NCBI GenBank assembly: GCA_029250925.1
Contig: JAQXEH010000030.1
Coordinates: forward strand, 1-64,000
Direction: 5' to 3'
Length of the DNA stretch: 64,000 nucleotides
Source of the DNA: Hellea sp.
GTDB taxonomy: Bacteria; Pseudomonadota; Alphaproteobacteria; Caulobacterales; Maricaulaceae
The notes under the pieces were generated by a model, which ran no database searches, was not told the DNA's origin, and saw only the letters and a program-made list of their open reading frames with translations. Every line of letters begins with the position of its first letter. Positions within the stretch are counted from its first letter, which is position 1. Shown here piece after piece: positions 1-64,000 of this stretch. Made by a program: the position numbers and the translations under genes.

Positions 1-106
1 AAAAAAATATAAATATCATTAATCGTTTCATACTTATCGTTAACAACGATTTCTAAATCTCGCAAAGGTTTATCCACAAACATGTAATGTTAAAATCATA
101 TCACAC

Positions 107-136
107 TTGACTCATGTTCACTTTTTGTTCTTATTT
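107..136 (+). promoter_or_regulatory. LexA (SOS) box within the dinB promoter
   Basis: GTTC at 116-119 and GTTC at 127-130 are separated by exactly seven bases. This is the direct-repeat operator GTTC-N7-GTTC bound by alphaproteobacterial LexA. A -35-like TTGACT (107-112) lies just upstream and AT-rich -10-like sequence (TTATTT, 131-136) just downstream, so the box sits in the promoter spacer, where a repressor would block RNA polymerase. The GTG of the translesion polymerase gene follows at 166. The match and geometry are seen directly; LexA binding is inferred from the family. Confidence 0.85.
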
Positions 137-165
137 ATTTATTCATCTTAATGAGTGAATAGACA

Positions 166-1431
166 GTGCGTAAACCCAAAACAATAGAATGGCTCTACCT
201 AGACTTCGATGGATTTTTTGCCAGCGTAGAACAACAGGCACGCCCCGCACTGCGGGGAAAACCGGTTGGGATAGTGCCCTTTAGCGGCACGGCTCATACA
301 TGTATTATTGCTTGCTCTAAAGAAGCAAAAGCTCGCGGTATAAAAAATGTAATGAATGTCAGTGATGCAAAACGTTTATGTCCCGAATTGATTTTACAAC
401 CGCAGACCCCCGACCTGTATCGAAGAGCGCACAATGCACTATTAGCTGAAATTAACAGTATAATTCCAATATCAGCCGTTAAATCAATAGATGAACTTTG
501 CTGTAAACTTGATAAAAAAGATATCAAAAATCCTTATAAAACGGCGATGGATATAAAAATAGCATTAGCTCAGGGTGTCGGCAAATATATTACATGCTCA
601 ATAGGTTTCGCAGCTAACCGCCATTTAGCAAAAATTGCTTGCAAAATGGACAAGCCTAACGGGGTTACCGTTTGGCATCCAAACCAAATGCCTGCACCAT
701 TATTAAATTTACCATTCGACGACATACCCGGCATAGGAAGCCGTATGGAGCAGAGGCTTTTTAAAGCAGGCATATATTCAATCAAAAAATTGATGGATAC
801 CGAACCAAAACAAATGCGTAAGTTATGGCGAAATGTTACAGGGGAAAGGTTATGGTACGCCCTCCACGGTTACGAAATACAAGCAACTAAATCAGAAAGA
901 AGTATGTATGGGCATGGCAGGGTGTTACCGCCTAAATTGCGTAATTTTATTGACGCAAAAAATTGTTCCCGGCTTTTGCTAATAAAGGCTGCACGGCGTA
1001 TGCGAAGGGCAAATTTTAACGCTGGAATACTTTACATCTGGATGGGCCTAACTAAAGGCTATAAAAAAGGTAACTATAGCTGGTCGTCCAGTCACAAACT
1101 CTACGCAGCCAATGATGATCAAGCCTGTTTGAAAGCATTAGATACTTTATGGGAAAAAGCAAAAATACAAGTGCCCTCATCGATGAAAATAATGCGTGTT
1201 GGCGTTACACTTGCTGATCTCACACAGGCAGACAACAGACAACTAGATATTTTTGTTGACGATGATTCTGAAAGACAAAAATGGAAAAAAGTAACCACTG
1301 CAGTAGATAGTTTAAATTCACGTTATGGAAAGTCTCTGGTAACTATGGGGCCCTGGGAATTACCAGCAGGCGGGAATCTTGGAGGGAAAATTAGTTTCAC
1401 CCGAATACCCCGTGCAGAGGATTTCTGGTGA
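166..1431 (+). CDS. dinB: Y-family translesion DNA polymerase (Pol IV type)
   Basis: Error-prone polymerase that copies past DNA lesions during the SOS response. The palm carries the acidic metal ligands: D13 in YLDFDGFFAS and D109-E110 in KSIDEL, so it should be active, unlike the catalytically dead ImuB. A helix-hairpin-helix motif DIPGIGSR lies at residues 186-193, and the little-finger domain fills roughly residues 240-360. The protein (421 aa) ends in an extra tail with GGKISFTRIP, which E. coli DinB lacks. The GTG start is the first possible one because an in-frame TAG lies at 160-162. The stop overlaps the next gene by four bases, implying translational coupling. Regulation by LexA is indicated by the box at 116-130. 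Confidence 0.9.
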   Translation: MRKPKTIEWLYLDFDGFFASVEQQARPALRGKPVGIVPFSGTAHTCIIACSKEAKARGIKNVMNVSDAKRLCPELILQPQTPDLYRRAHNALLAEINSIIPISAVKSIDELCCKLDKKDIKNPYKTAMDIKIALAQGVGKYITCSIGFAANRHLAKIACKMDKPNGVTVWHPNQMPAPLLNLPFDDIPGIGSRMEQRLFKAGIYSIKKLMDTEPKQMRKLWRNVTGERLWYALHGYEIQATKSERSMYGHGRVLPPKLRNFIDAKNCSRLLLIKAARRMRRANFNAGILYIWMGLTKGYKKGNYSWSSSHKLYAANDDQACLKALDTLWEKAKIQVPSSMKIMRVGVTLADLTQADNRQLDIFVDDDSERQKWKKVTTAVDSLNSRYGKSLVTMGPWELPAGGNLGGKISFTRIPRAEDFW

Positions 1432-1679
1432 GTTGGAAGAAAAAAATTCAGCTTCTCGATATGAAAAGTGATGACCCTATAGAAGCTCGCTGCTCCCAAT
1501 GTAACTATGTTTGGTACGAGCGGGCTTCATACCATTTGCATAAATCATATATGCGCCAATTATTCTTAGACGAATTTGAAGAAAAATTAAAATGTAAGCA
1601 ATGGGCATGCAAAGGGAAAATAAAAATAGCACTTACAAACGAAGCAGAAACTGAAGGATTTCAAGGTGGCCTAGCATAG
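1428..1679 (+). CDS. small zinc-ribbon-like protein coupled to dinB
   Basis: An 83-residue protein of a family I cannot name. It has CSQC at residues 22-25 and a second cysteine pair (C-x4-C, KCKQWACKG) about 35 residues later. This is the layout of a small zinc ribbon, with a basic, aromatic segment between the pairs. The GTG start overlaps the dinB stop (ATG-like GTGA overlap, 1428-1431), so it is very likely co-transcribed under the same SOS box and coupled in translation. An accessory role with the polymerase, such as binding DNA or another repair protein, is inference from position only. Confidence 0.7.
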   Translation: MSWKKKIQLLDMKSDDPIEARCSQCNYVWYERASYHLHKSYMRQLFLDEFEEKLKCKQWACKGKIKIALTNEAETEGFQGGLA

Positions 1680-1728
1680 ATAATCAAGCAACACTCGACA
1701 TCAAAATAAAATAGATTAAACAACGCAT

Positions 1729-2907
1729 ATGTCATCACATTTTGATATCATCATTATTGGCGCAGGAGCCGCGGGCTTAATGTGCGGAGCAACCGCAGGA
1801 GAACGCGGAAAGTCTGTTCTAATAATTGATCATGCGAATAAACCTGCAGAGAAAATACGTATCTCTGGGGGTGGGCGCTGTAATTTTACGAACATTTACT
1901 GTAATCCCAAAAATTTTATATCTGAGAATGAGCATTTTGCGAAATCAGCACTCTCACGTTACAGCCCAGAAGATTTTATCCAATTGGTTAAAAAATATAA
2001 TATTGATTTTCATGAAAAAACAAAAGGACAACTATTTTGCGATGGAAGAAGTCAACAAATCATTGATATGCTTATTAATGAGTGTGACAATTATAATAAC
2101 GAAATCAGACTTTCGACGGAAGTGAATGGCATAGAAAAGTTTAATAATTGCTATGCAATCACAACTCCAAATCAAACACTTACAGCAGATAAAGTCGTAA
2201 TCGCATGCGGAGGACCATCAATTCCCAAAATGGGAGCAAGTAGCTTTGGGTATAAAATAGCTAAAAGCTTTGGTCTCAATATTATAAACCCTGAACCCGC
2301 ACTAGTTCCTCTCACTTTTACAGATTCACTTAAAGAGCCACTGAAAACTTTAGCTGGGGTAAGCGCCGGTAGCCGTGTGGAAAATGAAAGCATTTCATTC
2401 GATGAAGCGCTTCTTTTTACACACAGGGGTTTATCTGGACCCGCTATATTGCAAATTAGTTCTTATTGGACTGCAGGTAGTCACATAAATATAAACTTAG
2501 CCCCAGAAACAGATATATTAAAGGAGCTCAAATTAGCTCGGGAAACATCACCGCGGCAGAGCCCTAAAGTATGGCTTTCACAATACTTACCCTCACGGTT
2601 AGCGGAATACATAACGAGCTATATCAAACAAATTAGGTTAGCCGATATGAATGATAAAGCACTGATAAATTTAGCATTAATGGTTAATAAATGGCACGTA
2701 AAACCGGCTGGAACAGAAGGTTTCCGTACGGCAGAGGTTACAAAAGGCGGTGTAGACACTAAAGAATTATCATCGAAAACTATGGAGGCCAAAAATGTAC
2801 CAGGACTATATTTTATTGGTGAGGTAGTAGATGTAACAGGGCACCTTGGAGGCCATAATTTTCAATGGGCTTGGGCAAGTGGATATGTTTGCGGAAAAGA
2901 AATATGA
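1729..2907 (+). CDS. HI0933/YhiN-family FAD-dependent oxidoreductase
   Basis: Soluble flavoprotein of the HI0933/BaiN-like family (392 aa, normal length). The N-terminus carries the dinucleotide-binding motif IIGAGAAGLMCG, followed by KIRISGGGRCNFTN, the family's hallmark Gly-rich segment. The C-terminal third has TKGGVDTKEL and LYFIGEVVDVTGHLGGHNFQ, the second FAD-contacting region. The physiological substrate of bacterial YhiN proteins is unknown. It stands between the dinB pair and pxpABC with short spacers on the same strand and may be read with either; no separate promoter is obvious. Confidence 0.88.
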   Translation: MSSHFDIIIIGAGAAGLMCGATAGERGKSVLIIDHANKPAEKIRISGGGRCNFTNIYCNPKNFISENEHFAKSALSRYSPEDFIQLVKKYNIDFHEKTKGQLFCDGRSQQIIDMLINECDNYNNEIRLSTEVNGIEKFNNCYAITTPNQTLTADKVVIACGGPSIPKMGASSFGYKIAKSFGLNIINPEPALVPLTFTDSLKEPLKTLAGVSAGSRVENESISFDEALLFTHRGLSGPAILQISSYWTAGSHININLAPETDILKELKLARETSPRQSPKVWLSQYLPSRLAEYITSYIKQIRLADMNDKALINLALMVNKWHVKPAGTEGFRTAEVTKGGVDTKELSSKTMEAKNVPGLYFIGEVVDVTGHLGGHNFQWAWASGYVCGKEI

Positions 2908-2948
2908 TTAAGTATTTTAAAACAGAAAATTATGATTAAAAAAGAACT

Positions 2949-3725
2949 ATGAAGTCTATCGATTTAAATGCAGACCTTGGAGAAGCCGATAATCCCGGGT
3001 GGGCAAATGATGAAATAGAAATGTTACAGTACATCAGTTCGGCTAATATTGCATGCGGTGGACATGCAGGCTCAGATGAATCTATGAGTCGAATGATCTT
3101 AGGCGCTCAAAAGCATAATGTAGTAATCGGCGCCCACCCCTCCTATCCTGATAGAGAATTCTTTGGGCGAAAATCTTTTAAAATTGGCAGGGATATTGGA
3201 GCACAGGAACTTAAATTGACATTGGTAAGTCAAATATCAAAGTTAATTAATTTAGCAGAATCTGCTAATGAACGAGTGAGATATGTAAAACCGCATGGAG
3301 CATTGTACAACGATGCAATGAAAGACACAGAAAAAGCAGATATAATTGCACGAGCAATTTCTAGCTTTAAGCAAAACCTTATTTTTTTAGGAGGTCCAAA
3401 CTCAGAAATGAAAATTGCAGCAAAAAAATATGGCCTTAAATATGTGTCTGAGGGGTTTGCAGATAGACGCTATACTGAAGATGGGCACCTGCAGAGTCGT
3501 AATATAAAAGGCTCGGTCATTGAAAAACAAAATGAACGAATTTCACAAGCAAGGAACATAGTATTAAATCAATCTGTTATAACTGCATCAGGGAAAAAAA
3601 TGCCAATTAAAGTTGATACAATATGCCTTCATGGTGATAGCCCAGGCGCGTTAAGAACAGCAAAAAAAATAAGAAATCAATTAGAGAAATCTGGTATTAA
3701 AATTATGGCTTTCGCAAATGTCTAG
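2949..3725 (+). CDS. pxpA: 5-oxoprolinase subunit A
   Basis: LamB/YcsF family subunit of the ATP-dependent 5-oxoprolinase that opens 5-oxoproline (pyroglutamate) to glutamate. It starts with the family signature IDLNADLGE, followed by IACGGHAG and VIGAHPSYPDREFFGR. KPHGALYN and ICLHGDSPGA are further conserved blocks towards the C-terminus. Length 258 aa is typical. It is the first gene of a tight pxpA-pxpB-pxpC operon (overlaps of 8 and 4 bases), which supports assembly of the three products into one enzyme. Confidence 0.95.
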   Translation: MKSIDLNADLGEADNPGWANDEIEMLQYISSANIACGGHAGSDESMSRMILGAQKHNVVIGAHPSYPDREFFGRKSFKIGRDIGAQELKLTLVSQISKLINLAESANERVRYVKPHGALYNDAMKDTEKADIIARAISSFKQNLIFLGGPNSEMKIAAKKYGLKYVSEGFADRRYTEDGHLQSRNIKGSVIEKQNERISQARNIVLNQSVITASGKKMPIKVDTICLHGDSPGALRTAKKIRNQLEKSGIKIMAFANV

Positions 3726-4395
3726 TGATGAACTAACCCCAGATATCATAGAATATGGAGATAGCGCTTTACTTGTACAGTTTAAAGCCAATAGTTTTTC
3801 TCTCGAAATAAACAATCGTATCCATCAGCTCTCTAAGACTCTATCTTTAAAGCCCGACTGGCAAGAACTTGTGCTAGGGTACGACAGTCTTCTGTGTTGT
3901 TTCGATATGACCCGTATATCAATAGAAAAGGCAAAAAAAAAGATAGCAGCCGCAATTAAAAAGACAGAATCAATAGAAATAACAGAGAGTAAAGTAATAG
4001 AGGTGCCTGTAGTATATGGAGGGAAATATGGTCCAGACATGGCCGCCATAAAGAAATCAAGCGGTCTTAATCAGTCGCAAATCATAGAAATTCATAGCGC
4101 CCAGCCTTATAGAGTTTGTATGATGGGTTTTATACCTGGATTCTGCTTTCTCTCAGAAATACCAAGCTCTCTTAAACATCCACGTCATAAGTCTCCGAGA
4201 TCTTTTGTACCTGCCGGGTCAGTTGGTATTGCAGACTGGCAAACAGGTATTTATGGTCTCGATAGTCCAGGTGGTTGGCAAATTATAGGTAGAACCCCAC
4301 ATAAAATGTTTGATAAAAACCGCGAAAAACCCTTCCTTTTAGGGGCAGGAGATAAAATAAAGTTTATTCCATCATCTAAAGCTATTTTCTCATGA
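3718..4395 (+). CDS. pxpB: 5-oxoprolinase subunit B (KipI-like)
   Basis: KipI-family (AHS1) subunit of 5-oxoprolinase, 225 aa. The N-terminus has EYGDSALLVQF, the usual opening of the family, and the middle has GFIPGFCFL followed by PRSFVPAGSVGIADWQTGIY, the conserved AHS1 core. It overlaps pxpA by eight bases and pxpC by four. In Bacillus the homologue was first described as an inhibitor of the sporulation kinase KinA. With pxpA and pxpC adjacent, the 5-oxoprolinase role is the safer reading. Confidence 0.94.
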   Translation: MSSDELTPDIIEYGDSALLVQFKANSFSLEINNRIHQLSKTLSLKPDWQELVLGYDSLLCCFDMTRISIEKAKKKIAAAIKKTESIEITESKVIEVPVVYGGKYGPDMAAIKKSSGLNQSQIIEIHSAQPYRVCMMGFIPGFCFLSEIPSSLKHPRHKSPRSFVPAGSVGIADWQTGIYGLDSPGGWQIIGRTPHKMFDKNREKPFLLGAGDKIKFIPSSKAIFS

Positions 4396-5327
4396 TTGAA
4401 GTACTCAGTGGCGGCACGCAAACTACTTTGCAGGATGCTGGAAGGCCAGGTATGCGGCACCTAGGAGTTCCTTCGAGTGGAGCTGCTGATAAACTGTGTT
4501 TCGCTTTAGCTAATTGGATGGCAGGTAATCGCTGGGATGCTTTAGCAATGGAATGTACCCTAGGGGGCCTTCATATTAAGTTTCAATCTTCAAATACGGT
4601 AGCCATTGCTGGAGCTGAAATGTGGGCGCAAGTAAATGGACAAAACGTTACCAACTTTTCTGCCTTTGGCGTTGAAAAAGGTGATATTCTTACGCTTAGC
4701 TTTGCCAGGGATGGCTGTAGGTCATATATAGCCATCGCTGGGGGTTTGAAAGCACCAAAGTTTATGAATAGTTCCTCGACATATCTACCCGCTAAAATAG
4801 GAGGACTTAACGGCTGCGCTCTTAAAGCAGGAGATCAATTAATATCAAGCAACCGCCCTAGAAGTGCAAAACGTAAAATACCACATGGATTTACTCCAAG
4901 GTTATCAAGGCATATTGTTTTGCGATCGCTTCCAGCGCCTGAATGGAAAATGTTAGATAAACCTAGCCAGAGGCACTTATTCGTTAGTCCCTTTCACGCT
5001 ACTAACTCAACAGACAGAATGGGTTCTCGTTTAAAAGGAGATAAAATAACCACAGAAGTGCCAATCTCAATGACAAGCTCCCCTTTACTTCCTGGAACAC
5101 TACAAATTTCTACCAATGGAGAGCCCATTTTGATGCTTGCTGATGGTCACTGTACCGGAGGTTATCCAAGAGCACTTCAAGTTATACAAGCAGATAAATG
5201 GCTCTTAGGGCAAATAGCACCAGGAACTCAAATTAGCTTTCGACGTTGCTTTCAGGAGCATTCAAAAAAAATCCTGAAGGCACGTAATAGTTTTTATGGT
5301 GGACTCATTGAAGGGTTTGCCTTTTAG
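4392..5327 (+). CDS. pxpC: 5-oxoprolinase subunit C (KipA-like)
   Basis: KipA-family (AHS2, biotin-dependent carboxyltransferase-like) subunit of 5-oxoprolinase, 311 aa. It opens with TTLQDAGRPGMRHLGVPSSG, the strongly conserved family start, and contains AIAGGL near residue 118 and DGHCTGGYPR near the C-terminus. Subunits B and C are thought to form the ATP-dependent catalytic part and A the other half. It closes the pxpABC operon, and a long inverted repeat spans its stop codon. Confidence 0.94.
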   Translation: MIEVLSGGTQTTLQDAGRPGMRHLGVPSSGAADKLCFALANWMAGNRWDALAMECTLGGLHIKFQSSNTVAIAGAEMWAQVNGQNVTNFSAFGVEKGDILTLSFARDGCRSYIAIAGGLKAPKFMNSSSTYLPAKIGGLNGCALKAGDQLISSNRPRSAKRKIPHGFTPRLSRHIVLRSLPAPEWKMLDKPSQRHLFVSPFHATNSTDRMGSRLKGDKITTEVPISMTSSPLLPGTLQISTNGEPILMLADGHCTGGYPRALQVIQADKWLLGQIAPGTQISFRRCFQEHSKKILKARNSFYGGLIEGFAF

Positions 5328-5336
5328 GCAATGAGT
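5303..5336 (+). other. stem-loop spanning the pxpC stop codon
   Basis: ACTCATTG (5303-5310) and CAATGAGT (5329-5336) are perfect 8-base complements. Just inside, AAGG and CCTT can add four more pairs around a five-base loop, with a small bulge on one side. The structure covers the pxpC stop codon. It is not followed by a T run, so it is not a classical intrinsic terminator. It may stabilise mRNA or reduce read-through into pabBC. Confidence 0.4.
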
Positions 5337-5351
5337 GCTTAAGCGCTAAAT

Positions 5352-7115
5352 ATGGAAAACTCTGATTCATATATTTTTTTGGATGATCAAATAACCCAAA
5401 AAACTAGATTTTACACAGACCCAATTGATATTATTACTATATATGACTCCAATTCAATACGTTTAGCCATGCAGAAACTTCTTCATTATCATGGTAACGG
5501 TTACCATTTAGCAGGCTACCTCTCCTATGAATTAGGCATGCACTTGGAGTCAAAATTAAATGTTTTGGGATCAGAAATATCTGATGAACCATTAATGCAT
5601 TTTGGAGTATTCAACTCATTTTCAGAACACGCGCCTATCGATTGTCTATACACCTCTGAAAATATCGATTTAAACTTAAAGCCTAGCTGGACAGAAGCAG
5701 AATATAAAAAGAAATTTGAAAGAACAATGACGTATATCCGTCAGGGTGATGCCTATCAGGTGAACTTAACATTTCCAATGAGAGCAACATTTAAAAGATC
5801 CGCTAGAACTCTTTATTCTGCATTTAGATCGCGTCAAAAGGGTAGTTACGGGGGTATTATTTCTTTAACTGGTGGCCCCGAAATTATATCACATTCTCCT
5901 GAACTATTTTTTTCAAAATTTGGAAAAAAAATGACAATGCGTCCAATGAAGGGAACTCGGCCTCGTGCTGAAACTGCTGAAGCTGATAACAAATTGAAAA
6001 GAAATATGAAGCTTGATGAAAAATCTCAGGCTGAAAACTTGATGATTGTTGACTTATTACGTAATGACCTTTCCCGTATCTCTGACACAGGGTCAGTCAA
6101 AGTTCCTGAGTTATTTAGTCTCGAGACCTACCCGACACTTCACCAAATGACATCACAAGTGACCTCTAAACTAAAAGATAGTCAAAATTTTATTGACATA
6201 TTCAAGGGTTTATTTCCATGCGGATCAGTAACCGGCGCGCCTAAAATCAGAGCTATGGAAATAATTAAAGAATTAGAAGAGTCTGACCGCGGCGCCTACT
6301 GTGGCAGCATTGGCTATATTGATCCTGAAGGTACGGCCTGTTTTAATGTTGGCATCAGAACAATTATTTTAAAAGAAGGTGAATTGAGATATAATGTTGG
6401 AAGCGGCCTAGTTATGGACAGTGATGCTTCGGATGAATACGCAGAATGCATATTAAAGGCAGATGTACTAAAAAAACAAAATAGCGAAATACTCGAGACT
6501 TTTTTATGGCAACCAAGGACAGGGGTCAAAAACTTCAGTCAACATAAAAAAAGGTTAATAAAAACAGCAAATGAGCTTAAATATCCCTTTAAGGAGGTTC
6601 ATTTTCAGAACGCAATCAAGAGTATAATTTCTGTTGATAAACCTCAGCGTGTAAGGCTTGCGTTAAATAATCTTGGTGAATTTAATATACAGCAAAGCGA
6701 TTATGAACCATACCAGATTAATTCAGAAGTAACATTTTCTTTATCTAAATATCCGTTGTCAGACAAAGTTCAGGTTACCAGGCATAAAGTTTCAGATCGT
6801 AACTTTTATGATGGAGAAAGAAATCGTATAAGAAAACTTACAGAAGCAGATGAAGTTATTTTTCTCAATAACAAAAATGAGATTTGCGAAGGTTCATATA
6901 CATCTATTTTTATAAAGAAAAATGGAGTCCTAGTAACCCCGCCTCTGAGTTCAGGCTTGCTTCCCGGTATACTACGAGCAGACCTGTTGGAGAAAAAACA
7001 AGCTATTGAGAGAAAACTTACTATAACTGACATTATTGAAGCCAAAGAAGTGTTTCTCGGGAATTCTTTGCGAGGTCTTATGAAAGCCAAGCTTTTAGAT
7101 ATAAGTCCTTTATAA
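5352..7115 (+). CDS. pabBC: fused aminodeoxychorismate synthase I / aminodeoxychorismate lyase
   Basis: Bifunctional enzyme of folate synthesis making p-aminobenzoate from chorismate. Residues about 1-365 are the PabB (chorismate-binding) domain, with TMRPMKGTRPR and the PabB-type lysine K200, then LMIVDLLRNDLSR and FPCGSVTGAPKIRAMEII. Residues about 370-587 are a PabC-like, fold-type IV PLP domain with HKVSDRNFYDG (candidate PLP lysine), EADEVIFLNN and SGLLPGILR. The 587-residue length fits such fusions. The glutamine amidotransferase PabA is not in the window. It follows pxpC by 24 bases and converges on the phosphatase gene 11 bases away. The domain order is clear; free PabC activity is inferred. 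Confidence 0.9.
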   Translation: MENSDSYIFLDDQITQKTRFYTDPIDIITIYDSNSIRLAMQKLLHYHGNGYHLAGYLSYELGMHLESKLNVLGSEISDEPLMHFGVFNSFSEHAPIDCLYTSENIDLNLKPSWTEAEYKKKFERTMTYIRQGDAYQVNLTFPMRATFKRSARTLYSAFRSRQKGSYGGIISLTGGPEIISHSPELFFSKFGKKMTMRPMKGTRPRAETAEADNKLKRNMKLDEKSQAENLMIVDLLRNDLSRISDTGSVKVPELFSLETYPTLHQMTSQVTSKLKDSQNFIDIFKGLFPCGSVTGAPKIRAMEIIKELEESDRGAYCGSIGYIDPEGTACFNVGIRTIILKEGELRYNVGSGLVMDSDASDEYAECILKADVLKKQNSEILETFLWQPRTGVKNFSQHKKRLIKTANELKYPFKEVHFQNAIKSIISVDKPQRVRLALNNLGEFNIQQSDYEPYQINSEVTFSLSKYPLSDKVQVTRHKVSDRNFYDGERNRIRKLTEADEVIFLNNKNEICEGSYTSIFIKKNGVLVTPPLSSGLLPGILRADLLEKKQAIERKLTITDIIEAKEVFLGNSLRGLMKAKLLDISPL

Positions 7116-7126
7116 TTTTGAAGAAA

Positions 7127-7906
7127 TTATTCTAAATAAGCTTCTTTTATAGCTGATATTTCTTCTTCGCTAACATCAAGTTCTTCTCGTATATATTTAT
7201 TCATATTTATTATCGTATCGAAGGAACTCTCAAGATAGGCCTCTTCAACTCCAAACATAGGTCGTATAGCTTCAGGGTCAATTTCACGGCCATACCTAGC
7301 AGTAAACATCTTGGCAGCAGGTAGTAAATAGCTGTCAATATCGACAGCCTCCATAGTTAGCATATAATCAGACATTTGTATGGCTTTATCTACACCTAAG
7401 CATCCGAGTATAATACTGCACAGCGATCCAGTTCTATCCTTTCCGGCTGCACAATGCACTAATACAGGCTGTCCAGTATTAGCCATATAACGCAATGTAT
7501 CTCCGAAAATTTTTTTAAATCCTAGGTCAAGCGGCCGTTGTCCATAAGATCTAATCATATAATCTCTAGCATCTTTTGGAGTATGCAATTCATCTTTCAT
7601 AAAAGCTTCATGCGGAGCAATTGCTGCACGATTGTCTTCACTAATACTAGTATAAAGTAATCTTCGCGGGTTTTGTGTAGCTGGCCAGTTTGTGGGCTGG
7701 CGATCACGTTCAGTTTTATGCCGCAGGTCAACTATTAAACCTACATCAAACTCTGCCAAACTTTTCTGGTCAGTTTCAGTTACATTGTTAAAATGTGCCG
7801 AACGGAAGAGCTTATTAGCCTTTACTATTTTACCTGTTTTATTCTTGTAACCACCAAAATCACGGAAGTTAAAAACTTTTTCAAAACTTTTTATGCGGTC
7901 TTTCAT
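7127..7906 (-). CDS. tyrosine-protein phosphatase (dual-specificity-like, Y_phosphatase3)
   Basis: Cysteine-based phosphatase of the bacterial Y_phosphatase3 family (259 aa). The P-loop VHCAAGKDRTG gives nucleophile C152 and R158 in the CX5R signature. The N-terminal FNFRDFGGY and LFRSAHF blocks are also typical, as is IVDLRHKTER. No signal peptide is evident, so it should be cytoplasmic. Members act on phosphotyrosine or phosphoinositides, and the substrate here is unknown. It is read in the same direction as nrdB, 70 bases downstream of it. Confidence 0.87.
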   Translation of the reverse strand: MKDRIKSFEKVFNFRDFGGYKNKTGKIVKANKLFRSAHFNNVTETDQKSLAEFDVGLIVDLRHKTERDRQPTNWPATQNPRRLLYTSISEDNRAAIAPHEAFMKDELHTPKDARDYMIRSYGQRPLDLGFKKIFGDTLRYMANTGQPVLVHCAAGKDRTGSLCSIILGCLGVDKAIQMSDYMLTMEAVDIDSYLLPAAKMFTARYGREIDPEAIRPMFGVEEAYLESSFDTIINMNKYIREELDVSEEEISAIKEAYLE

Positions 7907-7976
7907 AAGACTTCTATATCATATGAAAATTCTGTTGAAACAAGAAAGGTAAACAAAAACAATACTACTATTAAAA

Positions 7977-9023
7977 CTAACTAATTAAACTTTCTAGCGG
8001 TTTACGTTTTTGTATCTCTTCAAACTTACCCCAAACTCCATCATCGCCATGCCATATACCCTCTGTGGCACCTTTAGAATATTCTGTTGCTCGTGCTTCA
8101 AAGAAATTAGCATGCTCCACACCATTCAATATTTCTGTTAACCAAGGCAAGGGATGGTGCTTGATACCATAAACTTTTGGCAAACCTAATTGCCCTAGGC
8201 GCCAATCAGCTATGTATCGAATATACCTTTTAATATCTTCAGACGTCATGCCCTCCACAGGACCCATAGCAAAAGCTAAATCAATAAATTTATCTTCAAG
8301 CTTAACAACAGTCTTACAGCAATCGACAATGTCGTCCTTCACTGCTTGTGTTAGAGCTCCTGTCTCATTTGCAAAAGTATGGAACATTTTTATCATACCT
8401 TCACAGTGCAAACTTTCATCACGAATAGACCAAGTTACAATTTGACCCATACCTTTCATTTTATTAAGTCTTGGAAAGTTCATTAACATCGCAAATGAAG
8501 CAAACAATTGCAGACCTTCAGTAAAACCTCCAAAAACAGCCATTGAGGTTAATATGTCTCTTTCACTGCCTACTCCGAATTTTCCTAGATAGTCATGCTT
8601 TGCAGCCATCTCTTCATATTCCATAAAAGCACCAAACTCTGAGTCAGGCATCCCAATAGTTTCTAGCAACAAGGCATAAGCGGCAACATGGATTGTTTCC
8701 ATATTAGAGAAAGCAGCCAGCATCATTCTAACTTCTACGGGCTTAAACAATGGCATGTAATTTTCCATGTAATTACCACCAACTTCTACATCAGACTGGG
8801 TAAAGAAACGAAAAATCTGTGTTAACAAGTTTCTTTCATTATCATTTAAATTTGTAGCCCAATCCTTACAATCTTCGCCTAACGGCACTTCTTCGGGCAT
8901 CCAATGTACTTGTTGCTGTTTTTTCCAAAACTCATAGGCCCACGGATAACGAAAAGGCTTATAACTATGACTTGGAATTAATAGTCCTGATTTTGAATTT
9001 GTTATAAAGTCTAGTTTTCCCAT
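7977..9023 (-). CDS. nrdB: class Ia ribonucleotide reductase beta subunit
   Basis: Small, radical-bearing subunit of aerobic ribonucleotide reductase, which makes deoxynucleotides for DNA synthesis. All di-iron and radical residues are present at E. coli spacing: D78, E109, H112, the radical tyrosine Y116 (ETIHVAAY), E169, E203 and H206 (RDESLH). I chose the ATG at 9023 (348 aa) over a start ten codons upstream because GAGGAAA lies seven to eight bases before it and homologues start near here. The catalytic subunit gene nrdA is not adjacent. Two NrdR boxes in the promoter point to nucleotide-sensing repression. Confidence 0.93.
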   Translation of the reverse strand: MGKLDFITNSKSGLLIPSHSYKPFRYPWAYEFWKKQQQVHWMPEEVPLGEDCKDWATNLNDNERNLLTQIFRFFTQSDVEVGGNYMENYMPLFKPVEVRMMLAAFSNMETIHVAAYALLLETIGMPDSEFGAFMEYEEMAAKHDYLGKFGVGSERDILTSMAVFGGFTEGLQLFASFAMLMNFPRLNKMKGMGQIVTWSIRDESLHCEGMIKMFHTFANETGALTQAVKDDIVDCCKTVVKLEDKFIDLAFAMGPVEGMTSEDIKRYIRYIADWRLGQLGLPKVYGIKHHPLPWLTEILNGVEHANFFEARATEYSKGATEGIWHGDDGVWGKFEEIQKRKPLESLIS

Positions 9024-9076
9024 CTTATTTCCTCTTGAAGCCCAATTCGGCAAACTAATTAGTAATTTTACAAATT

Positions 9077-9137
9077 AAACCACATATAGGTTACTGATTT
9101 GCTAACGTAACAATATGTAGTGTCTAAATTTGTGCAA
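9077..9137 (-). promoter_or_regulatory. tandem NrdR boxes and promoter of nrdB
   Basis: Read on the minus strand, ACACTACATATTGTTA (9123-9108) matches the NrdR box consensus at about 13 of 16 positions, and AACCTATATGTGGTTT (9092-9077) is a weaker copy. The two are separated by exactly 15 bases, the spacing of paired NrdR boxes in other bacteria. A -35-like TTGCAC (9137-9132) and -10-like TATTGT (9115-9110), with a 16-base spacer, place the upstream box over the -10. NrdR represses reductase genes when ATP/dATP-loaded. The sites are seen; regulation is inferred. Confidence 0.72.
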
Positions 9138-9181
9138 GTGATTTTTTTAAATTATTGATTTTTTTTTGAAATCTAAATCAC

Positions 9182-9850
9182 TTAATACTTTTTACGTCTA
9201 TTTTTTTTGTTTCCATACCTCATTCCACCCAAAACTTCGGCAAAGTTTGGCATATTGTTTAACTTTTCAATAACTTTGAACTTAGACTTCTCGAAGCTCA
9301 TGACATTTGAGATCCGTGCATCAAGAAATAACTTTGTTTTTTCTTTATTTTGGTCACTGTCACTAATCCAAACCGTTATTGTTGAACCCAGAACTCCAGA
9401 GAGTATAGTTCTTTTAGTGTAGTAATTATAATCAGTACTTCTATCACCTATTGCCCTCCAAATTGAGTCTGCAAATGACCACAAATAACTTGGGCCCTGT
9501 ACAGCTGCATCAGGAAGAGAGAGTCTATTGACAGCACGCCGCATAGCTTCCTCATTCGGTCCTATGGCTTCTAAAACTGATAAAACACCAAATGTCACCT
9601 TTTCTCTAATTTTCATTTCTGGTTTATTCAGAGCCTCTATATTCGACTCAATAAACTCATTAATCTGATCATGCCAGAATCGTATCACTTCAAGTGCTCC
9701 TTCTGGAAAATACAACTCTTCAGATCCCTTAGGTAAATTTATTGACTTGATAGATGCGCGAAGGCTTTTCTGATTCCATCCATCGAAAACAACAAGTGGC
9801 AGCATAGCCTGGAGGATATCTAATCTAACTTTTCTACTCATGCTTACCAT
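9182..9850 (-). CDS. COQ9-family protein (ubiquinone biosynthesis)
   Basis: Alphaproteobacterial relative of mitochondrial COQ9, a lipid-binding accessory factor of ubiquinone synthesis (222 aa). Recognisable parts are the helical N-terminal segment ILQAMLPLVVFDGW, the central FWHDQINEFIE and the C-terminal region with SYLWSFADSIWRAIGDRSTDYNYYTKR, whose aromatic DYNYYTKR stretch is the family's best-conserved part. The start could be 9850 or the ATG three codons later (9841); neither has a strong ribosome binding site. It lies between the ABC exporter genes and nrdB on the same strand. Confidence 0.85.
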   Translation of the reverse strand: MVSMSRKVRLDILQAMLPLVVFDGWNQKSLRASIKSINLPKGSEELYFPEGALEVIRFWHDQINEFIESNIEALNKPEMKIREKVTFGVLSVLEAIGPNEEAMRRAVNRLSLPDAAVQGPSYLWSFADSIWRAIGDRSTDYNYYTKRTILSGVLGSTITVWISDSDQNKEKTKLFLDARISNVMSFEKSKFKVIEKLNNMPNFAEVLGGMRYGNKKNRRKKY

Positions 9851-9875
9851 AGTGAGTATCTATAATAGAATAAAA

Positions 9876-11345
9876 TTAAAATGTCTTGCGACGTAATATC
9901 TTATTCTTGATCCAATTAAGAGAACCCTTCACACCTGAACCAGAAAGTACACCAAACCGGAAAATCCTTTCAGCTAAAAGGATAACACCAAAGGCAGTTA
10001 GCGCTAAAATAGAAGAAGACAGTATTAATTCCCATAATGGTGGATCAGATGGCAAACGTAGAATAGCTGCAAATGGAGCGGAAAGCGGAAACCAACTTAA
10101 AAAGGCTAATAATGAGCTATCAGGTGAGTCTAATCCCAATGGAATAATAAACATGCACGCTGTAAGCAACAGAGTGACGGGTGTGGTAAGAGTTTGTGCA
10201 TCTTGCATGGACTCTGCTAATGCACCCATGGCGATGAAAAAGGCTCCATAGAATATGTAACCCAAGATAAGAAATATTATAAAAAAAGATACCATCTTCA
10301 AAGTAAATGTTTTCTGAATAGCTTCAGTTATATTTGGTCCACCAAGTCCCAAAAGAATTGACGAAAAAATTCCAGCTAGCCCTAATATTATGTAGGGTAA
10401 CATTGATGTAAAAGTTAGCGCCGCAACACCCAGAAGTTTCCCTAAAATGATTTCAGAAAACCTGGCTGAAGCAAGCATCATTTCCATAAGTTTATTGAGC
10501 TTTTCTTCCAGCATGGATGTCAAAAGCATATAGGAGCCTGAAAAAATTGTAAGCCAGAGAATGATGGTTAGGACTGCTGCGAAAATAAAAGGCAATCTAT
10601 CGGCGCCCGTTATAGCTTGGTCATCCAAGTCACCTGTATCAACTTTAGAGGGGTCGAAAATATTTGCCTTCAAAGATTTGTTTTTTAACTTCTGGTAATC
10701 TTCGAATGACAACCCCGCAGCTTTTAAGTAATCATTTTGGGCTTTGGTAGAAAAAAAATCATCTACAATATTTATAACAGGAGGGTTATTAAAGTTGGTT
10801 GACCAATAATCAGTGATTAATTCTGGATTATAATAGATATGCAGAAATCCGCTAAGTTTAACTTTCTTGCCATCAAGGAATATATCTTTTTTTCCGCTTG
10901 CATATTCTTTCAGTTCTTGAAGGTTATTTGAAGGAGGGTCTACGAAGATAGTCTTACCCATCAATTTATTATAATTTGTATTACCTGGAATAATTTCGTT
11001 AAGATATTCAGATCCTGCTTTAAAATCTTTAGTGATCAAAATGCTTTCAAGTTCAACCATCTGCTCATCAGATATCATCGGTTTTATTGAAGATAAGAAT
11101 TTTTTTCTATTATCTCTATGGTAAGTAGCAATTATTTTTTCTTTATAGTCACCCGTTTCATCATAGATAGCTTCGTATCTCACTGGGGATAGATCAATAT
11201 CGGATATCGCTATCAAAACAGTTACGCCCCCTATTATTACAGGCATAAAAAATGACAGCCAAAACCCCCAAGTTTTTATGTAACCAAAGTAATCACGCTT
11301 TGCTATCAATAGAGTTCTACGAATATTTACATTAAAAATACTCAT
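9876..11345 (-). CDS. ABC transporter permease (NatB / ABC-2 type)
   Basis: Membrane subunit of an export-type ABC transporter (489 aa). One transmembrane helix near residues 24-45 (WLSFFMPVIIGGVTVLIAI) is followed by a long periplasmic domain of about 200 residues. Five or six helices lie in the C-terminal half from about residue 250. The segment LTSMLEEKLNKLMEMMLASA is the coupling-helix region typical of NatB-like permeases. It overlaps its ATPase gene by four bases. The substrate is unknown; the family includes sodium and drug exporters. Confidence 0.85.
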   Translation of the reverse strand: MSIFNVNIRRTLLIAKRDYFGYIKTWGFWLSFFMPVIIGGVTVLIAISDIDLSPVRYEAIYDETGDYKEKIIATYHRDNRKKFLSSIKPMISDEQMVELESILITKDFKAGSEYLNEIIPGNTNYNKLMGKTIFVDPPSNNLQELKEYASGKKDIFLDGKKVKLSGFLHIYYNPELITDYWSTNFNNPPVINIVDDFFSTKAQNDYLKAAGLSFEDYQKLKNKSLKANIFDPSKVDTGDLDDQAITGADRLPFIFAAVLTIILWLTIFSGSYMLLTSMLEEKLNKLMEMMLASARFSEIILGKLLGVAALTFTSMLPYIILGLAGIFSSILLGLGGPNITEAIQKTFTLKMVSFFIIFLILGYIFYGAFFIAMGALAESMQDAQTLTTPVTLLLTACMFIIPLGLDSPDSSLLAFLSWFPLSAPFAAILRLPSDPPLWELILSSSILALTAFGVILLAERIFRFGVLSGSGVKGSLNWIKNKILRRKTF

Positions 11346-12277
11346 GAGCTAAAATCCGTATCAGTAAGTTTATCGGTTCCCACCATAGCCACAAAAGCTT
11401 CATGGAGTGATGCCTTTATAGGCTCAAAACGGCTTAGTTCTATTTTTTTTGAAACACATCGCTCTAATACATCCTGATTTTGGGCATTATCATTTAGTAT
11501 TAAATCATACGCACCATCTGAACGCTTTTGTAAAAATTTAGTCATACCAGAGAGTGTCTCAACAAATTTATCTGACTTTGTACCAATCACTATTCGTCGA
11601 GGGGCCTTAGATAATGCCTCCTGAGTAGTTCCATCAAATATTTTTCTACCACCCGCCATCAATATTATGCGATCACACAATCTTTCGGCATGCTCCATTA
11701 CATGAGTTGAAAAAATGACTGTACTATCTCTCTTGGCTATTTCTTTAACTATCTTTTCAAGCACTTGCTGGTTTACTGGGTCTAAACCTGAAAAAGGTTC
11801 ATCTAAAATATAAAACTCAGGATTGTGAGCCATAACAGATAAAAGCTGAACTTTTTGAGCCATACCTTTTGACATATCTTTATTCTTTTTTTTCTTCGCG
11901 TCGGAGAGACCATATTTTTCAAGAAGTATATCTGCAGTTTTATAAGCCTCTTTGCGCTTAACTCCGTTCAATTGCGCCATGAGTGCTATACTATCAATAG
12001 CAGTTTGCTTTTTATATAATCCCCTTTCCTCTGGTAAAAAGCCAATTTTACCAAAGTTGGTTTCAGAACCGGGGGTTTCTCCGAGAGTTTTAATTGTTCC
12101 TAAGTCAGGTTTAATTAAGCCAAGGGCCATTCTGAGTGTAGTTGTTTTTCCTGCCCCATTGGGACCAAGAAAACCAATAATCTCACCTGGATTTATAGTA
12201 AAACTGACATCCTCAACAGCTAATTTACCGCCAAATCTCTTGCTTACTCTATCAATGTACAAAGGCGTTTTAAACAT
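11342..12277 (-). CDS. ABC transporter ATP-binding protein (NatA type)
   Basis: ATPase partner of the following permease (311 aa). Walker A is GPNGAGKTT, the signature is the variant MSKGMAQKVQ typical of NatA-like exporters, and Walker B is YILDEPFSGLDP, followed by the switch histidine in FSTHVMEHAE. The C-terminal 80 residues form the extra domain (DUF4162-like) of this subfamily. Start at 12277 lies 56 bases from the pntB stop on the same strand, so co-transcription from the pnt genes is possible. Confidence 0.88.
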   Translation of the reverse strand: MFKTPLYIDRVSKRFGGKLAVEDVSFTINPGEIIGFLGPNGAGKTTTLRMALGLIKPDLGTIKTLGETPGSETNFGKIGFLPEERGLYKKQTAIDSIALMAQLNGVKRKEAYKTADILLEKYGLSDAKKKKNKDMSKGMAQKVQLLSVMAHNPEFYILDEPFSGLDPVNQQVLEKIVKEIAKRDSTVIFSTHVMEHAERLCDRIILMAGGRKIFDGTTQEALSKAPRRIVIGTKSDKFVETLSGMTKFLQKRSDGAYDLILNDNAQNQDVLERCVSKKIELSRFEPIKASLHEAFVAMVGTDKLTDTDFSS

Positions 12278-12333
12278 AATACGATCTGTTTTAAATAAGT
12301 AATATTAAATAGTAACATCAAACTTAAACAAAA

Positions 12334-13746
12334 TTATAATGACTTAATAACCTCTTCAACAAGTTTTTTAGCATCTGATAACAGCATCATAGTTTTATCC
12401 TCATAGAATAAATCATTATCAATGCCTGCGTAACCTGGTGATAGTGAACGTTTAACAAATAAAACTGTGGAAGCTTTATCAACATCTAGAATAGGCATTC
12501 CAGCAATTGGACTTGATGGGTCAGTTTTAGCTGCGGGGTTTGTAACATCATTTGCACCGATTACAAAAGCAACGTCAGCATTTGAAAACTCCGAGTTTAT
12601 ATCTTCTAATTCAAAAACTTCATCATAAGGAACATTTGCTTCAGCTAATAAAACATTCATATGCCCTGGCATTCTTCCGGCGACTGGATGGATTGCGTAG
12701 ACAACATCAACCCCCTCCTCTTTTAACTTATCAGCCATTTCACGCACAGCATGCTGTGCCTGAGCAACTGCTAGTCCGTAACCTGGTACAATAATAACTT
12801 TTGAAGCATTTTTCATAATGAATGCTGCATCCTCGGCAGATCCACGTTTGACAGGTCTTTGCTCTTTATCTCCATCAGACGCGCTTGCGCCATCAGCCCC
12901 AAAACCACCTAAAATGACAGATACAAAACTTCTATTCATAGCCTTGCACATTATATATGATAGGATTGCACCTGAAGACCCAACAAGTGCGCCAGTTATA
13001 ATGAGCGCTAAGTTACCCAAAGTGAAACCCAAAGCAGCAGCTGCCCAGCCTGAGTATGAGTTTAGCATTGAAACAACCACTGGCATATCAGCACCGCCGA
13101 TAGGAATAATTAATAGAAAACCGATTGCAAAAGTTAAGGCTAATAATACCCAAATAAAGCTGGGGTTATTACCACCAGTCTTCATTAGCATGACAACAGT
13201 AGCAACAATACAAACCAGTAGAGCGCCATTAATGAGATGCCTAAAAGGAAGTAAAATTGGAGCACCAGACATATTACCATTCAACTTAGCAAAGGCTATC
13301 ACAGAACCTGAAAAGGTAATTGCACCGATGGCAGCACCTAAGCCTAACTCTAAAAGGCTTGCTGGTTTTATACCATTATCTGAAAGTATACCGAAGCTTT
13401 CTGGACTGAAGAAAGCTGCTATAGCAACTAACACAGCAGCCAAGCCAACTAATGAATGAAAAGCAGCAACGAGCTGGGGCATATCTGTCATTGGTATTTT
13501 TTTCGCGATAACAGCACCTAATAATCCGCCAATAGCCATTGCAGTAAAGGCAAAAAGTAAGCTCTGACCCCAAAGTCCAGCTGATAATGCAGTTGTTATT
13601 ATAGCAATGGCAATACCAAGCATTCCAAAAACATTACCCTTCCTGGAAGACTCAGGAGATGATAAGCCTCGCAAGGCCAGTATAAAAAGCACAGCAGATA
13701 ACGTGTAAAGTATGGCGGCTACATCAACAGAAATAGAAATACGCAT
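12334..13746 (-). CDS. pntB: proton-translocating NAD(P) transhydrogenase subunit beta
   Basis: Beta subunit of the inner-membrane transhydrogenase, which uses the proton gradient to drive hydride transfer from NADH to NADP+. About nine transmembrane helices (residues 5-265) precede the NADP(H)-binding domain III, with VIIVPGYGLAVAQAQH, the Rossmann-like GYGLAVAQAQ motif, HPVAGRMPGHMNVLLAEA and VIGANDVTNPAA. Length 470 aa is normal. It is the last of a tight pntAA-pntAB-pntB series (spacers of two to three bases). Confidence 0.96.
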   Translation of the reverse strand: MRISISVDVAAILYTLSAVLFILALRGLSSPESSRKGNVFGMLGIAIAIITTALSAGLWGQSLLFAFTAMAIGGLLGAVIAKKIPMTDMPQLVAAFHSLVGLAAVLVAIAAFFSPESFGILSDNGIKPASLLELGLGAAIGAITFSGSVIAFAKLNGNMSGAPILLPFRHLINGALLVCIVATVVMLMKTGGNNPSFIWVLLALTFAIGFLLIIPIGGADMPVVVSMLNSYSGWAAAALGFTLGNLALIITGALVGSSGAILSYIMCKAMNRSFVSVILGGFGADGASASDGDKEQRPVKRGSAEDAAFIMKNASKVIIVPGYGLAVAQAQHAVREMADKLKEEGVDVVYAIHPVAGRMPGHMNVLLAEANVPYDEVFELEDINSEFSNADVAFVIGANDVTNPAAKTDPSSPIAGMPILDVDKASTVLFVKRSLSPGYAGIDNDLFYEDKTMMLLSDAKKLVEEVIKSL

Positions 13747-13748
13747 AA

Positions 13749-14078
13749 TTATTTACTCTTTTTCTTATACATTGCCAGCATTCTTTGAGTCACAAGAAAG
13801 CCTCCAAAAATATTAATTGCACATAATAATACAGCCAGAGATCCTGTCCATGTCGATATAGATGAACCACCGTCTATACCTGCAACAACTGCGATAAGAG
13901 CTCCGACTATTATGACTGATGAGATAGCATTAGTCACTGCCATTAGAGGTGTGTGAAGAGCAGGTGTTACAGACCAAACTACATAATAACCTACGGCTAT
14001 TGCTAATACAAAAATTGTTAATTGAAAGATTATTGGGGAAACAGCTATGCCTCCTGCAGCAATAGTAGATATTATCAT
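13749..14078 (-). CDS. pntAB: NAD(P) transhydrogenase subunit alpha part 2
   Basis: Short membrane part (109 aa) of the alpha subunit, encoded separately from the nucleotide-binding part as in Rhodospirillum and other alphaproteobacteria. It has three or four transmembrane helices, with the conserved block [21 protein letters not shown], cited here only by its core [10 protein letters not shown]. It packs against PntB to form the proton channel. Two bases separate it from pntB and three from pntAA. Confidence 0.95.
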
Positions 14079-14081
14079 AAT

Positions 14082-15227
14082 TTAACCTTTCAATCTTTCG
14101 TGGATTACTTTCCCATCGCGTGTCAAAGCGCAGCCCTGTATTATCTCATCGTTCCAATCTGGCGCATAAGATCCGTCTTCAGCTGTGACTAGGGGAATGA
14201 AGTTCTTTAAGTTTTTAGCAAACATCGCCGAAGCATCCGAAGCCAAACGGCTAGGCCAATTCAAAAGCCCAACTATTTTAACACCATTTTTAGTTTCAAC
14301 AATTTTTCCTGCCACCGCTCCCTCAACGTTACCACCGCGCTCGGCTGCTAAATCCACTAAAACAGAACCAGGCCTCATATTAGCGATCATTGATTTAGTT
14401 ACGAGAATAGGCGCTGCCCTTCCGGGTATCAGTGCTGTTGTTATAACAATATCCTGTTTAGCTATATGACTAGCAGTCAGCTCAGCTTGTAACTTTTGAT
14501 ATTCAGGCGACATCTGCTTGGCGTAGCCGCCAGCTGTTTCTGCTGCTTTAAACTCTTCATTTTCAACAGCAATAAATTTTGCCCCAAGAGAAGCTACTTG
14601 CTCTTTAGTTGCAGGCCTTACATCCGTTGCGGTTGTAACAGCTCCCAACCTTCTGGCTGTTGCTATGGCTTGTAACCCAGCCACTCCAACACCCATTATA
14701 AAACACTTAGCCGGCGCTATTGTGCCTGCAGCCGTCATCATCATAGGCATTGCTCGGCCATATATACTGGCACCTTCAACAACAGCTCTATAACCTGATA
14801 AGTTAGATTGAGATGATAAAACGTCCATACTCTGAGCTCTAGAAATGCGCGGGATATACTCTAGGGCAAAAGCGGTTACATTAGCTTTCGCACAAGCCTC
14901 AGCATACTTTGGGTTATCAGTCGGACTCATTAAGCCTGTAATTCCTGAACCACTCTTCAATCCTGCTACAAACTTTGCATCTTTGCCTGTAATTGATAAC
15001 ACAAGATCCGCATCCTTACAGGCGACCTTGTTTGAAGAAGATATTATTGCACCAGCTGACTTATAATCCGCATCATAATGATTGGCCAATTTTCCTGCAC
15101 CTTTAACGACTGTTACTTTATGACCACTAGCAACATAATTTTTTACTATATCTGGTGTTGCCCCAACGCGTGCTTCCGCGTTGTCGCCAAATTTATCGTC
15201 AGTATCATTTAAAATAGTAATGTTCAA
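14082..15227 (-). CDS. pntAA: NAD(P) transhydrogenase subunit alpha part 1
   Basis: Soluble NAD(H)-binding part of transhydrogenase (381 aa), related to alanine dehydrogenase. The N-terminus EARVGATPDIVKNY is the family start, and the NAD-binding Rossmann motif is IMGVGVAGLQAIATARRLGA at about residues 178-197. The conserved mobile-loop region lies near ITTALIPGRAAPILV. It begins the pnt operon; 82 bases separate it from the cytochrome oxidase subunit IV-like gene upstream on the same strand. Confidence 0.95.
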   Translation of the reverse strand: MNITILNDTDDKFGDNAEARVGATPDIVKNYVASGHKVTVVKGAGKLANHYDADYKSAGAIISSSNKVACKDADLVLSITGKDAKFVAGLKSGSGITGLMSPTDNPKYAEACAKANVTAFALEYIPRISRAQSMDVLSSQSNLSGYRAVVEGASIYGRAMPMMMTAAGTIAPAKCFIMGVGVAGLQAIATARRLGAVTTATDVRPATKEQVASLGAKFIAVENEEFKAAETAGGYAKQMSPEYQKLQAELTASHIAKQDIVITTALIPGRAAPILVTKSMIANMRPGSVLVDLAAERGGNVEGAVAGKIVETKNGVKIVGLLNWPSRLASDASAMFAKNLKNFIPLVTAEDGSYAPDWNDEIIQGCALTRDGKVIHERLKG

Positions 15228-15309
15228 TTTTAGAGACCTTTTCTACTAATTAATTATTACATAAACCATAAACTAGAAATTATGATCTGTTTGCGAGTTC
15301 TTCAGAAAA

Positions 15310-15612
15310 TTATCCGTGTAATGATGCTAACATAGCACTAGCCATAGCCAAAGGAACTGCAGAAATAAATACTCCAGCGTACCAGGCTCCTTTAAGCTTC
15401 AATGCTAAACCTAGTATAATACCCAATACCAAGGTCACAATAAGTGCAGAAGTCCAACCCATAGATACTCCAAAAACTAAAGTAGGAAAAATAACTATAA
15501 GCGCTAAAGCCGCACCGCCATATACAGTTGTGCCCATAAAACCACCAAAGGTCTTTTTATGCCCATCAACACCCATGGTTCCCTTAACATAGTTTTTTTC
15601 ATCTTCTGCCAT
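15310..15612 (-). CDS. aa3-type cytochrome c oxidase subunit IV-like membrane protein
   Basis: Small membrane protein (100 aa from the chosen start) resembling the bacterial aa3-type oxidase subunit IV family. The N-terminal DGHKKTFGGFMG matches that family's short signature before the first transmembrane helix (ALALIVIFPTLVFGV). Two further hydrophobic segments follow. I chose the ATG at 15612 because AGAGGA lies eight bases upstream; a TTG 21 codons earlier gives a longer form. In other alphaproteobacteria such a gene often precedes pntAA, as here. The assignment is moderate because the family is short and weakly conserved. Confidence 0.62.
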   Translation of the reverse strand: MAEDEKNYVKGTMGVDGHKKTFGGFMGTTVYGGAALALIVIFPTLVFGVSMGWTSALIVTLVLGIILGLALKLKGAWYAGVFISAVPLAMASAMLASLHG

Positions 15613-15714
15613 CTCAAAATCCTCTAATACAGGCTTAATTTGATGTTCACTAACACGAGCTCGAACCGCCTTCAATAGGCTTAATCCCTATTAAAAAGGA
15701 TAAAAATATTGAAA

Positions 15715-16278
15715 CTAATCAGTATTACTAACAATTCTTAGAAATGGCTTATTACTTGTAGGACTATATTCTGGAATATAGGTTTCTGAGGGTTTAGATA
15801 CCTCGGTAGGCATGTCCTCATACAAATCTCGGACGTTGGGTTTGTATGGTTTTTTACTACCAGCCTTTGTTTTTGAAGTAGAGAATGAAGAATACTTCTT
15901 CTTGGTACTCTTGCAACCAGAGATTATTTCATCAGTATCAGGTTTAGGATTTTTTAAATTTTTAACTTTTTTATTCATTGCAGACAAAACTCGTTTTTGT
16001 GCGAAACTTAAAGCCTCAGATAAATTACCTTTTTCAGAATTATAAAATGCGGAACCAAATTTATCCAACCGGTCTAATACACTTTCTCCGAATTCATCTT
16101 CGAAATCCGATATTTCGCCCAGATCAGACAAATCTTTATGGAGCCTTGATAACTTAGATTTTGCTTTACGAGCTGACCTTTTACGAGCCTTTTCAAGCTT
16201 TGCCTTTAACTTTTCGGCCTCGGTATCCTTCACTAGGATTTGATCCTGCCATTGTTTTTTGTCATATTCAGTACTCAT
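15715..16278 (-). CDS. Lys/Ser-rich hypothetical protein with coiled coil
   Basis: A 187-residue protein I do not recognise. Residues about 10-50 form a strongly basic predicted coiled coil (KDTEAEKLKAKLEKARKR), followed by an acidic patch (DLGEISDFEDEFGE). A long low-complexity, Lys/Ser/Pro-rich tail contains one cysteine. No signal peptide or transmembrane helix is seen. It lies between gapR and the oxidase-like gene on the same strand, with gaps of about 40 bases on each side. Composition suggests a nucleic-acid- or membrane-surface-binding protein, which is inference only. Confidence 0.6.
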   Translation of the reverse strand: MSTEYDKKQWQDQILVKDTEAEKLKAKLEKARKRSARKAKSKLSRLHKDLSDLGEISDFEDEFGESVLDRLDKFGSAFYNSEKGNLSEALSFAQKRVLSAMNKKVKNLKNPKPDTDEIISGCKSTKKKYSSFSTSKTKAGSKKPYKPNVRDLYEDMPTEVSKPSETYIPEYSPTSNKPFLRIVSNTD

Positions 16279-16317
16279 GTATTAGACGTATAACACAATA
16301 AGAACAAAATGTGAACA

Positions 16318-16581
16318 CTAATCTTCTACAGCACTCATATAAATATCAAGAAGTGCTTCTTGCTCAGCACGCTCTGATGCCTCTTGCTTTCTTAAAGCTA
16401 TCACTTTCCGCATAACTTTAGTGTCCAGCCCAAAAGTCTTCACTTCAGCATAAACCTCTCGTATGTCAGCAGTGAGCTCCGTTTTCTCAATTTCGAGTCT
16501 CTCAATTCTTGCAACAAATTGCTTTAATTTTTCGCGTGTAGCTTCGCCAAAATTATCGGAACGATCTGAGTCTGACAACAT
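16318..16581 (-). CDS. gapR: GapR (DUF2312) chromosome-structuring protein
   Basis: Nucleoid-associated protein of the DUF2312 family (87 aa). In Caulobacter GapR encircles overtwisted, AT-rich DNA ahead of replication forks and transcription and stimulates topoisomerases. The coiled-coil stretch KLKQFVARIERLEIEK and the block VYAEVKTFGLDTKVMRKVI, followed by LRKQ, are diagnostic. The start is fixed by a strong AAGGAG eight bases before the ATG. It is divergent from the HIG1-like gene across a 198-base region. Confidence 0.93.
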   Translation of the reverse strand: MLSDSDRSDNFGEATREKLKQFVARIERLEIEKTELTADIREVYAEVKTFGLDTKVMRKVIALRKQEASERAEQEALLDIYMSAVED

Positions 16582-16726
16582 GTATACATCTCCTTATAAG
16601 TAAGTACTTGCCACTACTAAAATTCTTTAAAAAAATTAACCAGCCACGCAAAACTATTAGTTGTGGATGGATTAAAAAAATCCAATAAGGGATTTATATT
16701 AACAACGGTGAAATCGCCGCAGTTCT

Positions 16727-16756
16727 TTTACACGTAATGACACTATGATGTACAAT
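16727..16756 (+). promoter_or_regulatory. sigma-70-like promoter before the HIG1/adenosyltransferase genes
   Basis: TTTACA (16727-16732) and TACAAT (16751-16756) match the -35 and -10 elements well with an 18-base spacer. Transcription would start near 16763, about 17 bases before the ATG at 16780. The rest of the 198-base divergent region holds the gapR ribosome binding site and a short GGATT/AATCC inverted repeat. I see nothing else in it. Confidence 0.5.
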
Positions 16757-16779
16757 TAAACACCAATCGGGAACTATAC

Positions 16780-16986
16780 ATGATTATTTTATGGACACTT
16801 ACAGCTTTGGCTTTTGGCTTAGTATTTCTTTCTCTAATAATGGGCGCGAAAAATATGGGCGGAAAAACAGAGGAAGCTCGGCAGAGATCTAACATATGGA
16901 TGCGTCGCAGAGTTACCGGCCAAGCATTAGCTGTTGGTTTACTGCTTCTAACCGTTTATATCCAAACAAAAAGTCAGGGTGGATAA
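16780..16986 (+). CDS. twin transmembrane HIG1-type small protein
   Basis: A 68-residue membrane protein with two helices (residues 2-22 and 47-62) joined by a basic loop. The loop plus second helix (SNIWMRRRVTGQALAV) carries the R-x-R-x-x-x-Q pattern of the HIG1 domain, known from mitochondrial respiratory supercomplex factors and common in alphaproteobacteria. It overlaps the region just before the adenosyltransferase start. Its biochemical role in bacteria is not established. Confidence 0.82.
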   Translation: MIILWTLTALAFGLVFLSLIMGAKNMGGKTEEARQRSNIWMRRRVTGQALAVGLLLLTVYIQTKSQGG

Positions 16987-16987
16987 A

Positions 16988-17557
16988 TTGGTTAAATTAA
17001 ACAAAATCTATACCAAAACAGGTGATGATGGCTCTACAGGATTAGTCAATGGCGAAAGAGTACCAAAGAGCAACCTACGGGTTAGAGCATTTGGTGATGT
17101 AGATGAGACTAACAGTGTTATAGGTATTGCTAGGCTACATCTTGATAATACAAAAATAGATAAAATGCTATCCCGAATACAAAATGACTTGTTTGACCTT
17201 GGAGCAGATTTAGCAACACCAATTACGTCCGAAGATAATAAAATAGATTTGAGAATAAACGCATCTCAAACACTCCGACTTGAAAAAGAAATGGACAAGT
17301 TAAATTTAGACCTACTTCCGCTTTCCAGTTTTATTCTGCCAGGCGGGGCGGCTCCCTCGGCATATCTTCATCAAGCCAGAACAGTTTGTCGACGTGCCGA
17401 AAGAATTTGCGTTGCTTTAGAGTCAGAACAAACTTTAAATAAAAATGCTCTAATCTACCTCAATCGTCTTTCTGACTTCTTATTTATTGCTGCAAGGTGG
17501 TGCAACAATCAGGGCCAAACTGATGTCCTGTGGGTGCCTGGTGGCAATAGTAGCTAG
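16988..17557 (+). CDS. pduO: PduO-type cob(I)alamin adenosyltransferase
   Basis: Transfers the adenosyl group of ATP to cob(I)alamin to make coenzyme B12. The ATP-binding N-terminus KIYTKTGDDGSTGL is diagnostic, as are GDVDETNS, FILPGG and the C-terminal RTVCRRAERICVAL and LNRLSDFLF blocks. I prefer the TTG at 16988 (MVKLNKIYT, the usual start) over an in-frame GTG at 16979, because GGGTGG sits six to eight bases before the TTG; the site lies in the last codons of the HIG1 gene. In other alphaproteobacteria this pair is often followed by etfBA, absent here. Confidence 0.9.
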   Translation: MVKLNKIYTKTGDDGSTGLVNGERVPKSNLRVRAFGDVDETNSVIGIARLHLDNTKIDKMLSRIQNDLFDLGADLATPITSEDNKIDLRINASQTLRLEKEMDKLNLDLLPLSSFILPGGAAPSAYLHQARTVCRRAERICVALESEQTLNKNALIYLNRLSDFLFIAARWCNNQGQTDVLWVPGGNSS

Positions 17558-17585
17558 GGCCTAACCTTATGACCACTATGAAAAC

Positions 17586-18176
17586 TTAGCCCACTAACTT
17601 TCTTACAGCCTCACCGATTTCTTGAATGGTGTTTTTACCAAAAAAGAAATCTATAAAAACACCATTTTCATCCATGAAGTACATAATATCTGAGTGGTCC
17701 ACCGTATAATCAACCTTACTATCGGAGAGAGAAACTCTCTGTGAATAAACTTTATAGGCTAACTTAGCTTTATCTACCTGCTCTTTAGACCCAGTAAGCC
17801 CATTTAATCCTTTAGGAAAACCATCTGACTCTACATAAAGCTTTAGACTTTCAGAAGTATCTCGCTCAGGGTCAACACTAATAAACAAATAGTTTATTAA
17901 ATCTCCATCAGGATCTAACTCTTCCTGAACCGAACCCATTTTTTGTAAAGCAGTAGGGCAAATATCTGGGCAATAAGAAAATCCAAAATATATCAGCTGG
18001 GGCTTTCCTAAAAAGTCATTTTCTGTGACCAATAAATTATCCTGATTGATGAGATTAAATGGACCGCCGATTTCAGCTGAACCTGAGATAACATTTTTAC
18101 CCGACTTAGCTGCTTGCTCGCTACACCCGAATAATAAAATAGGTAATGAAAAAATTAAGATTATCAGGGCTTTCAT
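17586..18176 (-). CDS. senC: SCO1/SenC-family copper chaperone lipoprotein
   Basis: Membrane-anchored periplasmic copper protein involved in assembling the CuA or CuB site of cytochrome oxidases (196 aa). It has a lipoprotein signal with lipobox LLFGC (Cys18), the copper-binding CxxxC as C69-P-D-I-C73, and the third ligand H161 in VDHSDIMYF, so all copper ligands are present. It is divergent from regB with only 29 bases between start codons. The regB-senC-regA neighbourhood is a standard alphaproteobacterial redox-control locus. Confidence 0.93.
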   Translation of the reverse strand: MKALIILIFSLPILLFGCSEQAAKSGKNVISGSAEIGGPFNLINQDNLLVTENDFLGKPQLIYFGFSYCPDICPTALQKMGSVQEELDPDGDLINYLFISVDPERDTSESLKLYVESDGFPKGLNGLTGSKEQVDKAKLAYKVYSQRVSLSDSKVDYTVDHSDIMYFMDENGVFIDFFFGKNTIQEIGEAVRKLVG

Positions 18177-18205
18177 AAACCAAACTCCACCACTATAGTT
18201 GCAAA

Positions 18206-19564
18206 ATGAACAACCCTAAAGTGGATAGCAATATCAATAACGTCAAGTCAATTACTGACGCAGATAGCATTGGGGCAACAAAGAAAAAAACAGTGAACTC
18301 ATCCGGGCGGTTGCGACGGAATACCTTGGTCATTTTGAGGTGGGGTGCAGTAATTGGGCAATCTGCAGCATTATTCTTGGTTTCTGCTGTATTAGGTTTT
18401 TCTTTTCCTGTGGGACCTTGCTTAGCTATAATTGGATTAAGCATATTTGTGAATATTGTAGTCACGGCCTCTTATGAACTTGATAGGCGGGTAGGTGACA
18501 AAGAAGCTGGGCTGCAACTGGGATTTGACTTACTTCAGTTGGCTGCACTTTTATGGTTAACAGGTGGCATAGTAAATCCTTTTGCACTATTGTTTCTAGC
18601 TCCAATTGTTACCAGCGCAACAACGTTAAACACTAAAGTGATTTTTAGTCTTGGTTTCTTAGCCACCGCTCTTTCATTTTTCTTGATATATAATAGCCAG
18701 CCATTGCCATGGTCTCCTGCAGGAAGTTTTGATTTGCCGCTAATATACAAATGGGGGGCATGGAGCGCTATTTTGGTAGGATCAACTTTTACATCACTTT
18801 ATGCTTGGCAAGCAACGAAGGAGAGTCAAGCAATGTCTGATGCTCTCGCAGCCACTGAAGCAGTTTTAGCGCATGAACAAAAATTATCTGCTCTAGGAGG
18901 AATGGCCGCTGCAGCGGCTCATGAGTTGGGGACTCCCTTGGCTACTATTCAAGTTATCGCGAAAGAAATGACACGTGAATTAAACCCCGAGACACCACTT
19001 GGTGAAGATGCAGCATTGATGTTATCACAAGCTCAGCGTTGCCGAGAAATACTCACTCAACTGTCTCAAAGAGGGGATGAAGGAGATGTCTTTCACGATA
19101 TTTTATCAATTGAAGACTTACTTGAAGAAGCCGCCGAGCCATACATAACATTTGGTAAAGATATAGTCATAGATGTGTCAGGTGTAGGCGAAGAACCTAC
19201 TTTAAAACGGCAAGCTGAACTACTCTACGGACTCAAAAACTTTATAGAAAATGCTGTTGATTTCGCAGACACAACAGTTAGCCTGAATGGTATCTGGAAC
19301 CAGAACACATTAACCATAACCATTGATGACGACGGGAAAGGTTTTGACTCCTCAATAACTAGAAGGCTTGGACAGCCATATGTCAGCCGCCGTCAAAACC
19401 AAAAAAACTCAGAAGGGTTAGCAGGGGGATTAGGGTTAGGAGTATTTATCGCAACCACGCTAATAGAGAGAACTAGCGGAAAGGTAAATTTTGGCACATC
19501 GCCTGAGGGAGGCGCCCAAGTAAAGTTAGTTTGGCAAATATCTAAATTAGATTTACACTCTTAA
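18206..19564 (+). CDS. regB: RegB/PrrB/ActS redox-sensing histidine kinase
   Basis: Membrane sensor kinase of the global redox system that senses quinone state and controls respiration, carbon and nitrogen pathways. Six transmembrane helices (about 45-200) include the quinone-binding motif GGIVNPF at residues 120-126. The H-box is AAHELGTPL with phospho-acceptor H239. C279 in QRCREIL matches the redox-active cysteine of Rhodobacter RegB. The ATPase domain has ENAVDFA and the G boxes GKGFD and GLGLGVF. It is 452 aa and read towards regA, 47 bases downstream. Confidence 0.94.
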   Translation: MNNPKVDSNINNVKSITDADSIGATKKKTVNSSGRLRRNTLVILRWGAVIGQSAALFLVSAVLGFSFPVGPCLAIIGLSIFVNIVVTASYELDRRVGDKEAGLQLGFDLLQLAALLWLTGGIVNPFALLFLAPIVTSATTLNTKVIFSLGFLATALSFFLIYNSQPLPWSPAGSFDLPLIYKWGAWSAILVGSTFTSLYAWQATKESQAMSDALAATEAVLAHEQKLSALGGMAAAAAHELGTPLATIQVIAKEMTRELNPETPLGEDAALMLSQAQRCREILTQLSQRGDEGDVFHDILSIEDLLEEAAEPYITFGKDIVIDVSGVGEEPTLKRQAELLYGLKNFIENAVDFADTTVSLNGIWNQNTLTITIDDDGKGFDSSITRRLGQPYVSRRQNQKNSEGLAGGLGLGVFIATTLIERTSGKVNFGTSPEGGAQVKLVWQISKLDLHS

Positions 19565-19611
19565 TGTAAACTTAATACGATGCAAAGCCGTACTATAGTT
19601 AAGGACAGAAA

Positions 19612-20157
19612 ATGACAGATTATAATATACCCGAAGACAACACACTTTTAATACTTGATGACGACGGCCCGTTTCGTAACAGACTAGGCCGAGCTTTAGA
19701 GCATCGTGGGTTTTCAGTATCACTAGTAGAAAATGTAGCCGAAGCTAAAGCCGTGGTAACAGCTAACCCGCCTGCATTTGCGGTGTTAGATATGCGTTTA
19801 GAAGATGGCAATGGGTTAGATGTTATAGATAAAATTCATGAAATTAGGCCTGATTGTAAAATGGTTATGCTAACAGGTTATGGAAACCTCGCAACAGCAG
19901 TTTCGGCGGTCAAAAGAGGCGCTATCGACTACCTAGCTAAACCAGCTGATGCCGATGATGTTTGTAAAGCTTTACTCGCAAACCAAGGGGAAGCACCTGC
20001 ACCGCCTGAGAATCCTATGTCGGCTGATAGGGTTAGATGGGAGCACATCCAAAGAGTATATGAATTATGCGGAAAAAACGTCTCAGAAACTGCAAGACGG
20101 TTAAATATGCACAGAAGAACTCTTCAAAGAATACTAGCCAAACGGGCGCCAAGATAA
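19612..20157 (+). CDS. regA: RegA/PrrA/ActR response regulator
   Basis: DNA-binding partner of RegB (181 aa). The receiver domain has the acidic pair in LLILDDDGPF and phospho-acceptor D60 in VLDMRLEDGNG. MLTGYGN and the lysine in DYLAKPA complete the active site. After a proline-rich linker, a Fis-type helix-turn-helix (NVSETARRLNMHRRTLQRIL) ends the protein, as in all RegA homologues. AAGGACAG lies just before the ATG. Short spacing suggests co-transcription with regB. Confidence 0.95.
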   Translation: MTDYNIPEDNTLLILDDDGPFRNRLGRALEHRGFSVSLVENVAEAKAVVTANPPAFAVLDMRLEDGNGLDVIDKIHEIRPDCKMVMLTGYGNLATAVSAVKRGAIDYLAKPADADDVCKALLANQGEAPAPPENPMSADRVRWEHIQRVYELCGKNVSETARRLNMHRRTLQRILAKRAPR

Positions 20158-20274
20158 TCTCCCGCTGAATGATTTTTAGACTAGAATAATTCAGAAAATA
20201 AAATATATCATACCCAAGATCTAACGTTGATGAAGGTTTTAAAAACCTTTACCTCGAACATCTTAGGGGAAAAT

Positions 20275-22188
20275 ATGTTAAAACTATCTGTGAGCTCAAT
20301 TTGCATATTAAGCATGATAGCCTGTACTCCATCTACACAAGAAACAATTAATAACACCCCTGAGAACTCACAAATTAAAAAAGCAACTCAGACTAAAAAC
20401 TATAATCCGAATAAAAACGTGTATTTTGGGGATCTTCATATACACACGAAAAATAGCTTTGATGCCTACATATTTAACGTGCGGTCAACACCTGATGATG
20501 TCTATCGTTTTGCCAAAGGTGAAACATTAGTTCACCCCTCCGGGTTTGAAATGACAATAGGGGGAGAGCCTCTCGACTTTGTATCAGCAACAGACCACGG
20601 AGCCTATATGGGTATATTACCGGAGATGAATAATCCCGATAGCCCTTTGTCAAAACTAGATATGGCTAAAGAAATGTTTGGAACTGACCCTGAGTTAATA
20701 GTCAGGGCTTTTAATAAAATTGGAGATACTGTCAGATCTGGCATTCCCTTCCCATTGGTTTACGATAAGAAAATCATTCAAGACACATGGCAAAGAACAG
20801 TAAGCACAGCAAACAAACATTATGAGCCTGGGAAGCTTACAACTTTTTCGGGATATGAATATACTTCTGTTGATGGAAAAGGCCGAGAACAAGATGGATT
20901 TGCAGGTGGAAATTTACATCGAAATGTAATTTTTGAAAATATGGCCTCAGATCGAGTTTTTTCAACATTAGATTCTACTAACCCTGAGGATTTATGGGAC
21001 TGGATGGATAGTGAAAGAAATAAAGGCCGCGATGTAATAGCAATTCCACACAATTCAAATGTGTCAGACGGAAAAATGTTTTCTACAAAAACATATAACG
21101 GAGATGATCTCGATCTATCATATGCAGAGCAACGAATAAAAAATGAACCAATAGTCGAAATTACTCAAGTAAAAGGTACATCTGAAACCCACCCTTTGTT
21201 ATCTCCTAATGATGAATGGGCGAATTTTGAAATCTATGAAAAACTATTGGCGTCTCAAGTTACATCAAAAATCAATGGGAGTTACGTGCGTGATGCATTA
21301 GCAACAGGATTATCGATCTCAAAAAAAACTGGCTCTAATCCTTTTAAATTCGGGGTAATAGGTAGCTCAGACAGCCATGTAGCAGGCGGATCATATGATG
21401 AAAAAGATTATTGGTCAAAAGTTGGAATACTTGACTCATCACCGGAGAAACGGGGGTCAATACCTCCTAATGGGTCTAAATCTTGGGAGGGGATAGAACA
21501 AAGCGAAAGATCTAAAAATTGGTACTCAAAATGGGGAGCCTCAGGTCTTGCAGCCATCTGGGCTGAAGAAAACACTCGAGAGTCTTTGTTTTCTGGGATG
21601 CGCAACAAAGAGACTTACGCCACCACAGGTCCACGAATAAAATTAAGAGTATTTGCTGGTTATGATTATGATGCTAGTATTTTAAATGACCCTAATATGG
21701 TACAAAAAGCTTATAAGTTAGGTGTACCAATGGGTGGTGAATTAAGACCCTCCAATCATGCGCCAAGTTTTATAGTCTGGGCAATGCGAGATCCGCGCAA
21801 CGCTCCATTACAAAGAATTCAAATAATTAAGGTTTGGAATGAAAATGGAGATAACAAAGAAAAAATTTATGACATTATATGTGCCGATGAGTTAACTCCA
21901 GATGCAAAAACAAATTATTGTCCAGATAATGGCTCAACAGTTAATTTAAAGGACTGTTCTGTATCGACTGATAAAGGCGCTCCAGAACTTAAAGTATTGT
22001 GGACGGACCCACAATTTAATTCCGAAGATGACGCAGCCTATTACATAAGGGTACTTGAAAACCCTACTTGCCGGTGGAGTACATGGGATGCAATAAAAGC
22101 AGGAGTAAGTCCCTCACCTAATTTACCACCAACAATACAAGAGCGTGCCTATGGTTCAGCTATTTGGTACAATAGCAAAAAAAGTTGA
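20275..22188 (+). CDS. DUF3604 family lipoprotein (PHP-like metal-dependent hydrolase)
   Basis: Exported DUF3604 protein, 637 aa from the chosen start. That ATG follows AGGGGAAA and opens a lipoprotein signal with lipobox LSMIAC (Cys17); a start 16 codons upstream would bury the signal. The first conserved block YFGDLHIHTKNSFDA has the H-x-H pair (H55, H57) and is followed by SATDHGAY (D107-H108) and later GSSDSHVAGG. These are the metal-ligand motifs of the PHP phosphoesterase fold, so a metal-dependent hydrolase on the periplasmic side is likely. The substrate is unknown. It heads a cluster with a parvulin and a HupE/UreJ-like permease. Confidence 0.85.
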   Translation: MLKLSVSSICILSMIACTPSTQETINNTPENSQIKKATQTKNYNPNKNVYFGDLHIHTKNSFDAYIFNVRSTPDDVYRFAKGETLVHPSGFEMTIGGEPLDFVSATDHGAYMGILPEMNNPDSPLSKLDMAKEMFGTDPELIVRAFNKIGDTVRSGIPFPLVYDKKIIQDTWQRTVSTANKHYEPGKLTTFSGYEYTSVDGKGREQDGFAGGNLHRNVIFENMASDRVFSTLDSTNPEDLWDWMDSERNKGRDVIAIPHNSNVSDGKMFSTKTYNGDDLDLSYAEQRIKNEPIVEITQVKGTSETHPLLSPNDEWANFEIYEKLLASQVTSKINGSYVRDALATGLSISKKTGSNPFKFGVIGSSDSHVAGGSYDEKDYWSKVGILDSSPEKRGSIPPNGSKSWEGIEQSERSKNWYSKWGASGLAAIWAEENTRESLFSGMRNKETYATTGPRIKLRVFAGYDYDASILNDPNMVQKAYKLGVPMGGELRPSNHAPSFIVWAMRDPRNAPLQRIQIIKVWNENGDNKEKIYDIICADELTPDAKTNYCPDNGSTVNLKDCSVSTDKGAPELKVLWTDPQFNSEDDAAYYIRVLENPTCRWSTWDAIKAGVSPSPNLPPTIQERAYGSAIWYNSKKS

Positions 22189-22189
22189 C

Positions 22190-23026
22190 ATGAATAAATA
22201 TTTTAAAGACCCACTCATTCATTTCGTAATATTAGGAATATTAGTTTTTTTTAGTCACTCAATTTGGCAAAGGAATATTACCAAATCTGATTATACTATA
22301 AATGTTACTGAAGAGGAGATGGCCCGGCAAGCTAAAATATTCTCAGGGGAAAATAGACGCGAACCTACCAATGACGACATAAAAGCTCTTCTTTATTCCT
22401 ATATTGAAGAGAGAGCTTTAATGCGTGAGGCTGAAAGGTTAGGATTAGGTGAGGATGATACAATTATCAGACGGCGGCTTGCACAAAAAATGCGTTTTAT
22501 CATTGAAGACATAGATACTCTTCGAAATCCGGGGAGCGAAGAGTTAGAGGCATGGTACTCTAATAATATATCAAGATTTATTTCTCCTGAAAAAAGAAGC
22601 TTTACGCATATTTACATAAGCCCAGAAGCAAACGGTGGTGATACAACAAAAATTGCTAGTGAAATATTAACAAAAATTATATCCAAACCAGAAAATTGGG
22701 AGAAATTAGGTGATCCCTTTATCCTCGAAAGAAGTTTTAAATTATCAAGTTTGAATGAGGTAAATAGAAATTTTGGAAATCGTTTCTCAAAATCAGTATT
22801 TTCAATGCCTGATAAAGAGTGGGTGGGACCAATAGAAAGTGCTTATGGACTTCACATAGTAAAGGTCGACAATATTGTATCTGAAATAATCCCTCAATTT
22901 AAAGATATTGAAAATGCTGTACTATCTCAATGGAAGGAAGAAGAAAGACGTAGAATAAATAAAGACGCTTTAGCAAAAATTATTGATAAATATAAAATAA
23001 ACATAATAAATGACAAAACAAAGTAA
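22190..23026 (+). CDS. membrane-anchored parvulin-type peptidyl-prolyl isomerase
   Basis: PpiC/SurA-like folding factor (278 aa) with an N-terminal membrane anchor (HFVILGILVFFSHSIW) and the rest in the periplasm. A helical SurA_N-like region (about 35-120) precedes a divergent parvulin domain from KRSFTHIYIS to WVGPIESAYGLHIVKVDNI. The ATG at 22190 comes one base after the upstream stop, and the stop overlaps the next start by one base (TAATG), so the three genes are translationally linked. Position suggests it folds the DUF3604 lipoprotein; that is inference. Confidence 0.82.
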   Translation: MNKYFKDPLIHFVILGILVFFSHSIWQRNITKSDYTINVTEEEMARQAKIFSGENRREPTNDDIKALLYSYIEERALMREAERLGLGEDDTIIRRRLAQKMRFIIEDIDTLRNPGSEELEAWYSNNISRFISPEKRSFTHIYISPEANGGDTTKIASEILTKIISKPENWEKLGDPFILERSFKLSSLNEVNRNFGNRFSKSVFSMPDKEWVGPIESAYGLHIVKVDNIVSEIIPQFKDIENAVLSQWKEEERRRINKDALAKIIDKYKINIINDKTK

Positions 23027-23997
23027 TGTCGCGTTTAATATTAATTTTGAACTTCTGGGTTTTACTTTTTAGCTCTGCAACTGCGCACGAAGTAAGACCA
23101 GCATATCTAAGCATTACAGAAGACTATATAGCTGAGTTTGCAGTTATTTGGAAGCAACCAATACTTGACGGGAAAAGATTGCGTATCGAACCCATATTTC
23201 CAGAAATTTGTACAAAATCAAACTCTAAAAGAAGTATTGAAAACTCGACGATAATTGAAAAATTCAACCTTAAGTGCGAGCTAATCAAAGGAGAGATTGT
23301 AATTTCAGGTCTAGAACAAACTATGACAGATGTTATAATAAAAATAGACTATTTATCAGGTAAAAGAAATACTTCTTTAGTGAAACCGAATGACCCTAAA
23401 TTTATTTTAGGTGCGAAAACATCAACCATAGGTAATAATTACTTATCGATAGGTATAGATCATATTCTCAAAGGCTGGGACCACCTTCTTTTTATAATTG
23501 GACTTGTCTTACTAATTAATAGAAAACAAATACTGGGGGTAGCAACTGCATTTACTGTAGCGCATAGTTTAACACTCGGTTTGGCAGCTTTCAGCATAAT
23601 AAATTTACCCTCGCAGCCTGTGGAAATATTAATAGCAATGAGTATAGTCTTACTTGGCATTGAGATAATGCGAAAAAAAAGCGGCGCTACTAGCATTTCA
23701 AGCAAACATCCTTACTACATTGCACTTTTAATTGGACTCATCCATGGTTGCGGCTTTGCTGGCGCTTTAGCTGATATAGGTCTGCCAAAGGGTATGGAAC
23801 TATTTTCCCTATTACTTTTTAACCTAGGAGTAGAATTAGGGCAATTCGCTGTAATAGGCTTAACAATTCTCGCTCTAACTATTTTAACAAGAGTTAGTAT
23901 TGACCTTCGCAAGATGACTGAAGTTATATTGACCTATGGCATATCATCCATTGGTGTATTTTGGATTATAGAGCGAGCGTCAAATTACATTATATAG
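23026..23997 (+). CDS. HupE/UreJ-like membrane protein with periplasmic domain
   Basis: A 323-residue integral membrane protein of the HupE/UreJ_2 family. It has a signal peptide (cleavage near SSATA-HE) and a periplasmic beta-rich domain of about 110 residues. Six or seven helices follow from residue about 140 with conserved histidines: GIDHILKGWDHLLF, AHSLTLGLA and GLIHGCGFAGAL. HupE and UreJ are nickel/cobalt permeases or accessory proteins, and the His-rich helices are the likely metal path. No hydrogenase or urease genes are nearby, so a role in supplying metal to the linked DUF3604 hydrolase is an attractive inference. Confidence 0.82.
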   Translation: MSRLILILNFWVLLFSSATAHEVRPAYLSITEDYIAEFAVIWKQPILDGKRLRIEPIFPEICTKSNSKRSIENSTIIEKFNLKCELIKGEIVISGLEQTMTDVIIKIDYLSGKRNTSLVKPNDPKFILGAKTSTIGNNYLSIGIDHILKGWDHLLFIIGLVLLINRKQILGVATAFTVAHSLTLGLAAFSIINLPSQPVEILIAMSIVLLGIEIMRKKSGATSISSKHPYYIALLIGLIHGCGFAGALADIGLPKGMELFSLLLFNLGVELGQFAVIGLTILALTILTRVSIDLRKMTEVILTYGISSIGVFWIIERASNYII

Positions 23998-24011
23998 ATA
24001 TTGTTTGAGGT

Positions 24012-24602
24012 TTATTTCTGTTGAAGCAAATAACTTATTAATGATTTTGCTTCGGAAGAACTCCAATCTGCTTCCCCTGGAAGCCTCGCAACCTCTCTAC
24101 CATCAACATCATATAATACACTTGTTGGTAACCCTGGTAAACGAAGTTTTCCACTGATAGAATATGTAGTATCATGCCACGGGGTCAGTGCTGAAATCCC
24201 ATTTTCTTCAAACCATAGTTTTGCATCATTTGCTGTACGGTCCATGCTGATAGTAATCACCTCAAAATTTTCATCCCCCATAGCCATTTGAAGGCGATCT
24301 AAGGTCGGCATTTCTGCAATACATGGAGCACACCAAGTTGCCCATACATTCAACAGTATTATCTTACCTTCGTAATCTGACAACTTCATTTGCGTGCCAT
24401 TAATTGTTGCAAAATTCATTCTAGGCCGATCAGGCGGGGCATCTAGGACAGATAATCTCTTTAATGTGCCTTTGGAAAATAAATCTATGCCAACTTTAGG
24501 CTGGCTACAGGATTGTACAATCACTAATAATATGGCTAATAGCCCTAATACAATCATAAGCCTTATTGTGTTAGTGATGTTAATGAGAGAAGATACAGAC
24601 AT
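24012..24602 (-). CDS. tlpA: TlpA-like thiol:disulfide oxidoreductase
   Basis: Periplasmic, membrane- or lipid-anchored thioredoxin-like protein that reduces disulfides, often in cytochrome c or oxidase assembly. The active site is [19 protein letters not shown] holds the cis-proline. The N-terminal hydrophobic segment ends in a lipobox-like VIVQSC. From the ATG at 24602 the protein has a basic residue before the hydrophobic stretch; an ATG at 24557 is an alternative. If 24602 is right, the start codons of tlpA and argH overlap head to head. The divergent tlpA-argH pair is a common alphaproteobacterial arrangement. Confidence 0.87.
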
Positions 24603-26010
24603 GGATAAACTATTTAACAACAAAAATAATAAAGGCCAGAAGATGTGGGGAGGACGTTTCAGCGCATCTCCAAGTGAAATTATGCAAGAAATTAATGTAT
24701 CAATTGATTTTGATAAAAGATTAGCATTGCAGGATATTAAAGGTTCTCTAGCTCATTCAAGCATGCTTGAGGCACAAGGAATAATCACAAAAGAAGATAT
24801 GTTGCAGATACATAAAGGTCTTAAACAGATTGAAGAAGAAATACTAAACTTAACGTTTCCTTTCTCTCCAGAATTTGAAGACATACACTTAAATATTGAA
24901 AACAGACTTAGAGAAATAATTGGAGAAGCAGCCGGAAGGCTTCATACAGCTCGCTCAAGAAATGACCAAGTAGCAACTGACTTCCGTCTTTGGGTACGAG
25001 ACAGTTTAGATAGTTTTGAAATTCAACTTTTAGAATTAATGAGAGCATTACTTCAGAAAGCTTCTGAAAATACTAATACTATAATGCCCGGCTTTACACA
25101 TTTACAGTCTGCGCAACCAGTAACATTTGGACATCATATGCTCGCATATCTAGAAATGTTCAACCGTGATAAATCTAGATTTCATGATTGCCGAAAGAGG
25201 TTAAATGAGTGTCCGTTGGGGGCCGCCGCGTTGGCAGGAACACCATTTCCTATAGATCGTGACTTCACTTCAAATGCTTTAGGCTTTTCTAAACCCATGG
25301 CTAATTCTTTGGACGCAGTGTCAGCACGTGATTTTGCATTAGAAGCTTTATCTGCCGCGACTATTTGCGCAACTCACCTATCAAGACTTTCTGAAGAGTT
25401 AGTAATTTGGATGAGTGCCCAATTTCAGTTTATTACTTTAACAGACTCATATACGACGGGCAGCTCAATCATGCCTCAAAAACGCAATCCAGACGCAGCT
25501 GAATTAATACGAGCCAAAGTCGGTAGAATATCCGGATCACTCATTGCGCTAACTATGGTAATGAAAGGTTTGCCGCTAGCCTATTCAAAAGATATGCAAG
25601 AGGACAAAGAGCCAGTTTTCGATGCTTTTGACTCTCTTGATTTGGGGTTAAAAGCAATGACAGGTATGATTAAGGATATGCAGCCTAATAAGGAAATTCT
25701 GCAGGCTGCTGCAGGGAATGCATTTTCAACAGCCACTGATTTAGCAGATTGGCTTGTGAGAAAGTTAAATATGCCTTTTCGAAATGCCCACCACGTTACC
25801 GGAAAAATTGTTGCTCTCGCAGAACAAAAAGGTGTGACGCTGAGCGAACTAACACTCGATGAATATATAAAAATAGAACCTAAAATAACGAAAGATATTT
25901 ATTCAGTATTATCTCCATTATCTTCAGCAAAAAGCAGAGTTAGCTATGGAGGCACTGCGCCAGCTGAAGTAGAGAAACAAGTAGCTATCTGGAGTAAAAT
26001 TTTATCTTAA
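24601..26010 (+). CDS. argH: argininosuccinate lyase
   Basis: Last enzyme of arginine synthesis, cleaving argininosuccinate to arginine and fumarate. The aspartase/fumarase-family signature [13 protein letters not shown] holds the catalytic serine; other marks are MWGGRFS at the N-terminus, [18 protein letters not shown] and [13 protein letters not shown]. From ATG 24601 (GAGAGAAG upstream) it is 469 aa; the ATG at 24643 before WGGRFS, with AAAGG upstream, would give 455 aa and cannot be excluded. The stop shares TTAA with the stop of the convergent DUF1289 gene. Confidence 0.95.
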
Positions 26011-26204
26011 GAATTTAAATTTTTGTTTTGTAAACTTATTAATCTTTCGGGGAGTTCAGTCATTATAAATGCTCTTTGGGCATCACTATATCTTGCCCAA
26101 AGAGCTATCTCATCTCTGGAGCGACCACAGCCTTTACAAAGACTGGTTTCTAAATCCAAATTACATATAAGTTTGCATGGAGAGATAATATTAGTAAATC
26201 TCAT
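26007..26204 (-). CDS. DUF1289 small cysteine-rich protein
   Basis: A 65-residue DUF1289 protein with the family pattern [10 protein letters not shown], then [15 protein letters not shown] and a C-terminal helix. Four cysteines (C-x3-C and C-x2-C) could bind zinc or an iron-sulfur cluster. Function is unknown in the family. It converges on argH, sharing TTAA between the two stop codons, and follows the two paralogous secreted proteins on the same strand. Confidence 0.85.
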
Positions 26205-26225
26205 TTGTTTTATTCATCCTAATAA

Positions 26226-26993
26226 TTAACATTTTCCCTCCGAAAAGGATGCGAGAGTTTCCAAATCTGGTATAGGGTATAACATATAGGCTCCCCCTTT
26301 TATATTTATACCTTTGGCGTCAACAGCATTAAGATCTTTAAATTTAATTACCTTATCCCCACAATAATTTTCAGTCGCTATGGGTATTTTATTATTATCA
26401 CTATTTACAGCTTCAAAATAAATACTGTCTTGCTCATCAATTGCAGAAACTAATAAATGCGTAAATTTCGGTATAAAAATCTTAGCTGGTCCAGGAACCA
26501 TTTTTTTAAATAAAAAGCGAGCGTCTTTAAGGCCATCTTCTAAAGTGATGGAGGTGTGGTAACCATTATTTTCAATAAACCTAACATCGGAGTCCATATC
26601 AAATTCTAAAGTTTCTCCATTTTTAAGGGTACCAGCTCGAATAGGGTCGTAAGCACATAAATCCGAACCATTTTCTGCCTGAATTATTCTTTCGATATTT
26701 ACAACCTTTCCTTCTCGAGAAAAATTCAAATTAAACTCATTATCTTCATGCTTAACATATACTCTTTCCGGTAACGACCCTTCATCTTTTATTCTTAAAT
26801 ATGCTTCAAAAAACATATTAACAGTATCAATTTTAGATGTTTTTAAATTTTCAAATTTGCGTGCGAAATCAGAAATTCCTGAAATAGGGAAACAAGTGAG
26901 TTCACCTCTTAGCTCTTTTGCCTCTGTTTCAGAACTTGCATATGACATTTCAAATGGAATAAGTAGTAAGACCACAACAATTAAATATTTCAT
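26226..26993 (-). CDS. secreted protein of unknown function, paralogue B
   Basis: A 255-residue protein with a clear signal peptide (MKYLIVVVLLLIPFEMSYAS). I do not recognise the family. It is clearly related to the product of the next gene upstream: both share RG-x-L-x-C(F/Y)PI, IKD-x-GS-x-PE, C-x-x-DP-x-R, a central N-x-GYH motif, and a following K-(I/V)-F-(I/M)-P-x-x-x-H. AGGAAAAAT precedes the ATG, which overlaps the upstream stop as ATGA. The pair interrupts the usual argH-lptM-lysA order, so it looks like a lineage-specific insertion and duplication. A periplasmic role is inferred from the signal peptide alone. Confidence 0.72.
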   Translation of the reverse strand: MKYLIVVVLLLIPFEMSYASSETEAKELRGELTCFPISGISDFARKFENLKTSKIDTVNMFFEAYLRIKDEGSLPERVYVKHEDNEFNLNFSREGKVVNIERIIQAENGSDLCAYDPIRAGTLKNGETLEFDMDSDVRFIENNGYHTSITLEDGLKDARFLFKKMVPGPAKIFIPKFTHLLVSAIDEQDSIYFEAVNSDNNKIPIATENYCGDKVIKFKDLNAVDAKGINIKGGAYMLYPIPDLETLASFSEGKC

Positions 26994-27766
26994 ATTTTTC
27001 CTGCTTTTCTTAATTTATTAAATCTCTTTAAATATTTTATACTCACAATTGGCTTAATGTCATATGATTCTGCATTAATAATTAGTCCCTCAGCCTTAAT
27101 AGTTCTTAATTCTCTGAGTGAGACAAGGAATAGCCCATCATAAAATGTGGGTTTTATTTTAGAAAGGCCACTGCTTGTTTTAGCAAAGATAGGCGGCCCT
27201 CCGGCCAGAAAATTCTTGTGGTGGATAGCGAAGTGGTCTGTATTGGGCATAAAAACTTTAAAGGGACTTAAGATCATTTCTCTGTAAAATCTTTTGCCAT
27301 CTCTCGCACCCTTTTCCAATTCTGCAATATCGTGATACCCTGAATTATTTATAAAAAATGGTGAAAGCCCCATTTCAAAATACAACCCCTCATCATATTT
27401 TGGCCTTTTGGAACGGTGCGGATCCAGAATACAGGCTTCACTTTTTGGGTATTTATATGTTTTAGTTAAGAATGTAGGCGTGGCGCCATTAGTTTTGTCA
27501 ACAGGTACATCGATTATTTTATTGTCGAACCGTAAGAAAAACTGCTCTGGGAAGCTACCGCCATCTTTTATTATAAATTTTGGGTTAACATTAATATCTA
27601 TAACATTTTTATATTTAGCATCCAGTGCCTCTAAATTATCTAGTATTTTATGTATTTTTTTAATAGGATAACAAAATAATGCACCCCGCATATTATCTTC
27701 TGCTAATGATAAACTTGGCATTAGCATTATAATAAAGGTTATAAATAAGGTAAATCTTATCTTCAC
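26990..27766 (-). CDS. secreted protein of unknown function, paralogue A
   Basis: Partner and paralogue of the downstream gene (258 aa from the chosen start). The GTG at 27766 follows AAGGATT and opens a canonical signal peptide (MKIRFTLFITFIIMLMPSLSL, cleaved before EDNMRG); an ATG 14 codons earlier would add a hydrophobic extension. It shares the N-terminal RGALFCYPI block, IKDGGSFPE, ACILDPHR and INNSGYHD with its neighbour, including two cysteines likely to pair in the periplasm. Stop and next start overlap by four bases, so the two are made together. No function can be assigned. Confidence 0.7.
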   Translation of the reverse strand: MKIRFTLFITFIIMLMPSLSLAEDNMRGALFCYPIKKIHKILDNLEALDAKYKNVIDINVNPKFIIKDGGSFPEQFFLRFDNKIIDVPVDKTNGATPTFLTKTYKYPKSEACILDPHRSKRPKYDEGLYFEMGLSPFFINNSGYHDIAELEKGARDGKRFYREMILSPFKVFMPNTDHFAIHHKNFLAGGPPIFAKTSSGLSKIKPTFYDGLFLVSLRELRTIKAEGLIINAESYDIKPIVSIKYLKRFNKLRKAGKI

Positions 27767-27900
27767 AATCCTTATTAAGGTTACCTGGAGTACAGTTAAA
27801 GTTATCATATAAAATGTTCATATTTAAAGTTAAATATTATTAATTTTATATATATAGTGACTCGACCTTTTCTTTGCACTCAACTAAAGAATTAGTATCT

Positions 27901-28116
27901 ATGAAAAACAAAATAACAATACACCATAAATTGAATTTTTTTCTTATCACGAGTTCTTTAATGTTCCTATCTGCCTGCGGAATACGTGGGGAATTAAAAA
28001 CACCTCCCCCCATTTGGAATAATACCTCATTGATTTTTGAGTTTAAAGGAACAGATAATAAGTCTATATTTGACGCGACTAAAGACAGTACAAAACCAAT
28101 TCAGTCAAACAGCTAA
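27901..28116 (+). CDS. lptM: LptM/YifL-type small lipoprotein
   Basis: Short lipoprotein (71 aa from ATG 27901) with lipobox MFLSAC followed by GIRGELKTPPP, the hallmark of the LptM (YifL) family. In E. coli LptM helps the LptD-LptE lipopolysaccharide translocon form its correct disulfides. It sits directly before lysA with one base between stop and start, the usual arrangement in proteobacteria. The 134 bases upstream, shared with the divergent paralogue A, are AT-rich and probably hold both promoters. Confidence 0.88.
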   Translation: MKNKITIHHKLNFFLITSSLMFLSACGIRGELKTPPPIWNNTSLIFEFKGTDNKSIFDATKDSTKPIQSNS

Positions 28117-28117
28117 A

Positions 28118-29386
28118 ATGCGCCATTTCACTTTCATAAATAAAGAAATGCACGCCGAAAACGTGCCTTTAAAAGAAATTGCCAGGGTAGTTGGCACACC
28201 GTGTTATGTTTATTCCTCTGCAACTTTTGAAAGGCACTTCAGTGTTTTTAAAGATAGTGTTAGTGATATTGATGCCTTGATTGCATATTCAGTAAAAGCA
28301 AATTCGAACATCGGTATATTAGCAACACTTTCTAAACTTGGCGCTGGCGCAGATGTAGTGAGCGGTGGTGAATTACAAAGAGCACTGACTTCAGGTATTC
28401 CTGCTAATAAAATTGTGTTCTCAGGTGTTGGCAAAACCAAAGATGAGATAGAGGCAGCTGCCAAGGCAAAGATAAAGATTTTTAATGTTGAAAGTATACC
28501 TGAGCTATATGCTATCAATGATATAGCCGCCCAAATGAATTATCAGGCTCCAATTGCATTTAGAGTAAATCCGGACGTTTCAGCAGGAGGGCATGAAAAA
28601 ATAAGTACGGGCAAAAAAGAGGATAAATTTGGGATCGCATGGAGTAAAGCTGAGCACGCTTACGCAGTGGCCGAAACCTGCAGCAATATAGAAGTAGTTG
28701 GAATAGATGTTCATATTGGAAGTCAAATTGACCATTTAGAGCCTTTTGAAAAAGCAATTATAAAGGTTGGTAACCTCATCAAGAAACTACGCTCTAATGG
28801 CCATAACATTCGAAGCTTTGATATTGGAGGTGGTCTCGGAATACCTTATGGGGATAAATCCATTGCGCCCCCAAATCCTGCAAACTATGGGGCGATGGTA
28901 AAACGGCTCACGCAAGAAATGAATGTAGAAATGATCTTCGAGCCTGGAAGAATGATATCTGGGAATGCTGGTATATTATTGTCTAAGGTACTTTACGTAA
29001 AGAAAGGAGAAGACCGTAATTTTTTAATTATTGATGCAGCAATGAATGATCTACTCAGGCCCGCCTTATATGATGCATTTCATGAAATAGAACCGGTGAG
29101 AAAAAAACCTGAGAATTATCAAATAGAAAAGTATGATGTTGTAGGTCCAATTTGCGAAAGCAGTGATACTTTCACAAAATCACGGGAACTTCCAACAATC
29201 GAGCAGGGAGAACTTATAGTTATGCATACAGCAGGAGCATATGGTGCTTCACAGTCAAGTCAATATAACACTAGGCCACTAGTTCCAGAAGTCCTTGTGA
29301 AAGGTAATAAGTATGAAATTGTAAGGAAACGCCCTGCAATCAAAGATATTTTAAAATCCGAAAACATACCTACTTGGCTTATTTAA
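28118..29386 (+). CDS. lysA: diaminopimelate decarboxylase
   Basis: PLP enzyme making L-lysine from meso-diaminopimelate in the last step of lysine synthesis (422 aa). The fold-type III barrel has AYSVKANSN with the PLP lysine, the glycine-rich GGGLGIPY phosphate loop, and the C-terminal GPICESSDTF with the catalytic cysteine of the partner subunit. The ATG at 28118 follows the lptM stop by one base. An upstream in-frame start inside lptM is unlikely, because homologues begin near this ATG. Confidence 0.95.
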   Translation: MRHFTFINKEMHAENVPLKEIARVVGTPCYVYSSATFERHFSVFKDSVSDIDALIAYSVKANSNIGILATLSKLGAGADVVSGGELQRALTSGIPANKIVFSGVGKTKDEIEAAAKAKIKIFNVESIPELYAINDIAAQMNYQAPIAFRVNPDVSAGGHEKISTGKKEDKFGIAWSKAEHAYAVAETCSNIEVVGIDVHIGSQIDHLEPFEKAIIKVGNLIKKLRSNGHNIRSFDIGGGLGIPYGDKSIAPPNPANYGAMVKRLTQEMNVEMIFEPGRMISGNAGILLSKVLYVKKGEDRNFLIIDAAMNDLLRPALYDAFHEIEPVRKKPENYQIEKYDVVGPICESSDTFTKSRELPTIEQGELIVMHTAGAYGASQSSQYNTRPLVPEVLVKGNKYEIVRKRPAIKDILKSENIPTWLI

Positions 29387-29469
29387 AATATTATATAAAT
29401 CAATTCTTGTGGGCATGTAACATTAGACCTACAGTTTTCAACGTTAAATATTAGTTAGTTACAGAGTCT

Positions 29470-30192
29470 GTGTTTAAAAAAAAGAAACCTAAGTTAAAGA
29501 TTGCGTTGAAAAACGAAGTAGTTCGCTTTGAAAGGTTGGGCATGCGCTATGGAAGAGGTCCAGAAATTCTATCAGATGTGGATATGTGCCTGCAAAATGG
29601 GAGTTTTACTTTCTTAACAGGCCCGTCAGGAGCAGGTAAGTCAACATTATTGAAATTATGTTATTTAGAGTTAAAACAATCACGAGGTTTAATAAGCTTG
29701 TTTGGAACTGATATTTCTAAAATGTCACGAAAAGCTAAACATTCCACAAGGAAAAAAATTGGAGTTATATTACAGGATTTTCGATTAATAGATCATTTAA
29801 CCATCTTTGAAAATGTAGCATTACCGCTGCGTGTTTCAGGGGAGAAAAAAAGTAACTACACAAAAGATGTAAGCGAATTACTTCAGTGGGTTGGGTTAGG
29901 CGCACGGATGGATGCACTGCCGAAAACACTATCAGGCGGCGAGAAACAAAGGGCTGCGATTGCAAGAGCTGTTATATCTAAACCAGATTTAATTATTGCG
30001 GATGAGCCCACCGGAAATGTTGATGAAGTAATGAGTAAAAGACTACTCAGCCTTTTTACTGAAATGAACCGCTCCGGAACAACTGTGCTAATAGCAACAC
30101 ATAATAAAAAGCTCATCAAGGGTGTAAAGGCTAATATTCTTCATATAGAGAATGGCATATTGATTGATACTAGTTTTGAGCCGAGCACTTAA
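29470..30192 (+). CDS. ftsE: cell-division ATPase FtsE
   Basis: ATPase of the FtsEX complex that activates peptidoglycan hydrolases at the septum (240 aa). Walker A is GPSGAGKST, the signature is LSGGEKQRAAIARA and Walker B is LIIADEPTGNVD. The start is GTG. A possible promoter, TTGTGG (29407-29412) with TACAGT (29430-29435) at a 17-base spacer, lies upstream. The stop codon is directly followed by the ftsX start. Confidence 0.94.
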   Translation: MFKKKKPKLKIALKNEVVRFERLGMRYGRGPEILSDVDMCLQNGSFTFLTGPSGAGKSTLLKLCYLELKQSRGLISLFGTDISKMSRKAKHSTRKKIGVILQDFRLIDHLTIFENVALPLRVSGEKKSNYTKDVSELLQWVGLGARMDALPKTLSGGEKQRAAIARAVISKPDLIIADEPTGNVDEVMSKRLLSLFTEMNRSGTTVLIATHNKKLIKGVKANILHIENGILIDTSFEPST

Positions 30193-31095
30193 ATGCAAGA
30201 TAATACTGTAAAGAATTTAACTTCTAACCCATTACTTGATCCTAAAGGTAATGATGCAGGATCATTACTATTTGTATTATCCATTGTTGCATACCTAGCA
30301 ACGATCACTTTAATGTTTTCTCTTTCTATGAACCGTATTAGCGCTTCATGGAATACATCCTTAAAAAATACTGCTACTGTCCAAATTTTAGTTGATAATC
30401 CAAGGCTAATTGAAACGCAGGTGGATATTACACTAAAAAACTTAAAAGAAAATTATCCAAATTCTGAAGTAACTGCAGTGGACAAAAAAAAATCCCTAGA
30501 TATGCTTAAACCTTGGCTTGGAAATTCTGTTCTTCCTGATGATTTACCTATTCCAGCTTTAATATCCATTAAGTTTGCAAAAGAAGATAACAAAGACCTA
30601 GCTTATCTTACACCTGACCTTAAAGCAGAAGGTGTCATTATTGAAATTGACGATCATACACGGTGGTCTGAACAAGTAAAAAGGTCAGCTACTGCTCTCA
30701 AAGTCGCTTCATCAGCACTGCTTATATTAATTTTTAGTATAGCTATTCTCATCACTAATTATGCCACAAAATCAGCACTTTTAGCGCAAAAAAAAATAAT
30801 AAATATTTTACTACAAGTTGGTGCCAAAAATATTTTCATCACAAAATTATTTATAAAACAAGCAGGTGTTAGAGGTTTAGTGAGCGGGTTTTATGGGGTT
30901 AGCTTAGGCTGTGTCACGATAATTTTAATATCCACAGATCGTATTAAAGAAATTTTTATTATTGCACCGCCAAGCTTCCATTGGCCTGATTTAATATACC
31001 TTTTAACATTTATTATAGGCTTTAGCTTAAATTGTTCTATATCCGCAGGATTAACATCTACAAACATCTTATCAAAGAAATATCGACGAAAATAA
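30193..31095 (+). CDS. ftsX: cell-division membrane protein FtsX
   Basis: Membrane partner of FtsE (300 aa). One transmembrane helix near residues 24-46 is followed by a periplasmic domain of about 110 residues that contacts hydrolase activators. Three more helices lie from about 170 to the end, the type VII ABC layout. The sequence is diverged, as usual for FtsX, but the position immediately after ftsE with no spacer makes the assignment firm. Confidence 0.92.
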   Translation: MQDNTVKNLTSNPLLDPKGNDAGSLLFVLSIVAYLATITLMFSLSMNRISASWNTSLKNTATVQILVDNPRLIETQVDITLKNLKENYPNSEVTAVDKKKSLDMLKPWLGNSVLPDDLPIPALISIKFAKEDNKDLAYLTPDLKAEGVIIEIDDHTRWSEQVKRSATALKVASSALLILIFSIAILITNYATKSALLAQKKIINILLQVGAKNIFITKLFIKQAGVRGLVSGFYGVSLGCVTIILISTDRIKEIFIIAPPSFHWPDLIYLLTFIIGFSLNCSISAGLTSTNILSKKYRRK

Positions 31096-31164
31096 ATAAA
31101 CTATACCTTGGGTAAATACTAAATCATACTTAATCTACCTGTTACTATAAATATTGTTAGAATA

Positions 31165-31773
31165 ATGAAATTACTTAAAGTCGTCACTATATCGATCATC
31201 ATCTACTTTGTAGGTTTTCTTTTTTTTATTAAAAAAATTAACAATTTTAGTACACCAAATCCCATCCCAAAAGCTGACGGAATAGTTGTTTGGACGGGAA
31301 AAGGAGGGGGGAGACTTGAGGCAGGAGCACGTTTGCTATTGAAGAAGAAAGGGGAACGTCTGCTTATATCAGGGGTAAACTCTGAAATATCACTTGATGA
31401 AATTAAAGAAATAGTAGCCATTCCTGAAAAATTTTCAGATTGCTGTTTGGACTTAGACTACGAAGCAAAAAATACAATCGGTAATGCATACGAAACAACA
31501 GTGTGGGCCAAAGCATTAGGATTTAAACATGTAATATTAGTTACATCTGCCTACCACATGCCGAGAGCTAAAATAGAAATGGGAGCAGCCACAAGTCAAA
31601 TTAAAATAACTCCGTTTCCAGTTTTGAACCAAACTGAAGGCAAATGGTATCTAGATAGTAATGGGCTAAAACGTCTTCTTCAGGAATACACTAAACTTTT
31701 AATAAGCTATTTAAAGTACGTAACAATAGAACCGGACAAGAAAAAAATATTATTGAATAACAATATGCCTTAA
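31165..31773 (+). CDS. YdcF/SanA-like DUF218 protein
   Basis: A 202-residue DUF218 protein anchored by one N-terminal transmembrane helix (VVTISIIIYFVGFLFFI) with the rest outside. Conserved marks are ADGIVVWTGKGGGRLEAGA, LLISGV, the acidic EAKNTIGNAYET and VILVTSAYHMPRA. The family is linked to envelope and peptidoglycan integrity. It often follows ftsEX in alphaproteobacteria, as here, but the usual acyltransferase neighbour is missing. The stop codon shares TTAA (31770-31773) with the convergent tyrC stop. Confidence 0.86.
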   Translation: MKLLKVVTISIIIYFVGFLFFIKKINNFSTPNPIPKADGIVVWTGKGGGRLEAGARLLLKKKGERLLISGVNSEISLDEIKEIVAIPEKFSDCCLDLDYEAKNTIGNAYETTVWAKALGFKHVILVTSAYHMPRAKIEMGAATSQIKITPFPVLNQTEGKWYLDSNGLKRLLQEYTKLLISYLKYVTIEPDKKKILLNNNMP

Positions 31774-32678
31774 TCATCTCTTCCAAAATTAGGCTCTGGA
31801 CTATCTTGCCCGGCGTCCACTATTCGACGACGAATATCACGTGTTTTCGCAAAGTGCTCCAATAAAGCATCGCCATCCTTCCACCTAATAGCTCTTTTAA
31901 GGGCCGACAAGTCTTCTATAAAACGATCTACAACCTCTAATGTTGCATCCCTGTTAGCAAGGAAAATATCACGCCACATAACTGGGTCAGATGAGGCTAT
32001 ACGTGTAAAGTCGCGAAAACCTCCTGCAGAGAACTTAACCACTTCATTATTCGTTACCTTCTCCATATCAACTGCTGTACCAACCAGAGCATATGCAATT
32101 AAATGAGGCACGTGAGATGTAGCAGCTAGTACAATATCATGCCTAACGCTATCCATAACTACTACTTGAGAGCCGATTCCTTCCCAAAACAGCTTAACAG
32201 TCTCTACTGCTAATTCATCGGCATCATCAGGGGTTAGTACGCACCAACGATCCTTAAAAAGCTCAGCAAATCCTGCTTCAGGCCCGCTGTACTCTGTTCC
32301 TGCTATCGGGTGACCGGGAACAAAATGAATTTCACTATTCATAAGCGGGGCTATTTTATTAATTATATCTCCTTTTATTGAAGCTACATCAGTTAATATC
32401 GACCCTTTTTTCATAACTGGCACTATTCTTTCTGCAACTGCAGCCATTACACCAGGTGGAACACAAAGAATAATTAAGTCAGCTTCTGAGGCATAAAATT
32501 CAGGAGAATTCTCGGATACGCCATCAGCAAAGCCCAGCCTCTCAATTGACCTGCAAACAGCATACGATTTATCCGATATATAAACTTTATCAACGCTTCC
32601 AATCGTCTTAGCTGCCCGTGCAATAGATGATCCAATTAAACCACCGCCTATAATTAGTAATTTATCAATACTCATCAA
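31770..32678 (-). CDS. tyrC: prephenate/arogenate dehydrogenase
   Basis: NAD-dependent enzyme of tyrosine synthesis (302 aa). The Rossmann motif is LIIGGGLIGSSIARAA, followed by ILCVPPG, LTDVASIKG with the substrate-binding serine, and VPGHPIAGTEYSGPEAG with the catalytic histidine. ATSHVPHLIAYAL is the conserved C-terminal helix. Its start overlaps the stop of the chorismate mutase gene by four bases, so the two act as a coupled pair. In many relatives hisC lies beside them; here it does not. Confidence 0.92.
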   Translation of the reverse strand: MMSIDKLLIIGGGLIGSSIARAAKTIGSVDKVYISDKSYAVCRSIERLGFADGVSENSPEFYASEADLIILCVPPGVMAAVAERIVPVMKKGSILTDVASIKGDIINKIAPLMNSEIHFVPGHPIAGTEYSGPEAGFAELFKDRWCVLTPDDADELAVETVKLFWEGIGSQVVVMDSVRHDIVLAATSHVPHLIAYALVGTAVDMEKVTNNEVVKFSAGGFRDFTRIASSDPVMWRDIFLANRDATLEVVDRFIEDLSALKRAIRWKDGDALLEHFAKTRDIRRRIVDAGQDSPEPNFGRDD

Positions 32679-33412
32679 GACCTACCAATCGGCAATGGTA
32701 TACATCCAATTATTTTGGTTCCTTCAGGCGATTGAGTTTTAAATCCGTCTATACTTAGTAGAGCTTGTGTTTCTGTTTCTGCCCGGATTATCGCTCCTGG
32801 TATTTTCATCTCTTTATTACTAATCAGCAATGTTTGATCAGATCCAGATGGCTGTATACTTGCCGTTGATACAGCTACAGCTAGAGGCCAACAGTCAGCG
32901 CCTGTCCTTGGTAAGCCCGCTAAAATATGCATATCAGGCATCGCACCACTTACACCCAAAGATGACCACCAAGAATTCATCCCGCCTGGTGATGGCAAAA
33001 TCGCTACACCTTCATCATCAGCGTATGCCGCAGCTAAGGCAGAGCTTGCAGTAGGGTAAGAAATAGTAGGTATTGCTGCACCAAAACGATCTCTTACCAA
33101 AGTCCAGACATCCAAAGCACCGCCCTCTAAGGCAATATGAAGCTTCATAGGACCTTGCAACGCAATAGAGGCACTCATTAATTCAGCCCAGATCCTCGAC
33201 ACAAGTGCAGCTGGAATATTTTCAGTATCCTCTGCTAATTCTCTCACATGTGAATCTTCTCTTGATGGACGCCACAGCTGTACGCCGGCCTTAACCTCTC
33301 TGACTGAAGCAGCCAATTTAAGGCGGTCCGCGATCAGAGAAAGTAAAGCATTGTCAACTCTATCTATCTCCGCTCGGACATTTTCAATTGTTATCAATGG
33401 TTTTTCAGACAT
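32675..33412 (-). CDS. chorismate mutase with degenerate prephenate dehydratase-like domain
   Basis: Residues about 8-85 are an AroQ-type chorismate mutase helix bundle (VRAEIDRVDNALLSLIADRL, then LAASVREVKAG and PSREDSHVREL), converting chorismate to prephenate. From about residue 90 the protein resembles the first half of prephenate dehydratase (IALEGGALDVWTLV, YPTASSALAAAYADDEGVAILP), but the catalytic TRF tripeptide is replaced by TLLIS, so dehydratase activity is unlikely. The ATG at 33412 overlaps the upstream methyltransferase stop by eight bases. A TTG five codons earlier is possible. The tail may be regulatory. Confidence 0.78.
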   Translation of the reverse strand: MSEKPLITIENVRAEIDRVDNALLSLIADRLKLAASVREVKAGVQLWRPSREDSHVRELAEDTENIPAALVSRIWAELMSASIALQGPMKLHIALEGGALDVWTLVRDRFGAAIPTISYPTASSALAAAYADDEGVAILPSPGGMNSWWSSLGVSGAMPDMHILAGLPRTGADCWPLAVAVSTASIQPSGSDQTLLISNKEMKIPGAIIRAETETQALLSIDGFKTQSPEGTKIIGCIPLPIGRS

Positions 33413-34154
33413 GTTCTCTTTGTTCAATTATAGTTTTATTTGCAAGCGGGTTACTACTAAGTACATTTTTTATTCTTATTGTCTCAGGCATTCCATGCGG
33501 TTCCGCATAAAGACGCTTAATAGCTTCTACAAGAACAAGTCTAGAGAAATATGGAAATATAGTCTCACATATTTTTTCAAGTAAGTGTGGATATCTGTTT
33601 TTTCTTGATACTTTTCTATAGGGAAAATATATACATCCTGTAAAAAAAGTTATTTGAAAACCTGACTTTATTACAGATTTTTTAAATTTTTTTCTAGTAA
33701 ATGACCTCTCCTCACTGAAAGGGCCCATATTTCTTATCCAATCCCCTAAACGGCTGGAAGAAATAATAATAATTTTCCCTTCTGGCTTTAATACACGCCA
33801 GAACTCTTTTAACAGTAAGTCAAAATTTGATGAATCTCCGGTGCCATGGATACAAAGAATTTTATCAAATCGGGAGTCTGAAAATGGTAAAGATAAATTT
33901 TCGGTAATACATGACGTTCCATGCATATCTTCATGTTCAATTTTAGTGAGGTTTTTTTCTGGTAATGTTAGGATAATCCTATTTGCAGTTTTTTTGTAAG
34001 AACTAAGATATTTCTCACAGAAACCATATCCCAAAACGTCTTGTCCGGGGAGATCAGGCCATCTTGAATTTATTTTTCTCAATAAGATGTCACTTAGAAG
34101 AGTACTTGATGGTGATCTATAAAACACATCTAACTTATTAAGGGTTGGCCGCAT
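33405..34154 (-). CDS. class I SAM-dependent methyltransferase
   Basis: A 249-residue methyltransferase of the type-11 group, somewhat diverged. The motif I region VLGYGFCEKYLSSY keeps the G-x-G turn only partly. Later blocks LSLPFSDSRFDKILCIHGTGDSSNF and LLKEFWRVLKPEGKIIIISSSR are clear. Such a gene is found next to glyoxalase or tyrC genes in other alphaproteobacteria. The substrate is unknown. It is coupled to the chorismate mutase gene by an eight-base overlap. Confidence 0.82.
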   Translation of the reverse strand: MRPTLNKLDVFYRSPSSTLLSDILLRKINSRWPDLPGQDVLGYGFCEKYLSSYKKTANRIILTLPEKNLTKIEHEDMHGTSCITENLSLPFSDSRFDKILCIHGTGDSSNFDLLLKEFWRVLKPEGKIIIISSSRLGDWIRNMGPFSEERSFTRKKFKKSVIKSGFQITFFTGCIYFPYRKVSRKNRYPHLLEKICETIFPYFSRLVLVEAIKRLYAEPHGMPETIRIKNVLSSNPLANKTIIEQREHV

Positions 34155-34234
34155 TACATTATCTTAGCTAGAGTTTAAAAAAACTAAACAAAAAAATATC
34201 AGCGACGCTTAGCTAATAATTTAAATTAAAATGT

Positions 34235-34651
34235 CTATTCACCTGAAGATTGCAAAAAAGCACTAAGTAAAGTTAGTCTGGACACAACATCCATAAGACA
34301 CATTAAGACTATAAGAAAAAATACAGATGTAGCAAAAGCTGGAAAAATAAGAAATTCGACAATGCTAACTACAAGTATAAATATTGATGAGGCGTGGCTC
34401 ATAACATTTATACTGCTTATTGATCTTGATTTCATGAATTCAATGAAAAGCATTATTACAGCGCAACATATCAATGCATGACCCGGTGTAATATTCCAAG
34501 TAGCATTTAAACTGACGGGAATAGTTAAAAAATCAGTGTCTAACCTTAGCCTAATGGCCTCAACAGAAGAAAAGGCGAGACCACCCAAAGCTAAAATATT
34601 ATAAATAACTACAGGAACAGCCATCCATGGAAATAATCTCAAAAAACTCAA
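34235..34651 (-). CDS. conserved four-helix membrane protein
   Basis: A 138-residue inner-membrane protein with four predicted helices (about 8-30, 52-70, 81-100, 106-130). The pattern of a short periplasmic loop with TIPVSLNATWNITPGHAL followed by a helix ending in FIEFMKSRS resembles an uncharacterised family common in alphaproteobacteria. The function is unknown. It is alone between the methyltransferase and the DPM1-like glycosyltransferase, with spacers of about 80 bases on both sides. Confidence 0.65.
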   Translation of the reverse strand: MSFLRLFPWMAVPVVIYNILALGGLAFSSVEAIRLRLDTDFLTIPVSLNATWNITPGHALICCAVIMLFIEFMKSRSISSINVMSHASSIFILVVSIVEFLIFPAFATSVFFLIVLMCLMDVVSRLTLLSAFLQSSGE

Positions 34652-34732
34652 ACCAACCTCTTAATATTTTATAGCATTGAGATTCTTATCATATAAGTTT
34701 TTTAACAAATAACAATTAGTAAAGCTTTTGCT

Positions 34733-35464
34733 TTAAAATTCGTTAAGTCCGCCATGCCTACGATGACGTTTGCTAAGCCAAATTACACCCAGTAAATCAG
34801 CAAGGGAAACTATTAACCTTCCCCAGTTGGTATATTTTGAACTACCAAATTTTCTATCCCTATGATTTACCGAACAGAATTCAATTTTAAAACCGGATCG
34901 TAGTACTAAAGCAGGAATATAACGGTGCATATGATCAAAAAATGGTAAATCCAAATAAACAGATCTTTTAAAGACTTTTATGCCGCAACCAGTATCATTA
35001 GCTTCATCTTTAAGGAGTCTTTTTCGTATTTTATTCCCTAAGACAGATGCTATCTTTTTAGCATTACTGTCTAATCTTTTCATTCTTTGGCCTCCAACAA
35101 GGGCTAAACCCTCAGGAGCCGCAGCTCTAGTTAATTGATTATATAGCTTTAGGATGTCTTTCGGATCATTCTGACCATCACCATCTAAAGTTGCTATATA
35201 TACACTCTCTGCCATCTTCACTCCCGAAAGAATGGCACGAGATTGGCCTGCATTATAATTGTGCGATAAACCCCTTATTTCTGGATAATCTTTTTTTAAC
35301 TCTGTAATTTTTTCTTTTGTATTATCGGTGCTAGCATCGTCAACAAAAATAACCTCATATTTTAAGCCATTTAGGGAAGTGTGGATTTCATGCGTAAGAT
35401 TAGAAATATTTTCGCTCTCATTGAATACTGGAATTACTATCGATATGGCAGGTAACATTTTCAT
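34733..35464 (-). CDS. DPM1/ArnC-like family 2 glycosyltransferase
   Basis: GT-A fold glycosyltransferase (243 aa) resembling dolichol- or undecaprenyl-phosphate sugar transferases. It has ISIVIPVFNESENI, EVIFVDDASTDNT, the metal-binding ATLDGDGQNDP and the downstream ANDTGCGIKVFKR and HRDRKFGSSKY blocks. It lacks the C-terminal transmembrane helices of ArnC. It is divergent from an ArnT-like transferase 76 bases away, suggesting it loads a lipid carrier that ArnT then uses to modify lipid A or another envelope glycan. Confidence 0.86.
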   Translation of the reverse strand: MKMLPAISIVIPVFNESENISNLTHEIHTSLNGLKYEVIFVDDASTDNTKEKITELKKDYPEIRGLSHNYNAGQSRAILSGVKMAESVYIATLDGDGQNDPKDILKLYNQLTRAAAPEGLALVGGQRMKRLDSNAKKIASVLGNKIRKRLLKDEANDTGCGIKVFKRSVYLDLPFFDHMHRYIPALVLRSGFKIEFCSVNHRDRKFGSSKYTNWGRLIVSLADLLGVIWLSKRHRRHGGLNEF

Positions 35465-35540
35465 GGACTTAATTTGACATGTGAAAGGCTTTCAAGCAAG
35501 TTTCTCTTTAAAATACTTCTCCACTTATTAATGGCAAATA

Positions 35541-37265
35541 ATGATAATAACGCTACAAAAAAAGCATCAGTTAAAGAGCATAATAGCATTAATTATTCTT
35601 TGCTTATTTATGTTTCTTCCGGGTATTGCAAGTTTGCCAGTTATAGACCGTGATGAAGCACGTTTTGCTCAGGCAAGTGTTCAGATGGCAGAAACTGGCG
35701 ATTTGATGGATATTAAGTTTCAAGATCAAACTCGCTATAAAAAACCATCCGGTATTTATTGGTTGCAAACAATTTCAATAAAATTACTAACAAACGGTTC
35801 TGAACGTAAAATTTGGGTTCAAAGAGTACCCTCTGTCATAGGTGGAATAATAGCAGTTCTTGCTACCTATTGGTCAACTACAACTTTATTGAATAGTAAA
35901 GCAGGATTTATAGCCGCATCAATGCTGGCGCTTTCATGTTTAATGGTTTTTGAGTCTCATGTTGCAAAAACTGATGCATTCTTAGTTGGCTTATCCGCTC
36001 TCAGTTTTGGTTCACTTATTTCATTAAGGCAAAATGGAACAAACCTTTCATGTTGGGTCCTATGGGTGTCATTAGGTTTAAGTATTCTAATAAAGGGACC
36101 TATAGTGATAATAATTACTTCCTTAACAATCATCAGTCTTACCGTCTGGGAAAATAACAATGAATGGATAAGGGGAATTATAAAACCATTTCCTATTACG
36201 GTTTTCGTATTAATATGGGTGCCTTGGGCAATACTCATGTGGCTAAATACAGATGGTGAATTCTATACCGCAAGTTTAAATAATGATTTTGGCGCTAAAC
36301 TCTTTAAATCGCAAGAAAGCCACTCAGGCCCTATCGGCTATTACTTTTTAAGTATTTGGTTAACTCTTTGGCCTACATGTTTGGTTATTTTACCTGCAAT
36401 CGGCTTTACAATAAAAGTTCTAAATAATAATGAAATTTTCGATGCACAAATATCTAAATCTGTACGCTTCTGTATAGCAGCTATAATACCTTATTGGTTT
36501 TTAATTGAAGTTATTCCAACGAAACTTATGCATTATGCTTTGCCAGTATTTCCAGCCATTTGCTCTCTATCAGCAATAGCTATTACGCACCCCTTAATGA
36601 AAACAGGTTTTTTTAAATTACGAAAAATTAATATTATAATTTTTTTATTAATAGGCTTTACGATAACTCTACTTATCACAGCTGGTCAGTTGATTTATAT
36701 TGCTCAAGACAAAAAATATGTTTTTTTTATAATTACTATTGGCGTCAGCATAGTTTGTCTCATTACCTATTCTGCTGTATCAATGTGGAAAGTAAGATTT
36801 AGTTCTAGTTTAATAACTGCCTCTATAGCTACAATCTTATTATCCTTTATGACTTACAAAGTAACTCTTCCTAGCTTATCTATATTGAGAGTATCTGACC
36901 AAATCGCGGTTAAATTTGAAAAAAATAGAATATTACTTCCACGCCATGGTGGACCTCCTGTTATTTCTCCACATTTCAAAGAACCTAGCCTTGTATATAA
37001 TTTAGGGCAGGAAATTAATATTTCAGGTAAAATTGATATTGAAAAAATTAATAACACGCCAAAGCAACAAGTATTTATTCTTGATTATAAAAACAACTCT
37101 TCCTTAAAACTAGAAACAATAATAATTGCTAAAGCAAAAAAAGATAATTTTTGTACTAAATTAATACCTGTTGGGATGGGCTATAATTATTCTAAAGGCA
37201 GACCAGTCGATATAAAAATATTGTATAACTCCAAGTGCAATAAAAATAATTTCAATGAGTTTTAG
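35541..37265 (+). CDS. ArnT-like membrane glycosyltransferase (GT83)
   Basis: Large membrane transferase (574 aa) with about a dozen helices. The first periplasmic loop has PVIDRDEARFAQAS with the catalytic acidic pair, and then RYKKPSGIYWLQ, both typical of lipid A aminoarabinose-type or PMT_2 transferases using undecaprenyl-phosphate sugars. A soluble domain of about 120 residues ends the protein. Its stop overlaps that of the convergent glycosyltransferase by three bases (37263-37264 shared). The actual sugar cannot be told from sequence. Confidence 0.86.
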   Translation: MIITLQKKHQLKSIIALIILCLFMFLPGIASLPVIDRDEARFAQASVQMAETGDLMDIKFQDQTRYKKPSGIYWLQTISIKLLTNGSERKIWVQRVPSVIGGIIAVLATYWSTTTLLNSKAGFIAASMLALSCLMVFESHVAKTDAFLVGLSALSFGSLISLRQNGTNLSCWVLWVSLGLSILIKGPIVIIITSLTIISLTVWENNNEWIRGIIKPFPITVFVLIWVPWAILMWLNTDGEFYTASLNNDFGAKLFKSQESHSGPIGYYFLSIWLTLWPTCLVILPAIGFTIKVLNNNEIFDAQISKSVRFCIAAIIPYWFLIEVIPTKLMHYALPVFPAICSLSAIAITHPLMKTGFFKLRKINIIIFLLIGFTITLLITAGQLIYIAQDKKYVFFIITIGVSIVCLITYSAVSMWKVRFSSSLITASIATILLSFMTYKVTLPSLSILRVSDQIAVKFEKNRILLPRHGGPPVISPHFKEPSLVYNLGQEINISGKIDIEKINNTPKQQVFILDYKNNSSLKLETIIIAKAKKDNFCTKLIPVGMGYNYSKGRPVDIKILYNSKCNKNNFNEF

Positions 37266-38143
37266 TAAGTCTTTGTATTTGAAGAAAAAGCAGCTTTGCA
37301 TAAAAAATAAAGAGCCATAAAAGGTAATGATATATAAATAAGAATAATCTCTAACTTATACTTTCTGTGCTTAATGAAATACTTTTTAAACCCCTTAAGT
37401 TTCTCCAACTCAACTTTTATTTTTTTTATATCACTAGTGGCTCCATAATGCATTGCTGTTGCATTAGGAAGAAAATATACATGTCCTCCCTTTTTAATAG
37501 CCCGCTTGCATATATCTAAATCTTCTACGTGAAGGAAAAAATCTTCGTCAAAGCCGTTAATAATTTGGAAAGAAGGCTTATCAATCATCAATAATGCACC
37601 GCTAACCGCTGAGCAGGGGATAGCACTACTAGGTAACGGGTTATTTTCCTGGTGTATAGTTTTTTTTCCTAAATGCAGAACCGTCAATAATGAAGAAAAT
37701 AACGTTAGTTCTCCTCTTCTTGAGCCTCTTTGTTCTTCGCCTCTTGAGTTGACTAACATGCCGCCTGTTATCCATGGCCTTTTTAGATTTTTACCTAAAT
37801 TCATTAATTTCGTTGCTGAGTTTTTAGTAATTAAGGCATCAGGATTTAAAAATAAGAGATAATTACCAGAAGCAATTTTTGCTCCATAATTACAGCCTCT
37901 AGAAAACCCAATATTCCCATGACCCGTTTTTATCTTTATATGACCGTAAGACTTCACTAATGAAAAAAGCTTTTCCCTTACTTGTTCGGGGTTGCCGTTA
38001 TCAATTATTATAAGCTCAGAAATTTGCGTGTCCAATATGACATGATTTATAGCTTTAAACAAAGCCGCACCAGTCATATATGATACCATTATAACACTTA
38101 TTGAAGATGCGTTAATATCATTGAACTCAACTTCGTTAGTCAT
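37262..38143 (-). CDS. family 2 glycosyltransferase (rhamnosyltransferase-like)
   Basis: A WbbL/RfbF-like glycosyltransferase of surface polysaccharide synthesis (293 aa). It has ISVIMVSYMTG, ELIIIDNGN, GFSRGCNYGAKIASGNYLLF, the metal-binding FLNPDA and FDEDFFLHVEDLDICKRA with the catalytic acids. A C-terminal hydrophobic segment may anchor it to the membrane. I chose the ATG at 38143 because GGGAGG lies nine bases before it; an earlier in-frame ATG directly abuts that site. It is one base from the start of the O-antigen ligase gene's stop side, in one polysaccharide unit. Confidence 0.84.
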   Translation of the reverse strand: MTNEVEFNDINASSISVIMVSYMTGAALFKAINHVILDTQISELIIIDNGNPEQVREKLFSLVKSYGHIKIKTGHGNIGFSRGCNYGAKIASGNYLLFLNPDALITKNSATKLMNLGKNLKRPWITGGMLVNSRGEEQRGSRRGELTLFSSLLTVLHLGKKTIHQENNPLPSSAIPCSAVSGALLMIDKPSFQIINGFDEDFFLHVEDLDICKRAIKKGGHVYFLPNATAMHYGATSDIKKIKVELEKLKGFKKYFIKHRKYKLEIILIYISLPFMALYFLCKAAFSSNTKTY

Positions 38144-38213
38144 AAATTTCATCCTCCCAAATTTTATGTTGGCATATTTACATATGTAATATGAGTCATT
38201 GTTGCGTAGCAAA

Positions 38214-39446
38214 TTAAAAGTTATTAATGTCGCATTTGTCTGATGAATTAACCAACTTAGTAATACCTAATGCCAAAAAGACAGCCGACCACCACCATAA
38301 TTGCCAAGCACCAATTGTTAACGATGAAATTGTGAGCGATGCCACAATTACTCCACTATAGGCAGAAGATGATTTTGAATTATTTGTAATTTTTTTTAGA
38401 GGCTTAATCAGAGATAGTAAAAGGATTGAAGCAAGGACAGCTCCAACTAAACCAGTTTCAGTCCATATTTGAACACCTAAATTATGGGGGTGCAGAGAAA
38501 GCAAAGATAGGTTTCTTCCATCCTTAGCAATAAATGAATCATTAAATGTTCGAGATGCGTCAAACCCAGCTCCTACAAAAGGGTGTTCAGAGATTATATT
38601 CCAACAGTAACCCCACATACGAAAACGATGATCCCAAGACATTGGAAGATCAGTTAAACCTGGCTCTGTAATTAAAAAAGAAAAATAAGCCAATACCGGT
38701 GCAAGTATTATAGTTAAAATAGAAATAAATATAAAAAATCTTGGTGCGAATCTAGGGTAAATATAGCCTAGCCCCATCGATAATAAAACAGCTATAACAG
38801 AGAAAGTTCCAATGGCTAAATGGTTTAATATAGATGCAAATATAATTAAAGATACGATTATCACCGATACAGTTAACGATATATACTTGGGATAACGACT
38901 AAAAATAAACACCAAAATAGGACTTAGCAATAAAACTAAAAATATAATGGCATGACCCAAATTCATCTCAGTTTGCACTAATCGGTACAACCGATCTTCT
39001 GATGTGTACAATGTTTCAATAGCCATAGTTATTGAATATTGAGTTTTTATATCGAGAAATAAAACTATCACTTCTAATAAACTCATAATCAGAATAAGGC
39101 TTATAAGTTTTTTAGAATTCTTTTTTGAGACTAAGTCAAACAAGTATACTGACCAATATAGAGCAATACTCATTATCAATAATTTATTGTAATTTGTAAT
39201 AAAAATATCTGGTTCGTATGGACTCCAGTTTGCAGATAAACATAAATATGAAGTAAATACTATCAAAGCTTGCTGCACCCTGGTAAATATATATCGCCTT
39301 GACAGCAAACAAAATACTAAACCAGCCAAACCCATTAAAAAAACAAGTGGGACAAACCCTAACCCGCCAGCGTGCGCAATAATTGGCGTTAATACCAAAA
39401 CTAATACCAGCAAATTGTAGGCAAATTTTTCTATGCTCAGTGCCAT
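38214..39446 (-). CDS. O-antigen ligase family protein (WaaL/Wzy-like)
   Basis: Polytopic membrane protein (410 aa, about 11 helices) with the Wzy_C periplasmic loop: SWDHRFRMWGYCWNII, EHPFVGAGFD and LHPHNLGVQIWTETGLVGA, where the histidine and the arginine are the usual catalytic candidates. It joins O-antigen to lipid A core or polymerises a glycan. It lies between thrS and the rhamnosyltransferase-like gene on the same strand with short spacers. Ligase versus polymerase cannot be separated from sequence alone. Confidence 0.83.
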   Translation of the reverse strand: MALSIEKFAYNLLVLVLVLTPIIAHAGGLGFVPLVFLMGLAGLVFCLLSRRYIFTRVQQALIVFTSYLCLSANWSPYEPDIFITNYNKLLIMSIALYWSVYLFDLVSKKNSKKLISLILIMSLLEVIVLFLDIKTQYSITMAIETLYTSEDRLYRLVQTEMNLGHAIIFLVLLLSPILVFIFSRYPKYISLTVSVIIVSLIIFASILNHLAIGTFSVIAVLLSMGLGYIYPRFAPRFFIFISILTIILAPVLAYFSFLITEPGLTDLPMSWDHRFRMWGYCWNIISEHPFVGAGFDASRTFNDSFIAKDGRNLSLLSLHPHNLGVQIWTETGLVGAVLASILLLSLIKPLKKITNNSKSSSAYSGVIVASLTISSLTIGAWQLWWWSAVFLALGITKLVNSSDKCDINNF

Positions 39447-39460
39447 AGGGTTTATTTACA

Positions 39461-41404
39461 TCAACGCATATCAGGTGGCAATGCTTCGATAGGAAGGTTT
39501 TTTAAAGCATCTTTTAAATCAATAATTTCTACTTGCCGTGTACCTAAACGGCGTAATGCTAATTTATTGTTTTCCGCCTCTTTCATGCCAACTACTGCAA
39601 TGATAGGTACTTTTTTATCTGCGCTATGTTCGCGTATTTTATAGTTTATTTTTTCATTTCTTAAATCAGTTTCAACCCTAAGTCCCTTTGAGCCAAGCAT
39701 CTCCGCTACATTCTTTGCAAATTCATCTGCACCCGAGGTTACAGTTGCTACAACAATCTGAACTGGGCTTAGCCAAAGTGGGAACTTACCTGAGTAATTT
39801 TCAATTAAAATTCCGAGGAACCGCTCCATAGAGCCAAGAATTGCACGATGCAACATCACAGGGCGATGACGTTTATCATCCTCACCGATATAGCTGGCTT
39901 GCAAACGATCAGGCAAAACAAAATCTACTTGCAAAGTACCGCACTGCCAATCTCGTCCAATTGCATCCCTTAAGATAAATTCAAGTTTTGGGCCGTAAAA
40001 GGCTCCTTCCCCTGGATTTAATTCAACCTCCAAACCTACTGCTTTAACTGAGTCCATAAGAGCTTTTTCAGATTTATCCCATGTTGTGTCATCACCTGCC
40101 CTCACTTCTGGGCGGTCAGAAAATTTTACTTTTAAATCAGTAAATCCAAAGTCTTTGTAAATACGACTTAAAAGGTCAATAAAAGCACCCGTTTCTTGTG
40201 AAATTTGGTTCTCTGTACAAAAAATATGAGCGTCATCCTGTGTGAAACCACGAACACGCATTATTCCATGAAGCGCACCTGTAGGTTCGTTTCTATGGCA
40301 GCAACCAAATTCCGCCATTCTAAGAGGCAGGTCTCTATAAGATTTCATACCTTGGTTGAATACTTGAACGTGCGCGGGGCAATTCATAGGTTTTAAAGCA
40401 TGCACCTCATCATGAGCTCCGTGGCTTACTTCGCTTACAAACATATTCTCTCGGAATTTATCCCAGTGGCCACTTTTTTGCCAAAGTTTATTATTTATTA
40501 GTAAAGGAGTTTTGACTTCAAGGTAGTTAGCCTTTTTCAACTGGCGACGGACATAGCTTTCAACTTCCCGCCAAAGGGTTGCTCCTTTATCATGCCAAAA
40601 TACCATTCCCTGGGCTTCAGGTTGCATATGAAATAATTCGAGTTGCTTTCCTAACTTACGGTGATCCCTAGCCTCTGCCTCAGCTAACATATGCAAATGG
40701 GCTTCGAGGTCTTCTTGATTCGCCCATGCAGTACCATAAATTCTCTGAAGTTGAGCTTTATTGGAGTCTCCACGCCAATAGGCTCCAGCTACCTTCATTA
40801 GTTTAAAAGCTTTCCCAATTTTACCAGTGCTGGGGAGATGAGGGCCTCTACATAAATCAAACCATTTACCTTGTTTATACAAAGTAATAGTTTCTGCCTC
40901 GGGTAAGTCTTCAATTAACTCAGCCTTAAAACTTTCACCCAATTCCCTAAAAATTTTAATTGCTTCCTCGCGTGCGACTTCAATGCGTTCAAATTTATCA
41001 TTTCGATCGATGATAAATATCATTTTTTTCTCTATCGCGGCAAAATCATCATCACTAAAAGGCTCATCTCGAGCAAAATCGTAGTAAAACCCATTTTCAA
41101 TTACAGGACCAATAGTTACCTGTGTTCCTGGAAAAAGCTCTTGTACCGCTTCCGCCAAAACATGTGCAGCATCATGGCGGATTAACTCCAACCCTTCTGG
41201 ATCATTCTTAGTTACTAATTCCAAACCTGCATTTCTATCAATCGAATAAGAGGCATCAACTAATATACCATCAATTTTGGCTGCAAGTACTTTTTTACTC
41301 AAACTTTTAGAGAGAGATCTTGCAACATCCATTGCAGTGATGCCTTTAGCATAGTCACGAGTGTTTCCATCTGGAAATGTCACAGTTATATTGTTTGTTG
41401 ACAC
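39461..41404 (-). CDS. thrS: threonyl-tRNA synthetase
   Basis: Charges tRNA-Thr (647 aa from the chosen start). Domains in order: TGS (VTFPDGNTRDY near the N-terminus), editing domain with HDAAHVLAEAV, class II catalytic core with MNCPAHVQVF (zinc cysteine), FGCCHRNEPTGALHG (motif 2) and MLHRAILGSMERF (motif 3), then the anticodon-binding domain. I prefer the GTG at 41404, preceded by AGGATAG at eight bases and matching the usual start; an ATG five codons earlier has no ribosome binding site. A hairpin lies just upstream. Confidence 0.95.
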   Translation of the reverse strand: MSTNNITVTFPDGNTRDYAKGITAMDVARSLSKSLSKKVLAAKIDGILVDASYSIDRNAGLELVTKNDPEGLELIRHDAAHVLAEAVQELFPGTQVTIGPVIENGFYYDFARDEPFSDDDFAAIEKKMIFIIDRNDKFERIEVAREEAIKIFRELGESFKAELIEDLPEAETITLYKQGKWFDLCRGPHLPSTGKIGKAFKLMKVAGAYWRGDSNKAQLQRIYGTAWANQEDLEAHLHMLAEAEARDHRKLGKQLELFHMQPEAQGMVFWHDKGATLWREVESYVRRQLKKANYLEVKTPLLINNKLWQKSGHWDKFRENMFVSEVSHGAHDEVHALKPMNCPAHVQVFNQGMKSYRDLPLRMAEFGCCHRNEPTGALHGIMRVRGFTQDDAHIFCTENQISQETGAFIDLLSRIYKDFGFTDLKVKFSDRPEVRAGDDTTWDKSEKALMDSVKAVGLEVELNPGEGAFYGPKLEFILRDAIGRDWQCGTLQVDFVLPDRLQASYIGEDDKRHRPVMLHRAILGSMERFLGILIENYSGKFPLWLSPVQIVVATVTSGADEFAKNVAEMLGSKGLRVETDLRNEKINYKIREHSADKKVPIIAVVGMKEAENNKLALRRLGTRQVEIIDLKDALKNLPIEALPPDMR

Positions 41405-41424
41405 GTGTTCTATCCTCATAGCAG

Positions 41425-41446
41425 CTGCGCATAAAATTATACGCAG
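41425..41446 (-). promoter_or_regulatory. hairpin just upstream of the thrS start
   Basis: Read on the minus strand, CTGCGTATA (41446-41438) can pair with TATGCGCAG (41433-41425). The stem has eight Watson-Crick pairs and one G-U, closed by a four-base loop. It stands about 20 bases before the GTG and directly before the AGGA ribosome binding site. There is no T run, so it is not a terminator for yidD. In E. coli ThrRS represses its own mRNA by binding leader hairpins; a similar role here is inference. Confidence 0.4.
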
Positions 41447-41477
41447 AAAATACTTACCTATAAACTAATATAGAAAA

Positions 41478-41777
41478 TTAATCATCATTAGTCTTGCGCC
41501 AAATACCATATTTCCATGGAGCCCAAAAATGTCGTTTTTTAATTATTTTGGGAACGTTATCAACCCCACTTGTGCCAAACCAATGACAACGCGATAAACG
41601 TGCCAATGTTTGCCACCCTCCTATCCATGCCCCATGACGCTTAATTGCTTCCCTCGAATATTCAGAACAAGAAGGACTGTGACGGCATTTGATACCAAAA
41701 AAAGTAATAATAGGTGACAAAAAATATTTATAAAAAAGCAAAAGTGATAACATAATATTTTTAAAAAAATACTTCAT
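41478..41777 (-). CDS. yidD: membrane protein insertion efficiency factor YidD
   Basis: Small basic protein (99 aa) that sits on the inner membrane and helps YidC insert proteins. The family pattern KCRHSPSCSEYSREAIKRHG, then GGWQTLARLSRCHWFG and GVDNVP, is complete, with its conserved cysteines. The N-terminus (FKNIMLSLLLFYKYFLSPI) forms the amphipathic helix. It follows the IscU-like gene and precedes thrS, a common alphaproteobacterial order. Confidence 0.92.
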   Translation of the reverse strand: MKYFFKNIMLSLLLFYKYFLSPIITFFGIKCRHSPSCSEYSREAIKRHGAWIGGWQTLARLSRCHWFGTSGVDNVPKIIKKRHFWAPWKYGIWRKTNDD

Positions 41778-41800
41778 TGAAAATCCATAACTATCAAAAA

Positions 41801-42226
41801 TTATTCTAAATTGGTATTTTCGAGCGCTTCAACTGCAGCATTGAATGCTAAAAGTGTAGAGGCATGCCTGGCAGGATACTCTGAAACACCCTTGAGTAAC
41901 TCCAACTCAGAAAAACGAGGAGGAAAACATGCATCTGATCCGTTAAGCATCAAAACAAGGGAGTTTCTAGCGGCAACTACTTCTTTAAATTCTGCATTGA
42001 TAATATTTTTATATAATATTGCTGCCGAACTTTGCCCCAAAGCACAAGCTTGCACTCTCAAGGCAATTGACTTTACTCTTCGGTCATCAACTTTAAGATC
42101 AATCTCTAACCATGATCCGCATAGTTTGGAAACTTTCCGTGCGAAACAATCTGGCTTATTTAATCTTTCATTTTTCAAATTAGCAGATAATTTGAGAATA
42201 TCCGTATTGTATATATTATCAAGCAT
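41801..42226 (-). CDS. IscU/NifU-like iron-sulfur scaffold-related protein
   Basis: A 141-residue protein of the IscU-like family found beside yidD in alphaproteobacteria. It has LCGSW and VQACALGQSSAAILYKNII, which correspond to the first two cysteine positions of IscU. The third position has become RHASTLLAFNAAVEAL without cysteine; another cysteine is in SDACFPPRF. Cluster binding is therefore uncertain, and a sulfur-transfer or degenerate scaffold role is possible. Confidence 0.8.
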   Translation of the reverse strand: MLDNIYNTDILKLSANLKNERLNKPDCFARKVSKLCGSWLEIDLKVDDRRVKSIALRVQACALGQSSAAILYKNIINAEFKEVVAARNSLVLMLNGSDACFPPRFSELELLKGVSEYPARHASTLLAFNAAVEALENTNLE

Positions 42227-42303
42227 ATGCTCATATAGCTTAGGTAAATAATTTAATAAACCGCTTAAGCTAGAATTAATAATATTGGGTTAGTAGAAAT
42301 TAA

Positions 42304-43233
42304 ATGATTAAATACAAAGACATTAAATCAGCGGAAGCACTGTTAATTTTCCTAAGACACCTATCAGCTGAAAGGCGACTTTCAATTAAAACAGTTGAAG
42401 CATATAGAAATGATATAACTGCTTTTCAACTCTTTATCACTAATCACTTGGGACATGAATTATACATTAGTAGTCTTGTTAAATTAAAATCTACTGACTT
42501 TAGGTCTTTTTTATCATTTCAACAACGAAAAGTTAAACCACTCTCAGGAACTTCTATACAGCGCCAATTATCAGCAATTAGAGGTTATTATAAATATCTA
42601 GAACGACGTTGGGGTGTCAAAAATGAGGCCTTAAGGTTAATCAAGGGACCAAAAGTAAATCATACAATACCAAAGCCCCTGAGTATTTCTGGTTCCATTG
42701 ACCTTATTTCAACTAGCAGTAATTATAATTATAAACCTTGGATTGAGGCACGTAATACAGCTGTGTTAACACTCTGCTATGGTGCGGGTTTACGAATATC
42801 TGAGGCAGTTAGTTTAACCTACAGCGAAACCCCATTGGGGAACACCTTAAAACTTAGAGGAAAAGGAGGAAAGGACCGCATAGTTCCAATTCTGCCAATA
42901 GTTAAGAAAGCTCTAAATGATTACTTAGTCCTCTTACCCTATAAACTAAATAAAGAAGATCAGGTTTTTAGGGGTCTGCGAGGCGGAGTATTGAGAGCTG
43001 AAATAATTCAAAAGGAAGTAAGAGCTTTAAGGGAAATATTGGGACTTCCAGAAACAGCAACACCACACTCACTTAGGCACAGTTTTGCAACGCACTTATT
43101 GGAAGCTGGGGGAGATCTGAGAACAATTCAAAAGCTGCTTGGTCATTCAAGCCTATCTACCACACAGAGGTACACAGAAGTTAATAGTTCGGTTTTAAAA
43201 AATGTCCACAAAAATGCTCACCCAAGAGCTTAA
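42304..43233 (+). CDS. xerC: tyrosine recombinase XerC
   Basis: Site-specific recombinase that resolves chromosome dimers at dif with XerD (309 aa). The N-terminal SAM-like core-binding domain (about 8-105) is followed by the catalytic domain with all active residues: R164 (GAGLRISEA), K187 (LRGKGGKDR), H255 and R258 (HSLRHSF), H281 (LGHSSL) and nucleophile Y290 (TTQRYT). It is alone on the plus strand, convergent with ilvA 11 bases away. XerC versus XerD is judged from overall look and is less sure than the family. No integron or phage neighbour is seen. Confidence 0.88.
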   Translation: MIKYKDIKSAEALLIFLRHLSAERRLSIKTVEAYRNDITAFQLFITNHLGHELYISSLVKLKSTDFRSFLSFQQRKVKPLSGTSIQRQLSAIRGYYKYLERRWGVKNEALRLIKGPKVNHTIPKPLSISGSIDLISTSSNYNYKPWIEARNTAVLTLCYGAGLRISEAVSLTYSETPLGNTLKLRGKGGKDRIVPILPIVKKALNDYLVLLPYKLNKEDQVFRGLRGGVLRAEIIQKEVRALREILGLPETATPHSLRHSFATHLLEAGGDLRTIQKLLGHSSLSTTQRYTEVNSSVLKNVHKNAHPRA

Positions 43234-43244
43234 TAGCTTCCATC

Positions 43245-44771
43245 TTAATTTCTCAAAAAATAATCATAAGCAATATTTTTTGTTTCATCAGTCATTGGAT
43301 AACCTATGTTAGATAGACTAGTCTCCAAATTATCAAACTGATGCCCCTCAACTTTGAAGCCGCAAAGCACATGCCCAGTAGACGCTCCGTGGTTTCTGTA
43401 GTGAAAAAGAGAGATATCCCAGTCATTATTTAAACTCGTCAAAAAATTTATTAATGCGCCAGGTCTTTCTGGAAAATCAAAACGATAGATTTTTTCAACA
43501 AAGTTTTTAGCAGGCCTACCCCCTACCATGTGCCGTAAATGACGCTTAGACAATCTATCATTAGATAAATCAACAATGTTAATATCATTTTCTTCCATAG
43601 AATAAATTATACTACGGTGTTCATCAGAGGACTGCGTTTTAACTCCCACGAATATTCTTGCTATTCTATCAGATGAATACCTGTAATTAAATTCAGTTAT
43701 ATCGCGTTTGTCTAAGGTTTTAACAAATTCAAGAAATGCTCCCTTTTTCTCAGGAATCTCAGCTGCAAACAGCATCTCTTGACCAGACCCAAGTTCCGCC
43801 TGCTCAACTATGTTTCCAATTCTATCAAAGTTTACATTAGCACCAGATATTGTAGCTACAGATATTCCCTTTGGAGCAGTGCCTAAACTGACTTGCTTAA
43901 GAAAACCTGCTAATGCTAAGGCACCGGCCGGTTCGACTAAAGTTCGAGTCACCTCATAAATATCTTTCACTGCTGAACAGATCTCAGCATTCGTTACTGT
44001 TATACACTCGTCAACAACTCTCTGACATATCTCAAATGTATTAAATCCAACAGTTTTGACTGCAACCCCATCAGCAAAACCATCTACCTTATCAAGCTTC
44101 ACAGGACGCCCTGAATTTAAAGATGTTTGAAGTGTTGCTGCACCCTCAGGTTCAACAGCAATTATTTTTATATTAGGAGACACAGATTTTACCCATGTAC
44201 CAATCCCTGAAATTAAGCCACCGCCGCCAGTACACACATAAATCGCATCAGGAGTATGGTCCATTTGCTCTAAGATTTCTTTTCCAACGGTGCCCTGACC
44301 AGCTATAACGTCTAACTCATCAAATGGGTGAATAAATATGGCCCCCGTTTCTTGGGAGTATTTTAAGGCTGCCTTACAAGATTCATCATAATTTTCCCCT
44401 ATTAAACGTATCTCAGCACCTGCTGCACGCACAGCATTAATTTTTATTTTTGGAGTAGTTATTGGCATAAATATAACTGCTTTAGTTTGATAATATTTGG
44501 CTGCAGATGCCATTCCTTGGGCATGATTTCCTGCACTGGCAGCGCAGACACCTTTTAACTTTTCAGTATCGCTCAAATTTGATATTCTATTTGCTGCACC
44601 ACGAATTTTAAAGCTAAAAACATCCTGTAAATCTTCTCTTTTTAACCATATTTCGCTACCGGACTCATGACTCAGTTTCTCTGCCAATTGACAAGGTGTT
44701 CGTTTTGCTAGGTTATATATTTTAGCATTACCAATACGTTCTTTTAGGTCTTTAAGGTTAATTTTGGACAT
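43245..44771 (-). CDS. ilvA: biosynthetic threonine deaminase
   Basis: First committed enzyme of isoleucine synthesis, making 2-oxobutanoate from threonine. The PLP domain has K55 in VFSFKIRGAANR, and CAASAGNHAQGMA and STGGGG-type phosphate loop VCTGGGGLISGIG. Two ACT-like regulatory domains fill residues about 330-508, the biosynthetic form that isoleucine inhibits. Length 508 aa is typical. It is the last gene of the ilv-leu operon and overlaps leuB by 14 bases. Confidence 0.94.
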   Translation of the reverse strand: MSKINLKDLKERIGNAKIYNLAKRTPCQLAEKLSHESGSEIWLKREDLQDVFSFKIRGAANRISNLSDTEKLKGVCAASAGNHAQGMASAAKYYQTKAVIFMPITTPKIKINAVRAAGAEIRLIGENYDESCKAALKYSQETGAIFIHPFDELDVIAGQGTVGKEILEQMDHTPDAIYVCTGGGGLISGIGTWVKSVSPNIKIIAVEPEGAATLQTSLNSGRPVKLDKVDGFADGVAVKTVGFNTFEICQRVVDECITVTNAEICSAVKDIYEVTRTLVEPAGALALAGFLKQVSLGTAPKGISVATISGANVNFDRIGNIVEQAELGSGQEMLFAAEIPEKKGAFLEFVKTLDKRDITEFNYRYSSDRIARIFVGVKTQSSDEHRSIIYSMEENDINIVDLSNDRLSKRHLRHMVGGRPAKNFVEKIYRFDFPERPGALINFLTSLNNDWDISLFHYRNHGASTGHVLCGFKVEGHQFDNLETSLSNIGYPMTDETKNIAYDYFLRN

Positions 44772-45813
44772 ATTTTGCTATCCAAGAACCTACTTGCTGA
44801 GTAGACAGGGGACCGCCGAGGTCAGCAGTTGTTTGATTCTCAGTCAAAGCTAATTTCACTGCGCTCTCTATAGATGAGGCCTCAGTATCCATATCAAAAG
44901 AAAGGCGAAGCATCCATGCGGCCGACAAAATCATAGCCAGAGGGTTTGCCTTATTTTGACCGGAAATATCAGGGGCACTACCGTGAATAGGCTCATACAT
45001 CCCAACATTTCCGTCAGAAATAGAGGCTGAAGGAATAACACCCATGGAGCCTGTAAGCACAGACGCTTCATCCGTTAGTATATCACCGAACATATTTTCA
45101 GTTAAAATAACGTCAAAGTTTTGAGAATCAGTAAGCATATGCATAGTCATTGCATCAATAAGTAAATGCTCAACTTTAACATCATTATATCTTTCAGAAA
45201 CTTCCGTCACAGTCTCTCTCCACAATCGCGATGTTTCGAGAACATTAGATTTATCAACAGAAGTAACTTTCTTTTTACGCTGCCTTGCCAAATCAAAGGC
45301 TTTTATAGTTATGCGTTCAATTTCTTTCTTTGAATACCGGCATTCGTCAAAAGCACCTGAACTATCGCGTCCTTTTTTACCAAAATATATCCCGCCTGTC
45401 AGTTCACGCATGACTATGAAGTCAGTTCCTACTATTCTTTCATGTTTCAGAGGAGACCTACTTATTAATTCATCGTATGGTTTGCAAGGGCGGATATTGG
45501 CATATAAATTTAGTTTTTTTCTTAAAGGTAATAATGAACCTAATTCTGGGCGCTCAGCTCCTTTCAGGTGATCCCATTTAGGACCCCCAACAGCGCCGAG
45601 TAAAATAGCGCCTGTTCGCTTGCAAGACTCAAAGGTTTCTGCAGGTAGAGGTTTTCCTAACACATCAATAGCCGCACCCCCGATGAGATGTTGCTCTATT
45701 TCTAAATTATGACCAAATTTACTAGAGACCGCCTTCAAAACATTGATAGCGGCACCTCCTACTTCAGGCCCTATTCCATCTCCTGGAAGATATGTAAAAT
45801 TTATTTTTGCCAT
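44758..45813 (-). CDS. leuB: 3-isopropylmalate dehydrogenase
   Basis: Oxidises and decarboxylates 3-isopropylmalate in leucine synthesis (351 aa). The N-terminus LPGDGIGPEVGG is the family signature, with LLGAVGGPKWD, RELTGGIYFG and the catalytic VTSVDKSNVLETSRLWRE (Lys and Asp contacts). NMFGDILTDEA holds metal ligands, and the NAD loop EPIHGSAPDISGQNKANP is complete. It overlaps ilvA by 14 bases and is six bases from leuD. Confidence 0.95.
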   Translation of the reverse strand: MAKINFTYLPGDGIGPEVGGAAINVLKAVSSKFGHNLEIEQHLIGGAAIDVLGKPLPAETFESCKRTGAILLGAVGGPKWDHLKGAERPELGSLLPLRKKLNLYANIRPCKPYDELISRSPLKHERIVGTDFIVMRELTGGIYFGKKGRDSSGAFDECRYSKKEIERITIKAFDLARQRKKKVTSVDKSNVLETSRLWRETVTEVSERYNDVKVEHLLIDAMTMHMLTDSQNFDVILTENMFGDILTDEASVLTGSMGVIPSASISDGNVGMYEPIHGSAPDISGQNKANPLAMILSAAWMLRLSFDMDTEASSIESAVKLALTENQTTADLGGPLSTQQVGSWIAKYVQN

Positions 45814-45819
45814 ACAATA

Positions 45820-46395
45820 CTATCTGTTTTCATATTCAGAAATTTGGTTATTTTGTTCAAGTAAATAACCCATTTCATCAAGCCCTTCGAGAAGGCAATA
45901 ACGGGAAAAACTATCTATAACAAAAGAGTGAGACCCCATTCCACTTGGAAGCTCAAGTAAGCAAGACTCAAGATTTACAGTTACATACACTCCTGAATGC
46001 TCGATAAGCCATTGATGAACCTCTTTATTTATAGTGACAGGTAGTAAACCATTTTTAAGAGAATTACTTTTGAAAATATCGGCAATACTTGAACTAATTA
46101 CTACTCGAAATCCATAGTCAGTAAGGCCCCAAGGAGCATGTTCACGAGATGAACCGCAACCAAAATTATCTCCTGCAACAAGTATTTTGCATGCCTTGCC
46201 ACTCTCAGAGTTTAACTCATGATCAGTTAAAGTTCCAGAATTAGTATATCGCAAGTTAGAAAAAACATGTTCTCCCAATCCATTCCTCGTTGTCATTGAT
46301 AAAAATTTAGCTGGCATTATCTGATCCGTATCAATATTGGCTGATGGCAAGACTAATGTCCTTGAGGAAACTAATTTAAATGGTTCTATGGTCAT
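45820..46395 (-). CDS. leuD: 3-isopropylmalate dehydratase small subunit
   Basis: Swivel-domain subunit of isopropylmalate isomerase (191 aa). It carries NIDTDQIMPAKFL near the start and GDNFGCGSSREHAPWGL, the aconitase small-subunit signature with the substrate-binding serine and arginine. The C-terminal NGLLPVTI is also typical. Its ATG overlaps the leuC stop by four bases, so the two subunits are translated together. Confidence 0.95.
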   Translation of the reverse strand: MTIEPFKLVSSRTLVLPSANIDTDQIMPAKFLSMTTRNGLGEHVFSNLRYTNSGTLTDHELNSESGKACKILVAGDNFGCGSSREHAPWGLTDYGFRVVISSSIADIFKSNSLKNGLLPVTINKEVHQWLIEHSGVYVTVNLESCLLELPSGMGSHSFVIDSFSRYCLLEGLDEMGYLLEQNNQISEYENR

Positions 46396-47786
46396 TTATT
46401 TTTCTTTAAATTTCGAGGGTCCTCAATTACGCCTGCTATAGCTGTTGAAGCAGCTGTTTCGGGTGATGCCAATATAGTACGCACACCAGGGCCTTGGCGC
46501 CCCATAAAGTTACGGTTAGACGTTGAAACTATAAGTTCTCCGGGCAAACCTATGTCACCGTTCATACCCAAGCACATTGAGCATCCAGGTTCACGCCAGT
46601 CAGCACCTGCATCTTTAAATATTTTATCTAAACCTTCTTTCTCAGCAATGGCTTTTACTTGAGCGCTTCCGGGTACAACTAAAGCTTTCACATGCGGCGC
46701 TATTTTCTTTTTTTTAAAAATGCTTGCTGCTGCTCTGAGGTCGTCCATACGGGAGTTAGTGCAAGAACCTATAAAAACCTTATCAACCTTTATACCCAGC
46801 ATTTTATCACCCTCTGTAATTTGCATATAATTGAGTGAAGCTTGTTCTGCTAGGTTATTAGATTTCGGAACAATGGAGTCTATCGGGATACCCATCCCCG
46901 GGTGAGTGCCATATGTAACCATTGGCTTTATTGAGGCAGCCTTAATATTAACTTCTTTATCAAAAAAAGCACCTTCATCTGTAGATAGAGACAGCCATTC
47001 AGCACAACTATCCTCATAGTTCCTAGGGGTATATTTACGACCTCTAAGGAATTCAAAGGTCACTTCATCGGGTGCAATCATACCACAGCGCGCCCCAGCT
47101 TCAATCGACATATTACAAACGGTCATTCGACCGTCCATACTCATATCTTCGAAAACATTTCCACGGTACTCTATAGCATAACCAGTTCCGCCACCAATTC
47201 CTATCAATGAAATTATATGTAGAATTACATCCTTTGGAGTAACTCCTTGGTTGAGCTTTCCATTAACATTTACTGCCATAGTTTTAGGTTTTCTCATCAA
47301 AATACATTGATTTGCAAGAACGTGCCCTACCTGAGTAGTCCCAATGCCAAATGCAATTGCGCCAAAAGCTCCATGAGTTGAAGTATGGCTATCACCACAT
47401 ACAATAGTAGCACCAGGATGAGTGGCTCCAAGCTCAGGACCCATAACATGAACAATGCCGCGGTATTTACTATCCCAACCATGCGTCTCGATATCAAATT
47501 TTTTTGTATTACGCAGTAATGTTTCTACTTGTGTACGAGCTTCATCCGAAATGTAAGGCCGCGAACCATCTTTATTTAAAAGAGTTGGCGTAGAGTGGTC
47601 AATAGTCGCTAAGGTTAAATCAGGCCTTCTAACGCGCAGCCCCCTATCTTCCAATAAAGTAAATGCCTGAGGAGAGGTAACCTCATGAATAAGGTGCAAA
47701 TCTATAAAGATTGTAGCAGGGTGTGTTTCTGTCTCAGAAACAACAACGTGCTTTTCCCAAACTTTATCAAAAAGTGTTTTTCTCAT
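46392..47786 (-). CDS. leuC: 3-isopropylmalate dehydratase large subunit
   Basis: Iron-sulfur subunit of isopropylmalate isomerase (464 aa). The three cluster cysteines are in FIGSCTNSR and GCSMCLGMN; early motifs IDLHLIHEVTSPQAF and VCGDSHTSTHGAFGA are conserved. Length is normal. The ATG is two bases from the leuA stop, in the middle of the operon. Confidence 0.95.
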   Translation of the reverse strand: MRKTLFDKVWEKHVVVSETETHPATIFIDLHLIHEVTSPQAFTLLEDRGLRVRRPDLTLATIDHSTPTLLNKDGSRPYISDEARTQVETLLRNTKKFDIETHGWDSKYRGIVHVMGPELGATHPGATIVCGDSHTSTHGAFGAIAFGIGTTQVGHVLANQCILMRKPKTMAVNVNGKLNQGVTPKDVILHIISLIGIGGGTGYAIEYRGNVFEDMSMDGRMTVCNMSIEAGARCGMIAPDEVTFEFLRGRKYTPRNYEDSCAEWLSLSTDEGAFFDKEVNIKAASIKPMVTYGTHPGMGIPIDSIVPKSNNLAEQASLNYMQITEGDKMLGIKVDKVFIGSCTNSRMDDLRAAASIFKKKKIAPHVKALVVPGSAQVKAIAEKEGLDKIFKDAGADWREPGCSMCLGMNGDIGLPGELIVSTSNRNFMGRQGPGVRTILASPETAASTAIAGVIEDPRNLKKNK

Positions 47787-47787
47787 A

Positions 47788-49341
47788 TCAGTGCTGTGCC
47801 GCTATCGAAGCTTGACGCACGGCCCTCCGTTCGATCCTGTTGATAACATCAAGATAAGCCTTAGCTCCAGCAAGAACCGTGTCAGTACTTGCTCCTCGAC
47901 CTTGATAGTTTTCAAATTTAGTTGATACACTAACTGATGCTTCAGCCATTGCATCTTTACCCTCAGAGACAGATTGAACTGTAAAGCTTTCAAGATGTAA
48001 TGGATGCCCAGTTATTTCCGATATTGCTAGAAAAACAGCATTTACTGGTCCTGCAGCTTGGATAACTGTCTCCTCTAAGTTACCGCTTTCGTGTAACAAC
48101 TTAACCTTGGCACTTGGAGTGTTGTTATTATCAGAACCGGCTGAAACAGATAGGCTTTCCAACTTCCAAGGCCCTTGGGTTCCCACTGCCTCGCCGAGTA
48201 TTAAAGCTTCTAAATCGGCATCAAAAACTTCTTTTTTTGAATCTGCTAGTTCCTTAAATGCTACAAAAACAGACTTTAGTTGGTTATCTGACAGATCGAA
48301 ACCAATCTTTTCAGCGCGGCTTTTTAGAGCAGCTCTTCCTGAATGCTTGCCTAGAACTAAGTTATCAGTTGAAACACCTACATCCTCAGGTTTCATGATT
48401 TCATAAGTCTCACGGTTAGCTAAGACGCCATGTTGATGGATACCACTTTCATGAGCAAATGCATTTTTTCCAACTATTGCTTTATTACGGGGTACAGGGT
48501 TTCCAGTTAACGTAGCAAGTAACTTTGAAGCGCCGTATATACCCTCAGTTTTAATATCGGTAGAAAGCCCATAAAAATCCTTGCGGGTATTTAGAGCCAT
48601 AACAACCTCCTCGGTAGCACAATTTCCAGCTCTTTCACCAATACCGTTAAGAGCGCATTCTACCTGCCTCGCCCCACCTCTGATGGCAGCAAGGGAATTT
48701 GCAACGGCCAAGCCAAGGTCATCATGACAGTGTGCTGAAAATATAGTCTCATCACAACCTTCAATCTGACTTGTAAGAAATTCAAATAATTTCTGTATCT
48801 CCTCAGGAGTTGTATATCCTACAGTGTCAGGAATATTAATTGTTGTAGCTCCTGCCTTTATTGCAGCCTCAACAACTCTTTTAAGATAGTCTTTTTCAGT
48901 CCTAATGGCATCTTCACATGAAAATTCAACATCATCAGTAAAATTTCTTGCTAGCTTTATGCCTGCGGTTGCACGATTAAGGATTTCATCTTTGGACATT
49001 TTTAATTTATACTCTCGGTGCAAAGGTGAAGTGGCAATAAAGGTATGAATTCGACCTGAGTTAGCCAGCTTAATTGCTTTCCCGCTCGAGCGAATATCGT
49101 TTTCATTACACCGCGCCAAAGAACAAATTGTGCTATTTTTAATATTTTCAGCTATTGTCTTTATTGCCTCGAAATCACCGGGCGATGCAGCAGCAAACCC
49201 AGCCTCAATTACATTAACACCCAGACTCTCCAATGCATGAGCCATTGCAAGTTTCTGTCCCGAAGACATTGAAAAGCCTGGCGCTTGTTCCCCATCTCTT
49301 AGGGTCGTATCAAAAATTATAACTTTATTTTTACTCGTCAT
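47788..49341 (-). CDS. leuA: 2-isopropylmalate synthase
   Basis: Condenses acetyl-CoA with 2-oxoisovalerate, the first step of leucine synthesis (517 aa). The HMGL-like barrel has FDTTLRDGEQAPGFSM with the metal aspartate, FSAHCHDDLGLAVANSLAA with the His-x-His metal pair, and GNCATEEVVMAL. The C-terminal 120 residues form the leucine-binding LeuA dimer domain, so feedback inhibition is likely. It follows the small ilvM-like gene by 35 bases. Confidence 0.95.
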   Translation of the reverse strand: MTSKNKVIIFDTTLRDGEQAPGFSMSSGQKLAMAHALESLGVNVIEAGFAAASPGDFEAIKTIAENIKNSTICSLARCNENDIRSSGKAIKLANSGRIHTFIATSPLHREYKLKMSKDEILNRATAGIKLARNFTDDVEFSCEDAIRTEKDYLKRVVEAAIKAGATTINIPDTVGYTTPEEIQKLFEFLTSQIEGCDETIFSAHCHDDLGLAVANSLAAIRGGARQVECALNGIGERAGNCATEEVVMALNTRKDFYGLSTDIKTEGIYGASKLLATLTGNPVPRNKAIVGKNAFAHESGIHQHGVLANRETYEIMKPEDVGVSTDNLVLGKHSGRAALKSRAEKIGFDLSDNQLKSVFVAFKELADSKKEVFDADLEALILGEAVGTQGPWKLESLSVSAGSDNNNTPSAKVKLLHESGNLEETVIQAAGPVNAVFLAISEITGHPLHLESFTVQSVSEGKDAMAEASVSVSTKFENYQGRGASTDTVLAGAKAYLDVINRIERRAVRQASIAAQH

Positions 49342-49376
49342 TGTGAATTCTCTAAATATTATCTATCTATAAGCTT

Positions 49377-49679
49377 CTAAGCTCTTTCAGCATGCTTTCG
49401 TCTTCCTACTTTCTCAGCGCTGACCACATTATAGAGCCGTTCTAATTGTTTACATAATGTATCAAGATTACTTGGACCGCCCGTATCTTCAATATGAACC
49501 AATAAATCAAAATCACCATCGACACGCTGAGTGCAATGCACATCTCTATAATCATATCCACGGCGTTCAATAGTTCCCAATGCCCTAATTAAGGTTCCGC
49601 TAACATCATGCAGTACAATTTTAAGTTTACCTTGAACACCAGAGGGTTCAAATGTCTTATTTCTCTGTAATTCTACCAT
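49377..49679 (-). CDS. ilvM: short acetolactate synthase regulatory subunit (ACT domain only)
   Basis: A 100-residue regulatory subunit for the acetolactate synthase encoded just upstream. It has one ACT domain (VSGTLIRALGTIERRGYDY, then GDFDLLVHI) and a short basic tail. The usual alphaproteobacterial IlvH has about 160-180 residues with a second domain, so this is closer in size to enterobacterial IlvM. The symbol is given by size and position and could equally be a truncated ilvH. It is nine bases from the ilvB stop. Confidence 0.83.
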   Translation of the reverse strand: MVELQRNKTFEPSGVQGKLKIVLHDVSGTLIRALGTIERRGYDYRDVHCTQRVDGDFDLLVHIEDTGGPSNLDTLCKQLERLYNVVSAEKVGRRKHAERA

Positions 49680-49687
49680 TACATTTC

Positions 49688-51415
49688 CTAACGTTCCATC
49701 ATATCCGCATTACTTCGACCTGGTGGTACAAGCGGCCAAACATTTTCATATGTATCTATTTTTACATGCATCAATATTGGCCCTGTTGCAGAAAGTAATC
49801 GTTCAATGCCATCATCAACTTCATCACCTTTTGTGATGGTGAAGGCTTCAATCTGGAAAGCTTTTGCAACCATCGCAAAATCAGGGTTATCATCTAAATT
49901 CACTTCTGAATAATTTTTTTCAAAGAAAACCTCTTGCCATTGACGAACCATACCAAGGGCTGAGTTATCCAATAATACAATCTTTAAGGGTATATCATAT
50001 CTAAATAGGGTGGCTAATTCTTGTATGTTCATCATTATCGAACCATCACCAGATACTGTGATTACAGTTCGGTTTGGAGCACCTAACTTTGCCCCAAGAC
50101 CGGCTGGCAAACCAAAACCCATCGTTCCCAGGCCGCCAGATGTAATATGATCTTTTGGATTATCAAAATAGCAATGCTGAGCTACCCACATCTGATGTTG
50201 TCCAACATCGCATGTAATTATCGCGCTACCCTCCACACGTCTTGAAAGATCATGAAGTAACTTAGGGGCATAAACACCTCCTGTTTTCATGTTTCCTATT
50301 GGGGACTTGTAATCCCATTCATATTCTTCCCGACGTGAAAAACAAAGACGTCTCCAATCCTCACATTTTGCTTCCCCCGGATTTAATGCTTCCAAATTCT
50401 TTTTCAACGAACCATCGAGAAATACATCAGTTTTTCTTAGTTTATTTATCTCTGCTATATCTATATCCATATGAATAACTTTAGCATTTGGAGCAAAGGT
50501 GTCTAACTTACCAGTTGCTCGGTCATCGAATCTAGCTCCGGCTACGATTAGCAAATCGCACTCTTGGACTGCATAATTTGCTGCTTTTAAGCCATGCATA
50601 CCTAACATACCTAAAAACTGAGGGTGGTCTGTGGGCAGTGAACCAAGCCCTTTTAAGGTCGAAACTACAGGAATTTGTGTTCGGTTAACAAGATCTCGCA
50701 ACTCCTTGACGCCGTCACCCTGAGCGATACCGCCACCTATATAAAAAAGTGGTTTCTTTGAGTCTTTAATTAGATCTTCAGCTTTTGATATGTAATCACT
50801 TTGGCCCATTTCTGGCTTTACTTTTGGATAAGGCCGCCATTTGTGTCGCTCTGTTGTGAGTGCATTAGCGACATCTTTTGGCAAGTCTATTAAGACCGGC
50901 CCTGGTCTGCCTTCAGCTGCTATAAAATAAGCTTCTGCTACCATACCAGGAATATCCGCTGGATCACGGGCAATATAACTATGCTTAACAATTGGTAACG
51001 TAATACCGAAGATATCAACTTCTTGAAAAGCATCTGTGCCCATCAGATCAGAAGTAACTTGTCCTGTTACAAACACAACAGGAACAGAGTCTAAATATGC
51101 ATCAGCAATTGCTGTTACCAAATTAGTGGCACCTGGGCCAGATGTAGCAAATGCTGTTCCCGTTTTTCCAGTAGCTCTGGCGTATCCGATTGCAGCCATT
51201 CCACAACCTTGCTCGTGACGACACAATATGTGACGCAAAGAGCCTACCTTAGGCAAAACATCATAAACTGGCATAATAGCACCCCCAGGGTAACCAAAAA
51301 TAGTATCTACACCTTGTGCAGCTATTGACTCTAACAATAAAAGAGCACCCGACTTTGGCTCGCGGTTAGCCAGTATTTTCGTTTGCTGATGTTCAAATTG
51401 AGTTGCTGTGGTCAT
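49688..51415 (-). CDS. ilvB: acetolactate synthase catalytic subunit
   Basis: Thiamine-diphosphate enzyme that makes acetolactate and acetohydroxybutyrate in the valine, leucine and isoleucine pathways (575 aa). It shows IFGYPGGAIMPVYD, CRHEQGCGMAAIGYARATG with the catalytic glutamate, GPGATNLVTAIADAY, FAD-contacting GARFDDRATGKL and the ThDP motif VSGDGSIMMN followed by DNSALGMVRQWQ. Order with the short ACT subunit resembles ilvGM of enterobacteria. Confidence 0.95.
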   Translation of the reverse strand: MTTATQFEHQQTKILANREPKSGALLLLESIAAQGVDTIFGYPGGAIMPVYDVLPKVGSLRHILCRHEQGCGMAAIGYARATGKTGTAFATSGPGATNLVTAIADAYLDSVPVVFVTGQVTSDLMGTDAFQEVDIFGITLPIVKHSYIARDPADIPGMVAEAYFIAAEGRPGPVLIDLPKDVANALTTERHKWRPYPKVKPEMGQSDYISKAEDLIKDSKKPLFYIGGGIAQGDGVKELRDLVNRTQIPVVSTLKGLGSLPTDHPQFLGMLGMHGLKAANYAVQECDLLIVAGARFDDRATGKLDTFAPNAKVIHMDIDIAEINKLRKTDVFLDGSLKKNLEALNPGEAKCEDWRRLCFSRREEYEWDYKSPIGNMKTGGVYAPKLLHDLSRRVEGSAIITCDVGQHQMWVAQHCYFDNPKDHITSGGLGTMGFGLPAGLGAKLGAPNRTVITVSGDGSIMMNIQELATLFRYDIPLKIVLLDNSALGMVRQWQEVFFEKNYSEVNLDDNPDFAMVAKAFQIEAFTITKGDEVDDGIERLLSATGPILMHVKIDTYENVWPLVPPGRSNADMMER

Positions 51416-51446
51416 TTTTTTGCCTAGTCCTTTAGCTTAATGAAGA

Positions 51447-54157
<2,711 letters not shown>

Positions 54158-54176
54158 ACATAATCTCCCTAAGCAT

Positions 54177-54203
54177 AAAAAAACCCGCTCGGTTAGGAGC
54201 GGG
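54177..54203 (-). terminator. attenuator terminator in the ilvD leader
   Basis: Read on the minus strand, CCCGCTC (54203-54197) pairs perfectly with GAGCGGG (54190-54184) around the loop CTAACC, followed by seven T (54183-54177). This is a strong intrinsic terminator. It ends only 20 bases before the ilvD start, so unregulated it would block the operon. The segment AGCGGG (54238-54233), inside the last codons of the leader peptide, is complementary to CCCGCT of the terminator's first arm and can act as the antiterminator. Both pairings are seen directly; the switching is inferred from classical amino-acid attenuators. Confidence 0.9.
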
Positions 54204-54226
54204 TGAATTAGGCTTATAACTCTTAC

Positions 54227-54355
54227 CTAAATCCCGCTTTTTTTAATGCTAATGAGCAGTACTTCTAAACTAAGGACGCCACCAATAAAAAGTTCTAATA
54301 GACGTCGTGCCCCAACACCCTTGTCTTTTTTACAATATTCCTGAGTTATAATCAT
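54227..54355 (-). CDS. ilv-leu operon leader peptide (42 aa)
   Basis: Short reading frame from ATG at 54355 to TAG at 54229-54227. Residues 19-37 (LLELFIGGVLSLEVLLISI) contain 12 Leu, Ile or Val out of 19, the expected sensor for branched-chain aminoacyl-tRNAs. The two codons AGC GGG at positions 40-41 form the antiterminator arm. A ribosome stalled in the Leu/Ile/Val run leaves that arm free to pair with the terminator, whereas one that reaches the stop codon covers it. No strong ribosome binding site is visible before the ATG. The peptide is an attenuation device and is unlikely to have another function. Confidence 0.85.
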   Translation of the reverse strand: MIITQEYCKKDKGVGARRLLELFIGGVLSLEVLLISIKKSGI

Positions 54356-54389
54356 ACTATTATACCATTACCAAATTATGAGTATAAAT

Positions 54390-54418
54390 ATTCTAAAGAA
54401 ACACCTTAAGCAACACAA
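54390..54418 (-). promoter_or_regulatory. candidate promoter of the ilv-leu operon
   Basis: On the minus strand TTGTGT (54418-54413) and TAGAAT (54395-54390) lie 17 bases apart. Transcription would start near 54383, leaving about 28 bases before the leader-peptide ATG. A consensus TATAAT at 54364-54359 is nearer but would start transcription inside the ATG. The remaining leader upstream (54419-54478) holds the end of metB's untranslated region and a 12-base palindrome, CATAAATTTATG (54456-54467). I see nothing else. Confidence 0.35.
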
Positions 54419-54478
54419 ATATTTACCCTAAAATAGTTTATTTTTTGACATAAAACATAAATTTATGCCTCATATAGG

Positions 54479-55636
54479 CTAAATTAGGGCAAATGATGCC
54501 GATAAGTCCTGAATTATATCTTCAGAACTTTCAAGGCCGATAGAAATTCTAAGTAAATTTTCTTTTATTCCGGCATCACGTCTTAATGTTTCAGACATCC
54601 CCCCGTGGGTCATCGTTGGCGGATAAGAAATTAAACTCTCAACACCCCCAAGGCTTGGAGCCAATTGAAATATCTTCAGATTTTCTATAACACTCTTAGC
54701 TGAGTTAAACCCTCCAATAACTTCAAACGAAATCATTGCGCCTGGCCCGCTTTGCTGTTTTTTACATAAATTATAACCGGGGTCTGAGGGTAAACCAGGG
54801 TAGTAGACTTTAGAAATCTTAGGGTGATTGTAAAGAAATTGCGCCACCTTCATTGCGCTTGACTCTTGGGCATCCATTCTTGCGTGTAATGTGCGCATTC
54901 CGCGTAAGGTCATGAAGCTATCAAAGGGAGATCCCGTAATACCTAAGCAGTTTGCCCACCATGCTAATTGATTACCATGATCTTCTTTTTTTGATATAAT
55001 GGCACCGCCAACAACATCACTATGTCCATTTAAGTACTTGGTAGTGGAATGAATAGAAAAATCTGCGCCCAAGTCTAGTGGCCTTTGCCGAACAGGAGAT
55101 AAAAATGTATTATCGACAGCTACCAGCGCACCAACAGATTTAGCTAACTTACTAATTTCTTGAATATCAACTAGTCTCATCAATGGGTTTGATGGTGACT
55201 CTAACATAACAAGAGCGGGTTTCTCTTTAAAAGCTTCACTAACTTCCTTTACATCTAAAAAGTCTATGAATTTAACTTTTAATCGCCCTTGCTCTGCTCG
55301 GTTACTTAAAAGCCGGTGCGTTCCTGCATAACAATCATTAGGTGCGAAGATCAATGCGTCAGCATTAAATAGGTTTGTCACCAAGTCAATTGCAGACATG
55401 CCGGAAGATGTGACAACGCACGAGGATCCATTTTCTAATAATGTTAGTGTTTCAGCTAGTTCATCTCGGTTGGGATTTGCTGTTCGGCCATAATCGTATT
55501 TGCCTTTCTGAGTTATTGTATCAAAGCAATATGTGGAACTAAGATATATAGGCGGACTCACTGATTTGTAAGCGGGGTCATCGCCCATTCCTGCCTGTAC
55601 CAATGATGTACGCTTTGAAGTCATATCTTCGCCCAT
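54479..55636 (-). CDS. metB: cystathionine gamma-synthase (MetB-type PLP enzyme)
   Basis: PLP enzyme of transsulfuration joining an activated homoserine with cysteine or sulfide (385 aa). It parallels E. coli MetB closely: SPPIYLSSTYCFD, YDYGRTANPNRDEL, TSSGMSAIDLVT, the PLP lysine in HSTTKYLNGHSDVVGG and SLGGVESLISYP. The first ATG is used; an ATG four codons later is also possible. It follows metX by 18 bases, so both fall under the SAM riboswitch. Cystathionine synthase versus homoserine sulfhydrylase activity cannot be settled by eye. Confidence 0.88.
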   Translation of the reverse strand: MGEDMTSKRTSLVQAGMGDDPAYKSVSPPIYLSSTYCFDTITQKGKYDYGRTANPNRDELAETLTLLENGSSCVVTSSGMSAIDLVTNLFNADALIFAPNDCYAGTHRLLSNRAEQGRLKVKFIDFLDVKEVSEAFKEKPALVMLESPSNPLMRLVDIQEISKLAKSVGALVAVDNTFLSPVRQRPLDLGADFSIHSTTKYLNGHSDVVGGAIISKKEDHGNQLAWWANCLGITGSPFDSFMTLRGMRTLHARMDAQESSAMKVAQFLYNHPKISKVYYPGLPSDPGYNLCKKQQSGPGAMISFEVIGGFNSAKSVIENLKIFQLAPSLGGVESLISYPPTMTHGGMSETLRRDAGIKENLLRISIGLESSEDIIQDLSASFALI

Positions 55637-55654
55637 GTAAAATACAGAATTTTA

Positions 55655-56608
55655 TTAACCCAAACTTTGACAGAATTTCAATAGGCGAGGTGCCATTGCA
55701 TCATATTCTTTCAAAAATGCATCATGGCCATAAAGAGATGTAAAAGTAAACAGCTCAGATACCCCCCCCAAACGATCGCGCAATTCTCTAACATTAGCTA
55801 AAGGAGAGAGTTGGTCCGATGTTGCTGACATGAGTAAAGCAGGGGTTGTTATTAATTCAGGTTCTATATTATGCAAGTCAATGGATTCTGATAAAGCTAG
55901 AAATCGTTCTGCATCCATGAGGTCCGCGAATGCGTCGCCGCGTGAACCTAAATATTCACATATGTCAAACTTTGATGGAAATCTTTGTGTTTCACTGAGG
56001 TTGAACCTATTATCAAATTCCTCTGCCGTGCGATAAGTAGTCATCGCTAGTTCACGAGCAAGTTTCATTCCTTTCGCAGGTGCACCTGCCTCTAGTCCGA
56101 GCATAACAGCGCGCCTCTGTATGCCCCGCCACGCGACTCCTATGGGATAAGGTTTATGTGCAGCACCTATTATACAAATATTATCAACCATATTTGGAAA
56201 ATCATGGGCAAACGCAAGAGCGGTCATACCCCCATATGAAGATCCAATTATAGCGCTTACATTACTAATCTTATTAAATAGTAGCAATTCCTTTAATCGA
56301 GTGGCTTGGTCATGAGTAGTTATAGACTTAGGTCGACTTTCACTTTCAATAGAAGGAGCAAAATCAAGGCCTATGACTGCAAACTTATTCAGATCAATCG
56401 GGCCGCCATGCCTCACTAAAGTCGACCACCAACCCCTGTTAAGTCTACCGCCATCCGCAACAAACCTAGAAGCAGAGATACCGCCCATTATGACAATTAC
56501 CGGACCATCCTCATTTCCATAAACACGCCCCATAACTTCGTCATTTTTTATGACACATCCGCGCTGCAAGGTATTATCGCCTAACTTAACTCTTATATCT
56601 CGCGGCAT
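55655..56608 (-). CDS. metX: homoserine O-acyltransferase (MetX family, short form)
   Basis: Alpha/beta-hydrolase enzyme that activates homoserine for methionine synthesis (317 aa). The nucleophile elbow GSSYGG gives S124; the acid is in TSDQLSP and the histidine in YGHDAFL. It is shorter than typical MetX (about 370 aa) because the lid region is reduced. Whether it uses acetyl-CoA or succinyl-CoA is uncertain. I chose the ATG at 56608 because GGAG lies eight bases upstream; an in-frame GTG two codons earlier is too close to it. Confidence 0.86.
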   Translation of the reverse strand: MPRDIRVKLGDNTLQRGCVIKNDEVMGRVYGNEDGPVIVIMGGISASRFVADGGRLNRGWWSTLVRHGGPIDLNKFAVIGLDFAPSIESESRPKSITTHDQATRLKELLLFNKISNVSAIIGSSYGGMTALAFAHDFPNMVDNICIIGAAHKPYPIGVAWRGIQRRAVMLGLEAGAPAKGMKLARELAMTTYRTAEEFDNRFNLSETQRFPSKFDICEYLGSRGDAFADLMDAERFLALSESIDLHNIEPELITTPALLMSATSDQLSPLANVRELRDRLGGVSELFTFTSLYGHDAFLKEYDAMAPRLLKFCQSLG

Positions 56609-56616
56609 CGCCACTA

Positions 56617-56643
56617 CTCCGATTTTAATGCCAATGTGCGGAG
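56617..56643 (-). promoter_or_regulatory. Shine-Dalgarno-sequestering hairpin of metX
   Basis: On the minus strand CTCCG (56643-56639) is complementary to CGGAG (56621-56617), which contains the metX ribosome binding site. The neighbouring ATCTTTC (56649-56643) can instead pair with GGAAGAT (56677-56671) at the 3-prime side of the SAM aptamer. The two pairings exclude each other: aptamer folded gives the binding site hidden; aptamer unfolded gives the site free. This is a plausible translational expression platform, inferred from complementarity. Confidence 0.5.
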
Positions 56644-56669
56644 AAAGATTTCAAGCCCTTAGCCAGTAA

Positions 56670-56764
56670 CATCTTCCGGAATTATCCGCAGGAATTGGCA
56701 CCGTCTGTATAAACAAGGTTGCCCCGACTTTCTAAGGGCCTGTCCCTCGGTCGGTCTTGATGAA
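56670..56764 (-). ncRNA. S-box type (SAM-I-like) riboswitch upstream of metX
   Basis: The minus-strand leader carries the S-box core in order: ATCAAGA, then GAGGGACAGGCCC, GAAA, GGCAACC, and GGTGCCAATTCCTGC, ending in GGAAGATG. Helices can be drawn: CATC with GATG (P1), CCGAC (56754-56750) with GTCGG (56728-56724) (P2), ACC with GGT (P3), and CGGA with TCCG (P4). The order and motifs match the SAM-I/IV superfamily, which represses methionine genes when S-adenosylmethionine is abundant. It precedes metX-metB, a fitting target. Subtype cannot be fixed by eye. Confidence 0.85.
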
Positions 56765-56770
56765 TATACC

Positions 56771-56799
56771 GATATGACTTATACAGCCGCAGACGTCAA
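56771..56799 (-). promoter_or_regulatory. candidate promoter of metX-metB
   Basis: TTGACG (56799-56794) with CATATC (56776-56771) at a 17-base spacer would start transcription near 56764, exactly at the first base of the aptamer. The -35 is close to consensus and the -10 is weak. The fit with the riboswitch 5-prime end is what makes it credible. Confidence 0.45.
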
Positions 56800-56802
56800 G
56801 TA

Positions 56803-57168
56803 TTAGGAAGTTGGCGCATCAGTGGACCAAATAAGCGCAATAAAAAAACCCTTTATTCTAGGCAATATTATTAAGCAGATAACGACACCAATCACAACCA
56901 ATGACAATGTACGTAGCCAGTCAGGCATGTTTAGTCTAAAGGTTATTAAATAAAAAAATGGAGCAAGAAGATGCCCAGAGACAAGCATAGATGCCCAAGC
57001 AGGTCCGTCATCTGCCCTTACATTTACCCATTTTATTCCGCACTTTTGACACATTTCGATTTGCTTAAGGTAACTTTTAAATAACCTAGATTTACCGCAC
57101 TTAGGGCAAGAGCCCATGAAGCCTCTTCTCAATGCCTCTATTTTTTTTGTTTTTGAGCTACTATCCAT
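56803..57168 (-). CDS. DUF983 membrane protein with zinc motifs
   Basis: A 121-residue DUF983 protein. Two CxxC-type motifs (SCPKCG and MCQKCG) form a zinc ribbon at the N-terminus, followed by two transmembrane helices (about 58-80 and 85-112). ADDGPAW is the conserved link before the first helix. In many alphaproteobacteria the gene sits in the cox operon, but here it is alone. I use the ATG at 57168; a TTG two codons earlier is less likely. The function is unknown. Confidence 0.85.
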   Translation of the reverse strand: MDSSSKTKKIEALRRGFMGSCPKCGKSRLFKSYLKQIEMCQKCGIKWVNVRADDGPAWASMLVSGHLLAPFFYLITFRLNMPDWLRTLSLVVIGVVICLIILPRIKGFFIALIWSTDAPTS

Positions 57169-57211
57169 GAGCAATAGTAGTATTATTGTATCATTAAATA
57201 TAATGGCCTTA

Positions 57212-57238
57212 TTGACACATCTCCCTCACAACCATAAT
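57212..57238 (+). promoter_or_regulatory. sigma-70-like promoter of the homoserine dehydrogenase fusion
   Basis: Consensus TTGACA at 57212-57217 and CATAAT (5 of 6) at 57233-57238 are separated by 15 bases, slightly short of the optimum. Transcription would start near 57245, shortly before the ATG at 57257. This also argues against starts further upstream in the same frame. Confidence 0.5.
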
Positions 57239-57256
57239 CAATGTACGTTGGGTTTA

Positions 57257-58921
57257 ATGAAAGAAAATAAAATGCCAGTTCCTGTAATTGTGTTAAATTT
57301 TGGCCATAGTGTCTTACGTAATCTTGACGACTATACTGAAGCAGCCAGTGAAATATATCGCCACTACAGACAAGGTCAAAATGTAATAGCCGTAACCTCA
57401 GCTCAGGGAGATCAAACTGATATATTACTGGCAGAAGCAAGACAAATTGGACCGGGTGAAGATGCAAAAAATTTACCTGAATTGATACAACTTGGAGAAA
57501 GACGTTCAGCTGCTCTACTAGCACTCGCACTAGAAAAAATCGGGGCCCCCGCATTTGTGAGACAAGCAAGGGACTTAGGCCTTAAGGCCGAAAAATCTAT
57601 GCTAGTGGATTTAGATACTAATCAACTAGAAACAGATCTGAAAAATCATGATATTGTTGTTATGCCAGGACACGTAGCCATAGGTGAAAAAGATAGATCT
57701 GTATTACTTGCAGAAGGCGGGGCCGACATGACCGCTATTTATGTTGCGAAACGGCTTGGCGTAAAAGCGAAATTACTTAAAGATGTTGAAGGTGTTTTCG
57801 AGCGTGACCCAAAATCTTCTGGACCAAAGCCAAAACTGTATGATAAAATTTCCTACGATGATGCTAAAATAAAAGCTTCACCTTTAATATCACCCAAAGC
57901 TCTGGAGTTTGCAAAAAAACATCAGATTGAGTTTGACTTAGGCAAGCCCGGCATCTCCAGATGCACTTCGATTGGAAAATTTACAGGCAAGCTAAGCGAA
58001 ACCACAGCACCAAAAAAACTCAGAGTAGCTATGATGGGCTGTGGTGTTGTTGGAGGAGGAGTCTATCGAAGATTAAAGTCACTTTCTAACCGTTTTGAAA
58101 TAGTAAAAATATTAGTAAGGGACCCGTCAAAATATATAGATCAAGGCTATAGGCCATCAGAATTAACAACGGAAATACAAGAAATATTAGACTCAAATCC
58201 ACATGTATTCATCGATGTTTCTGGCCCTATTGAGCCTGCTTTAGAATATTGTAAATTAATGATTGAAAATAAAGTACACGTAATCAGTGCTAACAAGCAG
58301 GCAATAGCTAAAGGCGGACAAACCCTAATAAATTTAGCAAATGATAATGACATACAGCTTTTGTTTTCTTCCGCCGCAGGCGGAGGAATGCCTGTACTTG
58401 AAATGTGTATTCGAGAGAAAGGGCGTATTACTCGCGTGGAAGCTTTGTTAAACGGAACAACAAATTATATGCTCGATGAAATAAGTTCTGGAAAGACTTA
58501 TGCTACCGCTTTGTTAGATGCACAGAGAAAAGGCTTTGCAGAAACTGACCCCACAGCAGATGTAACTGGGTTAGACTCGGCAGCTAAAATACGTTTAGTT
58601 GCATTATTAGGGTTTGGCGAAGAAATCGATATGGATAAAATACCAAGAGATACCATTGAAGATTTTATGCCAAGTTCCCCTCCCGTAGGAGCTATTAAAC
58701 GTATTTCAACTTGCTGGAAAGATATGAACGGCTTCTCCTCCAAGCTTGAACTTAAAGACTTATCTCTTAACAACTTCATAGCGCAAGCAGATGGAGAAGA
58801 GGCTCATGCTATTTTTTACTTCGAAGATGGCGATCAATACAAAATACGTGGAAAAGGAGCTGGGCGCTGGCCTACCACTGAATCTGTAATGGCCGATTTA
58901 TATGATATTTCTTATATATAG
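57257..58921 (+). CDS. aspartokinase-like/homoserine dehydrogenase fusion without ACT domains
   Basis: A 554-residue two-domain protein. Residues about 1-250 are an amino-acid-kinase domain related to aspartokinase (LGERRSAALL, LAEGGADMTAIYVA, LLKDVEGVFERDP). Its N-terminal KFGGTS motif is replaced by LNFGHSVL, so the ATP-binding lysine is missing. From about 255 it is a complete homoserine dehydrogenase: MGCGVVGGGVYRRL (NAD), SANKQAIAKGG, GTTNYMLDEI and FAETDPTADVTGLDSAAK. No ACT domain lies between or after the two. The dehydrogenase should make homoserine for threonine and methionine; kinase activity is doubtful. A second start at 57272 is possible. Confidence 0.85.
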   Translation: MKENKMPVPVIVLNFGHSVLRNLDDYTEAASEIYRHYRQGQNVIAVTSAQGDQTDILLAEARQIGPGEDAKNLPELIQLGERRSAALLALALEKIGAPAFVRQARDLGLKAEKSMLVDLDTNQLETDLKNHDIVVMPGHVAIGEKDRSVLLAEGGADMTAIYVAKRLGVKAKLLKDVEGVFERDPKSSGPKPKLYDKISYDDAKIKASPLISPKALEFAKKHQIEFDLGKPGISRCTSIGKFTGKLSETTAPKKLRVAMMGCGVVGGGVYRRLKSLSNRFEIVKILVRDPSKYIDQGYRPSELTTEIQEILDSNPHVFIDVSGPIEPALEYCKLMIENKVHVISANKQAIAKGGQTLINLANDNDIQLLFSSAAGGGMPVLEMCIREKGRITRVEALLNGTTNYMLDEISSGKTYATALLDAQRKGFAETDPTADVTGLDSAAKIRLVALLGFGEEIDMDKIPRDTIEDFMPSSPPVGAIKRISTCWKDMNGFSSKLELKDLSLNNFIAQADGEEAHAIFYFEDGDQYKIRGKGAGRWPTTESVMADLYDISYI

Positions 58922-59004
58922 GAAATTTTTACAACTATGGCTGTTTTCTCTGCGTATTAATAGGTGCGGTAAACTGTAACCAACCAACATCCAAAGGGGC
59001 CACT

Positions 59005-60423
59005 ATCCTAAACGAGCCAATAATAGTACTGTTCCGCCGCGATCTAAGAATAAGCGACAATACTGCTTTATACGAAGCTGCCAATACCGGACGTCCATTA
59101 ATTTGCGTTTATATATGGGAAACAGGACGAAATCGAGAGATGGGGGCTGCTAGTAAGTGGTGGCTAAGCCACAGTCTGCATTCATTAAAGTCAGATTTAA
59201 GTAAAATTGGCTTGGATTTAATAATTCGAAAAGGGCTGACCTCTAGTGTTGTAGATATATTAATTGAGCAATCTGGCGCCTCAAGTATTTATTGGAACAG
59301 AAGGTATGAAATTGAAAACATAGAGACAGATACTGAGGTAATGTCAGACCTCAAAAAAAGAGGACTTTCTGTAAAAAGCTTCAACGCAAATTTACTCTCT
59401 GAGCCTTGGTCTATCAAAACTAAAACAGATAATTACTATAAAGTTTTTACTCCATATTGGAGAGAAGCAAAGAAACATATAAAAACAGATCCCTTGCCAA
59501 GCCCCAAAAATACTCTGAACTACGAGAAAAAATTAGAATCTCTAGAAATAAATAATCTAAATTTAGTTCCCAAAAACAGTAATTGGGTCAACAAAATCCA
59601 TCCCCATTGGAGGATTGGCTCTAAAGGCGCACTTCTTGCATTATCAAATTTCGCAAATGGACCAATAAATAATTATGACGAAAATAGAAACAAACCAGCT
59701 ATAGAAGACGGCACTTCAAAGCTGTCGCCTCACTTGGCATTCGGTGAAATATCCCCAAGGCAGATATGGAATTTTTTTAAAGATAATCTTGAGGTTGCCG
59801 ATAAGTTTTTAACAGAAATTGGCTGGAGGGAGTTCTCTTATGTGCTTCTTTATAACAATCCAAAATTAGCAAATGAAAATTTTAAAGAAAAATTCAATGC
59901 CTTCAGCTGGCAAAATAGTGAAAGCTCACTTGATGCTTGGAAAACAGGCAACACAGGATATCCTTTCGTTGATGCAGGCATGCGGCAACTCTGGAAAACA
60001 GGATGGCAACACAACCGAGTTAGAATGGTTACCGCCAGTTTTTTAATAAAACACTTATTGGTAGACTGGAGAGAAGGAGAAAAATGGTTTTACGACACAC
60101 TTGTAGATGCTGATCCAGCTAGTAATGCGTCCGGGTGGCAGTGGGTTGCGGGAAGTGGAGCTGATGCATCTCCTTATTTTAGGATATTCAATCCTTTTTC
60201 ACAGGGTGAAAAGTTTGACCCCGAGGGAGAATACATTAAAAAATATGTACCGGAACTCAAAGACTTACCAAAAAAATATATCCATAGGCCCTGGGAGGCA
60301 CCATTAGAAATATTGCAAAAGGCTAATGTAAAACTAGGAGAAAATTATCCTAAACCGCTAGTCGATCATAAATTCGCAAGAAAGAGAGCCTTAGAGGCTT
60401 ACGCAAACTTAAAAACTACATAA
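59005..60423 (+). CDS. phr: class I CPD photolyase with a non-canonical start codon
   Basis: Light-driven enzyme repairing cyclobutane pyrimidine dimers, binding FAD and an antenna cofactor. The N-terminal IIVLFRRDLRISDN, the central LSPHLAFGEISPRQIWN and the C-terminal QHNRVRMVTASFLIKHLL, PASNASGWQW and FRIFNPFSQ motifs are diagnostic. The conserved first 45 residues are encoded upstream of the first in-frame ATG (59140), but no ATG, GTG or TTG exists in that stretch. AAAGGGG (58993-58999) lies five bases before an ATC at 59005, giving 472 aa, the length of E. coli PhrB. That start is inference; CTG at 59029 is the alternative. Confidence 0.82.
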   Translation: MLNEPIIVLFRRDLRISDNTALYEAANTGRPLICVYIWETGRNREMGAASKWWLSHSLHSLKSDLSKIGLDLIIRKGLTSSVVDILIEQSGASSIYWNRRYEIENIETDTEVMSDLKKRGLSVKSFNANLLSEPWSIKTKTDNYYKVFTPYWREAKKHIKTDPLPSPKNTLNYEKKLESLEINNLNLVPKNSNWVNKIHPHWRIGSKGALLALSNFANGPINNYDENRNKPAIEDGTSKLSPHLAFGEISPRQIWNFFKDNLEVADKFLTEIGWREFSYVLLYNNPKLANENFKEKFNAFSWQNSESSLDAWKTGNTGYPFVDAGMRQLWKTGWQHNRVRMVTASFLIKHLLVDWREGEKWFYDTLVDADPASNASGWQWVAGSGADASPYFRIFNPFSQGEKFDPEGEYIKKYVPELKDLPKKYIHRPWEAPLEILQKANVKLGENYPKPLVDHKFARKRALEAYANLKTT

Positions 60424-60473
60424 ATAGTTCTATTTCAATACCCGTACATCATCGACATTATTAAGGCATCTAA

Positions 60474-61043
60474 ATGAAATACTTACTTCTAATACTTCTT
60501 TTAAATCTACCTCAAACCGAAGCAGTAAAGGCAAATAAAAAATTAGATTATGCTATTCTAGCAGGAGGATGCTTCTGGTGCGTGGAAGCAGATTTTGAAA
60601 AACTAGACGGAGTAAAGGAGGCTATATCAGGATACACGGGTGGCGATATGAATTATCCGACATACCGAAACCACGGTAAACATATCGAAGCAGTAAAGAT
60701 ATATTATGATCCAAAAGTGATTAGCTATACTGAGATCCTAAATCATTATTGGTACAATATAGACCCAACGGATTCAGGTGGCCAATTTTGCGATAGAGGC
60801 AATTCTTACAAAGCAGCGATATTTGCTGACAGCAATCAATTAGAAATAGCACGAATATCAAAAGAGTATATCTCAAAAAATAAACCCTTCAATTCACCGG
60901 TAATTGTGCCCATTTTAAAATCAAAAAAATTCTGGATTGCGGAAAAATACCATCAAGATTATTATAAAAAAAATCCTATTAGGTACAAATATTATAGGAA
61001 AGGGTGTAGGCGGGATGCCATATTAAAACGTCTGTGGAAATAA
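60474..61043 (+). CDS. msrA: exported peptide methionine sulfoxide reductase MsrA
   Basis: Reduces methionine-S-sulfoxide in proteins (189 aa). The active site GGCFWC (C33, C36) is complete, with SGYTGGDMNYPTY and HYWYNIDPTDSGGQFCDRGNSY. The N-terminus (MKYLLLILLLNLPQTEAVKA) looks like a signal peptide, so this copy probably works in the periplasm. A C-terminal cysteine in YYRKGCRRD may be the resolving residue. It follows the photolyase by about 50 bases, and both fit a light and oxidative stress setting. Confidence 0.92.
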   Translation: MKYLLLILLLNLPQTEAVKANKKLDYAILAGGCFWCVEADFEKLDGVKEAISGYTGGDMNYPTYRNHGKHIEAVKIYYDPKVISYTEILNHYWYNIDPTDSGGQFCDRGNSYKAAIFADSNQLEIARISKEYISKNKPFNSPVIVPILKSKKFWIAEKYHQDYYKKNPIRYKYYRKGCRRDAILKRLWK

Positions 61044-61082
61044 TATATCATCTAACAATATAAAAAAGATCGCTTAATCTTA

Positions 61083-62573
61083 CTAACCGTAAGGTCGGCC
61101 CTTCCTGGGAGTATAGCCATAACCAGCCCATACTCTAAGCACACGGCGTTTACCTCCGCCTAAATCAATATCAAGATCTGACAAACGTACTAAATCTTTA
61201 AAATCACTTTTTAACAATAACTCATCCTGATTATAATAATTCAATAGTAATATAGGGCCATCCTGCTTTTGGAGTGGATGAGTCAATTCGGCATGGCTCA
61301 ATGGTCTCTTACCAAACGTCCACATTTTTAAAGGTAATTTATCATTCAAGCCGTAATAAAAAAGACTATAAAACATTGTCCGCTTATCAATAGCTACAAA
61401 TTCATATGTATTATTCATGTGTCCTTTATTTATAATATTTTCTACAGCACTAACTGTTTCAGGCCACGAAATCAGACGTTTAACCGAATTTGTCAGGCCC
61501 ACCCTATTCATCATATTGACATTTGAAAGAATTATAAATCCAGATAAACATATTACATTTTGAATTACTATTCCGCTTAAAATCCAAGTCTTCAACTTTG
61601 AACCGTATAGAGTTAAGTAATGAGCAAGTATAATAGAACCTGAAATATAAGCCGTAACAGCCCAGTTAGCATTCGCGCGTGAAAATAAAGCCTGCAAAGA
61701 AATTAAAAGTAAGGGAAGTATTGTCAAAATTAAAAGCAAATTGATAGTTTTATTATCAGAAACTCCTCGAGATTTAAAAAATATTATCATCGCTAAAATC
61801 AATATGATCAAACTTATAGGCCCAAAAACACCAAGCTGGTCAACCCAAAAACGTAATAATTCTTCAGGATTCAATGTGAGTCCATTTTTCATATTAGCGT
61901 TATCAATAGTATGAAAAATTGTTACAAAGTTATTTTTATAATTCCATATTAAGTTTGGTAAAATTATACACGATGAAATTAGAGCAAGCACTAGACCCTT
62001 AAGAGAAAAAAATACCTGCTTTGAGTTTTTATCAAAAATAGTAGCTAACAATAAAGCTAACACAAAATAGAACATAGCATATTTTGAAAGCAGACCCAGT
62101 CCAATTGCAAATGCCATAACTAGCGTCCAGAAATATGACTTTTCTAAACGAAGGTGTATCCACGCATTCAATGCTACAACCCAAAATAATAGAAGTGCGG
62201 CATCAGTGCTTACAATGGCAGAAGACACCCACACAGCCGGCATTAAAAAATAGATAGCAGCAGCCCAAAACCCAGTCCTCTCGTCAAATGCGAAGCTGGC
62301 TGTCCTAAATATTAAAAATGCAATAAACGAGTGTAATAAGGGTGAAGAAACTCGGACCGCCCATTCTATATCCCCAAAAATACTCGTTGTTATAGAAATA
62401 ATTAATGCAACAAATGGAGGCTTACTGTAATAGCCCCAATCAAGGTTTTTTGACCACACCCAATACTGGGCCTCATCCCCATGGAGCCCTAAAGGTGATA
62501 AATATAGGAATATTAATCTCAAAATAAGGAATATTGAAATTAACCATAAAGTTCGCTCTTGATAAATATTCAT
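61083..62573 (-). CDS. GT39/ArnT-like membrane glycosyltransferase
   Basis: Polytopic membrane protein (496 aa, about 11-12 helices) of the dolichol-phosphate-mannosyl-transferase-like PMT_2 group. The first loop has LGLHGDEAQYWVWSKNLDWGYYSKPP with the catalytic acidic pair (DE) and the KPP motif, cited as separate cores HGDEAQYW and YYSKPP. It likely moves a sugar from undecaprenyl phosphate to an envelope acceptor. It is a different subfamily from the transferase at 35.5-37.3 kb. It stands alone, divergent from murI. Confidence 0.84.
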   Translation of the reverse strand: MNIYQERTLWLISIFLILRLIFLYLSPLGLHGDEAQYWVWSKNLDWGYYSKPPFVALIISITTSIFGDIEWAVRVSSPLLHSFIAFLIFRTASFAFDERTGFWAAAIYFLMPAVWVSSAIVSTDAALLLFWVVALNAWIHLRLEKSYFWTLVMAFAIGLGLLSKYAMFYFVLALLLATIFDKNSKQVFFSLKGLVLALISSCIILPNLIWNYKNNFVTIFHTIDNANMKNGLTLNPEELLRFWVDQLGVFGPISLIILILAMIIFFKSRGVSDNKTINLLLILTILPLLLISLQALFSRANANWAVTAYISGSIILAHYLTLYGSKLKTWILSGIVIQNVICLSGFIILSNVNMMNRVGLTNSVKRLISWPETVSAVENIINKGHMNNTYEFVAIDKRTMFYSLFYYGLNDKLPLKMWTFGKRPLSHAELTHPLQKQDGPILLLNYYNQDELLLKSDFKDLVRLSDLDIDLGGGKRRVLRVWAGYGYTPRKGRPYG

Positions 62574-62659
62574 CTCTCTTGCTATTTTAATATTTATTCT
62601 ATTTATTGGGCACTCTGCACAATAAGACTTTAGTAATCTAGTGGTGCTAAAGATAAATT

Positions 62660-63514
62660 ATGAAAAAATTAAATACTGGCCATGCATTAATATTTGACTC
62701 AGGGGTCGGAGGTCTTTCGGTAGTAACTGAAATTGTAAAGCTAAATACAAATCTAAAATTAACTTATATAGCAGATGATAACTTTCGACCCTATGGTGAG
62801 AAGACAGAATTACAACTAAAGAGTCGTCTTCCCAGATTATTATGGGAGCTGACAGAAACATTTAAACCTGATCTCGTTGTAATCGCTTGCAACACCGCTT
62901 CAACCACAACGCTTGATGAAATTAGATCGGTGCTCTCGGTTCCCGTAATAGGCGTGGTGCCCGCCATAAAGCCAGCAGCAAATTTATCGCGAACAAAAAC
63001 TATAGCCGTTATAGGAACACCCGGTACTGTCAAAAGGCGTTATGTTGACAAATTAATAAATGAACATGCCTCAGACTGCCGTGTAATTCTACAAGGCTCA
63101 GTCAACTTAGTCGATATTGCAGAAAAAAAAATGATGGGAGAAAAAATTAATGAAGATTGGGTAAAAACAGAGATAACTCCGATGTTCAGCGGACAGTATG
63201 GTGCTGATATTGATGCGGTGGTATTAGCATGCACCCATTTTCCGCTTTTACTCGAAGAACTTAAGTCTTCGGTGAGTCAGTCTGTGAATTGGGTGGATAG
63301 TGGCAATGCTGTGGCAAGAAGAGTAAATAGCGTAATAAAAACACTACATCTAAAATCTAGTAAGTTTGAAACCAATAAAGCTTTTTTAATAGGCCCAAAC
63401 ACATGTATTAATCGCTGTAAAACATTTAATTCCTATGGGTTTGAAAAAGTTACGAGTTTGTTATTGAGTACAAACTCTCACAATAATCCAAATCACGATT
63501 ATAATAATAAATAA
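62660..63514 (+). CDS. murI: glutamate racemase
   Basis: Makes D-glutamate for peptidoglycan (284 aa). IFDSGVGGLSV is the N-terminal signature; the two catalytic cysteines are C77 in VIACNTAST and C191 in VLACTHFPLL. VPAIKPA and VIGTPGTV are also conserved. The last 54 bases overlap the 3-prime end of the convergent YqaA-family gene, a long overlap even for this compact region. Confidence 0.95.
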   Translation: MKKLNTGHALIFDSGVGGLSVVTEIVKLNTNLKLTYIADDNFRPYGEKTELQLKSRLPRLLWELTETFKPDLVVIACNTASTTTLDEIRSVLSVPVIGVVPAIKPAANLSRTKTIAVIGTPGTVKRRYVDKLINEHASDCRVILQGSVNLVDIAEKKMMGEKINEDWVKTEITPMFSGQYGADIDAVVLACTHFPLLLEELKSSVSQSVNWVDSGNAVARRVNSVIKTLHLKSSKFETNKAFLIGPNTCINRCKTFNSYGFEKVTSLLLSTNSHNNPNHDYNNK

Positions 63515-64000
63515 TAAAATTGTCAGCTTTGCAAAATATTTTTTGATAAACTCTTCCGCTTGGTAACCAAATAAACGAACGATATATGCCACAATAAAAA
63601 AGCGTAGGAATCTAGATACCGTACTTGCAATAACAAAAACAGCAAAGTTAACTTTTAAACTACCCGACATTATAGTTATTACTTTATAAGGAAAAGGTGT
63701 AAGTCCCGCTCCAAAAACAGCTGCTGCGCCATATGTTTCAATACTAGAAGAGAACTGTTCAATATAATTTGACTTACCCAAGGCATCTAATAATGGTTTT
63801 GCTAACACATCAAAAAACCAAAGACCTAAAAAATATCCAGCTATACCTCCTAGAACTGAGAAAATAGAGGCGACTAATGCTATCTGTATCCATTTACTGC
63901 GGTTCGACTGTACCATTGGAATTACCATTAAGTCAGCTGGCAAGGGAAAGATTGAACTTTCTAAAAAAGATACAAGTGCAAGCCAATACACAGCCAGTCT
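63461..64000 (-). CDS. YqaA/DedA-like VTT-domain membrane protein (5-prime partial)
   Basis: Membrane protein of the SNARE-associated (VTT) family, YqaA branch. The family pattern SFLESSIFPLPADLMVIPMV, then GGIAGYFLG and the re-entrant GAGLTPFPYKVITIMSG, is clear. Helices follow to the end, where SRFLRFF is also conserved. The frame stays open through the window edge and the residues there (R-L-A-V-Y-W) fit the family upstream of any start, so the true start lies outside. The 3-prime end overlaps murI by 54 bases. The family is linked to lipid scrambling and membrane potential. Confidence 0.86.
   Translation of the reverse strand, partial: RLAVYWLALVSFLESSIFPLPADLMVIPMVQSNRSKWIQIALVASIFSVLGGIAGYFLGLWFFDVLAKPLLDALGKSNYIEQFSSSIETYGAAAVFGAGLTPFPYKVITIMSGSLKVNFAVFVIASTVSRFLRFFIVAYIVRLFGYQAEEFIKKYFAKLTILLFIIIIVIWIIVRVCTQ

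Follow-up and report, generated by a model that had tools for sequence, protein, structure and literature searches.

A Putative Three-Arm Ribosome-Mediated Attenuator before ilvD of a Nine-Gene Branched-Chain Amino Acid Operon in Hellea

The Operon and Its Host

The window, a 64,000-nucleotide stretch of contig JAQXEH010000030.1, derives from an alphaproteobacterium nearest to Hellea MAGs, and its ilvD is 98% identical to that of Hellea sp. SI034 (L061). NCBI taxonomy places Hellea in the Maricaulales, Robiginitomaculaceae. Nine genes of the branched-chain amino acid (BCAA) pathway, ilvD-ilvC-ilvB/G-ilvN/M-leuA-leuC-leuD-leuB-ilvA, run along the minus strand from 54157 to 43245, separated by gaps of at most 35 bases:

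52487-54157, minus strand: ilvD, dihydroxy-acid dehydratase, the first controlled gene (NF002068)
51447-52475, minus strand: ilvC, ketol-acid reductoisomerase (NF004017)
49688-51415, minus strand: ilvB/ilvG, acetolactate synthase large subunit, type II (NF006524, over the cut-off)
49377-49679, minus strand: ilvN/ilvM-like small subunit of 100 aa (weak NF008864 match, below the cut-off; position conserved)
47788-49341, minus strand: leuA (NF002086, TIGR00973)
46392-47786, minus strand: leuC (TIGR00170)
45820-46395, minus strand: leuD (TIGR00171)
44758-45813, minus strand: leuB (TIGR00169)
43245-44771, minus strand: ilvA, threonine ammonia-lyase (TIGR01124)
54165-54170, minus strand: Shine-Dalgarno-like AGGGAG of ilvD (from the sequence)

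The ilvD start codon is a GTG at 54157. The gene order given in the original prediction is correct and is also conserved in relatives, and its label of ilvM for the small subunit is fair, given that NF006524, the equivalog for acetolactate synthase II, is matched by the large subunit. No intergenic minus-strand terminator was found between the nine genes; the sites outside the leader are all intragenic, and their number is at the level of shuffled sequence.

The Leader ORF

The gap upstream of ilvD (54158-54478) houses a leader ORF, a terminator, and an antiterminator, all on the minus strand. Re-reading of this strand bears out the predicted gap of 321 bases, the ORF of 42 codons, and the 12 Leu/Ile/Val among residues 19-37:

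54227-54355, minus strand: leader peptide ORF, 42 codons (sequence; homologues before ilvD in relatives)
54245-54301, minus strand: regulatory codons 19-37, 12 Leu/Ile/Val of 19 (ORF translation; position profile of leaders)
54251-54262, minus strand: most conserved control codons, Val-Leu-Leu-Ile, codons 32-35 or 11 to 8 before the stop (position profile)

The ORF (54355-54227) translates to MIITQEYCKKDKGVGARRLLELFIGGVLSLEVLLISIKKSGI and ends in a stop codon; no clear Shine-Dalgarno sequence precedes its start codon. When the gap was dinucleotide-shuffled 3000 times, 36 of the shuffles contained an ORF with at least 12 Leu/Ile/Val in 19 codons, as did 17 of 1192 same-size pieces of the window. 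The Leu/Ile/Val content alone, an event of about 1 in 80, is thus weak evidence, and it is the comparison with relatives that settles the matter.

The Terminator and Antiterminator

The terminator, ACCCGCTC-CTAACC-GAGCGGGT, occupies 54204-54183 on the minus strand, with a T-run extending to 54177, and lies 19 bases ahead of the ilvD GTG. No other terminator-like site was found in 53900-54900. The elements from leader stop codon to T-run are as follows:

54233-54238, minus strand: arm 2, antiterminator 5′ arm AGCGGG, codons 40-41 (pairs with 54203-54198; cognate better than swapped pairing in 78 leaders)
54225-54230, minus strand: inner antiterminator stem, 5′ side TTAGGT, including the stop TAG at 54229-54227 (folds better than shuffles)
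54208-54213, minus strand: inner antiterminator stem, 3′ side GCCTAA (folding against shuffles)
54197-54204, minus strand: arm 3, shared arm ACCCGCTC, partner of arm 2 or arm 4 (folding, alignment)
54183-54190, minus strand: arm 4, terminator 3′ arm GAGCGGGT (folding, alignment)
54177-54183, minus strand: terminator T-run (sequence)

Both the terminator before the ilvD start and the pairing of AGCGGG with the first terminator arm had been predicted and are confirmed, AGCGGG (54238-54233) being complementary to CCCGCT (54203-54198). The antiterminator is longer than originally described, as it includes the inner stem TTAGGT/GCCTAA that spans the leader stop codon. With arm 4 left out, the antiterminator formed by arms 2 and 3 has a folding energy of −15.4 kcal/mol, compared with −14.9 kcal/mol for the terminator hairpin alone. 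The two structures share arm 3 and are mutually exclusive. Arm 2 begins three codons before the stop, and the control codons end eight before it.

In contrast to trp-type attenuators with four segments, no segment 1 pairing with the antiterminator arm was detected. A search for such a segment or a pause hairpin gave no signal (n = 33; arm unpaired 0.25 versus 0.24 in shuffles, mean z 0.14), a result that is not proof of absence. The description of the attenuator as complete holds for a three-arm device, while a separate segment 1 sequestering the antiterminator arm is undetectable.

The Predicted Promoter Region

A conserved block 30-63 bases upstream of the leader start codon resembles a promoter:

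54385-54418, minus strand: conserved promoter region, TTGTGT (54418-54413)-17-TAGAAT (54395-54390) or the overlapping TTGCTT (54413-54408)-17-TATTTA (54390-54385) (consensus)

In most relatives, an AT-rich block with CTTG behind it stands some 50-58 bases upstream of the leader start. From this block, the transcript is predicted to start at about 54384-54378, upstream of the leader ORF. The best match to the promoter consensus is an extended −10 element, TATAAT, at 54364-54359; it was rejected because it abuts the ATG, such that the transcript would start at or after the leader start codon, and because the site is not conserved, with neither of the two nearest relatives (L061 and L062) having it.

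A block that is near-palindromic in places, GGYAAATTTTTnnnCTTG, lies at about 54435-54411 in the window and at the same place in most relatives (L061-L098). It covers the −35 region of the predicted leader promoter and extends just upstream of it; it may serve as an UP element or as the site of a regulator.

Conservation of the Leader in Relatives

ilvD was located in 95 of the 137 genomes of the family, as well as in 41 loci of named genome records, three of which are from distant phyla and one of which is a fragment without the gene start. The ilvD start is present in 37 named loci, two of which (L065 and L088) are too short upstream. A script search found the leader ORF correctly placed in 34 of the remaining 35, in addition to the window. 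The extract of the last locus (L080) is itself too short, but the leader, with a GTG start, is seen in L169, which covers more of that genome. A homologous leader is present in every close relative with enough upstream DNA. Typical examples are MNPYQQDNEPKVKIASRAVPSITSVLVLLLVSVVVLLINGALSGI (Hellea balneolensis, L064) and MEKKSEIKVLTVADQKAANADKRVLGSLILVGLLSVLLIVTRGMSGF (L076), each followed by its stop codon.

The control codons stand at a fixed distance from the end of the ORF. Counted back from the stop, the fraction of Leu/Ile/Val is 0.72 at −8, 0.97 at −9, 1.00 at −10, 0.84 at −11, and 0.88 at −12, but only 0.06 at −6 and at −2. The window leader retains Val-Leu-Leu-Ile at −11 to −8. Ser-Gly is frequent at −3 and −2 because its codons, AGC GGG, constitute the antiterminator arm. 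Changes at the first, second, and third codon positions of the relatives' leaders number 169/69/220, 79/16/127, and 27/12/59. Second positions change least, as expected of a hydrophobic run, from which the ORF is evidently translated in these relatives.

Constraint is looser in the clade of the window, where the corresponding changes are 31/28/43. Across the three members of the clade, the residue is unchanged at seven of the window's 12 Leu/Ile/Val positions in codons 19-37 (five Leu, one Ile, and one Val) but at only one of the seven other positions. The control codons of the clade are partly eroded and leucine-heavy. The proposal that the leader senses leucine, isoleucine, and valine together is plausible, but the response would be leucine-weighted, as the invariant positions of the clade are mostly Leu, Val and Ile each holding one.

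The leaders of L063, L064, L066, L067, L073, and L098 begin with MNP/MHP…PKVKVA, a motif lost in the clade of the window. The variation within this motif is synonymous, which suggests selection on the N-terminal PKVKVA-type peptide itself.

Conservation extends to the paired structures. An alignment of 35 leaders has 93% pairing in the terminator stem and five double-change cells, and none of 500 shuffles attains its covariation score. The inner antiterminator stem folds better than shuffles in most of 36 sequences (mean z −1.52, Stouffer −9.1, uncorrected for phylogeny). The outer antiterminator stem is 88% paired and near-invariant, and its covariation within the Hellea group is nil; on the MAFFT alignment, none is seen because the arms hardly vary and certain rows are misaligned. 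Cognate and swapped pairings were therefore compared instead. In 78 leaders, arm 2 pairs with its own terminator arm at a mean of −14.4 kcal/mol, as opposed to −12.6 kcal/mol after swapping, and none of 5000 swaps was as good. These leaders come from several families of the order and were chosen for a Leu/Ile/Val-rich ORF, such that they show pairing given a leader and not the frequency of leaders. Swaps confined to groups give a clear result in the wider family (0/4000 as good) and the order set (1/4000) and a weak one in the Hellea group (227/4000). A terminator follows each of the 78 leaders. The original prediction had proposed that related genomes be compared for conserved Leu/Ile/Val runs and compensatory stem changes, with loss of both peptide and stems counting against it; the comparison came out in its favor.

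The gene order behind the leader varies with distance. The nine-gene order is found in the close genera examined with long enough contigs; more distant genera keep ilvD-C-B and leuACDB with no ilvA recognized nearby, and the leader still precedes ilvD. Such a leader was found before ilvD in 16 of the 16 members sampled from family f5 and in three more, in two of three from f4, and in one of one from f3. In genera g14 and g15, ilvD lies elsewhere and is leader-free, and the leader sits instead before an ilvC-ilvB pair, the gene directly behind it being called ilvC from its size and position. A leader before the ilvC-ilvB pair with a solitary, leaderless ilvD is seen in L152, L153, and L154 (G036, G022, and G023, respectively). 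In genus g5 (G117), ilvD is leader-free and no such leader was found before ilvB. Sister-family genomes with the other type of ilvB have at most short, different leaders (e.g., one ending in VVVLISP) with different arms. A leader inside the operon directly before ilvB was not found in 12 related genomes.

Two loci deviate in the detail of the leader end. In L085 and L083, the leader stop codon immediately precedes the AGCGGG arm and lies outside the antiterminator. L085 also has several similar repeated units between the terminator and ilvD. A regular-expression search for a repeated Shine-Dalgarno-bearing hairpin upstream of ilvD returned isolated matches only.

Proposed Mechanism and Alternatives

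The leader has the sequence features of the attenuator class: an ORF with codons for the end products, an intrinsic terminator between this ORF and the first gene, and an antiterminator that is exclusive with the terminator and has a 5′ arm that a ribosome at the stop codon would cover and one stalled at the control codons would leave free. The order of the parts, their mutually exclusive pairings, and their conservation across relatives support the original reading of ribosome-mediated attenuation. The parts, their conservation, and their covariation are direct observations, and the region almost certainly attenuates transcription of the nine-gene ilvDCGM-leuACDB-ilvA operon by a ribosome-mediated mechanism.

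In the proposed course of events, the transcript would begin about 25 bases ahead of the leader ORF, with a ribosome trailing the polymerase. With ample charged leucyl-, valyl-, and isoleucyl-tRNAs, the ribosome would reach the stop codon and cover arm 2 (AGCGGG) and the inner stem, leaving arm 3 to pair with arm 4, and the transcript would end near 54177. When these tRNAs are short, the ribosome would stall within codons 19-35, and arm 2 would pair with arm 3 once the latter is made; the terminator would then not form, and the operon would be transcribed. The kinetics, the stall sites, and the extension of control to all nine genes are presumed in this scheme, as is the promoter. As a dedicated pause hairpin was not found, read-through and not super-attenuation would be expected once the leader is no longer translated; untranslated leader RNA may read through by default.

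Three other explanations were weighed. The terminator could be an ordinary one that ends the met transcript upstream, or one that acts constitutively in the leader, accompanied by a short ORF that arose by chance. The Leu/Ile/Val density does arise in about 1% of shuffles, terminator-like sites are about as frequent by chance in the region, and only about 270 bases separate the end of the met gene from the terminator. However, the ORF, the positions of its Leu/Ile/Val codons, and the complementary arm are kept not just among close relatives but also in other families of the order, and a conserved promoter-like block separates the met gene from the leader, all of which makes this explanation highly improbable. 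An equally slight probability is assigned to a metabolite riboswitch or T-box that governs the terminator, with the peptide being incidental. Although a terminator with an alternative pairing is also typical of riboswitch leaders, the leader reaches the gathering score of no Rfam family, be it in the window or in the 12 relatives compared. A relaxed threshold returns sub-threshold matches only, the best of which, Trp_leader, is itself an attenuator; moreover, the conserved signal consists of in-frame Leu/Ile/Val codons at a fixed distance from the arm and not of an aptamer.

Somewhat less remote, but still unlikely, is that the ORF encodes a functional small hydrophobic peptide to which attenuation is secondary or additional. 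The basic N-terminus (PKVKVA) of many leaders, its synonymous changes, and the hydrophobic run are in line with such a role. In contrast, the clade of the window has no N-terminal motif and its hydrophobic stretch is broken by Glu and Gly, and the end of the ORF is fixed relative to the antiterminator arm in all leaders.

Relation to Known Attenuators

BCAA attenuation is a classical mechanism. The enterobacterial ilvGMEDA and leuABCD attenuators combine runs of BCAA codons with mutually exclusive terminators and antiterminators, as does the Hellea leader. In contrast to the latter, they belong to separate operons with separate leaders in a four-arm layout, and there is no sequence resemblance between them and the Hellea leader.

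Among alphaproteobacteria, an attenuator of Caulobacter crescentus ilvBN (ilvIH) with the leader ilvL is known and, as summarized in PMC4117421 (citing Tarleton 1994), carries tandem Ile/Val codons in its leader ORF, behind which a terminator lies. As described there, it precedes ilvBN, whereas the Hellea device precedes ilvD. In Staphylococcus aureus, a single leader ahead of ilvD serves the same nine genes (ilvDBNC-leuABCD-ilvA); it comprises a Leu/Ile-rich ORF and a terminator (PMC5794164). This Firmicute system differs in its 26-aa peptide, in another proposed antiterminator, and in CodY as a second layer, and has no sequence relation to the Hellea leader. A stop mutation within its leader relieves repression (PMC5794164), which parallels the read-through predicted for the Hellea device upon loss of leader translation. 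Rli60 of Listeria monocytogenes, tested with reporters and mutants, is likewise a ribosome-mediated attenuator ahead of ilvD in an ilv-leu operon (PMC5864092). However, it has four segments and responds to loss of the start codon with super-attenuation (PMC5864092), while the Hellea device has no detectable segment 1 and is predicted to do the opposite. A single attenuator for a whole ilvD-leu-ilvA operon is therefore not new in principle (PMC5794164, PMC5864092).

No description of the Hellea-type leader was found in the open-access literature, to which the search was confined. The present comparison adds detail on an attenuator that has no Rfam entry and is spread over several families of one alphaproteobacterial order, and it suggests a single translation-sensing switch over the whole BCAA pathway in close Hellea relatives. 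It also lends itself to a clean comparison of three-arm and trp-type attenuators, which may respond in opposite ways to the loss of leader translation. Tentatively, and with a probability somewhat short of even, these leaders may form a distinct, order-wide class of three-arm BCAA attenuators placed before ilvD or ilvC, with the stop codon in or beside the antiterminator, in which untranslated RNA reads through by default and translation shuts the operon off; the small-genome Hellea clade would be drifting from Leu/Val/Ile toward mainly Leu sensing.

A Neighboring SAM-I Riboswitch

A SAM-I (S-box) riboswitch (56666-56766, minus strand; 69.6 bits versus a gathering score of 44.4) precedes metX and a 385-aa PLP-type met gene that lie just upstream of the attenuator. 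To our knowledge, SAM-I is uncommon in Alphaproteobacteria. Among 14 control genomes, it was found only in Bacillus, Thermus, and Deinobacterium. It is present in 23 of the 61 genomes searched, this one included, often about 2-3.5 kb from ilvD.
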